This document shows, piece after piece, positions 1-64,000 of a DNA stretch of 64,000 nt. Position numbers and translations under genes: made by a program. Under the pieces are notes generated by a model. That model saw only the letters and a list, made by a program, of their open reading frames with translations, did no database searches and was not told where the DNA came from. The stretch comes from Deltaproteobacteria bacterium. GTDB taxonomy: Bacteria > Desulfobacterota > Desulfobulbia > Desulfobulbales > Desulfurivibrionaceae. How positions within the stretch are numbered: position 1 is the first letter of the stretch; the number at the start of each line of letters is the position of its first letter. The stretch is from contig JAPLJG010000003.1 of assembly GCA_026388735.1 (NCBI GenBank), forward strand, positions 1-64,000, read 5' to 3'.

Positions 1-162
1 ATGGGGGGTCTCGGCGACCGTTTCGGCAAGAAAGCCGTCCGCCAGCACCAACCGCAGCCTGTCCAGCTCGGCTGGAGCAAGAGGTGTGGTGCTTTCGATA
101 TTGAAACAGTATTCACGAATGCCATCAATGGCGCGGTACAACTGGCGGCCTGTCGTTCCCAT
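1..162 (-). CDS. 5' end of a CDS running off the left edge; possibly phosphoribosylformylglycinamidine synthase (PurL-like)
   Basis: Reverse-strand reading from ATG at 162: MGTTGRQLYRAIDGIREYCFNIESTTPLAPAELDRLRLVLADGFLAETVAETPH. The ending resembles the CFN(I/V)E...PL...E...L..LL.D.F start of large PurL proteins; family guess only. Confidence 0.4.
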   Translation of the reverse strand, partial: MGTTGRQLYRAIDGIREYCFNIESTTPLAPAELDRLRLVLADGFLAETVAETPH

Positions 163-415
163 GGTCTTATCCTAAAAATGTGTATGCACAAGTATCGGCA
201 AAAATAAGCAAGCCACCAACCTATCATTAAACCACACTTTTTTCCCCAGGAAATTGCATTCCCCCGACAAAAAGACCTTTTCCCGCAAATCTCCTTCTCC
301 TGCTTGACGAACCAGGCAAGGCACGGTACAAGAATTTCATGAAATCGACCGCCCCATCAACAGCACTGCCCGGCTCGACCCCAGCGGTGATCATCCTTCC
401 CCCCAGATTCCGCCC

Positions 416-1759
416 GTGAAACCTCATCGGATCATCTGGACCCTGACAGCCGTTCTCGCCCTCATCCTGGTGGGCATTTTGGGCTATATGGGGCTGGAAG
501 GCTTCACCTTTATCGAAGCCCTGTACATGTCGGTCATAACCCTGACCTCGGTTGGCTTCGGAGAGGTGCACCCGCTCTCCAATACCGGACGGCTTTTTAC
601 CGTGGGCTACATTGTCATGGGCTTTAGCGGCTTGGCCTTTGCCAGTCACGCCCTGGTCGGCTCAATCATGGAAACGGTCTGGACCGGAGGTAAGGAGAGA
701 AAAAAAATGAACAAGAAGATTGCCCAGCTCAAGTCACATTTCATCCTCTGCGGCTACGGGCGGGTGGGCGCGGCGGCGGCGGAACATTTCAAGGCCAACC
801 AGGTTGATTTCGTAATCATTGAACATTCGGTAGAACACTGCCAGCACATCGCGGAACAGGGCCATCTCCATATCCACGGCGACGCCACCCATGAAGAAAC
901 GCTGCGGGCGGCCGGGATCAAATCGGCCACCGGCCTGATCGCTCTGCTCAACAAAGACCCGGACAACCTCTTTATCGTCTTGTCCGCCCGCGAGCTCAAC
1001 CCCACCCTGCACATCATCTCCAGGGCAGAAGACCTTTCCTCGGAACACAAGATTCTCCGGGCAGGCGCCGACAACGTCATCTCCCCCTTTGCCTCGGCCG
1101 GGATGAGGATTGCCGAAGCCCTTCTCATCGCCACCGGCAGGCAGGCTGGCAAGGAATCCCTTACCAGCCAGTGGATTGAGGTGCAAAAAGGGTCGAGCAT
1201 GGCCGGGGCCACCATCGAAGAGGTTTCCCGGCAGATGGGCACCCGGATCTTCGGCTTGCGCCGGGCCAACCAGGACACCATCTTTCCTGGACCGGAACTC
1301 TCCCTGCGCCAAGGGGATCAGCTCCTGATTCTCCAGGATTTAGGCGAACCACAAACCGCCGGCGAGGCCATTGCCCCGCACAAGGTCGTGATCGTCGATG
1401 ACAACCCGGTTATCTTAAGACTTTACAGCCGGCTGCTGCAAAAGGCCGGGTTCATCCCCATTCCCGCGACCAACGGCCAGGAAGGCCTGGCCCTGATCCT
1501 CGCCGAGAAGCCAGCGGTGGCGGTGATCGATTACATCCTACCGCTGCTCTCCGGCATTGAGATCTGCAAGGAAATCCGCCGCCACCCGGATTGCGCCGAG
1601 GTCAAGCTCCTGCTGTTTACCGCAGACGAGCGGCCGGAGGTCCAGCAACAGGCCCTGGCTGCTGGCGCTGATCTGGTGATCCGCAAAGGCCCGGAATCTT
1701 CCGAGATCATCGAGGCAGTCCAGCAGGTCATCAGGAATCGCCCTGCCCCGGACGCCTGA
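416..1759 (+). CDS. Potassium channel with TrkA-N/TrkA-C (RCK) domains and a C-terminal response-regulator receiver domain
   Basis: GTG start. Two TM segments around the pore TLTSVGFGEVHPLS, RCK motif HFILCGYGRVG, TrkA-C segment, then REC (VVIVDDNPVILRLYSRLL...VAVIDYILPLLSGIEICKEIR...LLFTADE). Confidence 0.85.
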   Translation: MKPHRIIWTLTAVLALILVGILGYMGLEGFTFIEALYMSVITLTSVGFGEVHPLSNTGRLFTVGYIVMGFSGLAFASHALVGSIMETVWTGGKERKKMNKKIAQLKSHFILCGYGRVGAAAAEHFKANQVDFVIIEHSVEHCQHIAEQGHLHIHGDATHEETLRAAGIKSATGLIALLNKDPDNLFIVLSARELNPTLHIISRAEDLSSEHKILRAGADNVISPFASAGMRIAEALLIATGRQAGKESLTSQWIEVQKGSSMAGATIEEVSRQMGTRIFGLRRANQDTIFPGPELSLRQGDQLLILQDLGEPQTAGEAIAPHKVVIVDDNPVILRLYSRLLQKAGFIPIPATNGQEGLALILAEKPAVAVIDYILPLLSGIEICKEIRRHPDCAEVKLLLFTADERPEVQQQALAAGADLVIRKGPESSEIIEAVQQVIRNRPAPDA

Positions 1760-1836
1760 AATGCGCCCTCCCCTCCCACTCTCGCTTCACTGCCTTTTGC
1801 CTTTTTCATCCCTGCCGCATCGGGTATGATACGGGC

Positions 1837-2844
1837 ATGAAACAGCCCCAGGAAAACGTGCCCCTTTCTTTTGCCGGGATCATCGGTCAGGACAAGGCTA
1901 AAAAACTGCTGCACCGCGCCGTGGAACAAGATCGGCTGGCCCATGCCTTGCTCTTCAAAGGCCCCATGGGGGTCGGCAAAAAGACCTTGGCCAAAACCTT
2001 TGCCGCCGCCCTCAACGGCCAAAGGCCACAGGGCCACGAACCCTGCGGCCAGTGCCCATCCTGTCGCAAGTTTCGTTCCGGCAGCCACCCGGACTTTATC
2101 ATAATCGAGCCGGAGGGTGCGGCCATCAAGATCAATCAGGTGCGCGAACTCAAAAAAACCCTGGCCTTTCCTCCCTTTGAGGCCAAAATCCGGGTGGCAC
2201 TGCTCTGCGATATCCACACCATGCGGCGGGAGGCGGCCAACAGCCTGCTCAAAACCCTGGAAGAACCACCCAGCCAGACCATGCTCATCCTCACCGCCGA
2301 CGAGGCGGGCGGTATTCTGCCCACCATCCTCTCCCGCTGCCAGACCGTACCTTTTTTTCCACTCCCCCAGGCAGAGGTCGCAAAAATCCTGGCGCAGGAA
2401 GCAGGCATAGAGCTGGAGAGCGCTGCCACCCTGGCAGCCATGGCCGAAGGCAGCCTGGGCCGTGCCAGACTCATCCTGGCCAAGGATCTGCTGGGCCTAC
2501 GCCAGCAAATTGTCGACCATTTGCTGCGGCTTGAGCCAAACACCCCGACAGCGATTCAGGCCTTGGGCGAACTTGCCGAATCAGCGGCCAAGCTCAAGGA
2601 GGATTTAGGCGAACTCCTGGAACTGCTCACCACCTGGCTCCACGACCTTCTCCTCTTCGGCCATGGTGCAGCAGGTTCGATCATCAACCTTGATCTAATC
2701 CCCACCTTCCCCGCAGCCTGCCGCCGCTGGTCCAGTGGCCAGCTCTCCGAGAAGTTGCGGCTGATGGACACGGCCCGGAAACAACTGGCCCGCAACTGCA
2801 ACCCCACTGCGGTGTGCGAAGTACTTTTCTTTGGTTTGCTTTAA
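1837..2844 (+). CDS. holB: DNA polymerase III subunit delta'
   Basis: FAGIIGQDKAKKLLHRAVEQDRLAHALLFKGPMGVGKKTLAKTFA, Zn-binding CGQCPSCRKF, LLKTLEEPPSQTMLILTAD. Confidence 0.9.
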   Translation: MKQPQENVPLSFAGIIGQDKAKKLLHRAVEQDRLAHALLFKGPMGVGKKTLAKTFAAALNGQRPQGHEPCGQCPSCRKFRSGSHPDFIIIEPEGAAIKINQVRELKKTLAFPPFEAKIRVALLCDIHTMRREAANSLLKTLEEPPSQTMLILTADEAGGILPTILSRCQTVPFFPLPQAEVAKILAQEAGIELESAATLAAMAEGSLGRARLILAKDLLGLRQQIVDHLLRLEPNTPTAIQALGELAESAAKLKEDLGELLELLTTWLHDLLLFGHGAAGSIINLDLIPTFPAACRRWSSGQLSEKLRLMDTARKQLARNCNPTAVCEVLFFGLL

Positions 2845-2860
2845 TGGTATGATCGCCTTT

Positions 2861-2996
2861 TGTAAGTGTTCCGCAGCACCACATCTGCTTCGCCGCTACG
2901 CTGCTGTCATCGGCCTGTTCATGTGCAACAGCACACTTCGCAGACCTCTTTCGCGCAGATATGGCAGCAGCAAAGCGGCGCTTCGAACCACTTACA
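2861..2996. repeat. About 136-bp imperfect palindromic intergenic element
   Basis: Ends TGTAAGTGTTCCGCAGCACC and the inverted TGTAAGTGGTTCGAAGCGCC (16/20 match), with further internal self-complementarity (CGCCGCTACGCTGCTGTCAT / CGCCGCTTTGCTGCTGCCAT). Confidence 0.5.
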
Positions 2997-3051
2997 TTCC
3001 ATGAATATTTCTATACTATTTTTCAGCCAACTGGCTGTTTGAGCGCGACAC

Positions 3052-4027
3052 ATGAACGAAACGCTAGAAACACCTCCTGAAGAGCTGGTGCACGAAGACC
3101 AGCAACACCATTCAGTTTCGGCCAGGGGACCAGTTTTTCTCCGCCGTCTCCCGCATCCAGAACCTCAAGGTCAATGAACTGGTCATGGCCCAGACCGAAC
3201 ACGGCATTGAACCGGCCACGGTCCATACCCGGACCCTGCCTTGCCCTGGAAAAACCACGCCGGAAGGATTGGGCAGTCATCTGATCGTCCGCCGTGGAAC
3301 CCGGGACGAAACAGAAAAATTCGCCCGCCTCCTGGAGCGCGAAAAGGAGGCCTTTGCCGTCTGCACCCGCTTCATCGGCACCCATGGCTTGCCCATGAAG
3401 CTCATCAAGGTGGAGCGTTTTTTAAACGGCAGCAAGATCATCTTCTATTTCACCGCCGACACCAGGGTTGATTTTCGCGAACTGGTCAAGGATCTGGTCC
3501 AGGAATTCCGCACCAGGGTTGAAATCCGCCAGGTCGGGGTCCGTCACGAAACCAAGATGATCGGTGGCCTGGGCTGCTGCGGTCGGGAGCTCTGCTGTTC
3601 GTCGTATCTCAAAAACTTTGCCCCGGTTTCCATAAAGATGGCCAAGGAGCAGGGTCTGCCGCTCAATCCGGCCAAGATCTCCGGGATCTGCAACCGGCTG
3701 CTCTGCTGCCTCACCTACGAGTACGACACCTACCACGCCATCAGAAAAACGATGCCCAAACCGGGCAAGGCCATCACTGTGGGGGAGAAAAATTACAAGA
3801 TTATCAAGGTCAACCCCCTGGAGGAAACCCTTGAGGTCGCCTGGGTGGATGGCCATGAAAGAAATATCATGCTCACCAAGGACGAATGGAGCCAGGCCAG
3901 AGCGACGCAACCCGTCCAAGGCCAGGCCGCCCCGCCCCCGCCCCAGGCCCAAGCCCCTGAGGCGGATGCCCCACCCAGAAGAAAAAGACCCAAACATCAC
4001 AAAGCCCCCGAAGGGTCTGGCCAATGA
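3052..4027 (+). CDS. PSP1 domain protein (RicT/YaaT-like); apparent frameshift near 3107-3115, intact C-terminal ORF from 3185
   Basis: Conserved CCGRELCCSSYLKNF, VSIKMAKEQGLPLNPAKISGICNRLLCCLTYEY. Upstream ATG 3052 ORF (MNETLETPPEELVHEDQQ) is in frame 1; the PSP1 frame (IQFRPGDQFFSAVSRIQNLKVNELVMAQTEHG) is frame 2. Confidence 0.8.
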
Positions 4028-5961
4028 CCGCGTATTACCTCACCACCCCGATTTTTTACGTCAACGCCCAACCCCATCTGGGCCACGCCTATTCCACCGT
4101 GGTGGCCGATGCCGTCTGCCGGTATCAGCGGCTGCTGGGCAAGGATGTCCGCTTCCAGACCGGCACCGACGAACACGGCGACAAGATCGTCCATGCCGCC
4201 GAAGACGCTGAGGTTTCCGTCAAGGAGTACGTGGACAAGATCAGCGCCATGTTCAAGGCGGCCTGGCCGCCGCTTGCCATCGTGCCGGACACCTTTGTCC
4301 GCACCACCGACCCGGCCCACATGGCAGTGGTGCAGGGAATTCTTCAGCAAGTGTACGACCAAGGAGACATCTATTTCAGCGAGTACACCGGCCTCTACTG
4401 CAAGGGCTGCGAGCAGTTCCTCACCGAAAAAGAGCTGAAGGACGGCAAGTGCCCGGACCATCTCACCGAACCAGCCCAGATCAGCGAGCAGAATTATTTT
4501 TTCCGGATGAGCAAGTACCAGGAGTGGCTCATCGACCACATCAGCAAACACCCGGAATTCATCACCCCGGAGCGCTACCGCAACGAAGTGCTCTCCTTTC
4601 TTAAGGAACCCCTGGAGGATCTCTGCATCTCCCGGCCCACCACCCGACTCACCTGGGGCATTCCGCTGCCGTTTGACAACCGCTTTGTCACCTATGTCTG
4701 GTTCGACGCCCTGATCAACTACCTTTCCGGCCTCGACTATCCAGCAGGCCCGGATTTTGCCCGATACTGGCCCGTGGCCGAGCATGTCATCGCCAAGGAC
4801 ATCCTCAAACCCCACGCCATCTACTGGCCCACCATGCTGAAAGCCATGGGGCTTGAGCCCTACCAGCGGCTGCATGTCCACGGCTACTGGAACATGAACG
4901 AGACCAAGATGTCCAAGAGCCTCGGGAACGTGGTGCGGCCCGGCGAGCTGGTGGCGGAATTCGGCGCGGACTCGGTGCGCTACTTCCTGCTCCGCGAGAT
5001 GTCCTTTGGCTTGGACGCCGGATTTTCCAAAGAAGCCCTGATGGCCCGGCACAACTCCGACCTGACCAACGACCTGGGCAACCTGTTTTCCCGCTCGCTG
5101 ACCATGGTGAAGAACTTCGCGGCAAGCGTGGTGCCGCAGCCGGGCGTGCCCTCAGCCCAGGACCAAGAACTCGCCGAAGCCACCCTGGCCATGCTGGGCC
5201 AGTACCGCGAGCACCTGGATAATTTCGCCTTCCACCGGGCCCTGGCTGCGGTGTGGGAGGTGATCAGCCGGGCCAACAAATACATCGTCAGCACCCAGCC
5301 CTGGGAGCTGGCCAAGGACCCACAACAGGCCACCCAGCTCGGCACGGTGCTGTATACCCTGCTGGAGACGCTGAGACTCATCACCCTGACCCTGCATCCC
5401 ATCATGCCGGAAACCGCGGCCAAGATGGCCGAGGCCTTGGGCGCGGCAGGCGAGACCAGCCTCAACGACTGTGGGGTCGGGGGTCGACTCGTACCGGGCA
5501 GGGCCATCACCCCTGGGGCGCAGCTTTTCCCCCGGCTGCAACAAGAAACAAAAGACAAACCACAACCGCCCAAAAACAAAACCATGAAAGAACCAGCCAG
5601 CGAAAACACCCCCAGCCCGGAGCCCGCAGCGGAGGCCGAGGGCCTTATCAGCTTTGACGCCTTCCAGAACCTGGAACTACGGGTGGCGGAGATCGTCGCC
5701 GCCGAAAAGATCGCCAAATCCGACCGCCTCCTCAAGCTGACGGTCAAGGCCCCGGAAGAACGCACCATAGTGGCGGGCATTGCCCAGCATTACCAGCCGG
5801 AAGAGCTGGTGGGCCGCCAGGTGATCATTGTCGCCAACCTCAAACCCGCCAAATTGATGGGCGTGGCCTCCCACGGCATGGTCCTGGCCGCCAAGGACGG
5901 GGACCGCCTTGTGCTTTCCGCAGTTTCCGGCCCGGTGGCCAACGGCAGCAGGGTGGCATGA
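4024..5961 (+). CDS. metG: Methionyl-tRNA synthetase with C-terminal tRNA-binding domain
   Basis: TTPIFYVNAQPHLGHAYSTVVADA, Zn-knuckle CKGCEQF, KMSKSLGN, C-terminal LRVAEIVAAEKIAKSDRLLKLTV (Trbp111-like). Confidence 0.97.
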   Translation: MTAYYLTTPIFYVNAQPHLGHAYSTVVADAVCRYQRLLGKDVRFQTGTDEHGDKIVHAAEDAEVSVKEYVDKISAMFKAAWPPLAIVPDTFVRTTDPAHMAVVQGILQQVYDQGDIYFSEYTGLYCKGCEQFLTEKELKDGKCPDHLTEPAQISEQNYFFRMSKYQEWLIDHISKHPEFITPERYRNEVLSFLKEPLEDLCISRPTTRLTWGIPLPFDNRFVTYVWFDALINYLSGLDYPAGPDFARYWPVAEHVIAKDILKPHAIYWPTMLKAMGLEPYQRLHVHGYWNMNETKMSKSLGNVVRPGELVAEFGADSVRYFLLREMSFGLDAGFSKEALMARHNSDLTNDLGNLFSRSLTMVKNFAASVVPQPGVPSAQDQELAEATLAMLGQYREHLDNFAFHRALAAVWEVISRANKYIVSTQPWELAKDPQQATQLGTVLYTLLETLRLITLTLHPIMPETAAKMAEALGAAGETSLNDCGVGGRLVPGRAITPGAQLFPRLQQETKDKPQPPKNKTMKEPASENTPSPEPAAEAEGLISFDAFQNLELRVAEIVAAEKIAKSDRLLKLTVKAPEERTIVAGIAQHYQPEELVGRQVIIVANLKPAKLMGVASHGMVLAAKDGDRLVLSAVSGPVANGSRVA

Positions 5962-6731
5962 GCAGGAAGACCCCCTCGGATACTGCCCTGCTCTATCGCA
6001 GCCTGGAAGAACAGGCCAGCCAACACCCGGTCCGCGCCATCAGGCTAACCGGCAAAGGGCCTGAGCCTCTGGGGTTGCTGCTGGTCGATGCTGGCGTTTC
6101 CGCTTCGGAGCTGGCTCCAATCCTGGCCGGACTGCGTTTTACCGACCAAACCCGTCCGACACCGGTCGGCCAGACAGAGGGGAAATTGCCGGACCTCGCC
6201 TGGCTCCGTCAGCAGCTGGCAATGGAGCTTACCCAGGTCCAGCAGAGCAAATTGCCCTGCGCCCTTCTCCTGATCACGCTGTCCGGACAAGATACCGGGG
6301 CCAAGACCCTGACCGAACAGGCGGCCGCAGCCCTTACACACTGCCTGCACCCGGTGGATCTGCTCTCCGGCTATCACAAAAACGGCCTGGCCCTGATCAT
6401 GCCGGGCGCCGCTGTGGGCAAGGCGAGAAAACGGGCGGAGGAGATCCGGACCACCCTGCGCAACACCGCTTTCACCAAGGGGACCACCGGTGTTACCCCC
6501 AGCCTGGCCCTGGGAATCGCCGTCTGCCATGCCTACGAGACAATCCCGGCGGACCAACTTCTGGCTCTGGCCGAAGCCGAGTTGACCCGCGCCGCCAAGA
6601 TGGGCAACGACGCCATCTGCCAAAGCGCCGCCGTCCGCTCCGAGGATTCCTGTCAGGTGACGGTGGAGGAACGCGCCCAACTGTGGATGCAACCCCGAAA
6701 GGCCGCACGGGCAGCGGGGATGGCGGCGTAA
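5958..6731 (+). CDS. Degenerate GGDEF-fold protein (no GGDEF signature)
   Basis: C-terminal part follows the GGDEF fold (LLITLSG...LHPVDLLSGYHKNGLALIMPGAAVGKARKRAEEIRTTL...PSLALGIAV...ADQLLALAEAELTRAAKMGNDAI), but the active-site loop reads YHKNG. Confidence 0.55.
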   Translation: MSRKTPSDTALLYRSLEEQASQHPVRAIRLTGKGPEPLGLLLVDAGVSASELAPILAGLRFTDQTRPTPVGQTEGKLPDLAWLRQQLAMELTQVQQSKLPCALLLITLSGQDTGAKTLTEQAAAALTHCLHPVDLLSGYHKNGLALIMPGAAVGKARKRAEEIRTTLRNTAFTKGTTGVTPSLALGIAVCHAYETIPADQLLALAEAELTRAAKMGNDAICQSAAVRSEDSCQVTVEERAQLWMQPRKAARAAGMAA

Positions 6732-6806
6732 TTTGTTATCTATTTTAACGGACATCCCTTTGAGGTGTCCGTCACACTTACAGCTTTTTGCAGAGGAAAA
6801 TCGTCC

Positions 6807-7565
6807 ATGACCGCGAAAACCAAGCGCTCTCCGAAAATCATCTGTATCAGCAGCGGCAAAGGCGGGGTCGGCAAGACCTCCTTTTCGGTGAACGTGGCCA
6901 CCGCCCTTTCCCAAAAAGGCAAAACCGTCCTGCTCATCGACGGCGACCTGGGGTTGGCCAACGTCGATGTGGTGCTGGGGCTTAATGTCCGCCACACCAT
7001 CCGGGAAACCATCGAAGAGGGGCGCGACCTGTCAAGCTCCCTGGTGGAGATCAACCCGAGGTTTCATGTCCTGCCGGCCAGTTCGGGCGTGCCGGAAATG
7101 GCCAACCTCTCGTACGAGGAGCAAGCCCTGCTCACCTCCAGCCTGGAAGAGATCATCGATCGCTTCGATTTTGTCCTCATCGACACTGCAGCGGGAATCG
7201 GCGATTCGGTGCTCTGGTTCAACACCTGGAGCCAGGTAAACATCGTCATCCTGACCCCGGACCCGACCTCGCTCACCGACGCCTACGCCCTGATCAAGGT
7301 GCTCCATACCCGCCACGACAGAAAGCACTTTCACCTGCTGATAAACAGTGTACAATCCAAAAAAGAAGGCCAGGATGTCTTCGCCAATATGAGCATGGTG
7401 CTGGAACGGTTCTTGAAGATCACCCCCCTGACCCTGGGTGCCATGCCCCAGGATAAAAGCGTCTCCATGGCCATCCGCCAACAGAGGCCATTTTTGTTGG
7501 GCGCACCGGAGAGTAAGGCCAGCCTGGAGATTGTCGCCGTGGCGGAGCGCATCATTAACCTGTAA
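6807..7565 (+). CDS. MinD/FlhG-like P-loop ATPase
   Basis: ICISSGKGGVGKTSFSVNVATALSQKGKTVLLIDGDLGLANVDVVLGL; FDFVLIDTAAGIGDSVLWF. Confidence 0.85.
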   Translation: MTAKTKRSPKIICISSGKGGVGKTSFSVNVATALSQKGKTVLLIDGDLGLANVDVVLGLNVRHTIRETIEEGRDLSSSLVEINPRFHVLPASSGVPEMANLSYEEQALLTSSLEEIIDRFDFVLIDTAAGIGDSVLWFNTWSQVNIVILTPDPTSLTDAYALIKVLHTRHDRKHFHLLINSVQSKKEGQDVFANMSMVLERFLKITPLTLGAMPQDKSVSMAIRQQRPFLLGAPESKASLEIVAVAERIINL

Positions 7566-7637
7566 CCTGACCGGGATTTTTGTTGAGCAACGCAATCCCC
7601 GGTTACATATTTTTTTGTTCACCAAAAGAGGACTGTT

Positions 7638-7916
7638 ATGTTTGTCATCGGTAATTTTTTAGGCGCCCTGGCCACCCCCTACATGTGGGTCATCATTGGC
7701 CGCGCCATCATTTCCTGGGTAAACGCCGACCCCTACAACCCCATCGTCCGTTTTCTCTACGAGATCACCGAACCGGCACTCTCCCGAATCCGCCGGGTGG
7801 TGCCAATTTTTGGCGGCGGGCTCGATCTTTCCCCCATGATTCTTATTCTCGCCCTGATTTTTTTACGGAGCTTTCTGGTCCCCACCTTGCAGCACCTGGC
7901 GGGAACCCTGGGATAA
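7638..7916 (+). CDS. YggT family membrane protein
   Basis: WVIIGRAIISWVNADPYNPIVRFLYEITEPALSRIRRVVPIFGGGLDLSPMILILALIFLR. Confidence 0.9.
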   Translation: MFVIGNFLGALATPYMWVIIGRAIISWVNADPYNPIVRFLYEITEPALSRIRRVVPIFGGGLDLSPMILILALIFLRSFLVPTLQHLAGTLG

Positions 7917-7985
7917 CCGGACCTATGGCTTTTTCCCCTTTTCACGAGCCCATCCGTTTTTGAAGCACCCACAAGGAGTCGAGGC

Positions 7986-8897
7986 ATGATCCTCTCAGCG
8001 CAAGACATCCAGTCCCAGCAGTTCCATGTCCGTTTTCGCGGTTTTGATGTCGAAGAGGTGGACGATTTTTTAGAAAAAATCTCCGCAGCGTACCAGACGG
8101 TTTTCGAAGAAAACCAGAAGCTCAAAGGCCGCCTGGAAACCATGGAAAAGGATCTGGCCACCTACCAAAACCAACAGAAATCCTTCCAGAGCGCCATCAT
8201 CGCGGCCCAGAATGTCTCCGACGGAATGAAGGAAAAAAGCAGGGAAGAGGCGGAAGCCATCGTGGCCGAAGCCGAGGAAGAAGCGCGCCTGCGCAGGGAA
8301 GAAGCCGATCAGGAGATCGCCGAGCTGAAAGGAAAAATCGGGGACCTGAAATCGCTCAGGGAACAGGCCAGGGATGAGCTACGCCAACAGCTGAAATCCT
8401 ACCTGCACATGCTGGACACAGAACCCGCCGACAATAGGCGGGCGGCTGAGCATTTCAGCTCCTCAACCCGCCAGCAGGAACCCCAGCGCAGCAGAATCTT
8501 TGGCGGCACTCCCAGAGCCCAGGCCACAGCCGAGCCGGAAGCCAGCAGGCAGCCCCGGAGCAACAATTTGGCGGCCTCCGAGGAAGCAGACCTTACAGAC
8601 CTCTACGTCAAGATCGACATTCCGGACAGCGGATTAGGACGCATGGCCGCAGAAGCGGACGACGATTTTTCGGCCCAGGACATTGCCCTGCCGTCATCAC
8701 TTGCCGCCAGAAAAGACATGCTGATCATGGATGAAGACGAGGACGCAGACCCCATCCTCCCCGATCTTGAAGGCGACATGTCCTTCAGCCTTGAAGACCC
8801 CCTAGAGACCCACGAACCGTCGGTTTCTTTCGCCGGAAACCTCGCGGACGCCAAGAAAAGAACGGGCCGTTTCAATCCCGATGAATCGCCCCTGTGA
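7986..8897 (+). CDS. DivIVA domain-containing coiled-coil protein
   Basis: ILSAQDIQSQQFHVRFRGFDVEEVDDFLEKISAAYQTVFEENQKLKGRLE (DivIVA N-terminus) followed by coiled coil. Confidence 0.85.
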   Translation: MILSAQDIQSQQFHVRFRGFDVEEVDDFLEKISAAYQTVFEENQKLKGRLETMEKDLATYQNQQKSFQSAIIAAQNVSDGMKEKSREEAEAIVAEAEEEARLRREEADQEIAELKGKIGDLKSLREQARDELRQQLKSYLHMLDTEPADNRRAAEHFSSSTRQQEPQRSRIFGGTPRAQATAEPEASRQPRSNNLAASEEADLTDLYVKIDIPDSGLGRMAAEADDDFSAQDIALPSSLAARKDMLIMDEDEDADPILPDLEGDMSFSLEDPLETHEPSVSFAGNLADAKKRTGRFNPDESPL

Positions 8898-9231
8898 CAT
8901 GATCTGTCTGCGGAAACAGGCTGACGGCACCTCGGTCAGCTTGTCCATCCATGTGCAGCCCAAAGCATCCCGCACCCGCATCGTCGGTCTCCACGGCGAT
9001 GCGGTCAAAATCGGCATCACCTCTCCGCCGGTGGATGGCAAGGCAAACGCGGCGGTCATCCAGTTCATCGCCAAGCTCTTCAAGATTCCACGGGCAGCCG
9101 TGACCCTTGCCAGCGGCGAAGCCAGCCGCGACAAACGCCTTATTCTCGCAGGCATCTCCATGGCCCAGGCCGAGGCGATACTGCAATCCCTCCTTACCCC
9201 CGAGGCTTTTTCCGGGCCGCCTGCCGACTGA
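8881..9231 (+). CDS. DUF167/YggU family protein
   Basis: LSIHVQPKASRTRIVGLHGDAVKIGITSPPVDGKANAAVIQFIAKLFKIPRAAVTLASGEASRDKRLIL. Confidence 0.88.
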   Translation: MNRPCDMICLRKQADGTSVSLSIHVQPKASRTRIVGLHGDAVKIGITSPPVDGKANAAVIQFIAKLFKIPRAAVTLASGEASRDKRLILAGISMAQAEAILQSLLTPEAFSGPPAD

Positions 9232-9334
9232 GCCTCTTTTTTTCTCCACTTGAGATTTGTGGCCCATCTGGGCTACAGTGGGATATCCTAAGCACCTAAC
9301 GTTCTTGACCCCAAGCTTGTGCAGCGCGCAGACT

Positions 9335-9835
9335 ATGACTCCTATGAAGATTGGCATCCTTTCCGATACGCATCTTGCCCGGCCCACCGAGACCTTCAAA
9401 AAGATCGCAGAGGCCTGCTTCCACGACGCGGACATGATCCTCCACGCCGGAGACCTCACCGATCCAACGATCCTGGCAGTATTCCCCGGCAAGGAGGTGC
9501 ATGCGGTGCATGGCAATATGTGCTCTGCCCTGGCCTGCCAGCATCTGCCGACCCACAAGGAAATACAAGTAGGCGGCTTCACCATCGGCCTTATCCATCG
9601 GGCAGGCAACACCTATGATTTTGAACAGCGCCTGATCGAGATCTTTCCGGAGGCGGACTGCATTGTTTACGGCCACACCCACCGGCCGGTCTGCCACCGC
9701 CTGGGCGGAGTTCTCTACATCAATCCCGGCAGTTTTACCGGCACGGGCTATGCCGGGGCAGGCGGCACCTTTGCCATCCTTGAGGTCGGGGAAACCCTGC
9801 AAGGTCAAATTTATCAGATTCAGGCCAAACTATGA
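9335..9835 (+). CDS. YfcE/MJ0936-type metallophosphoesterase
   Basis: MKIGILSDTHLARP...ILHAGDLTD...VHGNMC...LIHR...IVYGHTHRP...LYINPGSFT. Confidence 0.9.
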   Translation: MTPMKIGILSDTHLARPTETFKKIAEACFHDADMILHAGDLTDPTILAVFPGKEVHAVHGNMCSALACQHLPTHKEIQVGGFTIGLIHRAGNTYDFEQRLIEIFPEADCIVYGHTHRPVCHRLGGVLYINPGSFTGTGYAGAGGTFAILEVGETLQGQIYQIQAKL

Positions 9836-10320
9836 AAACCCTCTGGACGCCCTGGCGCATGGAATACATCGAGGGCAAGAACGGCAGGGAGTCCGGCTGC
9901 ATCTTCTGCGCGGCACCAGGGCAGCCCCATTCGGCAAAGGATCTCATCTTATACCGTGATCCCGCCCTGGTGGTGCTCATGAACCGATTCCCCTATGCCA
10001 ACGGCCATCTGCTGGTGGCCCCAGCCCGACATGTCGCCGACCTCTGCAATCTCAGCGCCGAGGAAAATGCCTCCATCGCCGCCATGCTTACACGCTGCAG
10101 CACAATCCTGCGCAAGACCCACAACCCGGATGGCTTCAATATCGGCCTGAACCTTGGGGAGGTGGCGGGCGCCGGGCTTGCCAGCCATCTGCACTGGCAC
10201 ATCGTCCCCCGTTGGCATGGCGACCACAACTACATGACCGTGCTGGCCGAGGTCCGCACCATTCCCGAACATCTCGACAACACCTTTGCCCGGCTGCTGC
10301 CGGAGTTCCAAGCCCAATAA
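9832..10320 (+). CDS. HIT family hydrolase
   Basis: CIFCAAPGQPHSAKDLILYRD...GFNIGLNLGEVAGAGLASHLHWHIVPRW (HxHxHxx). Confidence 0.9.
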   Translation: MKTLWTPWRMEYIEGKNGRESGCIFCAAPGQPHSAKDLILYRDPALVVLMNRFPYANGHLLVAPARHVADLCNLSAEENASIAAMLTRCSTILRKTHNPDGFNIGLNLGEVAGAGLASHLHWHIVPRWHGDHNYMTVLAEVRTIPEHLDNTFARLLPEFQAQ

Positions 10321-10382
10321 AAACCCCGGATCAGCGTTTTTTCCGCTGCCAGGGTTAGATACTTCTTTTCGGGGAGTAGAGA

Positions 10383-11354
10383 TTACAAGCTCTGAATCTC
10401 TACCCGATAGATATTGAGGGCCTCATCCCCATCGGTGTACTGGAACTCCACCCGATACTGGCCGGGCTGTTTGACCTGATTGGAAATATCCGCACTGATC
10501 GCCTGCACGTCGGTGTAGACCTTGAAGTCCGAGGCCTTTGGCCCCTTGAGCAGATCGGGCCGCCACCTGGCCACCTCGGTGCGATTCCCATCCGGGGCCG
10601 CCAGATACACCCTGCCGTAGGTGTTGCCGGAGCGGTTGCCATACCCGTAAAAAACCAGCTTGGCCTGACCGCCGATCCGATCCAACATAAAGGTATAGAT
10701 ATTGTTGGAGGTATTGCCCTCGGCGCCGGCAAGCCCACGGGTCGAATTCACATGGACCTGATTGCCCTTGGCCCCGGGGGCAGCAGAACTGGAGGCCGCC
10801 GCAACCACAGGAGCAGCCGGAGAAACTGCCGCCGGGAGCGCCGAAACGGCTGGCGCACCGCTCAACTTCTTCCGCTCGTACTGCACCACCAAGGCACCAG
10901 CCAGATCATTTTTGCCGACAAGCTCTTTTTCCAATTTCTCCAGCTTGCCCTGGTAGCTGTTGCTGGCCTTTGCCACGCTCCGATTCTTCAGCTCGACGAT
11001 CTTTTTTTCATATTTCTCGTCAACACCCTTGCGGGTTGCAACATCCACCTTTTCCTGCTCCTTGAGATACTTGGCGTTGATTGCCTCGATCTCTTTCTTC
11101 TTCGCCTCCTCCAGGGTGGAAAGCTTCTGGGTGTAGCCGTCGGCCTTTGCCAGATTTTTCTTGGCCTGTTCGTATTCCTCCTGGACCTTTGCGAGGTCGT
11201 CCGGGGTGGCTGCGGTTTTCAGCTCCGCCTCATAGACCTTGCGCAACTCCACAAGTTGTAGCGGCTCCTTGTCAATGGTGATGACCTCCGCTAAGGCATA
11301 CCCTGCGCCCAGCAACAGCACCGCACCCACAACCAACAGTCCTTTCCAGCCCAT
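10383..11354 (-). CDS. Secreted/membrane-anchored coiled-coil protein with Ala/Pro linker and C-terminal beta-rich domain, function unknown
   Basis: Signal-like N-terminus MGWKGLLVVGAVLLLGAGYALA, Lys/Glu-rich coiled coil, linker AAVSPAAPVVAAASSSAAPGAKG, C-terminal domain. Confidence 0.7.
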   Translation of the reverse strand: MGWKGLLVVGAVLLLGAGYALAEVITIDKEPLQLVELRKVYEAELKTAATPDDLAKVQEEYEQAKKNLAKADGYTQKLSTLEEAKKKEIEAINAKYLKEQEKVDVATRKGVDEKYEKKIVELKNRSVAKASNSYQGKLEKLEKELVGKNDLAGALVVQYERKKLSGAPAVSALPAAVSPAAPVVAAASSSAAPGAKGNQVHVNSTRGLAGAEGNTSNNIYTFMLDRIGGQAKLVFYGYGNRSGNTYGRVYLAAPDGNRTEVARWRPDLLKGPKASDFKVYTDVQAISADISNQVKQPGQYRVEFQYTDGDEALNIYRVEIQSL

Positions 11355-11570
11355 GCTTTCCTCCTAATTCTTGGAAAAATCCATTTTCGCCACACCGATT
11401 GATGCTCCATCCTAGCGTATCAACACGGCAGATTCAACACTTACGCCGTTGAATATACGGCCTGTGCTTGACTTTTCATCAAAAACCTCCTATCAATCGC
11501 TGCAGGGCGGCAGTATGACCGCTTCCGCAGGCACAACGCAGCGCAAGGACCATCGCCTTCTCGAACCCAT

Positions 11571-14210
11571 ATGACCAAGACCACACCCGCCTCCGTCAAG
11601 ATCACCCCCATGATGCAGCAGTACCTTGAGATCAAGGCGCAGCACCGGGATGCCATCCTTTTTTACCGGTTGGGCGATTTCTACGAGATGTTCTTTGACG
11701 ATGCCGTGACCGCCTCCAAGGTCCTGGGCATCACCCTCACCTCCCGCAACAGCAAGGATGACGAGAACCGGGTGCCGCTTTGCGGAATCCCGTACCACGC
11801 GGTCTCGTCCTATCTGGCCAAGATGATCAAGGCTGGTTTCAAGGTGGCGATCTGCGAGCAGGTGGAAGACCCGAAAGAGGCCAAGGGCGTAGTCCGCCGT
11901 GAGGTGGTCCGGGTGGTTACTCCGGGCCTGGTCACCGACGAACAGCTGTTGGACGACAAAGACAACCGGTACCTGGCCGCCATCTGCCAGAAGGGCAAGG
12001 TCTGGGGCTTGAGCCTGCTTGATCTCTCCACCGGCGAGTTTCTGGTAAGCGAACGGGAGGATCTCCCGGCGCTCATAGATGAACTCGGCCGCCTGATACC
12101 CTCGGAAATCCTGCTGCCAGAAGAGACCGGGGAAGAGTCACCCCTGGCCAACGAACTGCTGGCCTATCTGCCCCAAAGCTGCCTGACCAAACGCCCAAGC
12201 GCTGGTTTTTATCCGGAAACGGCGCGGCAAAGACTGCTGGAACATTTCCGGGTGACCAACCTGGCAGGGTTCGGCTGCGAAGAGCTGAAGGCCGGAGTTG
12301 CCGCCGCTGGCGCCCTGCTCCTGTACCTGCAAGAAACCCAGAAGACGGCCCTGGACCATATCGAGCGGCTCACCCCCATCGAATTCGACCACGTCCTGCT
12401 CATGGACGAGTCCTCCCGCCGCAATCTGGAGCTCACCCAGACCCTCACCGGCGGCGTCCGAGAAGGTTCGCTGCTGGGCACCCTGGATCTCTGCGAAACC
12501 CCCATGGGCGCGCGGCTGCTCAAGAAGAACCTGTTGTTTCCCTTGCAGGAGGTCGAGGCCATCCGCCAACGCCTGGACACGGTGGAACAGCTCTACCTCG
12601 CCCCCCGCCTGCGGGAGGACCTGCGGGAACTGCTAACCAAGGTCTACGACCTGGAGCGACTCAATGGCCGGGTGGTGCTGGGCACAGCCAATGCCCGCGA
12701 TCTCACGGCCCTGAAGTGTTCCCTGGCCCAGCTGCCCCAGCTCAAAGAAAAACTCACCGGGACCAGCGGTCTGCTGGCCGACCTGGGCACGGTGGACGAG
12801 CTGGCCGAGTTGAGCAGTCTGCTGGAGGCGGGAATCCGCGAGGACGCCCCGGTGACTCTGCGAGAAGGCAACCTGATCAAGCCCGGCTACAACGCAGAGC
12901 TTGACGAACTGGTCAGCCTCCTGCGCGACGGCAAGGCGCTGATCCTCGGCCTTGAGGCCCGCGAACGGACGCGTACCGGGATCAACAACCTCAAAGTCGG
13001 CTATAACAAGATCTTTGGCTACTATATCGAGATCAGCCGAGGCCAGCTTGCCCATGTGCCAGAAGACTTCATCCGCAAGCAGACCCTGGTCAACGCCGAA
13101 CGCTTCATCACCCCGGAGCTCAAGGAGTTTGAGGAAAAAGTCACCGGCGCCCAGGACAAACGCCTGGAGCTGGAATACCGCCTCTTTGCCGCAATCCGAG
13201 CCACGGTGGCCGAGGCCTCCTCCCGGATTCTCCATACCGCCGCACGCCTCGCCCAGATCGACTTCTTCTGCTGCCTGGCCGAAGCCGCCCAAAAATACCG
13301 CTACACCAAGCCGGTAATCACCGCAGGCGAAGCGATCATCATCACGGAGGGCCGCCATCCCGTGATCGAACGCGCCCTGCCGCCGGGCCGCTTTGTGCCC
13401 AACGATGTCCATCTGGATCAGGAGAGCGAAGAGGTTCTGATCATCACCGGGCCCAACATGGCCGGAAAATCCACGGTGCTGCGGCAGACCGCACTCATCA
13501 CCCTCATGGCCCAGATGGGCAGCTTCGTCCCAGCGGCTGCGGCGGAGATCGGGGTGGTGGACCGCATCTTCACCCGGGGCGGAGCCTCGGACAACCAGCG
13601 CCGGGGCCAGTCCACCTTCATGGTGGAGATGAATGAGACGGCCAACATCCTCAACAACGCCACGGGGCGCAGCCTGGTGATCCTCGATGAGATCGGTCGG
13701 GGCACCTCCACCTTTGACGGCCTCTCCATTGCCTGGGCCGTGGCCGAGGAGCTGGTCAACAAAAACGGTCGGGGGGTAAAGACCATCTTCGCCACCCACT
13801 ACCATGAGCTGACCGAGCTGGCCGCCACCAACAGCCGGGTCAAAAACTACAACATCGCAGTGCGGGAGTGGAACGACACCATCATCTTTCTGCACAAGCT
13901 GCTGCCGGGCGGCACCAACCGCAGCTATGGCATTCAGGTCGCCGCCCTGGCCGGGGTTCCAGCCAAGGTAGTTGCCAGGGCCAAGGAATTATTGCATAAT
14001 ATCGAGCAGGGAGAATTCAACCGGCAGGGCGAACCGCGCATCGCCACTTCGCCCAAGAAAAAGAAGCCTCAACCCGGCCAGCTTTCTCTGTTTGGCGGGG
14101 AGGAATCAAAAGCAACGCGCAGGCTGCGGGAGATCAACCCCGATGCTCTGTCGCCCCGCGAGGCCCTGGATCTGCTCTACGAACTCAAAAGGCTGACCGA
14201 TGCGGAGTAA
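11571..14210 (+). CDS. mutS: DNA mismatch repair protein MutS
   Basis: KITPMMQQYLEIKAQHRDAILFYRLGDFYEMFFDDA; TGPNMAGKSTVLRQ; VILDEIGRGTSTFDGLSIAWAV; FATHYHELTEL. Confidence 0.98.
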   Translation: MTKTTPASVKITPMMQQYLEIKAQHRDAILFYRLGDFYEMFFDDAVTASKVLGITLTSRNSKDDENRVPLCGIPYHAVSSYLAKMIKAGFKVAICEQVEDPKEAKGVVRREVVRVVTPGLVTDEQLLDDKDNRYLAAICQKGKVWGLSLLDLSTGEFLVSEREDLPALIDELGRLIPSEILLPEETGEESPLANELLAYLPQSCLTKRPSAGFYPETARQRLLEHFRVTNLAGFGCEELKAGVAAAGALLLYLQETQKTALDHIERLTPIEFDHVLLMDESSRRNLELTQTLTGGVREGSLLGTLDLCETPMGARLLKKNLLFPLQEVEAIRQRLDTVEQLYLAPRLREDLRELLTKVYDLERLNGRVVLGTANARDLTALKCSLAQLPQLKEKLTGTSGLLADLGTVDELAELSSLLEAGIREDAPVTLREGNLIKPGYNAELDELVSLLRDGKALILGLEARERTRTGINNLKVGYNKIFGYYIEISRGQLAHVPEDFIRKQTLVNAERFITPELKEFEEKVTGAQDKRLELEYRLFAAIRATVAEASSRILHTAARLAQIDFFCCLAEAAQKYRYTKPVITAGEAIIITEGRHPVIERALPPGRFVPNDVHLDQESEEVLIITGPNMAGKSTVLRQTALITLMAQMGSFVPAAAAEIGVVDRIFTRGGASDNQRRGQSTFMVEMNETANILNNATGRSLVILDEIGRGTSTFDGLSIAWAVAEELVNKNGRGVKTIFATHYHELTELAATNSRVKNYNIAVREWNDTIIFLHKLLPGGTNRSYGIQVAALAGVPAKVVARAKELLHNIEQGEFNRQGEPRIATSPKKKKPQPGQLSLFGGEESKATRRLREINPDALSPREALDLLYELKRLTDAE

Positions 14211-15909
14211 TTGTACCCCAGGCGCAAGGCCCGAGTGTTTTTGCCGCGTGCCGCTTTTGCTTGCCGTGCTGTTCCTGCTGACCACCTTGGCCTGGGCCGG
14301 GCCGGACCCGGAGCAGGACAACATCTCCAGGCAATACGGGCAGACCAAGGCCTATTACCAAGAACTGCTAGCCAGCGACAAGGGTAAGAACCGGAACAAC
14401 TGGCTCACCTCCGCCACCGCCTTCCGCAGCATATACAAAGCCGCGCCCGACCACCAGGTTGCCCCGAAAGCCCTGTTCATGCTGGGCAAGATCTATCAGG
14501 CCATGTACCAGCAGAGCGGCAAGGCCAAGGACCTTGACCAAGCCATTGCCGCCTACGAAGAACTGAGTTCGAAATATGCAGGAAACGCCTTGGCCGATGA
14601 CGCCTTCTTCACTCTGGGCGGCATCTATCTTGCCGACAAAAAGGACCCAGGCAAGGCAGCGCGGGCCTATACCAAGATCATCGCCATCTATCCCGAGGGC
14701 GACATGGCTGCGGCAGCCCAAGAACAGCTGCTACAGATCAAGCACATAACAGCCAAGGCAGACCCGGCCACGGTACTGCCCATCCACCATTGGTCCAACA
14801 ACCGCTACACCCGCCTGGTTGTCGAGACCACCGGCCCGGTAACCTTCAAACACCAGACCCTCACCGGCAACGAGGCTTCCTCGCGCCGGATTTACATCGA
14901 TCTGGAAAACTGCCGCCTCAGCCCGGACACGGTCAAGACCATCCCCATCGAGGACGGCCTGTTGCGTCAGGTCAGAAATGCCCAGTTTGACCCGAAAACA
15001 GTGCGCGTGGTCCTGGATACCCAAAGCAATATCTCTGATTACAAGGTCTTCACCCTGGCAAATCCCTTCCGGGTGGTAATCGATGTGATGAGCAGCGGCG
15101 CCACCCCTGAAAAGGCTGAAAAGCACGGGGACAAGGAAAAAATCGCGGACAAGGGCAAGGAGAGCCGCCCCGCAACCAAGGCAGAAAATCCAACCCTGGC
15201 GCGGCAGTTGGGCTTAGGCATAAAAAGAATTGTCATCGATCCGGGGCACGGCGGCAAAGACCCAGGCACCTGTAGCCCCAGCGGCCTTAAGGAAAAAGAC
15301 ATCGTCCTCGATGTGGCCCTCAGGGTCGCCAAGATCATCAAAGAAAAACTTGGCTGCGAGGTTATCCTCACCCGCGACCACGATGTCTTCGTCCCCCTGG
15401 AAGAACGAACAGCCATCGCCAATGCCAAGGAGGCGGACCTGTTTCTTTCCATCCATGTGAATGCCGCACCCAACCATGAAGCCAGGGGGATCGAAACCTA
15501 TGTCTTGGATCTGGCCAGCAACAAAGACGCCATGCGGCTGGCAGCCATGGAAAACGCCACCTCGGCCAAGCAGATCAGCGACCTGCAATCCATTTTGCTC
15601 GATCTCATGCAGAATTCAAAAATCAACGAATCCCTGAAGCTTGCTGGGTTGGTGCAGGAAAAAATGGTGAGCGGCCTGAACAAGAAATTCAGCGATGTTC
15701 CCAATCTCGGGGTCAAGAAGGCACCGTTTGTGGTGCTCATCGGCGCCCAGATGCCTGCCATCCTCACCGAGATCGCGTTCCTGAGTAATGCGGAGGAGGA
15801 AAAAAGGTTGAAAGATGATGCCTACCTTGCCGAGGTGGCCAAACACATCTCCGGCGGCGTAACCCAATATGTCGAAAGCATGAAGCTGGCAAGCAGCGCC
15901 AGCCGCTGA
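14200..15909 (+). CDS. N-acetylmuramoyl-L-alanine amidase with TPR, AMIN and Amidase_3 domains
   Basis: Signal peptide; TPR-like repeats; AMIN (YTRLVVETTGPVTFKHQTL); IVIDPGHGGKDPGTCSPSGLKEKDIVLDVALRVAKII...LFLSIHVNA...ILTEIAFLSN. Confidence 0.92.
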   Translation: MRSNCTPGARPECFCRVPLLLAVLFLLTTLAWAGPDPEQDNISRQYGQTKAYYQELLASDKGKNRNNWLTSATAFRSIYKAAPDHQVAPKALFMLGKIYQAMYQQSGKAKDLDQAIAAYEELSSKYAGNALADDAFFTLGGIYLADKKDPGKAARAYTKIIAIYPEGDMAAAAQEQLLQIKHITAKADPATVLPIHHWSNNRYTRLVVETTGPVTFKHQTLTGNEASSRRIYIDLENCRLSPDTVKTIPIEDGLLRQVRNAQFDPKTVRVVLDTQSNISDYKVFTLANPFRVVIDVMSSGATPEKAEKHGDKEKIADKGKESRPATKAENPTLARQLGLGIKRIVIDPGHGGKDPGTCSPSGLKEKDIVLDVALRVAKIIKEKLGCEVILTRDHDVFVPLEERTAIANAKEADLFLSIHVNAAPNHEARGIETYVLDLASNKDAMRLAAMENATSAKQISDLQSILLDLMQNSKINESLKLAGLVQEKMVSGLNKKFSDVPNLGVKKAPFVVLIGAQMPAILTEIAFLSNAEEEKRLKDDAYLAEVAKHISGGVTQYVESMKLASSASR

Positions 15910-15923
15910 ACCACCCACAAACC

Positions 15924-16985
15924 CTATCCTTGCCGATACAGTGGCGAATCAATATCCAGAAATTCCTCTTTTATTCTGACAAACTCCGACTCCTGCCGTA
16001 GGAAGGCCTCAACAACCTTGGGGTCGAACTGCTTGCCGCTGTTTCGCAAAATCTCCTGTTTCGCCTCCTCATGGCTCAACCCAACACTGTAGCTGCGTTT
16101 GCTGGTCATGGCGTCATAGGCGTCGACCAGCGCAACGATCCGGGCGCACAACGGAATCTTCTCGCCAGCCAGACCGTGGGGGTAGCCCTTGCCGTCCCAG
16201 CGTTCGTGATGCAACTGGGCTATCTCCTGGGCAAGAAAGAGATATTCCGATTCGGTCTGCGCGTACACCTCTTGAATCAGGCCGCCACCCACCAGGGCGT
16301 GATCTTGAAGCGAGCACACCTCCTGATGATCCAATTTTTCCGCCTTATGCAAAAGCTCCACCGAGATGCCGACCTTTCCCAAATCATGGAGCGGGCTGAC
16401 CTTAGCGATCTCTTCTGCCACGGCAATGGTGAGCCCGAGGTCAGGCAGATTGACAGCAAGATCCCTGGCAAGCACCCTGGTAAAATGATACATCCGGTCC
16501 AGATGGCTGCCGGTTTCCTTGCTCTGCAAGGCCGCAAGCTTGGTCAGAAAAAAAATCAGCTCCTCGAACTTTTCAAGCTTGAGCACCCTGAATCCGCCTG
16601 CGACCCGCAGACACAACTCCACCGGCCGCACCGGTTTTTTTAAAAAATCATCCGCGCCCAGGGAAAGCGCCTTCACCAGAGTCTCCTCATCCTCGCGATA
16701 CGTCTGGACCAGAATATAAACATAATGGAGCTGCTTTTTTCTGATCTCGGTGATGAGCGCAAAGCCGTCCATCCGCGGCATCTTCAAGTCGGTAATCACC
16801 AGCCGAATCTCAGGATCAGCGGCTAATTTCTCCAAGGCCTCCAGCCCGTCCAGCGCTTCTATCACTTCATAGCCTGCCTCACAAAGATCCTCGCGCAGCA
16901 AATGGCGTTGCAGAGCTTCATCTTCGACAATCAGAACCTTTTTGTTGTTGTTCAAGGCAAGGTTGCAGACCAGATTTGCACTCAT
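15924..16985 (-). CDS. Response regulator with HD-GYP domain
   Basis: REC: KVLIVEDEALQRHLLREDL...LVITDLKMPRMDGFALI; HD-GYP: SPLHDLGKVGI...HHERWDGKGYPHGLAGEKIPLCARIVALVDAYDAMTSKR. Confidence 0.9.
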   Translation of the reverse strand: MSANLVCNLALNNNKKVLIVEDEALQRHLLREDLCEAGYEVIEALDGLEALEKLAADPEIRLVITDLKMPRMDGFALITEIRKKQLHYVYILVQTYREDEETLVKALSLGADDFLKKPVRPVELCLRVAGGFRVLKLEKFEELIFFLTKLAALQSKETGSHLDRMYHFTRVLARDLAVNLPDLGLTIAVAEEIAKVSPLHDLGKVGISVELLHKAEKLDHQEVCSLQDHALVGGGLIQEVYAQTESEYLFLAQEIAQLHHERWDGKGYPHGLAGEKIPLCARIVALVDAYDAMTSKRSYSVGLSHEEAKQEILRNSGKQFDPKVVEAFLRQESEFVRIKEEFLDIDSPLYRQG

Positions 16986-17128
16986 AATTCTCCCCTGTGG
17001 CTTTCCCAAAAACAGACGTTTTCACATTGTAGGATATCCATTCCCAAAAACGCAATCATTGATTCTTGCTCGCAACCGCTCAACTCCGGCTCAAGCACGC
17101 ATCCTTCGCCGCCGTTGACCGAACAAAA

Positions 17129-17167
17129 AAAGAGGGTCGCATCCGAAAACCGGATGCGACCCTCTTT
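17129..17167 (-). terminator. Rho-independent terminator for the cytochrome gene
   Basis: Perfect stem AAAGAGGGTCGCATCCG / CGGATGCGACCCTCTTT with 5-nt loop; on the minus strand followed by a T run (CTCTTTTTTTG). Confidence 0.85.
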
Positions 17168-17205
17168 CATTACTCCGCGACAGGACTGCTTACTGATTTT
17201 GCCGC

Positions 17206-19080
17206 TTAGAACTTATGGCACTTGATACAAGCGTACTTCTCAACGTGCTCGTTATGCACCTCCTGTGAGCTTGCCGTCTTCAGACTATGACAACTCTTGC
17301 ACAGAGTGGAGGTTGCGCTGACCAGACCAACCGGAGCAGTGGTGTGACACGCGGAGCATGCGAACTTGGAGCGATGCTTGTCGTGTATCCCTTCCCAGTT
17401 CAAGGTTTCCTTGCTGTGGCACATGGTGCAGCCCTTCACCGAGGCAGGCATGGTGTGGTAGCCCAAGGCGGTGAACGGAACCATCAGGTTGTTGTGACCG
17501 GTCATGGTACCATGACATTCGGCACATTTCGGGGCCATGGTCTTTGGCTCTACCCCATGGGTGATCAGCATTTCCGCCTTAACCGGAACCATGGTGTAGC
17601 TGCCGGTCATACCCTGATCCTGCATGCCCTTTGCCACAGCCTGTTTGAAATCGCCGGTCATAAACATCCACATGATCACGGGCGGAACAATCCGACCGTC
17701 TGCCAGGATAGGCAGGGCTGAGGTGTGGACCCTGATGGGTACGATCTTGGACTTGCCATCGAAGATCTTGCCGTTTGCCTTGGCCATGGTATAGGTACCG
17801 TCGGCGTTTTTGCTGATCTTCTCGCCGACATTGTACACGTAGGAGGTACCATCAAAGAAGCGGTACTCCGGTTTTTGGTTGGCCGCCTTGACCTCCTCGC
17901 CGACATAACCGCCCTGACCGTTACAGAAGGTCGGATTCCAAACCGGCTTGCTCCAATCGCGGGAGATCTCGGTGGCGCCGCCCTTGGCATAGGTCTTGAT
18001 ATGGCAGGTCTGACATCCTACCTGGCCTGCGGCATGGCGGTTCAGCTTGGCGTAGTTTGCAGTGGTGGTTTTATGCGGTGCAGCACCGTGACAATCCTGA
18101 CATTTCGGATCAACCGCCTCGGTCTCGCGCAGATCAATCCCGCGGCCGCCGATCTTATGCTTGCTGGTAGTATGACACGCGGCACAGCTCAGGTTGCCGC
18201 GGGTCGGGGACATATGTACGTCCTGAGCATCGGTGGGAGCCGCAGTATTGACGCCCATGTCGCCACGTTTGGCCCAGTCGGAACCAGCAGCCTTGGCATG
18301 GCAGCGCAGACAGGAATTCCGGGTGGGTTTGTGTACAGTGCGGGCCAGATTAACCATGGTGGTGCCAGCAGGCATCAACGCGTAATCAGGCTCGGTGAAG
18401 TAGTTGCCCTGCGCGTCACGCAGACCAAAAATATAGGTCTTAGCCTTACCAAGGTAGTCGGTTACAGTCATGGCCGTGGACGGATCAGCCGTTGTTTTCC
18501 GCTTGTAGGTATCGTTATGGCACATCAGACAATCCACATCATTCACAGAAGGCGAATGCGGGGCATTGCCGTCGGCCCGGACATGGCAGTTGAAGCAGGC
18601 GCCGCCGGAGGACATGGCATAGGTGCAGAAGGTGTTAATGCCCTTCACACCCTTGCCCAGCGACTGGCCTGGGGCGTTGCTCAACTCCGAAGCAGTGCCT
18701 TTCCATTGCATGTGCAGGCTGTTGAGCATGTCCGTGGCCTGGGTCGGATGGCAGGCAATACAGGTGGACGGCCCATTGTAAGCTGTGATGCCAGCGTGGG
18801 CGGCTGCCGCACTGGTGCTGGTTGTCGGCGGCGTGGTGGTTGTGGTCCCACCACAGGTCTTGCCGGTTTTGTATAGGGTGACCGCATCGTACACTGCGGT
18901 GGTCACCCTGCTGCCATTGTGCGCCGTCCATTTGCTGTTGGTGCAGCTCACACTGGAGCTCTTGTCCGAATGGCATTTCAGGCAGGTCGTTTTCAGCTCC
19001 GTCGCCGCGTCGATGGTGGCCGCATGAGCTCCCCCGGCCAGCAACGTGACCGCAGTCGTAAGAAATAAAATCTTTCGCAT
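17206..19080 (-). CDS. 13-haem c-type cytochrome, octahaem tetrathionate reductase (OTR)-like core
   Basis: Signal peptide MRKILFLTTAVTLLAGGAHA; 13 CXXCH motifs counted (CLKCH, CIACH, CFNCH, CLMCH, CLRCH, CAACH, CQDCH, CQTCH, CAECH, CTMCH, CSACH, CKSCH, CIKCH); RBS AAGGAG upstream. Confidence 0.9.
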   Translation of the reverse strand: MRKILFLTTAVTLLAGGAHAATIDAATELKTTCLKCHSDKSSSVSCTNSKWTAHNGSRVTTAVYDAVTLYKTGKTCGGTTTTTPPTTSTSAAAAHAGITAYNGPSTCIACHPTQATDMLNSLHMQWKGTASELSNAPGQSLGKGVKGINTFCTYAMSSGGACFNCHVRADGNAPHSPSVNDVDCLMCHNDTYKRKTTADPSTAMTVTDYLGKAKTYIFGLRDAQGNYFTEPDYALMPAGTTMVNLARTVHKPTRNSCLRCHAKAAGSDWAKRGDMGVNTAAPTDAQDVHMSPTRGNLSCAACHTTSKHKIGGRGIDLRETEAVDPKCQDCHGAAPHKTTTANYAKLNRHAAGQVGCQTCHIKTYAKGGATEISRDWSKPVWNPTFCNGQGGYVGEEVKAANQKPEYRFFDGTSYVYNVGEKISKNADGTYTMAKANGKIFDGKSKIVPIRVHTSALPILADGRIVPPVIMWMFMTGDFKQAVAKGMQDQGMTGSYTMVPVKAEMLITHGVEPKTMAPKCAECHGTMTGHNNLMVPFTALGYHTMPASVKGCTMCHSKETLNWEGIHDKHRSKFACSACHTTAPVGLVSATSTLCKSCHSLKTASSQEVHNEHVEKYACIKCHKF

Positions 19081-19190
19081 GTATGGTTCTCCTTTTTTAC
19101 AGCAACATTTTTCTATTCTCGATAGTGCCCCACATCCTGTAATCATAGGGATGCAGATTCCCGACATCAACTCACAATAGGTTTCTACTT

Positions 19191-19206
19191 AGCAAGAGGT
19201 ATGCCA
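19191..19206 (-). promoter_or_regulatory. Sigma-54 (-24/-12) promoter for the multihaem cytochrome
   Basis: Minus strand TGGCAT-ACCTC-TTGCT, close to consensus TGGCACrNNNNTTGCW, about 110 bp upstream of the cytochrome ATG and directly downstream of a sigma-54 activator gene. Confidence 0.75.
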
Positions 19207-19224
19207 GGGACGCCGAAAAGAATT

Positions 19225-20781
19225 TCAGCGGGCGGGAGAGCGACGACGACGCGGCAGAGAAATATTCAGCCGCCGGAGACGGGAGACAAAGGTGGAGCGG
19301 TTGACCTGGGCGGCCTCTGCGGCCCAGGTCAGGTTCATGCTGTGCTGCTCGAGAAGATAGGCTAAATACTCGCGCTCGACCTCCTCCCAGGTGCGGGGGC
19401 CAAAATCCACCCCCCCAGCCAGGTGCACCGGTGTGGCCTGTGCCTGCGGGACTTCCTCCGTCTGTGCCGCCGGGGCCAAGGCCCGATAGGCCGGCGGCAG
19501 ATCGAGGCGGCCAATCTCTTCCTGGCGGCAGACCACGGTGAGATACTTGGCCAGGTTTTCCAGCTCCCGAATATTTCCTGGCCACGGGTAGGCAAACAGC
19601 AACGCCAGCACCTCGCGGTCCGGCTGCTTCGGCAAAACCCCGTTTTGAGCCGCCTCCCGCAGGAGAAAAAGATTGAACAGCAGCGGAATATCCTCAGGCC
19701 GATTGCGCAGGGGCGGCAATGCTATGGGCAGGACCGAGAGACGGTAAAAAAGGTCGCGGCGAAATGTTTTTTCCGCCACCTTTCGTTCCAGGTCTCGGTT
19801 CGTGGCCGCCACAAGACGGACATCGACCTGCTTCGTCTTTGTGCTGCCGAGCGGCTTGATCTCGTTGTTTTGGATCACCCGCAGCACCTTGGCCTGGAGT
19901 TCGATAGGCATGTCGCCGATCTCATCCAGAAAGAGAGTGCCGCCGTCGGCCGCCTCGAAAAGCCCCATCTTGTCCTTGACCGCGCCGGAAAAAGCGCCCT
20001 TTTTATAGCCAAACAACTCACTTTCCAGCAATGTTTCCGGGATGGCGCTGCAGTTTTGCACCACCAGGGGCTGGTCGCGGCGAGGACTCAGCCGATGCAG
20101 ACGGGTGGCCACCAATTCCTTGCCGGTTCCTGATTCGCCGGTGATGAGCACCGGGTAATTGGTGGCCGCGTAGCTGTCAACCTTCTCTATCACCTGTTGG
20201 AAAGCCACACTCTGGCCCACTACCAGGCCATCTTCTTTGAGAGCCGCCAGTTCGCTCTGGAGCAGACGGCTGACCTCCACCTGACGCTCGTACTCCAAGG
20301 CATTGGAAAGAGCCACGGAGCCGATATTCACCAGCTCTTGCAGAAAATCGAGATACTCCTTTTCCAGGTTGAGCTTGGAGTGTTCTGGGTTGGTGTCGAT
20401 GACCTCCACCGCCCCGTACACCCTCCCGCCTTTCAACAATAGAGGGAAAGCAAGGATGAGGCTGCTCTTGATACTGAGATCCGCCTCAATGGGTTGGAAA
20501 TGACGCGAGTCGCCATCTGGCCGCGAAAGGACCATTTTCCCCGTTTCAATCACCAAGCGCACCAGGCTCTTGGTCGCAAGCGGCAGACACCGCCCCTTCA
20601 CCTTCTCGCTTTCGATTCCCTCTGCCTCAAGACAACAGAACCCCTCCTCCTCCCGAATCCAGACGGAGCCACGATCCACGTTCTGTAGCCGAAGCAGAGC
20701 CCGCAAAAACTTGCGTTGCAGTGCCTGCGGGTCCAATTCGTCGGAAAAGGATTTGAAGAGTTCGATCAATGATTCTTTCAT
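19225..20781 (-). CDS. Sigma-54-dependent transcriptional activator (GAF + AAA+ + Fis-type HTH)
   Basis: GAF-like N-terminus; AAA+: VLITGESGTGKELVATRLHRLSPR, ESELFGYKKGAFSGAVKDKMGLFEAADGGTLFLDEIGDMP, YPWPGNIRELENL; C-terminal HTH. Confidence 0.93.
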   Translation of the reverse strand: MKESLIELFKSFSDELDPQALQRKFLRALLRLQNVDRGSVWIREEEGFCCLEAEGIESEKVKGRCLPLATKSLVRLVIETGKMVLSRPDGDSRHFQPIEADLSIKSSLILAFPLLLKGGRVYGAVEVIDTNPEHSKLNLEKEYLDFLQELVNIGSVALSNALEYERQVEVSRLLQSELAALKEDGLVVGQSVAFQQVIEKVDSYAATNYPVLITGESGTGKELVATRLHRLSPRRDQPLVVQNCSAIPETLLESELFGYKKGAFSGAVKDKMGLFEAADGGTLFLDEIGDMPIELQAKVLRVIQNNEIKPLGSTKTKQVDVRLVAATNRDLERKVAEKTFRRDLFYRLSVLPIALPPLRNRPEDIPLLFNLFLLREAAQNGVLPKQPDREVLALLFAYPWPGNIRELENLAKYLTVVCRQEEIGRLDLPPAYRALAPAAQTEEVPQAQATPVHLAGGVDFGPRTWEEVEREYLAYLLEQHSMNLTWAAEAAQVNRSTFVSRLRRLNISLPRRRRSPAR

Positions 20782-20851
20782 GCTGGCAACATAGCACTTT
20801 TTAGTTGAAATATAACTACATATAATTAAATATAATCAGTATACTCGTTTT

Positions 20852-20896
20852 TTTGGCAAAAAAAGGCCGGGGCAGCAGTGATGCTGCCCCGGCCTT
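20852..20896 (-). terminator. Rho-independent terminator
   Basis: AAGGCCGGGGCAGCA-GTGA-TGCTGCCCCGGCCTT stem (20863-20896); T-rich tail on the minus strand. Confidence 0.85.
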
Positions 20897-20922
20897 GCGT
20901 TTCGGACCGTAACGCACAAAAA

Positions 20923-22332
20923 TTACTCGACTTTTGCCACTTCCCGCCCTTCCCTAAGATCCTTCCCCTCAATATAGCGCCGAATCGATTCAGCCGCCTC
21001 CTTGGCTTGGAACACCGCCTTGGCCACGGTCTGGGGCCCCAGCACCGCGTCGCCCGCGGCAAAAACCCAGTCCACCGAGGTCTGCATGGTGATCTCGTCC
21101 ACCACATAGGTGCCCCAGCGGGTCATGGTGAAATCGAGCCCGGAACCGGCGGTGGGATCCACATCCTGGCTGATGGCTGGGATGACAGCGTCCGCCTCGA
21201 TCATGAAGTTAGAGCCCTCGACCACCTCCGGTCGACAGCGGCCCGAGGCGTCACACTCCCCGAGCTTCATCCGCAGGCATTCTATCTTGGTCAGCCGTCC
21301 GCCCTCGCCGTGGATCTTCACCGGGGCGGCCAGCATCTCGATGCGTACGCCCTCCTCTTCCAGATGATGGATCTCGGCCTGGGCTGCCGGCATCTCCACT
21401 TTTGTCCGGCGGTAGAGAATAAAAACCTGATCCGAACCGGTACGGAGTGCAGTGCGGGCACAGTCAATAGCCACGTTGCCGCCGCCCACCACCACCACAT
21501 TGCGGCCGAGGTTAAGCTTCTCGCCAATATTGACCCGGCGAAGATAATCGACCCCATGGAGTACGCCCGCAAGCTCCTCGCCCTCAACGCCCAGCTTGCG
21601 GCTGGCATGCGCCCCAGGCCCAAGAAAAATTGCGGCAAAGCCCTCGTTCTTCAAGTCCTGTAGGCTTTTATCCTTGCCAATGGTGAGGTTGTTGACCATG
21701 GTGACCCCGCAGTTGCGCAGGGCATCGAATTCCGCCTCAATGATCTGCCTCGGCAGACGGTAGGCAGGGATGCCCACCGCCAGCATACCGCCCGAAACCG
21801 GCAGGCTCTCGAAGATGGTGCAGTGATACCCGAGATGAGCCAGGTAATATGCCACCGACATCCCGGCCGGGCCGGAACCGACAATGGCCACCTTTTTATC
21901 CTTGGGCAATGCGCAGGTCTGGAGCAGGTTCTTGTTGTTGGCCACCATCCAGTCAACGATGTAGCGCTCGAGCATGCCAATGGCCACCGGCTCGCCGTTT
22001 TTCCCCCGGATGCAGTGCCCCTCGCACTGAAACTCATGGGGGCAAACCCGCGAACAGATGGCAGGCAGCGAATTGGTCTCGCGATCCAGCCAGTACGCCT
22101 CCTCGATCTTGCCTTCCCGCAACAGCTTAATAAATCCGGGGATATCGTTGTGGACGGGGCAGGCCTCCCGACATTTTGGTTTTTTGCATTGCAGGCACCG
22201 CTCCGCCTCAAGCTGGGCAGCCTCAGCCTCATAGCCGGAAACAACCTCGTCAAAATTCGTGATCCGCCCGGCAACGGGCAATTCCCGTGAAAATTGACGG
22301 GAAATGTTCATCCTTTCTTTTGCCTCCATCAC
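20923..22332 (-). CDS. NADPH-dependent glutamate synthase small-subunit-like oxidoreductase (GltA/GltD/NfnB family)
   Basis: CLQCKKPKCREACPVHNDIPGFI, VAIVGSGPAGMSVAYYLAHLGYHCTIFE, NVVVVGGGNVAIDCARTALR, VFAAGDAVLGPQTV. Confidence 0.9.
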   Translation of the reverse strand: MMEAKERMNISRQFSRELPVAGRITNFDEVVSGYEAEAAQLEAERCLQCKKPKCREACPVHNDIPGFIKLLREGKIEEAYWLDRETNSLPAICSRVCPHEFQCEGHCIRGKNGEPVAIGMLERYIVDWMVANNKNLLQTCALPKDKKVAIVGSGPAGMSVAYYLAHLGYHCTIFESLPVSGGMLAVGIPAYRLPRQIIEAEFDALRNCGVTMVNNLTIGKDKSLQDLKNEGFAAIFLGPGAHASRKLGVEGEELAGVLHGVDYLRRVNIGEKLNLGRNVVVVGGGNVAIDCARTALRTGSDQVFILYRRTKVEMPAAQAEIHHLEEEGVRIEMLAAPVKIHGEGGRLTKIECLRMKLGECDASGRCRPEVVEGSNFMIEADAVIPAISQDVDPTAGSGLDFTMTRWGTYVVDEITMQTSVDWVFAAGDAVLGPQTVAKAVFQAKEAAESIRRYIEGKDLREGREVAKVE

Positions 22333-22359
22333 TGCCTCCTTCCCGGAAAATTAAATCCC

Positions 22360-22377
22360 ATCGGTACAAGTACCGAT
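22360..22377. promoter_or_regulatory. Candidate operator palindrome upstream of the glutamate synthase-like gene
   Basis: ATCGGTAC-AA-GTACCGAT, perfect 8+8 inverted repeat, 28 bp upstream of the 22332 start. Confidence 0.45.
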
Positions 22378-22619
22378 ATTTATCATAATAACGACAAGTT
22401 AGCCCACAACCAATACAAGGTAATATGTTTTTAAAAGCATTTCATGCATAAATTATCCATCCTACCAATTGCATCACTCCCATTCCTGCCCAAGCGGAAG
22501 AAATACCTGCACAATTGGTCAAAACCGAGCCAAATACGCTTGACAATTCAGGGGATATCCCGCAATCTGAAACAACTAGGCAGCAATAATTAGCAGAAAA
22601 CCCGCGAGCGAAATATTCC

Positions 22620-23093
22620 ATGAAAGCAGAATTCATTAATCCATTTTTAACTGCCGCCAAAAATGTTCTGGAAACGATGGCGCAGACCCAGGTAACTCCG
22701 CAAAAACCTCGGTTGAAAGACGGCACCACCTCGTATGGCGAGGTCACCGGCATCATCGGCATGACCTCCGAAGAGATCACCGGCTCGATGATCGTGAGTT
22801 TTACGGAAAAATGCATCCTGAAAATTGTCGCCAACATGCTTATGGAAGAGCCCAAAGAGAAGATTGACGATGAGGTTGTTGACGCTGTCGGCGAACTGAC
22901 CAATATGATCTGTGGCGGCGCCAAAGCCCAATTGGCAAAGCTTGATCACAGGTTCGAACTTGCCACCCCAAACATGGTCGTTGGCAAGGGGGTGGAAATT
23001 TCCTATTACTCCAAGGCACCAACCATTGTTATCCCCTTCGAAACCGCGAATGGTTCTTTTGTTGTTGAGGCAAATCTCAGCGAAAAACAGTAA
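22620..23093 (+). CDS. CheX-like chemotaxis phosphatase family protein
   Basis: FINPFLTAAKNVLETMAQTQV...GIIGMTSEEITGSMIVSFTEKCILKIVANML...DEVVDAVGELTNMICGGAKAQL. Confidence 0.85.
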   Translation: MKAEFINPFLTAAKNVLETMAQTQVTPQKPRLKDGTTSYGEVTGIIGMTSEEITGSMIVSFTEKCILKIVANMLMEEPKEKIDDEVVDAVGELTNMICGGAKAQLAKLDHRFELATPNMVVGKGVEISYYSKAPTIVIPFETANGSFVVEANLSEKQ

Positions 23094-23114
23094 GGGTTCC
23101 CCTCCCATTGCCAG

Positions 23115-23149
23115 ATAAAAAAAAGCCGCTCGTTGCCGAGCGGCTTTTT
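23115..23149. terminator. Bidirectional terminator between cheX-like and atpC
   Basis: AAAAAAAAGCCGCTCG-TTGC-CGAGCGGCTTTTTA. Confidence 0.9.
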
Positions 23150-23177
23150 AATTACCAGGATCTTTCTTTTCTTCTTC

Positions 23178-23600
23178 TCAGGAAGCCTTTTTCCTCTCGG
23201 CAACCTTAAGACGGCTCAAGGCCCTTTGCAAGGCAGCCTCGGCCCGGGTTCGATCAAACCTCTCCTTCTGGGCCTGTGCTTCCGCCAGACGCTTCTCCGC
23301 CCGCTCCTTGGCCCGCATCGCACGATCGACATCAATGTCTGTTCCGCGCTCCGCAGATTCAACAAGAAAGGTCAGCTTGTTATTGGACACTTCACAAAAA
23401 CCGCCGCTCACCATCAGGGTTTCTTCCTGGGCGCCGGTCTTGAAGGTCAGGACACCTGTCTTGATCGTGCTCAAAAAAGGCGCATGATTGGCAAGAACAC
23501 CAAATTCACCGCCGTAACCAGGAGCGGTGACAATATCAACCTCCTGGCTCACTACAGCCCCTTTGGGAGTTACCACTTCCAACTTTAATTTTTCAGCCAT
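23178..23600 (-). CDS. atpC: ATP synthase F1 epsilon subunit
   Basis: [51 protein letters not shown]. Confidence 0.95.
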
Positions 23601-23657
23601 GGGTAATCCTCAAGTCCTCACCGACCTCACATGGAGGCCGGCGAGTCAGTCAATTCC

Positions 23658-25091
<1,434 letters not shown>

Positions 25092-25152
25092 TCAGCTAGT
25101 ACGTACGTTGACAATCTATGACAGCTGAATGAATCAGCCTGATTTCACCTGG

Positions 25153-26025
25153 TTACTTCAAAGCCTCGGCACCGCCGACAATATCCATCAATTCCGCGGT
25201 GATACCAGCCTGCCGCGCCTTGTTGTAAATCAGGGTCAGGCTGTGAATTATATCCTTACAAGCGTTGGTGGCGTTATCCATGGCGCTCATCCGGGCGGCA
25301 TGCTCACTGGCGCTGACTTCAAGCATGGCATGGTAAACCATGACATTCATGTAGAGCGGCAGCAGCACTTCCATGATTTCCTCGGTGCTCGGCTCATAGA
25401 TATAGGAACCGGCAGCCGAAGAAGTTGCCCCCACTGCCGCCACGGCATCCGGCTGGATGGGCAGAAACATCTGCTCAGCAGGACGCTGCACGGCAACGCT
25501 TTTGAATTTCCCGAAGACAATCCGAACTTCATCGCTGTCACCGGCCAAAAAGTTTCCGGCAATATCCTGGGCGATGGTCCGAGCATTAAACATCTGGAAG
25601 GTGCCCATCAGGTCGGTGTACCGCTGACGAATCTTGCCGGTTTTCCGGAAATAGCTGGCGCCCTTCTTGCCAACGCAGACGAGAGTTACCTTCTTGCCCT
25701 CGCCCTCAAGCTTGGCAATGAGCTTGTCGGTCATCTTCATGATGTGGGCGTTAAAACTTCCGCACAGGCCACGATCCGAGGTAACCACCAGGATCTCCAC
25801 GGTCTTGACCTCGCGCTTCTCCATGAGGGGAAACGCGCCCGAATCCATGGCCGAGGAAAGATTGCCCATGGCCGCGTTAAACTTCTCGGCATAGGAACGA
25901 AAATCTTCCATCTTCTGCTGGGCCCCGCGAAGCTTGGCAGCAGCAACCATATTCATGGCCTTGGTGATCTGGGCAGTTTTCTTTACCCCACCAATCTTTG
26001 TTTTTACATCTTTTAGGCTCGGCAT
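25153..26025 (-). CDS. atpG: ATP synthase F1 gamma subunit
   Basis: MPSLKDVKTKIGGVKKTAQITKAMNMVAAAKLRGAQ...SDRGLCGSFNAHI...YNKARQAGITAELMDIVGGAEAL. Confidence 0.98.
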   Translation of the reverse strand: MPSLKDVKTKIGGVKKTAQITKAMNMVAAAKLRGAQQKMEDFRSYAEKFNAAMGNLSSAMDSGAFPLMEKREVKTVEILVVTSDRGLCGSFNAHIMKMTDKLIAKLEGEGKKVTLVCVGKKGASYFRKTGKIRQRYTDLMGTFQMFNARTIAQDIAGNFLAGDSDEVRIVFGKFKSVAVQRPAEQMFLPIQPDAVAAVGATSSAAGSYIYEPSTEEIMEVLLPLYMNVMVYHAMLEVSASEHAARMSAMDNATNACKDIIHSLTLIYNKARQAGITAELMDIVGGAEALK

Positions 26026-26040
26026 GAGACCTTACCCCCC

Positions 26041-27564
26041 TTATTTAAGGCCTTTGGCAGCCTTGAAAGATTCCCCGAAAGCCTGCAGAGTGGCCCGGAT
26101 TTTTTCTTCCAGGGCGGCATCAATGGCTTGCTTTTCTTTCAGGTCATCGTAGATGCTCGGCTGGTTTTTCTCGATATGTGCATACAGCTGCTGCTCATAC
26201 TCAGCCAAGGAATCAATGGGCAGAGTGTCGAGATAGCCGCGGGTACCGGCGAAAAGGATGCAAATCTGTTTTTCCATGGGCAGCGGCTGATACTGGGGCT
26301 GCTTCAGAATCTCAACCAGACGGGCGCCACGGGTCAACTGCGCCTGGGTGGCGGCATCAAGATCGGAACCAAAACCGGCAAAGGCGGCGAGCTCACGATA
26401 TTGGGCCAGATCCAGACGAAGGGTACCGGCAACCTGCTTCATGGCCTTAACCTGAGCCGCACCACCTACGCGGGATACGGAGAGGCCAACGTTGATCGCG
26501 GGACGAACACCGGCGAAGAACAGGTTGGGCTCAAGGTATACCTGACCGTCGGTGATGGAAATAACGTTGGTCGGGATAAAGGCGGAAACGTCACCGGCCT
26601 GGGTCTCGATGATGGGCAGAGCCGTTAAAGAACCGGCACCCAAGGCATCGTTTACCTTGCAGGACCGCTCCAACAGACGGGAGTGGTTGAAGAAAATGTC
26701 GCCGGGGTAGGCTTCACGGCCAGGCGGACGACGAAGGAGCAGGGACAACTCACGGTAGGAAACCGCCTGCTTAGAAAGATCGTCATAAATGATCAGCGCG
26801 TGCTGACCATTGTCACGGAAGTACTCGCCCATGGCGCAACCAGCAAAGGCGGCGACATACTGCATGGGTGCCGGATCGGAGGCACAGGCTGCTACCACGG
26901 TGGTGTATTCCATGGCGCCATGCTTACGGAGCGCCTCAACAACCAGGGCCACCGTTGATTTCTTCTGGCCGATGGCCACATACACGCAATGCACATCGGT
27001 GTATTTCTGGGCGATGATCGCATCGACGCAGAGGGCGGTCTTGCCGATCTGACGATCGCCGATGACCAATTCGCGCTGGCCGCGGCCAACCGGAGTCATG
27101 GCGTCAACCGCCTTGGCGCCGGTGTAGCAGGGCTCATGCACAGACTTTCTGGCGATAACACCGGGAGCAAGAACCTCGATCTTGGAGGAGTGCTTGGCAT
27201 TGAGCGGCCCCTGGCCGTCAATGGGGGTGCCCACGCCGTCAACGACGCGGCCTTCCATCTCAGGACCGACGGGAACCTCGGCAATACGGCCGGTACGCTT
27301 GACGGTGTCGCCTTCCTTGATCTTGCGCACGTCGCCAAGAAGCGCACAACCAACGTTGTCCGCCTCAAGGTTCAAAGCAATGCCCAGTACGCCGCCGGGG
27401 AACTCCAACAGCTCCATGGCCATGCACTTTTCAACCCCGTACACACGAGCAATACCGTCACCAACGGAGATTACGGTGCCGGTTTCACTCAGATCAACTT
27501 TACTTTCGTAATCCTTGATCTGCCCCTTGATGATTTGACTGATCTCTTCGGCTTTGATCTGCAT
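26041..27564 (-). CDS. atpA: ATP synthase F1 alpha subunit
   Basis: [20 protein letters not shown]...[24 protein letters not shown]...[20 protein letters not shown]. Confidence 0.99.
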
Positions 27565-27569
27565 TTGTC

Positions 27570-28115
27570 TTATACACTCCCCTTAATGGATTCTTTTAAA
27601 CCAGCCAGCTGTGATCGGATGCTTCCATCGAGCACCAAATCACCGACCTTGGCCACGATCCCACCGATAATGGACGGATCGACCTGGGCCGTAAGGACGA
27701 CCTGCTTGCCGGTTATTTTTTCCAATGTTGCCTTAACCTTTGCACTGAGTTCGGGGGTCAGCTCCATGGCCGAAACCACCGTCCCCTGACACATATTGTT
27801 ATCCGCATCGACCATCGCCTGAAATACCATGGCGATGTCGGGCAGGATATTCGCACGTTTTTTCTGCACCAGCAGCTTGAAAAAATTGCCCAGAACCTGA
27901 GAAACCTGCATGGAGGTCAGAAGATGCTCCATGACCTTTTCCCGCGCCTCAACCGGATACAACGGATTGGTCAGGGCGTCGGAGACCTCGGGCATCCCGA
28001 CAAAGAGCTCGGACATGGCATTGAGGGTCTTGGTGAACTCTGCGAAGGCATTGCCTTCCTTGCCAACCGCAAACAACGCCTTGGCGTATCGTTTGGCTAA
28101 TACTGTGTTCTTCAC
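27570..28115 (-). CDS. atpH: ATP synthase delta subunit
   Basis: [16 protein letters not shown]...[37 protein letters not shown]. Confidence 0.95.
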
Positions 28116-28714
28116 TGAATACCTCCCACCTTATCAAGAGACAGCTCAACCATCCTGCTCTGATCCGCAGGCTGAATATTCTTTTTGACCAATTCTTCCG
28201 CCAGCAGCACAGCCTGTTCGGCAATCTCACCCTTCAGCCGGGTCTTGGCCAAGGCAAGCTCATGGGCCACCGCCATCTCCGCCTGCCGCTTGATGTCCCC
28301 GGCATTGCGTTCGGCATCGGTAATGATCTTTGCTTTCTCGGCCTCACCCTGCTTGACCGCCTCGGTGATGATGGCGTTCACCTCATCATCGAGCCTGGCG
28401 AGCTTGGCTTCGGCCTCTTTGTACATCTGCTCTGCTTCGGCCTTGCGGGACTCCAGGGCCTCCAGCTGATCCTTGATCCCTTCCCGCCGACTGCTCAAAC
28501 CATCGGCAAAGGGCTTCTTCAGGAAAAACACCAAAATAAAGGCCAGACCGGCGAAATTCGTGGTCCGGTACAAAAGATCCATCCATTTTGCTCTGGGGAT
28601 TCCCGCCTCGTGTCCACCAGCCTCGCCAGAGGCATAGGCAACGGCTACGCACGCCAAGACCATCAATACCGCCCCGGCAACAGTTCCGGTTTTTTTCCAG
28701 TTCATATTTTTCAT
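28112..28714 (-). CDS. atpF: ATP synthase F0 subunit b
   Basis: Single N-terminal TM plus long amphipathic helix; FILVFFLKKPFADGLSSRREGIKDQLEALESRKAEAEQMYKEAEAKL; position in operon. Confidence 0.92.
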   Translation of the reverse strand: MKNMNWKKTGTVAGAVLMVLACVAVAYASGEAGGHEAGIPRAKWMDLLYRTTNFAGLAFILVFFLKKPFADGLSSRREGIKDQLEALESRKAEAEQMYKEAEAKLARLDDEVNAIITEAVKQGEAEKAKIITDAERNAGDIKRQAEMAVAHELALAKTRLKGEIAEQAVLLAEELVKKNIQPADQSRMVELSLDKVGGIQ

Positions 28715-29140
28715 TTACAGAGCCCTCCCCAAAACCTTGCCCGCCATCTCACTGGCAAAACCAGAGATCTGGCCCTGCAACTCGGTCTGGGCTACGGCAA
28801 ACTGCTTTTCTATTTCGGCAAGCTGACCTGTTTTCTGCAGGTCAACCTCCTTACGAATCCCTGCCAATTTTTCCGTGCTTTCGGCAAGGGCCGCATTTCT
28901 GGCAGTCTCGTACTCTTTTTTGGCCCTGATCCTGGCATCCTTCATTTTTTGACCAAACTCATCTTGCCGCAACACAGCATTCTTCTTGAATTGATCAATG
29001 CCCTCATCAAGGCCAGTGATCTTCTTCTGCCGCTCTTCGATAATCGAACGGATCGGTTTGTACAAGACTGCATTCAAAACGACAATAAGCAAGAGCATAT
29101 TGGCAATCTGAATGAGCATGGTCAGGTCGATGGTAATCAT
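28715..29140 (-). CDS. ATP synthase F0 subunit b' (b-type)
   Basis: MITIDLTMLIQIANMLLLIVVLNAVLYKPIRSIIEERQKKITGLDEGIDQFKKN. Confidence 0.92.
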   Translation of the reverse strand: MITIDLTMLIQIANMLLLIVVLNAVLYKPIRSIIEERQKKITGLDEGIDQFKKNAVLRQDEFGQKMKDARIRAKKEYETARNAALAESTEKLAGIRKEVDLQKTGQLAEIEKQFAVAQTELQGQISGFASEMAGKVLGRAL

Positions 29141-29343
29141 TACTGGCCCCCGTTTTTCTTTACAATTTATATATGAAAAATTCTTGGTATGTACGCATGA
29201 AATGAATGCCTGTTCATTAACAATTGAACGGTTCTAATCGAATTTTTTTGGCCTGTCAATACATTTCCCCGCTGCTTTTTCCCCAGTTTTTTTCCTGGGT
29301 ATTTCTACAGAAATAGAACCCAACAGGTAGTTGGTATTAAATG

Positions 29344-32001
29344 TTACGAGGACGCTTTAGCTCCCTGATCGACGATGATGCCAGGCACGGCCGAGAGCGC
29401 CTCGGGCAATTTATCCGCCATGGTCCCCCCGGCTTGGGCCATGTCCGCTCGCCCGCCCCCGCTGCCGCCCACCATGGCAGCCACCTCTTTGACAATCTGA
29501 CCGGCATGGAATCGGGTGTTCAGATCCTTGGTGACCATGGCCAGCAGACTCACCTTTCCTTCAAAGACGCCGCCTAAAACCGCGATTCCGCTGCCCAGCG
29601 CGTCCCGCACCTTATCGCCGACCTCCCGCATGGTTTTCGGCGAATCCATGGCAATCTGGGCGACAACCACCTTCACCCCCCCGATCTCCTGGGCATTGCC
29701 AAGCATCGCGCCAAGATCATTGACGGAAAGATCCGCAGTCAACCGGCTCACCTCCCGCTCCAATTCTTTCTGGCGGGCCATTATTTTTTCAAGCTTTCCG
29801 ACCAGTTCATCAGGAGTAGTCTTGAGCTTGGCGGCAAGCATACCCAACTGCGCCTCAACCTGCTGGAACCGCTCCATGGCGCCAGGGCCGGTTACCGCCT
29901 CGATCCGTCGCACCCCGGCGGCAATGCCGCTTTCGCTCAGGATTTTGAACAGACCGATCTCCCCGGTCCCGCCCACATGGGTACCGCCGCAGAGCTCCTT
30001 GCTGATCTCCCCCACGGAAACAACCCGGACTTTTGTTTCGTATTTCTCGCCGAACAGAGCCGTGGCCCCACCCTTGATGGCCTCCTCCCGATCAAGCACC
30101 GCAGTAGACACCTGGGCATTGGCCCGGATACCTTCGTTGACAATCTTTTCCACCCGGGCAAGCTCCTCGCGGCTGAGCGGGGAAAAATGTGTGAAATCGA
30201 ACCGGAGCCGCTGCGGATTGACCAGGGAGCCAGCCTGCTTGACATGCTCGCCCAACACCTCGCGCAAAGCGGCCTGCAAGAGATGGGTAGCGGTGTGATT
30301 GTTGGCCGTGCGCTGGCGCTGGCCTTCCGCCACCTTGAGCTCAACGGTCTCGCCAAGGGCCAGGCTGCCCTCGGTAACCTCGGCCTGATGGAGGATGAGC
30401 CCATCCCCCACAGCCACGGTATTTTCCACCCTGGCCTTGCCCTGCGGCCCGATGATCATGCCCCGGTCGCCGCTCTGCCCGCCGGACTCGGCATAAAAAG
30501 GAGTTTCCGGGCAGACTAGAGATATCTGCTCTCCGGTGCCCGCCTGCTCAAGGCCAATACCGCCAGCGCTCACCAGGCCGCTGATAGCCCCATGGTGGTG
30601 CCGGGTCTCATAGCCGACAAACCGGGTGCGCAACCCCTTGTCCAATAAGGCGCGAACCCCTGGACCCATTTCGGCCAGCGAGGTGGCTTTCCAGGATTTC
30701 TTGGATTGATTGCGTTGCACCTCCATGGCCGCGTTGAACCCGGCCTCGTCGGCGAGCATGCCTTTTTCGATGGCGATATCCTTGACGATATCCACGGGAA
30801 ACCCGAAGGTGTCATAGAGCTTGAAGATGAACTCCCCTTCCACCACCTTTTGACCGGCCTCCTGCAACCGCTTCATCTCTTGGTGGAGCATGGCCAGACC
30901 ATTGTCCAGGGTTTCCAGGAAGCGCACCTCTTCGTTGTGCACCACCTTGGCCAAAAGCTCCCGTGCCCCATGGAGATGGGGATAGGCCTCGCCCATCTCT
31001 GCGATGACCGCCTCGGTGACCCCAGTCAGGAATGGCTTTTTCAACCCGAGGGAGCGCCCAAACCGGATGGCCCGACGCATGATGCGGCGGAGCACATAGC
31101 CACGCCCCTCGTTGGAGGGCAACACCCCGTCGGCCACCAGAAAGGTGGTGGCCCGGCTGTGGTCGGCGATAACCCGCAGGGCCGTGTTCACCGCAGCATC
31201 CTCACCGTATTTTACCCCGGCGGCACCGGCGATGGCTGCGATGATTCCGGTGAAAAGATCGGAATCGTAGTTGGTGAATTTCCCTTGGGTTACCGCAGCA
31301 ATGCGCTCCAAGCCCATGCCGGTGTCGATGCTCGGCTTGGGCAGCGGGGTCAGGGTGCCGTCCTCGCTCCGATTGAACTGCATGAACACCAGATTCCAGA
31401 TCTCCAGGAAACGGTCGCAATCGCAGCCGAGCTTGCAATCCGGCCTACCGCAGCCTGCCTCCACCCCCTGATCGATATGGATCTCGGAGCAAGGGCCGCA
31501 AGGACCGGTATCGCCCATGGCCCAGAAGTTGTCTTTTTCCCCCATCCGGACAATACGGCCCTGGGGCAAATCCTTGACCTTTTCCCAGAGGCCAAAGGCC
31601 TCGTCGTCATCGTCAAATACCGAGACCCAGAGCTTTTCCGGGGATAGCCCGACCTCCTTGGTAAGAAAATCCCAGGCATAATGGATGGCGTCTTTTTTAA
31701 AATAATCGCCAAAGGAAAAATTGCCGAGCATCTCGAAAAAGGTATGGTGACGTGCGGTGTAGCCGACATTTTCCAGATCATTGTGCTTGCCACCGGCCCG
31801 GACGCAACGCTGGCTGGTCGCCGCCCTGACGTAGCTCCGCTTGTCCTCGCCCATGAAAACCCGCTTGAACTGCACCATCCCGGCATTGACGAACAACAGG
31901 GTCGGATCGTCATGGGGCACCAAGCCTGAACTTTCCACCACAGTATGGCCTTTGTCGGCAAAGTAGGTCAAAAATCGCTTGCGTATGTCGTTTCCGGTCA
32001 T
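29344..32001 (-). CDS. alaS: Alanyl-tRNA synthetase
   Basis: IRKRFLTYFADKGHTVVESSGLVPHDDPTLLFVNAGMVQFKRVFMG; NNHTATHLLQAALREVLGEHVKQAGS; SKELCGGTHVGGTGEIG. Confidence 0.99.
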   Translation of the reverse strand: MTGNDIRKRFLTYFADKGHTVVESSGLVPHDDPTLLFVNAGMVQFKRVFMGEDKRSYVRAATSQRCVRAGGKHNDLENVGYTARHHTFFEMLGNFSFGDYFKKDAIHYAWDFLTKEVGLSPEKLWVSVFDDDDEAFGLWEKVKDLPQGRIVRMGEKDNFWAMGDTGPCGPCSEIHIDQGVEAGCGRPDCKLGCDCDRFLEIWNLVFMQFNRSEDGTLTPLPKPSIDTGMGLERIAAVTQGKFTNYDSDLFTGIIAAIAGAAGVKYGEDAAVNTALRVIADHSRATTFLVADGVLPSNEGRGYVLRRIMRRAIRFGRSLGLKKPFLTGVTEAVIAEMGEAYPHLHGARELLAKVVHNEEVRFLETLDNGLAMLHQEMKRLQEAGQKVVEGEFIFKLYDTFGFPVDIVKDIAIEKGMLADEAGFNAAMEVQRNQSKKSWKATSLAEMGPGVRALLDKGLRTRFVGYETRHHHGAISGLVSAGGIGLEQAGTGEQISLVCPETPFYAESGGQSGDRGMIIGPQGKARVENTVAVGDGLILHQAEVTEGSLALGETVELKVAEGQRQRTANNHTATHLLQAALREVLGEHVKQAGSLVNPQRLRFDFTHFSPLSREELARVEKIVNEGIRANAQVSTAVLDREEAIKGGATALFGEKYETKVRVVSVGEISKELCGGTHVGGTGEIGLFKILSESGIAAGVRRIEAVTGPGAMERFQQVEAQLGMLAAKLKTTPDELVGKLEKIMARQKELEREVSRLTADLSVNDLGAMLGNAQEIGGVKVVVAQIAMDSPKTMREVGDKVRDALGSGIAVLGGVFEGKVSLLAMVTKDLNTRFHAGQIVKEVAAMVGGSGGGRADMAQAGGTMADKLPEALSAVPGIIVDQGAKASS

Positions 32002-32082
32002 TGATACATTCCTTCAAATTACAGAAGCGGAACGCCTTCGCGTCCCGCTTCTTAATAAAGATATTTCCCCGCGTAAATCAGA

Positions 32083-33135
32083 TCAGTCAGCGGCTCCAGC
32101 CTTTACCGCACCCTTTGCAACCGGTGCTTTTTCATCCATCAGGGGCAAACCATACCCCAGGCGCACCTTTCTTTCAATATCATCGCACAGCTCCGGATGC
32201 TCCTTCAGGAAGATCTTGGAATTCTCCCTGCCCTGGCCGATGCGCTCACCATTATAGGAGTACCAGGCGCCGCTTTTCTCGACAATATCCTGGGCCGTAG
32301 CCAGGTCAAGCAGATCCCCGACCTTGGAGACGCCTTCTCCATAGATAATGTCGAACTCCGCCTCCTTGAAGGGCGGAGCCATTTTGTTTTTCACCACTTT
32401 GACCTTGGTCCGGTTGCCGACGACCTCCTGCCCGTCTTTAATGGCTTCTTTCCGCCGGATATCGAGACGAAGCGAGCTGTAAAACTTGAGGGCGTTGCCG
32501 CCCGTTGTGGTTTCCGGGCTCCCGAACATGACCCCGATCTTCATCCGGATCTGGTTGATAAAGATGATCGCGGTATTGGTGCGCTTGAGCACCCCGGTGA
32601 GCTTGCGCATGGCCTGGGACATGAGTCGGGCCTGGAGCCCGACATGGGAATCCCCCGCATTGCCGTCGATCTCCGCCTTGGGCACCAGGGCCGCCACCGA
32701 GTCCACGACAATGACATCCACCGCCCCGCTGCGAATAAGAATCTCGGCGATCTCCAAGGCCTGCTCGCCATAGTCGGGCTGGGAGACCAAAAGATCGTCA
32801 ACCTTGACCCCGAGGCGCTCGGCATAGCTGATGTCCAAGGCATGCTCGGCATCGATGAAGGCAGCGCTGCCGCCAGCCTTCTGGGCCTCGGCAATGATAT
32901 GCAGGGCCAGGGTGGTCTTGCCGGAAGATTCCGGCCCGTAGATCTCCGTAATCCTGCCGCGGGCCACGCCGCCGACCCCGGTGGCGATATCGATACTCAG
33001 GCTACCGGTGGAGATGACCGCCACCGCCTCCCGCTCATCGGTGCCGAGGCGCATGATCGATCCCTTGCCGAACTGCTTCTGGATCTGAAAAATTGCGGTA
33101 TCGAGGGTTTTGCTCTTATCTTCGGCAATGGCCAT
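32083..33135 (-). CDS. recA: Recombinase A
   Basis: [14 protein letters not shown]...[39 protein letters not shown]...[13 protein letters not shown]. Confidence 0.99.
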
Positions 33136-33162
33136 GTTGTATGTCTCCCAATTTAGGATGAA

Positions 33163-34455
33163 TTATAGTCGGTTCGTTTTACACTGTCCGTCCGCCATTA
33201 TCAAGACCAAGCTATCAAGACCAAGCAGGTGGCGGCGCAACAGATCAAGCCCAGCCTGACAAGCCAGGGCCTGCACCTGCCCGCGCTCCCCTGAAAAACG
33301 AAAAAGAAAGGTCTGGGTTTTATCCGGGCTGGCCAAGCCGAAATAAACCGTACCCACCGGCTTGGCCTCCGTGCCGCCGCTGGGTCCGGCAATGCCGGTA
33401 ACGGCAAGGGCATAATCGACCGGGGTCACTCGTCGCATCCCTTCGGCCATGGCCCTGGCACAGTCCGCACTGACCGCGCCGGACCGCAGGAGGATCTCCC
33501 GGTTGACTCCAAGCAGACGCTCCTTCAGGGCATCGCTATAGGCCACCACCCCTCCGACAAAATAGGCGGAACTCCCGGCTATCTTGGTCAGGGCGTGGGC
33601 GATGCGTCCGCCGGTGCAGGATTCCGCCACCGCCACCGTCTGGCCACGGTCGGCAAGCAGGCTTCCCACCACGCTCTCCAGGGTCTCCGCCCCGGACCCG
33701 TAGCAGCAATCGCCGAGGAAGTCCGTCACCTGCCCGTCATATTTTGCAAAAACCGCCTCGGCCTCCTGGCTGGAGGCCCCGGTGATAGTCAAGCTGACAT
33801 GCACCTCGGGAAACACAGGATAATAGCCGATCCGAACCCGAGGATCACGGCCCTCCAGATGGGCAAGCTTACGATTGATCTCGGACTCGGCCAAGCCCAC
33901 CACCTTGTACACCTTCTGGCGCACCTGGCGGACCTCCTCACCTTCCCAGACAGCCAGCCGGGTGATCACCGTTTCCAGAAGCAGATCCTTCATCTCCTGG
34001 GGCACGCCTGGGAGAAAAAAGATGGGCTTGCCATCTTGTACCAGAAAATACCCAGCCATCTTTGCTTCCGTGTTCAGGGCATGGGCGCCCGCTGGCAACC
34101 AGGCCAGTTTTTCAAGGGAGATATGCTGGCCGGCCAGCATATTCTGGTCATGGGCCTGGATTTTCTTGAGTATTTCCGGATAAAAGGTTGCAGGGCGGGC
34201 AAGAGCTGAAGAAACAGCGGCATTGGTCAAATCGTCGGTGGTCGGACCGAGGCCCCCGGTGACAATAACAAAATCAGCCCGCCGCAAAGCCCGTTGCAGG
34301 GTGCGGCCAATGACCTCCGGATCATCCCCGATGGTGGTCATGGCCAGAATCTCGTGGCCTGCGGCAAACAGATGACTAGCGGCAAAGTAGCTGGTGGTGT
34401 TCAGCACACTCCCGGAGGTAAGCTCATCGCCGATGGCAATTATTTCCCCAATCAT
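33163..34455 (-). CDS. cinA: CinA family competence/damage-inducible protein (nicotinamide-nucleotide amidase)
   Basis: MIGEIIAIGDELTSGSVLNTTSYFAASHLFAAGHEI...VTGGLGPTTDDLT...VAVAESCTGGRIAHALT...AVTGIAGPSGGTEAKPVGTVYFGL. Confidence 0.96.
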   Translation of the reverse strand: MIGEIIAIGDELTSGSVLNTTSYFAASHLFAAGHEILAMTTIGDDPEVIGRTLQRALRRADFVIVTGGLGPTTDDLTNAAVSSALARPATFYPEILKKIQAHDQNMLAGQHISLEKLAWLPAGAHALNTEAKMAGYFLVQDGKPIFFLPGVPQEMKDLLLETVITRLAVWEGEEVRQVRQKVYKVVGLAESEINRKLAHLEGRDPRVRIGYYPVFPEVHVSLTITGASSQEAEAVFAKYDGQVTDFLGDCCYGSGAETLESVVGSLLADRGQTVAVAESCTGGRIAHALTKIAGSSAYFVGGVVAYSDALKERLLGVNREILLRSGAVSADCARAMAEGMRRVTPVDYALAVTGIAGPSGGTEAKPVGTVYFGLASPDKTQTFLFRFSGERGQVQALACQAGLDLLRRHLLGLDSLVLIMADGQCKTNRL

Positions 34456-34504
34456 AACAATGCATCACATGATAATGTTTGTTTCCCTACAGGGCAAGAA
34501 ATCA

Positions 34505-35830
34505 TCACTCGACAACCCTGCCCAGCACCCCATCTGCGGTAAGCTCTTCGAGCCGCACCGTGACCAGCTGATTTGTCAGGGCGGAGTCCCCCTCAAAGGA
34601 GACCGGGATATAGTTGCCGGTATAGCCCCGCAACAAGCACCCCTTCTTGCGTCTTTCCACCAAAATCTGCCGGGTGTTGCCCAGATGCTTACGGTAAAAG
34701 TCAGTCCGTTTTTTATGATCCAAATCCCTGAGAAGCGCAACTCTTTCCTCTTTGTCCGCCTTGGGCACCTGATCAGCCATGCTGGCGGCCGGGGTTCCCG
34801 GCCTTCGCGAATAGGGGAACACATGGAGATAGCTCACCGGCAGCGACTCGATCAGGCTGTAGGTATTGCGAAAAGCGGCCTCGTCCTCGCCAGGAAACCC
34901 GACCAGCACATCCACGCCGATGGCCACATCGGGCAGGCAGGCCACACTCTCCTCCACGACCTTGGCAAAGGTGGCGGCGGGATAGCGGCGGTTCATCTTC
35001 TGCAAAATCCGATCATCACCGCTCTGCAAGGGAATATGCAAGTAGGGCATGATTGCTGACGATTCGGCCATGAGGCCCAGAAGCTCGGCCGTGATCTCGG
35101 TCGGCTCAAGGGAGCTCAAGCGGTAACGCACAGGCAGGTTTCGAGCTAAAAGCAGGGCCAACATTTCGCGCAGATTGCTCTTGGCCGCAAAATCCTGGCC
35201 ATACTGGCCCAGATGGATGCCGGTGAGCACCTGTTCCTTGTATCCTTGCGCGGCAAAGATCTCGGCCTGGGCCACCACCTTGTCCGGGGCAAGGCTCCGG
35301 CTGCGCCCCCGGGCATAGGGCACGATGCAGTAGGAACAAAAGCTGTTGCAGCCGTCCTGCACCTTGAGATAGGCCCTGGTCCTCCCCGTCCCGAAACTGG
35401 TGACGGTGAGAGGGCAGATCTCCTGTTGCCCGGCGATATTGCCCAGGTGCATTTCCAGATCGCAGTGCCGATCGGCCAGAGCCACATCCACCAGGCGGTG
35501 TTTGCAGCCGTTGCCCACGATGCAGATGGGGCTGTCGGCGATCTCGAGGATATCCTCGGCGGCGATCTGGGCATAGCAACCGGTCACGATCAGCCGGGCC
35601 TCGGGGTTGGCGCGCAAGGCCTGGCGGATCAACTGGCGCGACTGGGCGCCAGCCCTGGCCGTCACCGCGCAGGTATTGATGATGTAAATATCTGCCGGAT
35701 GGGAAAAAGGGACCAGCTCCACCTCCCGCTCTGCAAGCTCCGAAAGGAAGGCGGCAGACTCAAACTGGTTGACCTTGCAGCCGAGGGTGGTAACGGCGAT
35801 TTTTCTTTTTTGCTGACCCGTGATATTCAT
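34505..35830 (-). CDS. mtaB: tRNA (t6A37) methylthiotransferase MtaB
   Basis: IAVTTLGCKVNQFESAAF...YLKVQDGCNSFCSYCIVPYARGRSRS...HIPLQSGDDRILQKMNRRY. Confidence 0.95.
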   Translation of the reverse strand: MNITGQQKRKIAVTTLGCKVNQFESAAFLSELAEREVELVPFSHPADIYIINTCAVTARAGAQSRQLIRQALRANPEARLIVTGCYAQIAAEDILEIADSPICIVGNGCKHRLVDVALADRHCDLEMHLGNIAGQQEICPLTVTSFGTGRTRAYLKVQDGCNSFCSYCIVPYARGRSRSLAPDKVVAQAEIFAAQGYKEQVLTGIHLGQYGQDFAAKSNLREMLALLLARNLPVRYRLSSLEPTEITAELLGLMAESSAIMPYLHIPLQSGDDRILQKMNRRYPAATFAKVVEESVACLPDVAIGVDVLVGFPGEDEAAFRNTYSLIESLPVSYLHVFPYSRRPGTPAASMADQVPKADKEERVALLRDLDHKKRTDFYRKHLGNTRQILVERRKKGCLLRGYTGNYIPVSFEGDSALTNQLVTVRLEELTADGVLGRVVE

Positions 35831-35887
35831 GCCTGTGCCATACTGTTTTTGCTACGGAGTTGCAACAACACGCCCGGCCTGACATTC

Positions 35888-37324
35888 CTAAAAAACATCG
35901 ATAATCTTCAGGCTGTTGGTGGTTCCTGCCACCCCCAGCAGGGTGCCGGAGGTGATCACCAACCGCCGCGTTCCGGGTCGGAGCAGGCCGGCGTCCTTGA
36001 TCCGCTTGGCCAATTCGAAGTCCGTGATGGCAACGGACGGCACCTCCAGAGGAAAGACCCCGGAGGAAAGGGCAAGAATGTTGCGGACCGTGGGATTGTC
36101 GGTGATCGCCACGATCCAGGGCCGCGGTCGCAGCCGGGCGATGCGTCGGGCCGTGGTCCCGGTGGCCGTTGGGGTTATGGCCAGGTCCACGGTGCGGTTC
36201 TCCAGAACATCGCAGGCAGCGCTGCTGACCAGATCATCGATGCTGTCTTCGGAGCGGATCGCCGCCCGGACCTCCAGGGCAATGGCTCCGCTCTTGACCA
36301 AGCGCCGTTCGGTCTGACGGGCAATTTTTTTGGCAATGCGGACCACCGCCACCGGATCATGGCCAATGGCGGTCTCCTCGGAAAACATGATGGCATCGGC
36401 GCCATCGAGGATAGCATTGGCCACATCGGTTACCTCGGCCCGGGTGGGTCGGGCGTTGTCCACCATGGACAACATCATCTGGGTGGCGACGATCACCGGC
36501 TTTGCCGCCATGTTGGCCCGATGGATGATATCCTTCTGAAGGCCTGGAATTTCTTCGATGGGCAGCTCGATACCGAGATCGCCCCGAGCCACCATCACCG
36601 CATCGGACACCGCCAGAATCCCGTCAAGATGGGCCACGGCCTGCCGCCGCTCGATCTTGGCCAGGAGGCAGGGACGGTACTTCCCACTTTGTGGCAACAA
36701 AGCGCGGGCGGCCAGCATATCCTCCGGGCCACCGACAAAGGAGATGCAGATCACATCCGCCTTGTTTTTGACAGCAAAGGCGATGCCGCGCTTATCCGCA
36801 TCGGTCAGCACCCCGGATGGCGCGGTATAGCCAGGGATATTGACCCCCTTGTTGGAACGAACAACCCCGGCCACCATGGCTTCGGTTTCGACGATCTCTC
36901 CCTGGATGGACTTGACCTTGAACTGCATCATGCCATCGCCGATAAAGATGATCGAACCTGGCCGCAGCCCTTGGGCCAGACCGGAAATTTCATGGGGCAA
37001 AAAAATGCCCGGCCCCGGACGGGAAACCCCTTCCGGGACAAAACGCACCTTTGCGCCCCTTCGCACGGTGATCGGTTTGGGCACCTTGCCCAACCGCATC
37101 TTCGGCCCAGGCAGATCGACGACAATTGCTACCGGTCGGCCCATTTCCGCACTGATTTTCCGCAGACTGGCGACAACCCCGGCATGTTCCTCATGATCTC
37201 CATGGGAAAGATTCAGGCGAAAACCATCGACCCCGGCAGCCATCAGGCGACGTTGCACGGAAGCCGAAAAGGAGGCCGGCCCGATGGTGGCCACGATCTT
37301 GGTCTTGGAGACGAATGGGTTCAT
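35888..37324 (-). CDS. pyk: Pyruvate kinase
   Basis: KTKIVATIGPASFS...GVDGFRLNLSHGDHEEH...MVARGDLGIELPIEEIPGLQKDII...PVIVATQMMLSM. Confidence 0.97.
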   Translation of the reverse strand: MNPFVSKTKIVATIGPASFSASVQRRLMAAGVDGFRLNLSHGDHEEHAGVVASLRKISAEMGRPVAIVVDLPGPKMRLGKVPKPITVRRGAKVRFVPEGVSRPGPGIFLPHEISGLAQGLRPGSIIFIGDGMMQFKVKSIQGEIVETEAMVAGVVRSNKGVNIPGYTAPSGVLTDADKRGIAFAVKNKADVICISFVGGPEDMLAARALLPQSGKYRPCLLAKIERRQAVAHLDGILAVSDAVMVARGDLGIELPIEEIPGLQKDIIHRANMAAKPVIVATQMMLSMVDNARPTRAEVTDVANAILDGADAIMFSEETAIGHDPVAVVRIAKKIARQTERRLVKSGAIALEVRAAIRSEDSIDDLVSSAACDVLENRTVDLAITPTATGTTARRIARLRPRPWIVAITDNPTVRNILALSSGVFPLEVPSVAITDFELAKRIKDAGLLRPGTRRLVITSGTLLGVAGTTNSLKIIDVF

Positions 37325-37449
37325 AATGCTCCTCAGCGGTTTCCGGGGGATCAGTGATGTTTGCAAGCCTCAGGGGCAAGGGCTGGACAAACGCGGCATC
37401 ACGACCAGTGTATCGTTTTTCCGCTACATCTGCCAAACACAAATTCACG

Positions 37450-38517
37450 TTATTTGCCGATCTCGCCGCAACCGAGAACCACTTCGCCCTCATAAAAAAC
37501 CGCAAACTGCCCCGGGGTCACCGCCCGCTGGGGCTGGGAAAAGGTCAGCCGCACCCCGCCATCGTGCTCGGCAATCTCTGCCTCACAGGCTGGATGCCGG
37601 GAACGAATTTTCACCTCACACACCAGCGGCAAGGCCGGGGCCTGGCCGCTCAACCAATGCACGGCGGGCAACCGCACCTCCTGCTGCCAAAGATCCACGT
37701 CCTTGCCGACCACCACCACATCCCGCTCCGGATCAAGCCCCACCACATACCAGGGGGTGGCATCCGGCAAGCCCAGGCCCCGGCGCTGGCCAATGGTATA
37801 CTGATGGATGCCTGCATGTCGGCCAAGCACATCGCCTTGCAAACTCAGCATAGGGCCGGACCGCTCTTGCCCCGGAGAATGGGCGGCTAAGAAATCCCCC
37901 ACCGATTGGTCCTTAAGAAAACAGATATCCTGGCTCTCCGCCGTCTGGCCAAAGGCCAGACCAAGCTCGGCGGCAAGCCCGTAAACCTCCTCTTTCCGCA
38001 AGCCGCCCAGGGGAAAACAAAGCCGCGCCAACTGTGCCTGGGTGAGCATCCCAAGGAAATAGGACTGGTCTTTTTTGGGATCAACGCCTTTGAGCAGGCG
38101 GTATCCGGTGGTCTCATCTCCGCTGATCCGGGCATAATGGCCGGTGGCAAGCAGCTCCGCCCCAAGGGTCTCCCGCGCCTCATCCAGCAGACGACCGCAC
38201 TTGATGGTCCGGTTGCAGACCACGCAGGGGTTGGGGGTTTTTCCGGCAAAATAGCTGACGCAGAAATAGTCCACCACCTCACGCCAAAAAGCCTCGGACA
38301 GATCCACCACGGTCAGGGGAATCTTCAAGAAATCGGCCACCGCCCGAACCCGGTTCTCCTGTTCTGCCAGATCGGGCTGGGCCAGGGCCATGAAAACCCC
38401 CTGCACCCGCGCGCCCTGTCGTTGCAACAAGGCAGCGACCACCGAGGAATCAACGCCGCCGCTCATGGCGACAGCAATCTTTTTTTGGTGTATAGTCGTG
38501 TCGAAACGTTCTGCCAT
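37450..38517 (-). CDS. mnmA: tRNA-specific 2-thiouridylase MnmA
   Basis: IAVAMSGGVDSSVVAALLQRQG...TPNPCVVCNRTIKCG...ATGHYARI...DQSYFLGMLTQAQLARLCFPLG...TIGQRRGLGL. Confidence 0.97.
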   Translation of the reverse strand: MAERFDTTIHQKKIAVAMSGGVDSSVVAALLQRQGARVQGVFMALAQPDLAEQENRVRAVADFLKIPLTVVDLSEAFWREVVDYFCVSYFAGKTPNPCVVCNRTIKCGRLLDEARETLGAELLATGHYARISGDETTGYRLLKGVDPKKDQSYFLGMLTQAQLARLCFPLGGLRKEEVYGLAAELGLAFGQTAESQDICFLKDQSVGDFLAAHSPGQERSGPMLSLQGDVLGRHAGIHQYTIGQRRGLGLPDATPWYVVGLDPERDVVVVGKDVDLWQQEVRLPAVHWLSGQAPALPLVCEVKIRSRHPACEAEIAEHDGGVRLTFSQPQRAVTPGQFAVFYEGEVVLGCGEIGK

Positions 38518-38546
38518 CCGAATCCCCAGCACGAAAAGGCTTGTTG

Positions 38547-39800
38547 ATGAAACTCCCGGAACTCCTTGCCCCAGCAGGCAATTTTGAAAAAATGCAAACC
38601 GCCATCCACTACGGCGCCGATGCCGTCTATCTTGGCGGCAAGAAATTCAGCCTCCGGGCCCATGCCACCAATTTCGGCGAAGAAGAAATCGCCCAGGCCG
38701 TAGCCTATGCCCACAAACGCGGTGTTAAAGTATACACCACCCTCAACATCTTTGCCCACAATGACGATCTTGCAGAGCTGCCCGATTATCTCGCCGCTCT
38801 GCGCGAGGCCAAGGTGGACGGCCTGATCATCTCCGATCCGGGCATCCTCGCCGTGGCCCAGCGGCTGGTGCCGGAACTGCCGATCCATCTCAGCACCCAG
38901 GCCAATGTCACCAATCTGGAGTCCGTCCGTTTCTGGGCAGCTCAGGGGGTTAAGCGGCTCAATCTGGCACGGGAGCTTTCCCTGGCCGAGATCACCGAAA
39001 TCCGGCAGGCCACCGAGACGGAGCTGGAGATTTTTGTGCACGGGGCACTGTGCATCTCCTACTCGGGCCGCTGCCTCCTCAGCCTCTATCTCACCGGCCG
39101 CGACGCCAACCAGGGCAACTGCGCCCATCCCTGCCGGTACCACTATCGGTTGGAAGAGGAAAAACGGCCAGGTCAGTTCTTCCCGGTGGAGGAAGACAGC
39201 CGCGGCACCTATATCTTCAACGCCAAGGACCTCTGCCTACTCAACCGGCTGCCCGAGCTGATCCGGGCCGGGGCGGACAGCCTCAAAATCGAAGGGCGGA
39301 TGAAAAGCGTCTACTATGTGGGAGCCATAACCCGCCTTTACCGGGCAGCCCTTGATTACTGGGCTGCACAAGGCCTTGACGCTGCCCTGCCCGAAGCTTT
39401 TCGGCAGGAGCTGCTAAAAATCGGTTCACGGGGCTACACGGAAAACTTCTTCGACCAGCCGCCCGCCACCGCCGACATGCTTTACGACGGGCCGCAGATC
39501 AGCTACGACTATGCCCCGGTGGGCATAGTTCGCCAGGCAGGCCCCCAGCCGGTTATCGAGGCCCGCAACCCCATCGCGGTGGGTGATCGCCTCGAGTATC
39601 TGGGCCTCAGCCTCGTGAACACAGAACACACCGTGCTCTGTCTAACCAGCCAGAACGGAACCCAACTGCCCCACGCGAACCCGAACAGTCTCATCACCCT
39701 CGCCCTGGACCCTGCTCCAGCAGCCTGCGAAAACAACGGCCTCTTCAGAAAAAAATGGCTCCCTGAACAAAAAATGCCTATACTTGAGCACGTATCGTGA
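38547..39800 (+). CDS. Peptidase U32 family protein
   Basis: MKLPELLAPAGNFEKMQTAIHYGADAVYLGGKKFSLRAHATNF; EIFVHGALCISYSGRCLLSLYLTGRDANQGNCAHPCRY; SLKIEGRMKSVYY. Confidence 0.95.
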   Translation: MKLPELLAPAGNFEKMQTAIHYGADAVYLGGKKFSLRAHATNFGEEEIAQAVAYAHKRGVKVYTTLNIFAHNDDLAELPDYLAALREAKVDGLIISDPGILAVAQRLVPELPIHLSTQANVTNLESVRFWAAQGVKRLNLARELSLAEITEIRQATETELEIFVHGALCISYSGRCLLSLYLTGRDANQGNCAHPCRYHYRLEEEKRPGQFFPVEEDSRGTYIFNAKDLCLLNRLPELIRAGADSLKIEGRMKSVYYVGAITRLYRAALDYWAAQGLDAALPEAFRQELLKIGSRGYTENFFDQPPATADMLYDGPQISYDYAPVGIVRQAGPQPVIEARNPIAVGDRLEYLGLSLVNTEHTVLCLTSQNGTQLPHANPNSLITLALDPAPAACENNGLFRKKWLPEQKMPILEHVS

Positions 39801-39819
39801 ACCACGAGGAGCCACCGCC

Positions 39820-40323
39820 ATGCAGCACATCCTAAGCGTCGTCATGATCCTGATCGGAGCAGTTGTCATGCTCATCAGCCTTGTCAAGGCCAGGGACCTG
39901 CACGTCCTCACCCCCTTCATCCCTGAGCGCAGCAAGCCGGAAATCATCCGCTCCCTGCGCCTGCATCGCGGGCTGATGCTCTTTTTTCTCCTGGGTTACT
40001 GCGTGGTGGCTGGGGTTTTTTTCTTTCGCCTCTCCTTTGTCGGCGAAATCCTCGTTGGCCTGGTCTTTCTCTTTGGCGCCCTCTTCGTCCTCCTTGGCCT
40101 TCACATCCAAACCAGAATGCTTCTTGAGATAAAAAATACCCTGCACGGCCTGTTGCCCATCTGCGCCTCCTGCAAAAAAATCCGCCATGCTGATGGCGAC
40201 CCACACGACCCGGCTTCGTGGAGTACCGTTGAAAAATTCATCTCCGCCAAGACCTCGGCCGATTTCACCCACAGCATCTGCCCGGACTGCCTGAAAAAGC
40301 TCTACCCGGATCTCTATAAATAA
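39820..40323 (+). CDS. Small membrane protein with C-terminal CxxC...CxxC zinc-ribbon-like module
   Basis: TM segments plus C-terminal ICASCKKIRHADGDPHDPASWSTVEKFISAKTSADFTHSICPDCLKKLYPDLYK. Confidence 0.75.
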   Translation: MQHILSVVMILIGAVVMLISLVKARDLHVLTPFIPERSKPEIIRSLRLHRGLMLFFLLGYCVVAGVFFFRLSFVGEILVGLVFLFGALFVLLGLHIQTRMLLEIKNTLHGLLPICASCKKIRHADGDPHDPASWSTVEKFISAKTSADFTHSICPDCLKKLYPDLYK

Positions 40324-40329
40324 TTTCCC

Positions 40330-40878
40330 ATGACTTCCCCTCGTTTTGAACCGTTCCAAGACCGTCTGAGCCGCGATATCAGAAATGAGCTTTCCGCAGC
40401 CCTGCCGCCGGCGCTGGCCCAGAATGATCTTACCCAGGTCCAGACCGTTGCCGACCACTACCTGCAACAAGACCTGGCCGCACCCTATGTCGTTTACATC
40501 AAGACACGATTGGCAGGATACGCCGAGGCCCTTAAGATAATCAGCCGCACCGATGCCGGAGGTGCCTTGGCCAAAGCGCTGGTGTTTTGGGATCTGGGAC
40601 TTTTCTTCGAGGTCCACGAAATTCTGGAGCAAGCCTGGCATGGAGCGCAAGACGCGGAGAAAGAAATTCTCCAGGCTTTAATCCGGGCGGCAGGCTTTTA
40701 TATCAAGGGGGAATACGGCTATTTCGAGGCAGGGGCTAAAATGGCTGGTCGGGCTGTGGCAGCCCTGGAAAAAAACCGGCAGGCCTGCACCGGTTTTGCG
40801 CTGGATAGACTTTTGGAGAGCTTACGAAATCTGGACCATGTCCCGCCGAAACTCTTGCCGCAGAGCCTGGCTCATTGA
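40330..40878 (+). CDS. DUF309 domain-containing protein
   Basis: FWDLGLFFEVHEILEQAWHGAQDAEKEILQALIRAAGFYIKGE. Confidence 0.85.
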   Translation: MTSPRFEPFQDRLSRDIRNELSAALPPALAQNDLTQVQTVADHYLQQDLAAPYVVYIKTRLAGYAEALKIISRTDAGGALAKALVFWDLGLFFEVHEILEQAWHGAQDAEKEILQALIRAAGFYIKGEYGYFEAGAKMAGRAVAALEKNRQACTGFALDRLLESLRNLDHVPPKLLPQSLAH

Positions 40879-41249
40879 ATAACCCGGAGGATTTTCCGTT
40901 CGAGAATCTCCAGGGTGAAGGGCTTTAAAATCAGCTCATCCACCTTGAGCTGCATGGCCATGCTGATCCTGGCCTCGGTGGCCTCCGCCGTCACCATGAT
41001 GAAAGGGATATCCTTGAAAACCTCGCTGGCGCGGATTTCCCGTAGCAGCTCAAAGCCGTTCATCACCGGCATATTCCAATCGGAGATGACAAGATCTATT
41101 TTCTGGGCGTGCAGAATCTTCATGGCCGCGCTGCCATCCTGGGCTTCATAAATTCGATCAAAGCCCATCCGTTGCAACTGCATTTTCATGATATTGCGAA
41201 GCACCGCCGTATCGTCCACGATGAGAATCTCTCTGTTTGCCTGTTTCAT
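40872..41249 (-). CDS. CheY-like single-domain response regulator
   Basis: REILIVDDTAVLRNIMKMQLQRMGFDRIYEAQDGSAAMKIL...DLVISDWNMPVMNGFELLREIR...PFIMVTAEA...ILKPFT. Confidence 0.93.
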   Translation of the reverse strand: MKQANREILIVDDTAVLRNIMKMQLQRMGFDRIYEAQDGSAAMKILHAQKIDLVISDWNMPVMNGFELLREIRASEVFKDIPFIMVTAEATEARISMAMQLKVDELILKPFTLEILERKILRVIQ

Positions 41250-41471
41250 TTTTCCCGTCCCTTTCGGATGGTTGACTATTGATGCTTTTACTTATCTTCT
41301 CGGCATCACTTGGAAAAAATATGAGGCGTATTTTCAGAAACTCGCCCTGCCTGCCCGATGCTCAATGGTTTACCAAAAGAAATGATTCTGTTATGATCAG
41401 CTCCTTTATTGTGCTGTCTGTTTGATATTCCTGCCGAATCTCGGCACACAGAACCTAAAACGGAGACTTTC

Positions 41472-42485
41472 ATGGCTGATTCAACCTTGCCGCCATTTAT
41501 CCAGGCTCTGCTTAAGCCTGAGACATACCCCCATCCCGCGCCGGAAATAACCCTGGTGCAAACCCATATCTCCTATGTGCTCCTGGCAGGCGACTTTGTC
41601 TACAAGATCAAGAAGCCCGTGGATTTCGGTTTTCTCAACTTCACCACCCTGGAAAAACGCAAACATTTCTGCGAAGAGGAGTTGCTCTTAAACCGGCGCT
41701 TGTGCCCCTCCCTGTACCTGGGACTGGTGGCGATTACCCAACAGGGCGCAGCCTTTTCCCTGGACGGCCCCGGAGCTCCGGTGGAGTACGCGGTGAAAAT
41801 GGCACGGATGCCGGAAGAGCGGATGATGGCCAAGGTCATCGCCCAAGGCGGACTCAGCAAAGAGATCCTCGATCAAATCATCGCCATCATCGTGCCCTTT
41901 TACGCCAAGGCCGAGAGTGGGCCTGCCATTGAAAAATTCGGCACCGCCCAGGCCGTGGGCGTCAATGTGCTGGAAAATTTTGAACAAACCCAGGGCTTCA
42001 TCGGCTGCGCAGCCCTGAGCCAGGCGCAGTTCGAGGCGATCAGCGGCTACGCCCGCGCTTTTCTTGGGCAAGAAGAACTCTTTGCCGGACGCATTGCCGC
42101 AGGCCGGGTGCGGGATTGCCACGGCGATCTCTATTCCGCCAACATCTGCCTGGCGGACGAGATCTACATCTACGACTGCATCGAGTTCAACCAGCGCTTC
42201 CGGTATTGCGATGTGGCAAGCGACGTGGCTTTTCTGGCCATGGACCTCGACTTCCATGGCCTGCCCGAGCTTTCTGCCTATTTTATCGACCAATTCTGCC
42301 GGGCTGCCGGCGACACCACCCTGCTGCCCATGCTCAACTTCTATAAATGCTACCGGGCTTATGTGCGCGGCAAAATAGGCCTTTTCACCGCCCATGCCCC
42401 GGAGGTTGACCCGGCCACCGCCGAGAACTGCCTGAATCAGGCGAAAAAATACTTCGCCCTGGCTGAACGCTATGCCGCGTCCTGA
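41472..42485 (+). CDS. Aminoglycoside phosphotransferase (APH)-like protein; N-terminal half of a protein often fused to a P-loop kinase
   Basis: VQTHISYVLLAGDFVYKIKKPVDFGFLNFTTLEKRKHFCEEELLLNRRL...GRVRDCHGDLYSANICLADEIYIYDCIEFNQRFRYCDVASDVAFLAMDLD. Confidence 0.85.
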   Translation: MADSTLPPFIQALLKPETYPHPAPEITLVQTHISYVLLAGDFVYKIKKPVDFGFLNFTTLEKRKHFCEEELLLNRRLCPSLYLGLVAITQQGAAFSLDGPGAPVEYAVKMARMPEERMMAKVIAQGGLSKEILDQIIAIIVPFYAKAESGPAIEKFGTAQAVGVNVLENFEQTQGFIGCAALSQAQFEAISGYARAFLGQEELFAGRIAAGRVRDCHGDLYSANICLADEIYIYDCIEFNQRFRYCDVASDVAFLAMDLDFHGLPELSAYFIDQFCRAAGDTTLLPMLNFYKCYRAYVRGKIGLFTAHAPEVDPATAENCLNQAKKYFALAERYAAS

Positions 42486-43038
42486 TCTGTTTATCTTCTT
42501 CGGCCTTATCGCCACCGGCAAGAGCACCGTGGCCCAGGCCTGGGCCGAACGCCGTGGCCTTCGCTATTACAACTCCGACGTGGTGCGCAAGGAGCTGGCC
42601 GGACTCGCCCCCCAGACCCATCAGCGCGAAACCGCTGACCAGGGCATCTATACCAGCGAGTTTACCGCCAAAACCTATGCGGCCCTGCTCGAACGGGCCG
42701 AACAGGATCTGGCCCAGGACCGGGGCGTGGTGCTCGACGCCTCGTACCAACGCGAAGCGGACCGCGACCGAGTACGGATGCTTGCGCAGCGTCTGGGTGT
42801 TCGGCTATACTGTATTCTCTGTGTCTGTCCGGAAGAGGAAATGAAACGCCGCATGGCTCAAAGGGCGCTTGACCCGCAGGCGGTGTCGGATGGACGCTGG
42901 GAAATTTATTTAAAACAGAAAAAGCGGTTTGAATCCCCCACGGAACTTGCCCCGGAGCAACTCATAACCCTGTCAACCGACCTGCCGGTGGAGGCTATTT
43001 TAGATCAGCTTTCCACCCATCTGGAGACGCAACCATGA
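42472..43038 (+). CDS. AAA/P-loop kinase (zeta/gluconokinase-like), overlapping the APH-like ORF by 14 nt
   Basis: PDLFIFFGLIATGKSTVAQAWAERRGLRYYNSDVVRKELAG...DRGVVLDASYQREADRDRV. Confidence 0.85.
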   Translation: MPRPDLFIFFGLIATGKSTVAQAWAERRGLRYYNSDVVRKELAGLAPQTHQRETADQGIYTSEFTAKTYAALLERAEQDLAQDRGVVLDASYQREADRDRVRMLAQRLGVRLYCILCVCPEEEMKRRMAQRALDPQAVSDGRWEIYLKQKKRFESPTELAPEQLITLSTDLPVEAILDQLSTHLETQP

Positions 43039-43466
43039 ATACCAGAATCTATGTCCTGAAGTTCCCCAAGGAAGTCATCGACCAGCCGATCATCAGCAAC
43101 CTGGTGAAAAAATACGACCTGGAATTCAACATCCTCAAGGCCACCATCCTGCTCCAACAGGAAGGGGTCATGGTGCTCGAATTCCTCGGACACAAGGCCA
43201 ATGTCAAAAAGGGCATCGCCTATCTCAACGAGATGGGGGTTTCGGTGAAAAGCATGGCCGGCAACATCCACCGCGACGATGAAAAATGCTACCAATGCGG
43301 GGCCTGCACCGGCGTCTGCCCCACCGGCGCACTCTCGCTCCACCGGCCCGACATGGCGGTGCTCTTTGACGAGGAAAAATGCACGGCCTGTGGCCTCTGT
43401 GTTTCCGTCTGTCCGGCCAGGGCCATGGAAGTCTCCTTGAACGGCAATGTGGAGCTGGCTGCTTAG
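43035..43466 (+). CDS. NIL domain / 2x[4Fe-4S] ferredoxin protein
   Basis: NIL-like N-terminus; CYQCGACTGVCPTGAL and CTACGLCVSVCPARAM. Confidence 0.93.
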   Translation: MNTRIYVLKFPKEVIDQPIISNLVKKYDLEFNILKATILLQQEGVMVLEFLGHKANVKKGIAYLNEMGVSVKSMAGNIHRDDEKCYQCGACTGVCPTGALSLHRPDMAVLFDEEKCTACGLCVSVCPARAMEVSLNGNVELAA

Positions 43467-43583
43467 GTGCCCCGTTAAGAAATAGCCATCGTCGTTAACA
43501 GCAGCGTAAGCGGCGCTGCTTCGTTACGGCCCCTTATGCCGATCACGATTTTTCAATGTTGTGGTTATTTTTTGAACAACGGC

Positions 43584-45575
43584 CTAAGCCTCCCCGCGAA
43601 TTTCCGAAAGCCTTTCCGCCACGCGGGGGAAGAGGCTGATATCCGTATGGGGCAGAAAATGGGAGGCAATGTACTGCTCCTGGAAATACGCCATCTCCGA
43701 AAGCTCGAAACTGGTCATCTTCCGCACCACCTCCACCACATCCTGCCTGATATGGTTGCTCATCTCGCTCATCCAGGCGCCCATGAGCGAGCCGTTGCCC
43801 ACATAGAGCACCCGGCTGGCTTCCACCTGGGGCAGCAGCCCCACGGTCATGGCCGAATCCAGGTCAATATAGCTGCCAAAGGCCCCGGCCAGGATAACCT
43901 GCTCGATATCGGTGATGGCCAAGCCAACCTGCTCCACCAGGGTTGTAATCCCGGCATAGATCGCCGCCTTGGCCCGGATGAAGTTTTCGATATCCACCTC
44001 GTTGATGACGATATCGTATTCCGTGCCCGCCTCTTCCCGCCAGACCAGCACATACTCATGGCCGCTGCGCCCTTCGCGGATTCGATCAGTGGCAAGATCC
44101 CGCCTAAATTTCCCGCTTCTACCCACCACCCCATGCTCAAAAAGGGTGGCGATAATGGCCAGCAGGCCTGAGCCGCAGATCCCCACCGGCGGTTTGTTGC
44201 CCAGAGTGATGTTCATCGGCTCAAGGGTCTGGGGGTTGAGGCTGAAATCCTCGATGGCGCCAATGGCCGCCCGCATCCCGTGGGTAATGCCGCCTCCCTC
44301 AAAGGCCGGGCCGGCGGAACAGGCCGCGCACACCAGCCATTCCCGGTTGCCCACGACAATCTCCGCGTTGGTGCCGATATCAATGTAGAGGGTGATCAGT
44401 TCGGTGCGGTACATGCCCGAGCCCATGACCCCGGCAACAATATCGCCCCCCACATAACTGGAAATGGACGGGTAGACCAGGGCCACGGCGGAGTGCGGCA
44501 GATTGATACCCAAATCTGTTGCCCGGATAGGCGGCAGGAAGGTGGTCACCGGCACATATGGGGCTCGGCGGATGTTGTCCGGCTCCAGGCCCAGGAGCAG
44601 ATGGGTCATGGTGGTATTGCCCGCCAGGGTGATGGAGGTGATCTCCTCGCGACTGATGCTGCCTTTTTCGCTATTGTCTGCTGGTTTGGCCGTGCCCAGC
44701 AAGGTGTCGAGGATACTGTTGATGGTGGTGGCCACAAGCTCCTGCATCTTGGCCAGGCCTTCCTTTTTTTCCGCGACGATAATCCGGGAGATCACGTCCT
44801 CGCCATAGCCAAGCTGACCGTTGTATTCCCCTGCCCTGGCCAGAACCTTGCCGGAACTCAGGTCCACCAGCACCCCATAGACCGAGGTGGTGCCGATGTC
44901 AAAGGCAAGACCAAAACTGCGCTTAGACCAGTCGCCACCCTGGATATTGGTGAGATAGGATTTTCCCTGGGCATTTACCGGGCGAGCACAGGTAACCGTG
45001 ATCCGAAAATTGTCTTCCCGCAGGGCCTTGCGCAGCTTGCGCAAAACCGCCAGGTTGAATACCACCCGGTGTTCGTTGTACTGGCTGCTGAGCAAATGAA
45101 TAACCCGCCCGGCATCGGCCATGTTGTCCTTCACCGATGGAGGAGAAACATCCAAACATATCTTGACCACCGGCGGGACAAAAATACCCTGCTCCCGGAG
45201 ATCCTCGATGTCGTACACATGCATCCGGGCGCGATGCCTCAGCGGGACAGCGGTCCCCAACCCCCCGATTTTCAAGCCGGAGGTTTCCGGCACCCGGATG
45301 ACAGCATCACTTGTAATTGTTGCCGTGCAGGCCTGGCGGTATCCGGCCGCTCTCTCCTGGGGGCTGAATTTTTCGCTCAGCCCCCCGTCAACCGCGCCCT
45401 TTTCGATGATGACCTTGCATTTGCCACACACCCCGCTGCCACCGCAGGAAGCATTGATATGAATACCTGCCTCTCGGGCCGCCTTGATGATCGACATACC
45501 TACCCCGGCCTGCACCTTCCTGCCACTGGGCTCAAAAACGATGGTATGGGTCGCCTGACTGTCTGCTTCGTTCAT
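43584..45575 (-). CDS. ASKHA-domain protein with N-terminal 2Fe-2S ferredoxin (reductive activator of corrinoid proteins family)
   Basis: CGGSGVCGKCKVIIEKG; LAFDIGTTSVYGVLVDLSSGKVLARAGEYNGQLGYGEDVISRI; GNTTMTHLLLGLEPDNIRRAPYVP; VLAGAFGSYIDL. Confidence 0.88.
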   Translation of the reverse strand: MNEADSQATHTIVFEPSGRKVQAGVGMSIIKAAREAGIHINASCGGSGVCGKCKVIIEKGAVDGGLSEKFSPQERAAGYRQACTATITSDAVIRVPETSGLKIGGLGTAVPLRHRARMHVYDIEDLREQGIFVPPVVKICLDVSPPSVKDNMADAGRVIHLLSSQYNEHRVVFNLAVLRKLRKALREDNFRITVTCARPVNAQGKSYLTNIQGGDWSKRSFGLAFDIGTTSVYGVLVDLSSGKVLARAGEYNGQLGYGEDVISRIIVAEKKEGLAKMQELVATTINSILDTLLGTAKPADNSEKGSISREEITSITLAGNTTMTHLLLGLEPDNIRRAPYVPVTTFLPPIRATDLGINLPHSAVALVYPSISSYVGGDIVAGVMGSGMYRTELITLYIDIGTNAEIVVGNREWLVCAACSAGPAFEGGGITHGMRAAIGAIEDFSLNPQTLEPMNITLGNKPPVGICGSGLLAIIATLFEHGVVGRSGKFRRDLATDRIREGRSGHEYVLVWREEAGTEYDIVINEVDIENFIRAKAAIYAGITTLVEQVGLAITDIEQVILAGAFGSYIDLDSAMTVGLLPQVEASRVLYVGNGSLMGAWMSEMSNHIRQDVVEVVRKMTSFELSEMAYFQEQYIASHFLPHTDISLFPRVAERLSEIRGEA

Positions 45576-45782
45576 CTCCCGCCCTCTTTGCCTGGCCCTC
45601 TTTCCTTGCTTGCGGCACACACGCGGCCCAGTTGTGCCTGATCTTTGCCTTTATCTTATAACGTGGGTGCGGCTTACCGCAATGCCCGTTTTCACCCCAT
45701 CGTCTTCGCGCACTTCCTGAAAATAAAAAAGGCCCCCGCGTCATCAACGGAAGCCTTCGCAGAGACCATCCTTACCGTGTGG

Positions 45783-45932
45783 CTATTTCTTTGCCTTGCA
45801 GCCGCACCCACAACCCGAGGCTTTCTCCTCTTTTTTGATCATGCAGTCGCTGCCGCCGCAATCGGTGCATTTTTTGGGCTTGCACCTGCCCTCTTTGGTT
45901 GCCCCACATTTTTCACATTTGAATATTGCCAT
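45783..45932 (-). CDS. Rubredoxin-like small Cys-rich protein (RCKP type)
   Basis: MAIFKCEKCGATKEGRCKPKKCTDCGGSDCMIKKEEKASGCGCGCKAKK. Confidence 0.8.
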   Translation of the reverse strand: MAIFKCEKCGATKEGRCKPKKCTDCGGSDCMIKKEEKASGCGCGCKAKK

Positions 45933-46232
45933 TCTGCCACCTCCGGTATCTTGTTGAACGGTTATGTTGTACAAGACGAGATGTTCGTCTTGCCAGATGC
46001 TTCGCGTGAAGCCTTTCCCTTGGGCATTGCGGCAACGCCCCACTTCTGCGCATAGAACTCCTCAGATAATTTTCTCGCCTGGTCGCTGCAGGTGCATTAT
46101 TCTACCTACAGTCCTTATAGCTCTTGGCATTACAACTTTTACAAACTTTCTGAAACGAAGTTGTTTCTGGGAATTATTCCTATAAATAGGCAATATGATC
46201 CGGTATTGCAACAAGTAAATAGAGGTATATGT

Positions 46233-47387
46233 ATGAATATCAACTGCGAACGGCTTGCCCAGGTTTTCACCGCCATGTGTACCATCGACAGTCCCTCAGG
46301 CAAAGAAGCTAAGCTGGCCCGGTTTCTCAAAGACCTCTTTGCGCAGGAGTTTCCCGAAGCCGATATCATCGAGGACGACTCGGCCAACACCACCGGTTCC
46401 GACTCCAACAATCTGGTCATCCACTTCCCCGGCAACCTCTCTGGGGAACCGATCTTTTTCAATTGCCACCTGGACACAGTGGAACCTTCCAGAGGCGTGG
46501 CGGTCGTGCGGGAGGGAACGCGGTTTTCCAGTGCAGGCGAGACCATCCTCGGCGGGGATGACAAGGCCGGCATCGCAATACTCATCGAGTCCATCCGGGC
46601 CATAAAAGAAGCAGGCACCCCACATCTCCCATTCGATCTCGTCTTTACAACCTGTGAAGAGATTGGCCTGCGCGGCGCCAAGGCACTGGACCTCTCCCTG
46701 CTCCGCGCCAAGGAAGGCTACGCCCTGGACAGTAGCGGGGTAGATCTGCTCATTATCGGTGCCCCGGCCGCCAACCATTTTCACTTCACCATCACCGGAG
46801 CAGCCGCCCACGCTGGCCTGCACCCGGAGCGGGGAATCAACGCCATCCAGCTTGCAGCCCGCTGCCTTGCCGACCTGCCGCTGGGCCGTCTTGACGAAGA
46901 AAGCACCGCCAATATCGGCCGCATCACCGGAGGCACGGCGACAAACATCATTCCAGAAAACGTCCTAGTGGAAGGGGAAGTTCGGAGCCATTCTCCGGAA
47001 AAACTCACTACGTTTTCCCAACAGATCAAGGATACGGTTCAGGCCACCATTGATAGCTGGACTCCGAATTCTGGTGCACAGCTCGGGGCGGGGGTCCGGC
47101 CCCGTCTTGATTTCCACCTCACCCAAGAATACCCAGCCATGCATATTGACCGCAACGCCTCCGTCCTGCAACGGGTTGGCAAAGCCGCCGCCCACCTCCA
47201 GCGGGAAATCCGTTACGAGCGAGCTGGCGGCGGCAGCGATGCCAACATTTTCACCGGAAAAGGCCTGCAAACCGCCATCATCGGAATCGGCATGGACCAT
47301 GTCCATAGCACCGAAGAATCCATTGACCTGTGCGACATGGAACGCACAACCGAACTGGTTATCACTATCTTAACTACCCAGAATTAA
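46233..47387 (+). CDS. M20-family (peptidase T-like) metallopeptidase
   Basis: FFNCHLDTVEPSRG...ILGGDDKAGIAILIE...LVFTTCEEIGLRGAK...RAGGGSDANIFTGKGLQTAIIGIGMDHVHSTEE. Confidence 0.92.
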   Translation: MNINCERLAQVFTAMCTIDSPSGKEAKLARFLKDLFAQEFPEADIIEDDSANTTGSDSNNLVIHFPGNLSGEPIFFNCHLDTVEPSRGVAVVREGTRFSSAGETILGGDDKAGIAILIESIRAIKEAGTPHLPFDLVFTTCEEIGLRGAKALDLSLLRAKEGYALDSSGVDLLIIGAPAANHFHFTITGAAAHAGLHPERGINAIQLAARCLADLPLGRLDEESTANIGRITGGTATNIIPENVLVEGEVRSHSPEKLTTFSQQIKDTVQATIDSWTPNSGAQLGAGVRPRLDFHLTQEYPAMHIDRNASVLQRVGKAAAHLQREIRYERAGGGSDANIFTGKGLQTAIIGIGMDHVHSTEESIDLCDMERTTELVITILTTQN

Positions 47388-47403
47388 AACAAAAAATACA
47401 GCG

Positions 47404-47419
47404 TGTTTCACGTGGAACA
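47404..47419. promoter_or_regulatory. parS centromere site
   Basis: TGTTTCACGTGGAACA (reverse complement TGTTCCACGTGAAACA, the classical ParB/Spo0J parS sequence). Confidence 0.9.
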
Positions 47420-47458
47420 CCCGGGAATATTGCGCACAATTGCCCCGCCCAATCCGAA

Positions 47459-47494
47459 CGCCTACAAACAACCGCCGATGGTTGTTTGTAGGCG
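47459..47494. repeat. Perfect 15-bp stem hairpin
   Basis: CGCCTACAAACAACC-GCCGAT-GGTTGTTTGTAGGCG. Confidence 0.75.
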
Positions 47495-47642
47495 GAAAAC
47501 TCCCTTTCCCAATCACCGCAACAAAACCGAAGACAAAATCCGCATCTCGCCAGAAAATCATTTATTATGCACCTTACAAAGCAAACGCAGATTTGGCGCT
47601 ACACAACACATAACTACCTTAAATTAAACAATAAATGCTACT

Positions 47643-47658
47643 TGTTTCACGTGAAACA
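47643..47658. promoter_or_regulatory. parS centromere site
   Basis: TGTTTCACGTGAAACA, perfect palindromic parS, 175 bp upstream of parA. Confidence 0.95.
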
Positions 47659-47674
47659 ATCGCCGAAAATCGCC

Positions 47675-47719
47675 ACACACTCCGCACAGAAAAGAAGGGC
47701 CTCCCTGTGCGGAGTGTGT
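47675..47719. repeat. Perfect 15-bp inverted repeat between parS and parA
   Basis: ACACACTCCGCACAG-N15-CTGTGCGGAGTGTGT. Confidence 0.75.
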
Positions 47720-47832
47720 TAGTATGGCAACTGAGTGGTGGCGCGGCTATTTTTTTGGTCCCCACCCATAGCCAGCAACGAAAAACCCAACGAAATTCGG
47801 TTAGAAACTGACACACTGCGGAGGTTTTCAGT

Positions 47833-48639
47833 ATGGGGAATGGCGCAAAGATTGTGGCCCTGGCCAACCAGAAGGGCGGTGTGGGCAAGACGACCACGGC
47901 GATAAACCTAGCCGCTTCGGTGTCGTTGCTGGGAAAAAAGGTCCTTGTAGTGGACTCCGACCCGCAAGGAAATACCTCCAGTGGTCTGGGGGTCAGCCGC
48001 GCCAACGGAGGCACCCACCTCTACCATTGCTATATGGGAGAGGCCGAGACCGCAGAGGTTGTGCAGCCAGCACCGGAGCTGAAAAAGCTTTTTGTTCTTC
48101 CGACCCATATCGACCTGATCGGGGTCGAGGTTGAGCTGATGACGGCGGTGAAACGCGAGCGCTACCTGGACAATGTCCTTTCCTCAGTCCGGGGAGATTA
48201 CGACTACATTTTCATCGACTGCCCACCCTCCCTTGGCCTGCTTACCATCAACGCCCTCACTGCGGCGGACACGGTTCTCATCCCCTTACAATGCGAATAT
48301 TTTGCCCTTGAAGGATTGAGCCAACTGGTCCGAACTATCCGGCTGGTAAAGAATTCATACAACCGCTCCCTCGCCATAGAGGGCCTGCTTCTGACCATGT
48401 ACGATGGTCGAAACAAGCTGACCCACCAAGTGGTCACCGAGGTGAAAAATCATTTCCAGGGCCGAGTGTATGACACGGTGATCCCGCGCAATATTCGCCT
48501 CAGTGAGGCCCCGAGCCACGGACAAGCGGCGATCGTCTACGACAAACGCTCAAGCGGAGCACTCAGCTATTTGCAGCTCGGGAAAGAGTTTCTGCGCAAG
48601 CAACCAAAGGTTGCAATAAAAGAAGGAGTAAAATCATGA
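47833..48639 (+). CDS. parA: Chromosome partitioning ATPase ParA/Soj
   Basis: KIVALANQKGGVGKTTTAINLAASVSLLGKKVLVVDSDPQGNTSSGLG; preceded by parS sites, followed by parB. Confidence 0.96.
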   Translation: MGNGAKIVALANQKGGVGKTTTAINLAASVSLLGKKVLVVDSDPQGNTSSGLGVSRANGGTHLYHCYMGEAETAEVVQPAPELKKLFVLPTHIDLIGVEVELMTAVKRERYLDNVLSSVRGDYDYIFIDCPPSLGLLTINALTAADTVLIPLQCEYFALEGLSQLVRTIRLVKNSYNRSLAIEGLLLTMYDGRNKLTHQVVTEVKNHFQGRVYDTVIPRNIRLSEAPSHGQAAIVYDKRSSGALSYLQLGKEFLRKQPKVAIKEGVKS

Positions 48640-49532
48640 TTAAAAAAACAACCCTGGCCCTCGGCAAAGGTCTTGATGCCCTGCTACCTTCCGGCGGGTC
48701 CGATGGCAGGGAGTACTTTTTGTGCCCCATCGACTTCATCGAGGCAAACCCCGATCAGCCACGGAAGGATATTAATGATATAGCCCTGGCTCAGCTTTCA
48801 GCCTCGATCCTCGAAAAAGGCATTTTGCTTCCCCTGGTCGTTTGCGAGCACGGCGCCGAGGGCCGCTATCAAATCATCGCCGGAGAACGCCGCTGGCGGG
48901 CAGCTAAAATGGCAGGGCTTGATGAAGTGCCTGTACTGGTGAAAGATGTCTCCCCGCTTGATCGCCTTGAACTGGCGCTCATCGAAAACATCCAGCGGCA
49001 GGATCTGAATCCCTTAGAAGAGGCAGAAGCTTACCTCCGCCTGGTAAAGGACTTTCATCTCACTCAAGAAGAAGTGGCGAAACGGGTTGGCAAGGAGCGC
49101 TCAACCGTGGCCAATGCCCTCCGGATCAACCAGCTTCCAGACTTTGCCAAACAGGATCTGGCACAAGGCGTCTTGAGTATGGGGCATGCGCGGGTACTAC
49201 TCAGTGTTGGGGATGAGGCATCCATGCGCGAGGTTCGAAACGAGATTGTCGAGCAAGGGCTTAATGTCCGGCAGGCAGAGGCCTTGGCCAAAAAACACAA
49301 AAAAATGGCCACCGCACCCGGCAACGGGGTAAAACGTCAGCCTCGGAAGTCGAGCAATGAATTGCCGGAATCCTATTGCAAGTCGCTGGCCAACGGGCTA
49401 ATCAATTACCTGGACACAAAAGCACGGATCGTCCAAAGCGGAACCCGGGGGAAATTGGAAATCGAGTACTATTCCCACGATGATCTCGAACGGGTATTAT
49501 CGCTGATCCTGCCAGGACAAAAAACCAAATAA
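48636..49532 (+). CDS. parB: ParB/Spo0J chromosome partitioning protein
   Basis: LGKGLDALLPSGG...IEANPDQPRKDINDIALAQLSASILEKGILLPLVV...YQIIAGERRWRAAKMAGLDEVPV...LIENIQRQDLNPLEEAEAY. Confidence 0.96.
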   Translation: MIKKTTLALGKGLDALLPSGGSDGREYFLCPIDFIEANPDQPRKDINDIALAQLSASILEKGILLPLVVCEHGAEGRYQIIAGERRWRAAKMAGLDEVPVLVKDVSPLDRLELALIENIQRQDLNPLEEAEAYLRLVKDFHLTQEEVAKRVGKERSTVANALRINQLPDFAKQDLAQGVLSMGHARVLLSVGDEASMREVRNEIVEQGLNVRQAEALAKKHKKMATAPGNGVKRQPRKSSNELPESYCKSLANGLINYLDTKARIVQSGTRGKLEIEYYSHDDLERVLSLILPGQKTK

Positions 49533-49555
49533 CCTTTATTTTCAAATAGTTAACC

Positions 49556-50350
49556 ATGAATCAAAGTGAAGAACAGGCCGAGATTGTCCGCCAGGAACAA
49601 CTCACGCCGGAAATATTCCGCCTGACCCTGAAGGCCCCGGAAATAGCACGCAGCGCCCGGCCCGGCCAATTCGTCATGGTGCAGACCACGTCCTGCTACG
49701 ATCCGCTTCTCCGACGCCCCCTGTCCATACATCAGACCGTTGCCGACGAGCAGGTGCAGCTGATGTATAAGGTTGTGGGCAAGGGCACCCGGCTGCTCGC
49801 GGGGATGACGCCAGGCCAGAAGTTGAGCCTGACCGGACCCCTGGGGCACGGCTTCGAACTTGCCGGTAAGCAGGCGATCTGTCTGGTTGGCGGAGGGATG
49901 GGCATTGCCCCCCTTTATTTTCTTGCCAGGGAAATCCTGCGCACAAACAAACCGCCAAAATGTGTCGTTCTGCTTGGCGCCCGAACCGCAGCCGAATTTG
50001 GCCCCCTGCCCCGTGATTTCATGGATATCGGCATAACGGAAACCCTTCTTGCCACCGATGACGGTAGCCTTGGCCACCATGGCTTTGTGGCCGATCTTCT
50101 TGCCCAGCATCTTAATCCCAGCCACCAGTGGTCGGTTTGCACCTGTGGCCCACACCCGATGATGAAGGCCGTGGTCGGCCAATGCCGCAAACAGGGCTGG
50201 GAGTGCCAGGTTTCCCTAGAAACCATGATGGCCTGCGGGATCTCCGCGTGCCTCGGCTGCGCAACACCTCGGGCCGATCTGTCCGGCCCCTATCTCCATG
50301 TTTGCAAGGATGGCCCAGTTTTCAAAGCGGAGGAGGTGGCCTGGCTATGA
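49556..50350 (+). CDS. pyrK: Dihydroorotate dehydrogenase electron transfer subunit
   Basis: [12 protein letters not shown]...[11 protein letters not shown]...[15 protein letters not shown]...[10 protein letters not shown]; adjacent to pyrD. Confidence 0.92.
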
Positions 50351-51267
50351 GCGAAGCAGATCTGCGCGTCACCATCGGCGGCCTTGTATTCAAAAATCCC
50401 GTGCTCACCGCCTCGGGCACCTTTGGCTATGGCAAGGAATTCGCGCCCTACGTCAACCTCCACCACCTGGGCGGCGTGGTGGTCAAAGGCATCTCCCTGG
50501 AACCCCGCCGTGGGAATCCCCCACCCCGCATCGTGGAAACGGCTGGCGGCATGCTCAACGCCATCGGCCTTGAAAACGTGGGGCTTGATCGCTTTATTAC
50601 CGAAAAAATGCCCTATCTGCGAGGGATCGGCACCAGGGTTATCGTCAATATCCTGGGGGACAGCCTGGAAGAGTACCAGACCTTGGGCCAACGACTCAGC
50701 GAGGTTGAAGGGATCAGCGCCCTGGAGGTCAATATCTCCTGCCCCAATGTAAAAAAGGGCGGGGTTGCCTTTGGCACCGACCCGGCAATGGCTGAGGCCG
50801 TTACCCGTGCGGTGTGTGCACACAGCACCCTGCCGGTGATCGTCAAACTCTCCCCCAATGTCAACGACATAGCCCAGATTGCCAGGGCGGTGGAGGCAGG
50901 CGGAGCGCAGGCGGTCTCCCTAATCAACACCCTACTGGGCATGGCCATTGATGTGAGAAGCCGAAGGCCAAGGCTGGCCAATATCGTGGGGGGGTTGTCA
51001 GGCCCGGCGATCAAGCCCATCGCCCTGCGCATGGTCTGGCAGGTCGCCCAGGCAGTGAAAATTCCGGTGATTGGCATCGGCGGCATCACCACCACGGAAG
51101 ATGCCCTGGAATTTCTCCTGGCAGGCGCCACGGCCATCGAGGTTGGCACCGCGAACTTTGTCAATCCACGTGCCAGCCAGGATATCGTCGAAGGGCTTGG
51201 GCGTTATGTGACGGATAACAGGCTTGACGGGATCAGCGAGGTAATTGGCGGGCTCATTCTACCCTGA
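50347..51267 (+). CDS. pyrD: Dihydroorotate dehydrogenase
   Basis: [47 protein letters not shown]...[13 protein letters not shown]...[29 protein letters not shown]. Confidence 0.96.
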
Positions 51268-51279
51268 TTTTTATTGGGT

Positions 51280-51431
51280 TCACTCAGTGCACTGTTTGAG
51301 GCGCAGCCGAGTTTGCAAAGCCCCGGCAGCATCGAGGAGCACAGGGCATCCCGCCAACGGCGGGACCAGTGACACAGGGTGCCCTTTTCTTGTTTCTTCT
51401 TTTGGGCACGCAAAAGAAGAAAAGCCCCCCC
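51280..51431. repeat. Intergenic repeat element with internal hairpins
   Basis: CCCGCCAACGGCGGG; GTGCCC...GGGCAC; perfect 12-bp stem TTTCTTCTTTTG-GGCACG-CAAAAGAAGAAA. The text matches a repeat type I recall from many proteobacterial intergenic regions. Confidence 0.55.
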
Positions 51432-51432
51432 T

Positions 51433-52020
51433 TCACAACTCCACCGTCACCCCACCCAAATCATCCCGAACCAGAGTCGCCACCTGCGCATTGCCAACCT
51501 TGATCGCCCGGAAATCCGCAATGGGCCGCGCCAAATAATGCAGAAGCAACGCCCGGACCACAATCAAATGACTTACCACCAGCAGGTTCTGGCCGGGATA
51601 CGCACTAAAAATAGTTTCCAGGCAGGCCAACGCCCTCCCCTGCACCTCAGCAATGGTCTCGCAACCCGGCAGACAAAATCCAGCCGGATCGTCAAGCCAG
51701 GTTGGATATTCAGGCCCGAACCTCGCTCGGATCGCCTCCTTGGTCAGCCCATCCCAGTGGGGAATCTTGATCTCGGTCAAGGCTTCGTCCGCCTCAATAG
51801 GCGCACCAAACAACTCTCCGACAATCCCGGCCGACTCCCTGGTCCGCACCAATGGTCCGCAGAAAATCTTGCTGATGCCTCGCCCGCCAAGCCTTTTCCC
51901 AACATCCGCAAGTTGGGCCACACCCTCGGGATGGAGAGGCTCCTGGGTGCGCCCGGCAAAAACATCGTTTTTGTTTGCCGCAGTCAGGCCATGCCGAATA
52001 AGATAGACGGTGGTTTTCAT
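51433..52020 (-). CDS. Histidine phosphatase family protein (phosphoglycerate mutase/CobC-like)
   Basis: MKTTVYLIRHGLTAANKNDVFAGRTQEPLHPEGVAQL...LVVSHLIVVRALLLHYLA. Confidence 0.92.
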   Translation of the reverse strand: MKTTVYLIRHGLTAANKNDVFAGRTQEPLHPEGVAQLADVGKRLGGRGISKIFCGPLVRTRESAGIVGELFGAPIEADEALTEIKIPHWDGLTKEAIRARFGPEYPTWLDDPAGFCLPGCETIAEVQGRALACLETIFSAYPGQNLLVVSHLIVVRALLLHYLARPIADFRAIKVGNAQVATLVRDDLGGVTVEL

Positions 52021-52199
52021 GTTTGCCCTTTCACTTTCGCTGTACGAGTGGCTTCAGCCGCGATAAATAAACCGTTGCCCACAACATCGAAGCCGCCCGA
52101 TTCTACAAAAAACTCTTGCCCTCACGCGTTTCTTCGGAGTAAGCTTTAGGCTTTAAACTCTACGGAAAATCACTCTTCTTTTCAATAAGGAAACCGGTC

Positions 52200-53888
52200 A
52201 TGCTTAAACAAATCAAGCGCACAGTCTTCCCGGCCTTGCTCATCGCACTGCTCTTCGCCATGCATCTTGCGCTGCCAACAATCGGAGCTGCGCAAACCGG
52301 GCGCATCGCCTTCCTGCCCTTCAAGGCCAATGCCCCCCAGGACATGAGCTATCTCACCAGCGGCATCCGCGACATGCTTGCCAGCCGCATTGCCTCGGAG
52401 GTCGGCCTCACCGTGATCGACAAGGCCGTGGTGGACAAGGCCCTTGCCAGCGCAGGAACCCCAACCCAGCCAGAGGCATTTCTCAAGCTGGCCAAGACCC
52501 TCCAAGCCGATTACCTGGTGGTCGGCAGCCTCACTTCCATGGGCAGCAGCCTCTCGCTGGACGCCAAGGTCTTTGAGGTTGCCAAGGGTGCACCGCGTAA
52601 TTTTTATGCCACAGCCAAGAACGAAAGCGAGATCATCCAAAGCATCGACTCCCTGGCCTGGGATATAAGCGAGAAAATCTTCGCCCAGAAACGCCCGGCT
52701 TCAGCCCTGACCCAGCCCCTGGCGGCTGGGCAGCCAACCGCCCAGGCCCAGCCCCAGTATGCCACCGCCCATCCAGACCGGGCCTTTGCCGGCCGCACCG
52801 GCACGGGAGGCGGCTCGCCCTTCATCTACGCCAAGGGCATCACCAGCGAATTCCAAAAAACCCAGAACATGAAGCTTTCGCTCCAGTACATGGAGACTGC
52901 CGATCTTGACGGCGATGGCCAGGATGAGGTCATTTTTGCCGACAACGACTCGGTCCAGATCTTCAAGCGCGACGGAAATAGGTTGAGCAAGGTCGGGCAG
53001 ATTCCCGGCAAGGCCGGATACAAAATCCACGCCATCACCGTGGCGGATCTCAACAAAAACGGCAAGCCGGAAATCTACGTAAGCGCGGCAGACAGCAAGG
53101 GCCCGCACTCCTTCGCCTTTGAGTGGCTGGGTGCGGACAAGGCCAATTACATTTTTCAGGATGCTAAATGGTACATCCGGGCCATGCCTGTGCTAGGAGA
53201 AGGCATGGTGCTGGCCGGCCAGCGGGCCGGTTCCGACAAGGCCGTTACCCCCGGCATCTTCCGCCTCGACGTGGCCACTGGCGAAGTGAAAGCGGGCAGC
53301 CGCATGGAAGTCCCGGACAGCGTCAATCTGTTTGAGTTCACCATAGCCGATCTGGACAACGACGGCAGCCGGGAGATCATCGCCATCGACCAGTACGACC
53401 GCCTTAAGGTAATGCGTTCCAGCGGCACCGTTCTCTGGAAAAGCGATGATTTTTACGGCGGCACCACCCGCTTCATCGGCGGCACAGAAGGATTCGGCGC
53501 AGGCAAGGGCAGCGCCCAAGACGGCTCGACCCGCATCTACATCCCCTCGCGAATCATCGCCTATGACGTGAATGGCGATGGCAAGCAAGAAATCATCATC
53601 AACAAGAACCTGTCCACCTCATCGCGTCTTTTTGAAAACATGAAGAACTACCCCTCCGGCGAAATCCACGCCCTGGGCTGGAACGGCATCGCCCTGTCCG
53701 AGCTGTGGCGCACCAAAAAGATCGACGGCTACATCGTGGACTACCTGCTGCGCCCCGCCGCAGACAAGAAGAGTGCAGAACTGCTGGTCGGCCTGGTTCT
53801 GGGCAGCGGCGCTGCTGATCTGTTTACCGATCAGACCTCCACCATGCTCATCTATCAGTTGGATTTCACCAAGAAGCAGGAGCAGTAA
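52200..53888 (+). CDS. Secreted FG-GAP/VCBS-repeat protein with N-terminal CsgG/FlgO-like domain
   Basis: Signal peptide; GRIAFLPFKANAPQDMSYLTSGIRDMLASRI...LQADYLVVGSLTSMGSSLSLDAKVFEV; repeats TADLDGDGQDEVIFAD, ADLNKNGKPEIYVS, ADLDNDGSREIIAID, YDVNGDGKQEIIIN. Confidence 0.8.
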   Translation: MLKQIKRTVFPALLIALLFAMHLALPTIGAAQTGRIAFLPFKANAPQDMSYLTSGIRDMLASRIASEVGLTVIDKAVVDKALASAGTPTQPEAFLKLAKTLQADYLVVGSLTSMGSSLSLDAKVFEVAKGAPRNFYATAKNESEIIQSIDSLAWDISEKIFAQKRPASALTQPLAAGQPTAQAQPQYATAHPDRAFAGRTGTGGGSPFIYAKGITSEFQKTQNMKLSLQYMETADLDGDGQDEVIFADNDSVQIFKRDGNRLSKVGQIPGKAGYKIHAITVADLNKNGKPEIYVSAADSKGPHSFAFEWLGADKANYIFQDAKWYIRAMPVLGEGMVLAGQRAGSDKAVTPGIFRLDVATGEVKAGSRMEVPDSVNLFEFTIADLDNDGSREIIAIDQYDRLKVMRSSGTVLWKSDDFYGGTTRFIGGTEGFGAGKGSAQDGSTRIYIPSRIIAYDVNGDGKQEIIINKNLSTSSRLFENMKNYPSGEIHALGWNGIALSELWRTKKIDGYIVDYLLRPAADKKSAELLVGLVLGSGAADLFTDQTSTMLIYQLDFTKKQEQ

Positions 53889-54014
53889 AATATAGCCGAC
53901 AGCTATCAGTCGTCAACCACCAGCCCACCCGCGACGGGATGCGCAGAGTGCTTGACTATTTCACGAATGGTCACTATTATGACCACATAAACACGTGAAC
54001 GTTGGAGGTCCGCT

Positions 54015-54293
54015 ATGTTGCATATCGAGTCGTATGTACCTATCAGCAAGGCAAAAGCAAATCTTTTGGATATGGTAAGAGCCCTGCACGATTCACAGGA
54101 CACAATCGCCATTACAAAAAACGGTGTCCCGGAAGCGGTTCTCATCAGCATGGAAGGTTACGAAGGCCTGATGGAAACGCTGGAGATTCTTGCCGACCCC
54201 GAGACCATGAAGGTAATGGCCGCCTCAATCGAGGATGCAATGGCTGACAGGTGGGTGGACGAGGCCGAGGTGTTGCGTGCCCTACAGGCTTAA
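54015..54293 (+). CDS. Phd/YefM-type antitoxin
   Basis: YVPISKAKANLLDMVRALHDSQDTIAITKNGVPEAVLISMEGYEGLMETLEILADPE; overlaps RelE ORF. Confidence 0.9.
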   Translation: MLHIESYVPISKAKANLLDMVRALHDSQDTIAITKNGVPEAVLISMEGYEGLMETLEILADPETMKVMAASIEDAMADRWVDEAEVLRALQA

Positions 54294-54558
54294 ATTCACG
54301 GAAACCACTTTCAACCTCATTGCGCACTTCCCACCTGAATTGAAAAAACTTTTCCGGGAGGCGCTGACGGAACTGCTAAACAACCCCGCACTCGGCAAGT
54401 TTCTCAAGGAGGAGCTTGCCGGGTATCAGTCCTTGGCCCGCAAGCGCTACCGGGTTATCTACAAAACTGACGATCGCAATAAAACAGTCTGGGTGTATTT
54501 CGCCGGACACAGAAAAGACATCTATGAACTTTTCCGGGCGCACCTCGGAAAAGGATAA
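54277..54558 (+). CDS. RelE/ParE family toxin
   Basis: GTG start; VPYRLKFTETTFNLIAHFPPELKKLFREALTELLNNPALGKFLKEELAGYQSLARKRYRVIYKTDDRNKTVWVYFAGHRKDIYELF. Confidence 0.9.
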   Translation: MPYRLKFTETTFNLIAHFPPELKKLFREALTELLNNPALGKFLKEELAGYQSLARKRYRVIYKTDDRNKTVWVYFAGHRKDIYELFRAHLGKG

Positions 54559-54578
54559 TAGCCGGTGTGCCCCCCCTT

Positions 54579-54884
54579 CTAAGCTGCGATCAATACGGCA
54601 CGTTGCACCTTCGGCGCACCATTATTGCGTGCTTGCCATAAGTCATAGGCCGCCTGCTGAGCAATCCACAGGTCAGCGCGACCGCCGTTCTCCACGCCCA
54701 GCCAGCCTTCCAGCCGTAAAGCCATTTCCGGGGAGATGGCAGCGCGTCCGTTCAGCACCCGGGACAAGGCGGCACGGGTCACGCCAAGCTGTTTCGCGGC
54801 CGCAGTGACAGTCAAGCCCAGCGCTGGCAAAACATCCTCTCTCAGGGTTTCTCCAGGGTGGGGAGGGTTGTGCATAGTAGTCAT
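54579..54884 (-). CDS. higA: HigA-family antitoxin
   Basis: PPHPGETLREDVLPALGLTVTAAAKQLGVTRAALSRVLNGRAAISPEMALRLE. Confidence 0.92.
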   Translation of the reverse strand: MTTMHNPPHPGETLREDVLPALGLTVTAAAKQLGVTRAALSRVLNGRAAISPEMALRLEGWLGVENGGRADLWIAQQAAYDLWQARNNGAPKVQRAVLIAA

Positions 54885-54893
54885 GGTATTCTC

Positions 54894-55059
54894 CTAATGG
54901 TAGTCCTGATAATCAACCAGCACCGCATTTTCGCCCTCAAAATCAAAGATAAGGCGCCAGTTGCCGACTCAATTTCGATGCATGATGCGGCTGGATACCC
55001 GCTTTGCTGCCAGTTTCAAAGAATTCTTGCAGTCCCTTGTGTCGAAATGTCTGAATCAT
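54894..55059 (-). pseudogene. HigB toxin remnant with internal deletion and frame change
   Basis: MIQTFRHKGLQEFFETGSKAGIQPHHASKL (frame from 55059), then out of frame GNWRLIFDFEGENAVLVDYQDYH* ending just upstream of higA; the middle of HigB is missing. Confidence 0.88.
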
Positions 55060-55166
55060 GAACATACTGTATAGCGTAGCGTTCCAGATGTCAACATTCT
55101 TGTCTCAATACAAAACAAAGAAAACTTGATAGCTCACCGCGTAAGGCTGACCGCCGATTCCTCACC

Positions 55167-55230
55167 CGGTAAAAAAAATTACACTGCGGTAAAAAAAACT
55201 TGACATTCGTCATCTAAATTTGCTCTAAGG
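55167..55230 (+). promoter_or_regulatory. Porin promoter region with two phased A-tracts and a -35 box
   Basis: CGGTAAAAAAAATTACACTGCGGTAAAAAAAACTTGACA: two CGGTA8 units exactly 20 bp apart, followed by TTGACA at 55200. Confidence 0.5.
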
Positions 55231-55276
55231 AGTTTAAGTTGTTTTTTTTATTAAGACTTATCAAAGGAGATAAGAA

Positions 55277-56656
55277 ATGAAAAAAGTATTATCCACAGTA
55301 GCAGCACTGGGCCTGATCGCGGGACTGGCCTCCACTGCCTCCGCCGTTGAGTTCAAGATGAGCGGCAAGTATCTGGTCGAAGGCGCCTATCTTTCCGACT
55401 CAAATGCTGGCAACGGTATTAAACCTACCGAGACCTCAACTGCAGACAATGCTTCCAATGCCTATTGGTTGCACACCTTCGAGATCAAGCCCACCATGGT
55501 GGTGAACGACAAGATTTCCATGTCGTCCGTGATCCGCTTGGCGGATGACACCTTCTGGGGCAGCCAGACCTCTGGCGACGTTAGCTCGACCGGTACAAAA
55601 GTAGGCGGCACCGCCGGCGATGTCTACGTCCACCAGTTGTACATGGACTATGCCTCTCCCATCGGCAAGATGCGCTTTGGTCGCACCCCGGCCGGCACCT
55701 ACGGTACCAGCTTCATGGATTATGATGGTCGCGGCGACCGGATCATGCTGTGGCCTTCCTTCCTGGCCAGCGGGCCGGTGACCACCCTGTTCTACTTCCA
55801 GAAAAGCACGGACAACAACTATGCAAGTGTTGGAACAGGCAGCGTCGTTGTCAACAATGCTTCCGATGCTGACAGCACCAAGTATGTTGCCCGGGTATAC
55901 TACAACACCGACAGCCTGGATTCCGGAATCGAGTACGCCTTTATGAATAACCAGCTCGTAGCCGCCGCTAATGACGCGAAGCAGAGCCTGACCGTTTACG
56001 GCAAGTACAAGATGGACAATCTCTTTGCCAACGCCGAAGCGGTCCACTTCTTCGGCAGCAAGGATTACGACCATGCTTTGGTTGCCACTGCTGACCAAGA
56101 TTATGACTCTTGGGCAGCATTTGTGCAGGTCGGCGCCAAGATCGATGCCCTGACCCCCAGCCTGGCATTCGTCTATGCCGAAGGACAGAAGTTGGGCGAA
56201 AATGATATCCAGAATGCCCTGACCACCACTGGCGCATCAGCAGGCACCGGCGATCAGTTCGAGCTCCTGTACATCCTCACCGGTCGTCACACCGGCATCC
56301 TAAACAATGATATTTTCAGCGGCAATACCGCCAGCGCGAGCGTAGCTGGCGTCCATGCCCTTGTTGCCGCAGTCGACTATGCGGTTTCCAACCAGTTGAC
56401 CCTGCATGGCGCCATTGGCTGGGCCAAGGCTGACGAAAAGGTTTATTATAATAATGTCGGCGTTCTTACAGCAGCCCTGGACGATAGCTATGGCTGGGAA
56501 TACAACGTCGGCGCAGCTTACAAACTGCTCGACAACCTGACCTACGAGGCCCATTTCGGCTACCTGGACGCTGGCGATTACTTCAATGGCAACAGCGCCA
56601 CCGACATCACCAAGAATGTCTACGTCCTGACCCACTCGCTGACCATGACTTTCTAA
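55277..56656 (+). CDS. Porin-like outer-membrane beta-barrel protein
   Basis: Signal peptide MKKVLSTVAALGLIAGLASTASA; VEFKMSGKYLVEGAYL; MRFGRTPAGTYG; C-terminal aromatic residue (HSLTMTF). Confidence 0.8.
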   Translation: MKKVLSTVAALGLIAGLASTASAVEFKMSGKYLVEGAYLSDSNAGNGIKPTETSTADNASNAYWLHTFEIKPTMVVNDKISMSSVIRLADDTFWGSQTSGDVSSTGTKVGGTAGDVYVHQLYMDYASPIGKMRFGRTPAGTYGTSFMDYDGRGDRIMLWPSFLASGPVTTLFYFQKSTDNNYASVGTGSVVVNNASDADSTKYVARVYYNTDSLDSGIEYAFMNNQLVAAANDAKQSLTVYGKYKMDNLFANAEAVHFFGSKDYDHALVATADQDYDSWAAFVQVGAKIDALTPSLAFVYAEGQKLGENDIQNALTTTGASAGTGDQFELLYILTGRHTGILNNDIFSGNTASASVAGVHALVAAVDYAVSNQLTLHGAIGWAKADEKVYYNNVGVLTAALDDSYGWEYNVGAAYKLLDNLTYEAHFGYLDAGDYFNGNSATDITKNVYVLTHSLTMTF

Positions 56657-56706
56657 TGCTGCTTATGCCTTGCGCATAACGCCTTAGTTGGTTCCTGTTC
56701 ACATCA

Positions 56707-56741
56707 AGCCCTGCCGGAAATTCCGGCAGGGCTTTTTTTTT
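56707..56741 (+). terminator. Rho-independent terminator of the porin gene
   Basis: AGCCCTGCCGGAA/TTCCGGCAGGGCT stem followed by nine Ts. Confidence 0.92.
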
Positions 56742-56754
56742 CTGTTTCGCTGAG

Positions 56755-56790
56755 GGCTGATGGCTTGCAGCGACAAGCCATCAGCCTTTT
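56755..56790. repeat. Second hairpin (terminator-like) downstream of the porin
   Basis: GGCTGATGGCTTG-CAGCGA-CAAGCCATCAGCC-TTTTA. Confidence 0.65.
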
Positions 56791-56865
56791 ATCTTCCAAC
56801 TTCGCCTGAAAAGGTGTAAAAAAAGACATAGCATGTAGACAAATTCATTGAGGCTCGCGCAAATT

Positions 56866-57141
56866 GTGAAATTTGAATGGCACGGGACAAAAGCAGCCAC
56901 GAATCTACGCAAGCATCGCGTTTCATTCGATGAATCCGCACAGTCTTTGCCGATCCTCTTTCGTATGCCTTCCCGGACCCGGACCATTCAGACGATGAAA
57001 CCCGCTTTCTGATCATCGGCATGTCAGGAGGCAGGAAGAATCTTGGTTGTCTCGCACACAGACAGGGGCGAAACAACTAGAATCATCTCGGCACGAGAAG
57101 CGACACGAAAGGAGCAAACTTTTTATGAAGAAAACTGCTAA
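56866..57141 (+). pseudogene. BrnT-family toxin pseudogene with two frameshifts
   Basis: Three overlapping frames join into one BrnT-like protein: VKFEWHGTKAATNLRKHRVSFDESAQS / FADPLSYAFPDPDHSDDETRFLIIGMSGGRKN / LVVSHTDRGETTRIISAREATRKEQTFYEENC*. Confidence 0.88.
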
Positions 57142-57346
57142 AGCATCGGACGATTTGAGGCCGGAATATGATTTTTCTTCAATGCCTGGTGGGGTCCGTG
57201 GCAAGTATGCAGACCGCTATAGGCAAGGGGCGAATATCGTCAAGCTTGATGATGATGTTTCCGCCATCTTCCCTGATGCAAAGGCGGTCAATGATGCCCT
57301 TCGTTCCCTCATTCGGCTGGCGAAAAACAAGGTGAAACACGCCTGA
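57125..57346 (+). CDS. BrnA-position antitoxin-like protein
   Basis: LRPEYDFSSMPGGVRGKYADRYRQGANIVKLDDDVSAIFPDAKAVNDALRSLIRLAKNK; overlaps the 3' end of the BrnT remnant. Confidence 0.75.
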   Translation: MKKTAKASDDLRPEYDFSSMPGGVRGKYADRYRQGANIVKLDDDVSAIFPDAKAVNDALRSLIRLAKNKVKHA

Positions 57347-57360
57347 TATGCATTCAGCCC

Positions 57361-57546
57361 TTGCTGGTCTTGCCGGACACAGACAACAGCCAACTCGAAA
57401 GACGTTTCCACGCCCTTGGCAAGACCGATGGCAACCGCATGTTGCATGTCACCTTTACCTTGAGAGGCGAAGGTACGCTTATCCGGGTAATCTCGGTACG
57501 GGACATGCACAAAAGGGAAAGGAGCATATATGAAACACAAAGCTAA
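57361..57546 (+). pseudogene. BrnT-family toxin, N-terminally truncated
   Basis: LLVLPDTDNSQLERRFHALGKTDGNRMLHVTFTLRGEGTLIRVISVRDMHKRERSIYE matches the C-terminal two-thirds of BrnT; the FEWDxxKAxxNxxKHGVxF N-terminus is absent. Confidence 0.85.
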
Positions 57547-57799
57547 AAAAACACCGCCACTTTTTGCTTCTGAAGCCCAGGAACGGGCATTCTGGGAATC
57601 CCACGACAGCACGGAGTATCTCGACTGGAGCGCGGCCAGCCAGGTCGTGCTGCCGAACTTGAAACCGACAACCAAAACCATTTCACTGCGCTTGCCAGCG
57701 CATCTGCTTGACAACATCAAAACGGTCGCCAATGCTCGGGATGTGCCATACCAATCGTTGATCAAAATCTGGTTGCAGGAGAAGGTGGTGCATCCCTGA
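57530..57799 (+). CDS. brnA: BrnA-family antitoxin
   Basis: PLFASEAQERAFWESHDSTEYLDWSAASQVVLPNLKPTTKTISLRLPAHLLDNIKTVANARDVPYQSLIKIWL. Confidence 0.9.
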   Translation: MKHKAKKTPPLFASEAQERAFWESHDSTEYLDWSAASQVVLPNLKPTTKTISLRLPAHLLDNIKTVANARDVPYQSLIKIWLQEKVVHP

Positions 57800-57928
57800 T
57801 CTCGATTTACGCCTGCCCCCCATTCTATCTTCCGGGCCTCTCGGCCTGTTTTCCCCTTGTCTTTCCGCAAGTTTTGCACTAACATATCCGCAAGATACTT
57901 TTGTAGTAATTAGATTCGGAGCGAAGCC

Positions 57929-58156
57929 ATGGGAATACCCGTACGTATCGACGACACCCTGTACAATCAGGCGCGGGCAACAGCGCTGGCCGAGCGCCGG
58001 ACGATTGCCGGGCAGATAGAATTTTGGGCGGTGGTGGGAAGAACTGCCCTGGACAACCCTGATCTGCCCATCGATTTTATTCGCGACTTGCTGGTTGCGC
58101 GGGGAGAAGGGCCGACTCTCGCCAGTCCTTTCGTTCCAGAAGGCAAGCGCGACTGA
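57929..58156 (+). CDS. ParD-like antitoxin
   Basis: IPVRIDDTLYNQARATALAERRTIAGQIEFWAVVGRTALDNPDLPIDFIRDLL; immediately upstream of RelE/ParE. Confidence 0.85.
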   Translation: MGIPVRIDDTLYNQARATALAERRTIAGQIEFWAVVGRTALDNPDLPIDFIRDLLVARGEGPTLASPFVPEGKRD

Positions 58157-58157
58157 T

Positions 58158-58436
58158 ATGGAAGCAGAGGTTCAAGTTCGGCAAAGCGCCACATTCAGAC
58201 GGGCGTACAAACGCCTGCATCCGAAACAGAAAGCGGATGTGGATGATGCCGTAACCGAGATTGTGCACGACCCGTCCGTTGGCGAGGCCAAGAAGGGGGA
58301 TCTGGCCGGGGTATATGTATACAAGTTCAAATGCTGTGGACAGCTCACCTTGCTTGCCTATGAATTTGACCCGGGAACCCGGCTACTCTTGCTGCTGGGC
58401 TCGCATGAAAATTTCTACCGTGACTTGAAACGATAG
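58158..58436 (+). CDS. RelE/ParE family toxin
   Basis: VRQSATFRRAYKRLHPKQKADVDDAVTEIVHDPSVGEAKKGDLAGVYVYKFKCCGQLTLLAYEFD...LLLLGSHENFYRDLKR. Confidence 0.9.
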   Translation: MEAEVQVRQSATFRRAYKRLHPKQKADVDDAVTEIVHDPSVGEAKKGDLAGVYVYKFKCCGQLTLLAYEFDPGTRLLLLLGSHENFYRDLKR

Positions 58437-58596
58437 CCCATCAGCATGCCCACCCGCCCACAGACTCAGCCCTCCCTTGACTTCTCATGCCAATTCGGAT
58501 ATGAATACCTGTTTTTCGGCCATTTTTCTCTGATTGGCGCATTTTCCCTGCGGAAACGCTCGGGTATTTTTATCTTCGGTGCAGGTGAGGCAAGCG

Positions 58597-59877
58597 ATGA
58601 GCATTCAGGCCCTGAAAGGCTTTAAGGATATTCTCCCCGACGAGGTTGGGGTCTGGCAGCATATCGAGGCAACAGCCAGAGATATCTTTCAGCGCTTCGG
58701 CTTCACCGAGATTCGAGTGCCGATCCTGGAAAAGACCGAGCTGTTCGCCCGGTCCATCGGCGAAGCCACTGATATCGTCGAAAAAGAGATGTACTGCTTT
58801 ACCGACCGCAACGGGGATTCGATCACCATGCGGCCGGAAGGCACCGCCTCGGTGCTGCGCGCCTTTATCGAGCATGGCCTGCAGGCCAAACTGCCGGTGC
58901 AGCGGCTCTATACCATCGGCCCCATGTTCCGGCACGAGCGGCCGCAGAAGGGAAGGTTGCGCCAGTTTCACCAGATGAGCGTTGAGGTGTTGGGCTTGGA
59001 TCATCCCCGGTTGGATGCCGAGCTGATCGCCATGGGCTGGCTGATCCTTGAAGAGCTTGGCCTGACCACAAGCCTGCAAATCAACTCCCTGGGCTGTCCG
59101 GCCTGTCGGCCCGGTTACAAAGAAGCCCTGGTGAATTTCCTGGCCACCCGCAAGGAGCATATCTGCGAAGATTGCCAGCGGCGCAGCCAAACCAATCCGC
59201 TGAGGGTGCTGGACTGCAAGAGCAGCCATTGCCAGGAGCAGTATGTGAACGCGCCTGCCATTATCGACCATCTCTGCCCAGGCTGCGGTGAGCATTTCAC
59301 CCAAACCAAAGCAAGCCTTGATCTCCTGGCGGTTCCCTACACGGTGAACCCGTTCATGGTCCGCGGCCTTGACTACTACACCCGCACCACCTTTGAGCTG
59401 ATCACCGATGCCCTGGGCGCCCAGAGCGCGGTGGGAGCGGGGGGGCGCTATGACGGCCTGGTGGAGCAATTGGGCGGAGCCAAGAACATGCCCGGCATCG
59501 GCTTTGCCATGGGCATGGAACGGCTGGCCCTCCTGCTGAGTCAGCAGAACGCAGACGCCTGCCCTGAGACCGCCACAGACCTTTTTGTCGCCGCCCTGGG
59601 CGAGGAGGCCGCAGTCCGGGCATTTCCCCTGGTGCACCTCCTGAGACGGAAAGGGTTACAGGTGGCCATGGACCTTGAGGGCAAGAGCCTGAAAAGCCAG
59701 ATGAAGCAGGCGGACCGGGCCAAGGCCCGCTTCGTCCTCATTTTGGGCGAGGAGGAGCTCGCCAAGGGCGAAGCAGTGCTGCGGGATATGACCAGCAAGG
59801 AGCAGCAGCAACTGCCGCTAGCAGGGGCGCAAGAGGCCTTGTGCGCGATGTTGATTGCGGCTGTCGCGCAACGATAA
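58597..59877 (+). CDS. hisS: Histidyl-tRNA synthetase
   Basis: LKGFKDILPDEVGVWQHIEATARDIFQRFGFTEIRVPILEKTELFARSIGEATDIVEKEMY; GLDYYTRTTFE; GGRYDGLVEQLGG. Confidence 0.98.
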   Translation: MSIQALKGFKDILPDEVGVWQHIEATARDIFQRFGFTEIRVPILEKTELFARSIGEATDIVEKEMYCFTDRNGDSITMRPEGTASVLRAFIEHGLQAKLPVQRLYTIGPMFRHERPQKGRLRQFHQMSVEVLGLDHPRLDAELIAMGWLILEELGLTTSLQINSLGCPACRPGYKEALVNFLATRKEHICEDCQRRSQTNPLRVLDCKSSHCQEQYVNAPAIIDHLCPGCGEHFTQTKASLDLLAVPYTVNPFMVRGLDYYTRTTFELITDALGAQSAVGAGGRYDGLVEQLGGAKNMPGIGFAMGMERLALLLSQQNADACPETATDLFVAALGEEAAVRAFPLVHLLRRKGLQVAMDLEGKSLKSQMKQADRAKARFVLILGEEELAKGEAVLRDMTSKEQQQLPLAGAQEALCAMLIAAVAQR

Positions 59878-59891
59878 AGATATATCCCGAA

Positions 59892-60016
59892 GTTCCCTCT
59901 CCCCTCGGAGTCTACGCTTACCTGCGGGGGAGGGCCAGGGTGGGGGGTTCTGCCACATCTGACTTAGTCTGCAACGTCACCCACCCCCGACCCCTCCCGT
60001 CAAGGGAGGGGAGGAC
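59892..60016. repeat. GC-rich intergenic repeat, copy 1
   Basis: GGGGGAGGGCCAGGGTGGGGGG ... CACCCACCCCCGACCCCTCCCGTCAAGGGAGGGG. Confidence 0.6.
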
Positions 60017-60081
60017 AGGCAAAACCGAATAAATTCGAGTTTTTCACTCTTCATTTTTCACTACCAAAAAGGAGCAGTCCT

Positions 60082-61866
<1,785 letters not shown>

Positions 61867-61871
61867 GCAGC

Positions 61872-61911
61872 TTCTCGCTGAAAGCTGATAGCTGTCAGCT
61901 TTCAGCGAGAA
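61872..61911. repeat. Perfect 17-bp inverted repeat between convergent aspS and HEAT-repeat gene
   Basis: TTCTCGCTGAAAGCTGA-TAGCTG-TCAGCTTTCAGCGAGAA. Confidence 0.85.
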
Positions 61912-62284
61912 TATCCGCCACCATCTCCCGGATCTGCGGCTCCGGGTCATCGGCCAGGAGCTTAATGTGGGCTACCGCCTCGGGGGTGCCGATGATGGCC
62001 AGCAGGTTCACAGCCTCGCCGCGCATCCAGGGGGTTGCCTCGGCCAGCACCGGGAGCAGGGCCGGGATGGCCAGCGTCACCTCCTGCGGTCGCGACGCCT
62101 TCAGCTCTTCAAAAAGCACCGCCATTCCCATCCGCACCATAAACCGCTCATCACGCAACAACTCGCCGCTTAGGGCATAGAGCGAAGCGTCCTGCTTAAA
62201 CATGGCCATGATGTTCTCCACATGGCCCATCTCAAGAAAATCGGCGATAACCGTGATTAATTCCGCCTGCTCTTTTTCGTGCAT
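61895..62284 (-). CDS. HEAT-repeat protein
   Basis: LLRDERFMVRMGMAVLFEELKASRPQEVTLAIPALLPVLAEATPWMRGEAVNLLAIIGTPEAVAHIKLLADDPEPQIREMVADILAES. Confidence 0.85.
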   Translation of the reverse strand: MHEKEQAELITVIADFLEMGHVENIMAMFKQDASLYALSGELLRDERFMVRMGMAVLFEELKASRPQEVTLAIPALLPVLAEATPWMRGEAVNLLAIIGTPEAVAHIKLLADDPEPQIREMVADILAES

Positions 62285-62300
62285 GGGTGTTCCTTTGGCT

Positions 62301-62978
62301 TCAAACGCCAGCCTCGGGAATAAGCTCCCTGAAGGTGACCACCGAGGGGTAATCATCCGAGTGGGCAACCGGCTTACGGCTGCTGGGACGGGCGACAAAG
62401 ATGAGAAAGCCCATCCCGTAAATCCGGGCAGAGGCCAACACCTTTGCGGTATCAGCGGCCAGCATGGTTCTTTTTTTATCATAGCCCAGCATCACTTCCA
62501 GCCCTTGCCAGAAGACCGGGTCTTCTTTGGCCATCCCAACCTCCTCCGCGCAGATGATTCGGTCGAAATAACCTGCCAACGCTGTTTTTTCCATCTTGAT
62601 GGCCAGGGTCTTGCTGTGGGCGTTGGTCACCAGATAGATTTTCTTGCCGGCCTCGCGGCAGAACTTGAGAAAAGCAATGACGTGGGGATGCACCCCGATG
62701 AGGTGATTGATCTTCATCTTAAGGGCCGGGATGTCGAGACCCAACTCGTTGGACCAGAAATCCAGGTCGGTCCAGGCCAGGGTGCCCTCGCGACCCTTGT
62801 ACCGGGCCAGCATTTCAAGCCTTGCCTCGTCGATGGAGAGATCGTGCTCCAGGGCATAGTGCTCCGGCACATAATGCTCCCAAAAATAATCGTCAAAATG
62901 GCGGTCCAGCAGGGTGCCGTCCATGTCCAGCAGGACAGTGTCTATGGCCTGCCAATCCAACAGTGGTGTTTTTGTCAT
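62301..62978 (-). CDS. HAD-family GMP/IMP nucleotidase (YrfG-like)
   Basis: DTVLLDMDGTLLDRHFDDYFWEHYVPEHYA...IYLVTNAHSKTLAIKMEKT...DRIICAEEVGMAKEDPVFW. Confidence 0.88.
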   Translation of the reverse strand: MTKTPLLDWQAIDTVLLDMDGTLLDRHFDDYFWEHYVPEHYALEHDLSIDEARLEMLARYKGREGTLAWTDLDFWSNELGLDIPALKMKINHLIGVHPHVIAFLKFCREAGKKIYLVTNAHSKTLAIKMEKTALAGYFDRIICAEEVGMAKEDPVFWQGLEVMLGYDKKRTMLAADTAKVLASARIYGMGFLIFVARPSSRKPVAHSDDYPSVVTFRELIPEAGV

Positions 62979-63000
62979 ATGCGCTCATCAGGTCAAAAAA

Positions 63001-63110
63001 TCCCCTCCCCCCGGGTGGGGGAGGGTTAGGGAGAGGGGGAAATAGCTAGGGAATAGGCAGGTTGCGACTTCACCCTCCCCCCGGCCCCCTCCCGTCAAGG
63101 GAGGGGGAGT
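63001..63110. repeat. GC-rich intergenic repeat, copy 2
   Basis: GGGGGAGGGTTAGGGAGAGGGGG ... CACCCTCCCCCCGGCCCCCTCCCGTCAAGGGAGGGG; same orientation as copy 1. Confidence 0.6.
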
Positions 63111-63135
63111 CAATTTAGCAGAGTATTACAAGAGG

Positions 63136-64000
63136 CTATTTATCCAGGTCCCTATGAAACAGCTTCACCGGCCATTTCCCACCGGATAGATGCCGGTGGA
63201 TCTCCTCGGCCACCGCCACGGAGCGGTGTTTCCCGCCGGTGCAACCAACAGCGATGGTAAGGTAGGCCTTGCCAGCCTGCTCAAATTCCGGAAGCAAAAA
63301 ATCAAGCAGGGCAAAGAGGTGGACGAGAAATTGGCTGCCGCTGGCATTGTCCAGGGCATGGGCGGCCACCGCCGCATCCAGGCCGGTTTTTTCCTTAAGC
63401 TCCGCCACATAGTAGGGGTTTGGCAAAAAGCGAACATCAAACAACAGGTCTGCCTCGCTTGGCAGGCCGTGCTTATGGCCAAAGGAGAGGATGTTGATCC
63501 GCAGGTCGGCAACCGGGGAGGCGTCGTGCAACAGAAGCTTTTGCCGTAGCTCGGTGGGGGTGAGGCTGCTGGTGTCAATCACCCGATCGGCCAGTTGGCG
63601 AAGTCCGGCCAGCCGTTTTTTCTCCGAGGAGATTCCGTCCTGAACCAAGCCAACCTGGGCCAGGGGATGGGCGCGGCGCAGCTGGCTATACCGGCGGAGC
63701 AGGACCGTATCGTTTGCCTCAAGAAAAATGATCTGCGCCAAGGTGGCCTTGGGTTGAATCTCCTTCAGAACTCCGGCCAGGGCCGGGGCAAGCTCGACAT
63801 CCCTGGCATCCATGACCAGGGCCAGGCGGTGCGGGCCGTCTGCCCGCCGGGCCATGCCGTCGAGCAGGGGCAGGAGGAGGAAAACCGGGAGATTGTCGAT
63901 GCACAAAAACCCTGCATCCTCAAAAACATTGAGGGCCGTGGACTTGCCTGCCCCGGAAAGGCCGGTGATGATGGTCAGGGTCAGGGGGTGGTTGCTGGTT
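63136..64000 (-). CDS. rapZ: RNase adapter protein RapZ (5' end beyond the window)
   Basis: LTLTIITGLSGAGKSTALNVFEDAGFLCIDNLPVFLLLPLL...VMDARD...FLEANDTVLLRRYSQLRRAHPL...SFGHKHGLPSEADLLFDVRFLPNPYYV...VGCTGGKHRSVAVAE. Confidence 0.97.
   Translation of the reverse strand, partial: TSNHPLTLTIITGLSGAGKSTALNVFEDAGFLCIDNLPVFLLLPLLDGMARRADGPHRLALVMDARDVELAPALAGVLKEIQPKATLAQIIFLEANDTVLLRRYSQLRRAHPLAQVGLVQDGISSEKKRLAGLRQLADRVIDTSSLTPTELRQKLLLHDASPVADLRINILSFGHKHGLPSEADLLFDVRFLPNPYYVAELKEKTGLDAAVAAHALDNASGSQFLVHLFALLDFLLPEFEQAGKAYLTIAVGCTGGKHRSVAVAEEIHRHLSGGKWPVKLFHRDLDK

Follow-up and report, generated by a model that had tools for sequence, protein, structure and literature searches.

The main feature of the locus, which comes from a sediment-type member of the Desulfobulbales, is a gene for a multihaem cytochrome (17206 to 19080, minus strand) within the window, by which we mean the whole stretch of 64,000 nucleotides analysed here. 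Its open frame spans 624 codons and a stop codon, with its ATG at 19080 and a GGAG just upstream. The encoded 624-aa protein begins with a Sec-type signal, MRKILFLTTAVTLLAGGAHA (residues 1-20, boundary AHA/A), and the earlier claim of a secreted redox protein is supported. Thirteen CXXCH motifs had been claimed, and all of them lie in this one frame, starting at residues 33, 107, 162, 184, 257, 299, 327, 356, 519, 551, 575, 594, and 618. Since it is the only frame with at least two CXXCH motifs in the 64-kb window, their number is not due to chance. The motifs follow a 1 + 8 + 4 layout: one N-terminal haem, an octahaem core, and a C-terminal tail. The sequence-only reading had noticed the C-terminal haems, and we could refine them to exactly four (haem motifs 10-13, within residues 545-624; tail at 17209 to 17463, minus strand). 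The protein has about 4.8-5.0 kDa of mass per haem. No outer-membrane anchor and no lipobox were seen in its sequence, and the RNA elements sought around the locus were not found.

At the core, residues 95-540 (haem motifs 2-9; 17512 to 18798, minus strand) aligned with octahaem tetrathionate reductase (OTR), with E 3.9e-69 for TIGR04315 and E 5.7e-44 for PDB 1sp3 using phmmer. Foldseek on the AlphaFold model, which is of moderate quality (pLDDT 64, pTM 0.63), retrieved 1sp3 as the only significant PDB match (E 1.5e-21, TM by target 0.64), and the OTR-like core proposed earlier holds. The TIGR04315 score of 233.8 bits is below the curated cut-off of 375, and thus the protein is not a strict member of this subfamily. 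It presents the octahaem core with the 1sp3 fold of the wider OTR superfamily, by phmmer and by Foldseek on a model of moderate confidence, and departs from the exactly eight haems of that superfamily, with 13 CXXCH motifs here and 12 in the relatives.

The distal ligand of the OTR active-site haem is reportedly Lys153, as given in the OTR structure paper. In our protein, K271 faces chain position 153 of 1sp3 (counted along the alignment), which we take to be this same distal lysine. K271 is invariant in a 40-member alignment, 10-haem cousins included. Lysine versus histidine had been left as an alternative for the active site, and at the sequence level the residue is lysine. With this catalytic-type lysine kept, the core looks like an enzyme and not merely a conductor. 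In OTR, haem II is the catalytic haem, and nitrite, hydroxylamine, and tetrathionate are reduced in vitro (PMC4484225). The same genome encodes a separate plain 8-haem OTR (TIGR04315 607.4 bits, above the cut-off) and a classical NrfA; since NrfA is already there, a nitrite role for the 13-haem protein is weakened and not forced.

The N-terminal haem sits in a 57-residue module, or bead, within residues 21-78 (18847 to 19017, minus strand), small and basic (pI 8.8), and joined to the core by the Thr/Pro/Ala linker GGTTTTTPPTTSTSAAAAH (residues 77-95; 18796 to 18852, minus strand). The claim of an extra N-terminal haem on such a linker proved real, and it recurs in one or two copies in two other congener genomes. 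The CLKCH motif had been proposed as a separate haem module; it is one, and it has two further cysteines and one further histidine of its own. The bead, defined by profile match and a 20-member alignment, contains CLKCH33, Cys46, Trp51, His54 as the candidate distal ligand, and Cys76. Only the CXXCH and a single Trp, His, Gly, and Cys are invariant across the 20 members, and the second Cys is nearly so. As the one extra histidine is invariant, the bead haem is likely bis-His ligated. The AlphaFold model has pLDDT < 50 in the bead region, and a stand-alone single-sequence model of the bead (pLDDT 64) found no fold match, was uninformative, and was left unused; conservation is therefore what speaks for the fold and ligation of the bead.

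Profile searches detected the bead in seven of the 258 genomes of the order and in 9/395 sampled genomes of the phylum (the class-level search used the same sample as the order-level one and adds nothing to it). On the 12-haem body, it is present as one copy in the source genome, one in G006, and two in tandem in G005, whose orthologue thus reaches 14 haems, with Thr/Pro linkers that include one of about 20 residues between the beads. Among these congeners, bead identity is 85-91%. The module matched no Pfam domain above cut-off, and the region was also uncovered in whole-protein scans; its profile found no sequence relative in the PDB.

The bead is also carried by unrelated cytochromes. Six 'NDLGMHC' multihaem cytochromes (L052, L053, L091, L092, L093, and L098) have one to three beads, mostly C-terminal, on Gly/Thr/Ser linkers, and two large cytochromes (L054 and L055) end in more divergent copies. 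The bead is thus a rare and apparently undescribed module recurring in unrelated cytochromes, and this recurrence suggests that movable haem domains are added by bacteria to give redox enzymes a longer reach.

The 'NDLGMHC' cytochrome L052 (6345-8672) bears three near-identical tethered beads at its C-terminus. L094 (6172-8283) and L095 (7196-8743) combine one or more class-I-type haem domains, Ca-binding-type repeats, and a C-terminal bead, a PgcA-like design made of other parts; the class-I haem domain of one of the two weakly matches PgcA domain I (E 0.012). In the 31-haem cytochromes L096 (6258-9566) and L097 (7261-10554), a divergent bead lies internally and two discoidin (F5/8 type C) domains stand at the C-terminus.

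The architecture had been suggested to be undescribed. No described family with the 13-haem layout was found in the libraries and open-access literature searched; however, the 8+4 body is widespread, and only the bead is special to the genus. A scan of GTDB genomes retrieved 55 loci with this body, from Desulfobulbaceae, Desulfocapsaceae, Desulfobacteraceae, Nitrospirota, and some metagenome genomes labelled otherwise, and the cultured hosts include Desulfopila aestuarii, Desulfospira joergensenii, Desulfoprunum benzoelyticum, and Desulfobulbus sp. Tol-SR. All intact members keep the 12 haem motifs, including the four-haem tail, and cousins with 10 haems (8+2) also occur. The N-terminus of the family is a swap site: it can be bare, or carry a domain that reads as Ig-like from its sequence, MopE-type metal-binding repeats (PF11617 in the relative L136), or the monohaem bead, the latter in the source genus only among the members seen. 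As most family members lack the bead, it is not needed for the function of the core. A 12-haem OTR-like family, widespread and unannotated, is thereby defined in sediment and sulfur-cycling bacteria, and sigma-54 control appears to be frequent in it.

One 16-haem relative (L045 8734-10779 / L111 8950-10995) carries two additional copies of its last dihaem unit on Thr/Pro linkers, which makes it a second and independent example of tethered beads within the 8+4 family. Two 12-haem paralogues lie in tandem on another contig of the source genome. Such OTR-like 12-haem genes form tandem arrays, two or three genes long, in L034 (G000:C44; 10339-13911) and also in L039, L041, L043, and L038; G005 has a broken array copy, with a truncated 7-haem frame and a stranded tail fragment beside it (L039 7624-9003, about 7514-7687). 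In several genomes of the genus, the arrays are flanked by an ammonium transporter gene (AmtB) on one side and by a split glutamate-synthase-like set of three genes on the other, which hints at a connection with ammonium metabolism. Within the genus, only the tandem array has such neighbours, and for the 12-haem family no conserved operon partners were found beyond generic regulators, so the gene neighbourhood gave no lead on function.

Comparison with the G005 orthologue in 45-column bins gave a core 87-100% identical, whereas the last two bins, corresponding to the four-haem tail, fell to 60%. At the DNA level, identity was 60-72% in the tail and came back up to 73-100% beyond it. The closest tails to that of the source-genome protein were those of G006 and G004, and the G005 tail was closest to the tandem-array type. 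On these grounds, recombination most likely exchanged the tail as a block. Together with the gain and duplication of the bead, this indicates that both ends are replaceable while the core is kept. In the tree, the bead-bearing proteins all fall in one 7-row clade and do not form a single clade inside it, so the bead has been lost, gained, or recombined more than once.

The cytochrome gene is part of a two-gene insertion of about 3.9 kb (approximately 17066 to 20944, minus strand), which contains an activator and the cytochrome and is missing at the corresponding position in congeners; homology to their empty-site DNA stops at about 20944 and restarts at about 17065. The conserved edges are a gltA-like gene (20923 to 22332) and a response-regulator (RR)/HD-GYP gene (15924 to 17009), both on the minus strand. 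The block atpD-atpC-cheC-gltA-(RR)-amiC-mutS is conserved in nine congeners where contigs allow, and in the empty sites gltA directly adjoins the RR gene or amiC. In this nine-congener comparison, the activator and the bead-bearing cytochrome are inserted only in the source genome and G005. G006, G010, and G014 lack the RR gene beside gltA, which there directly adjoins amiC (L197 (G006:C2), about 5316-5500; L195; L198).

The activator gene (19225 to 20781, minus strand) encodes GAF and sigma-54 activation domains (GAF-AAA). It is NorR-like and scored below the curated cut-off for NorR (NF003451, 340.1 bits against 476), so the assignment as NorR was rejected. Of seven genomes searched, the activator was found in the two with the inserted cytochrome and in no other. 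The 144-nt gap between both genes contains a sigma-54 promoter, TGGCATACCTCTTGCT (19191 to 19206, minus strand), 126 nt upstream of the ATG, with 10/11 consensus bases, and G005 presents a perfect 11/11 site, TGGCACATCTCTTGCT, at the equivalent place.

Sites of this type with at least 10/11 bases precede 25 of the 56 family genes (source gene included) against 5/316 control upstreams from the same loci, with a Fisher p about 1e-18 that is indicative only, as related sequences are not independent and starts were set by a simple rule. In the whole genome, TGGCAYN5TTGCW occurs 20 times vs. two for the reversed control; of these 20 sites, two lie ahead of OTR-family genes and one ahead of a decahaem-MtrB-type porin pair. 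MtrB/PioB porins are encoded twice in this genome, once behind a decahaem gene that has a sigma-54 site upstream. At L166 (G000:C58; 5960-9273), a decahaem cytochrome and an MtrB/PioB porin lie behind a consensus sigma-54 site, apparently an outer-membrane electron conduit under sigma-54 control.

Our preferred reading, with a probability of roughly 55%, is a secreted modular OTR-type reductase with swappable haem modules, in which the bead serves as a tethered electron shuttle; its haem loading, substrate, direction of electron flow, and cell location are what we infer here. The adjacent activator would turn the gene on under a particular signal. Electrons would enter or leave through the four-haem tail and then pass to the Lys271 haem, where a small acceptor would be reduced. 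The bis-His bead would swing a few nanometres on its tether; at about 3.4 Å per residue, the 18-residue leash would reach at most about 6 nm at full stretch. By analogy with PgcA, the bead may exchange electrons with a partner that the packed haem chain cannot reach, whether a second cytochrome, a conduit of the MtrAB type, or a surface. The sequence-only reading had pictured a 'haem wire', and for the N-terminal haem this is the wrong picture: on a flexible tether, a bead is mobile, as those of PgcA are, and not part of a fixed chain. In PgcA, electron exchange proceeds by tethered diffusion of haem domains held on (PT)n leashes, with a stretch of up to 18 nm, and a 2024 paper introduced this protein as the first member of a class with tethered, mobile haems in place of packed ones (PMC11520253).

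A less probable explanation, although the strongest of the rivals, is a pure conduit: a periplasmic or extracellular terminal cytochrome for minerals, humics, or partner cells, whose OTR core would have lost small-molecule catalysis and whose bead would contact a solid or a nanowire. At their N-terminus, many relatives bear modules typical of exported proteins, either Ig-like or of the metal-binding MopE type; the other bead hosts are large multihaem cytochromes, and the same genome has MtrAB conduits. There is also a precedent in MmcA, an OTR-related protein that serves as an electron conduit and for which loss of catalysis has been proposed (PMC11024163), and the mass per haem given above is near the 'peptide-minimised' range (PMC7096707). 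However, a mere conductor would not need the active-site lysine that is invariant in 40 sequences, and no gene for an extracellular electron transfer conduit adjoins the 13-haem cytochrome.

The protein could also be an ordinary 8+4 cytochrome of the OTR family that gained the bead by fusion as a nearly neutral passenger. Most relatives do without it, it was apparently gained or lost within one genus, and there is none in the G004 relative that falls together with the bead-bearing protein of G006. We consider this improbable: the bead is kept in three genomes at 85-91% identity, with its CXXCH, Trp, and His conserved, it is duplicated in one of the three, and it is reused with tethers in several unrelated cytochromes. 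Least credible is a bead that acts as a docking or surface-binding tag (for mineral, sheath, or partner cytochrome) more than as a redox relay, with a structural haem. In its favour, the bis-His domain III is the only PgcA domain to bind iron oxide (PMC11520253), the bead is small and basic, and one class of bead hosts carries discoidin domains; against it, the bead has no sequence homology to the PgcA domains.

Beyond the tethered-shuttle reductase itself, we advance a broader idea more tentatively. The 57-residue bis-His bead may be a new mobile monohaem domain, attached singly or in tandem on flexible tethers to unrelated multihaem proteins, that extends their electron-transfer reach by tethered diffusion; our protein would then be the first catalytic reductase with such beads, and it would bring along its own sigma-54 switch. 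The close relatives with zero, one, or two beads form a natural series, in which what a tethered haem adds to an enzyme is directly testable.

Among the closest known systems are the unannotated 12-haem OTR-like cytochromes of Desulfobulbales, Desulfobacterales, and Nitrospirota, which share the body, 12 CXXCH motifs, the lysine, and, in many, sigma-54 promoters; their N-terminus is bare, or probably Ig-like or MopE-type, whereas the 13-haem protein has the bead. Shewanella oneidensis OTR (1sp3, TIGR04315 octaheme_Shew) has in common the eight-haem core, its fold, the Lys153-equivalent lysine, and the Cytochrome_cB domain (PF11783), to which our protein adds the fused four-haem tail and the tethered bead. 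MmcA of Methanosarcina acetivorans is likewise an OTR-related multihaem protein and acts as an electron conduit, but it is archaeal, has seven haems, and lacks both tail and bead. Finally, PgcA of Geobacter sulfurreducens shares monohaem domains on Thr/Pro-rich linkers, of the flexible type seen here at residues 77-95 and between the G005 beads, and tethered-diffusion transfer, which we propose for the bead. However, PgcA consists of three monohaem domains only, and here the bead is joined to a 12-haem enzyme-like body. Even with E values of up to 10 allowed, the bead profile retrieved none of the PgcA structures, the CXXCH histidine lies 17 residues from the candidate distal histidine (32 in PgcA domain III), and the bead has two extra cysteines. 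Thus, this is an unrelated haem bead, different from those of PgcA, reused on several kinds of cytochrome and here on an enzyme-like body.
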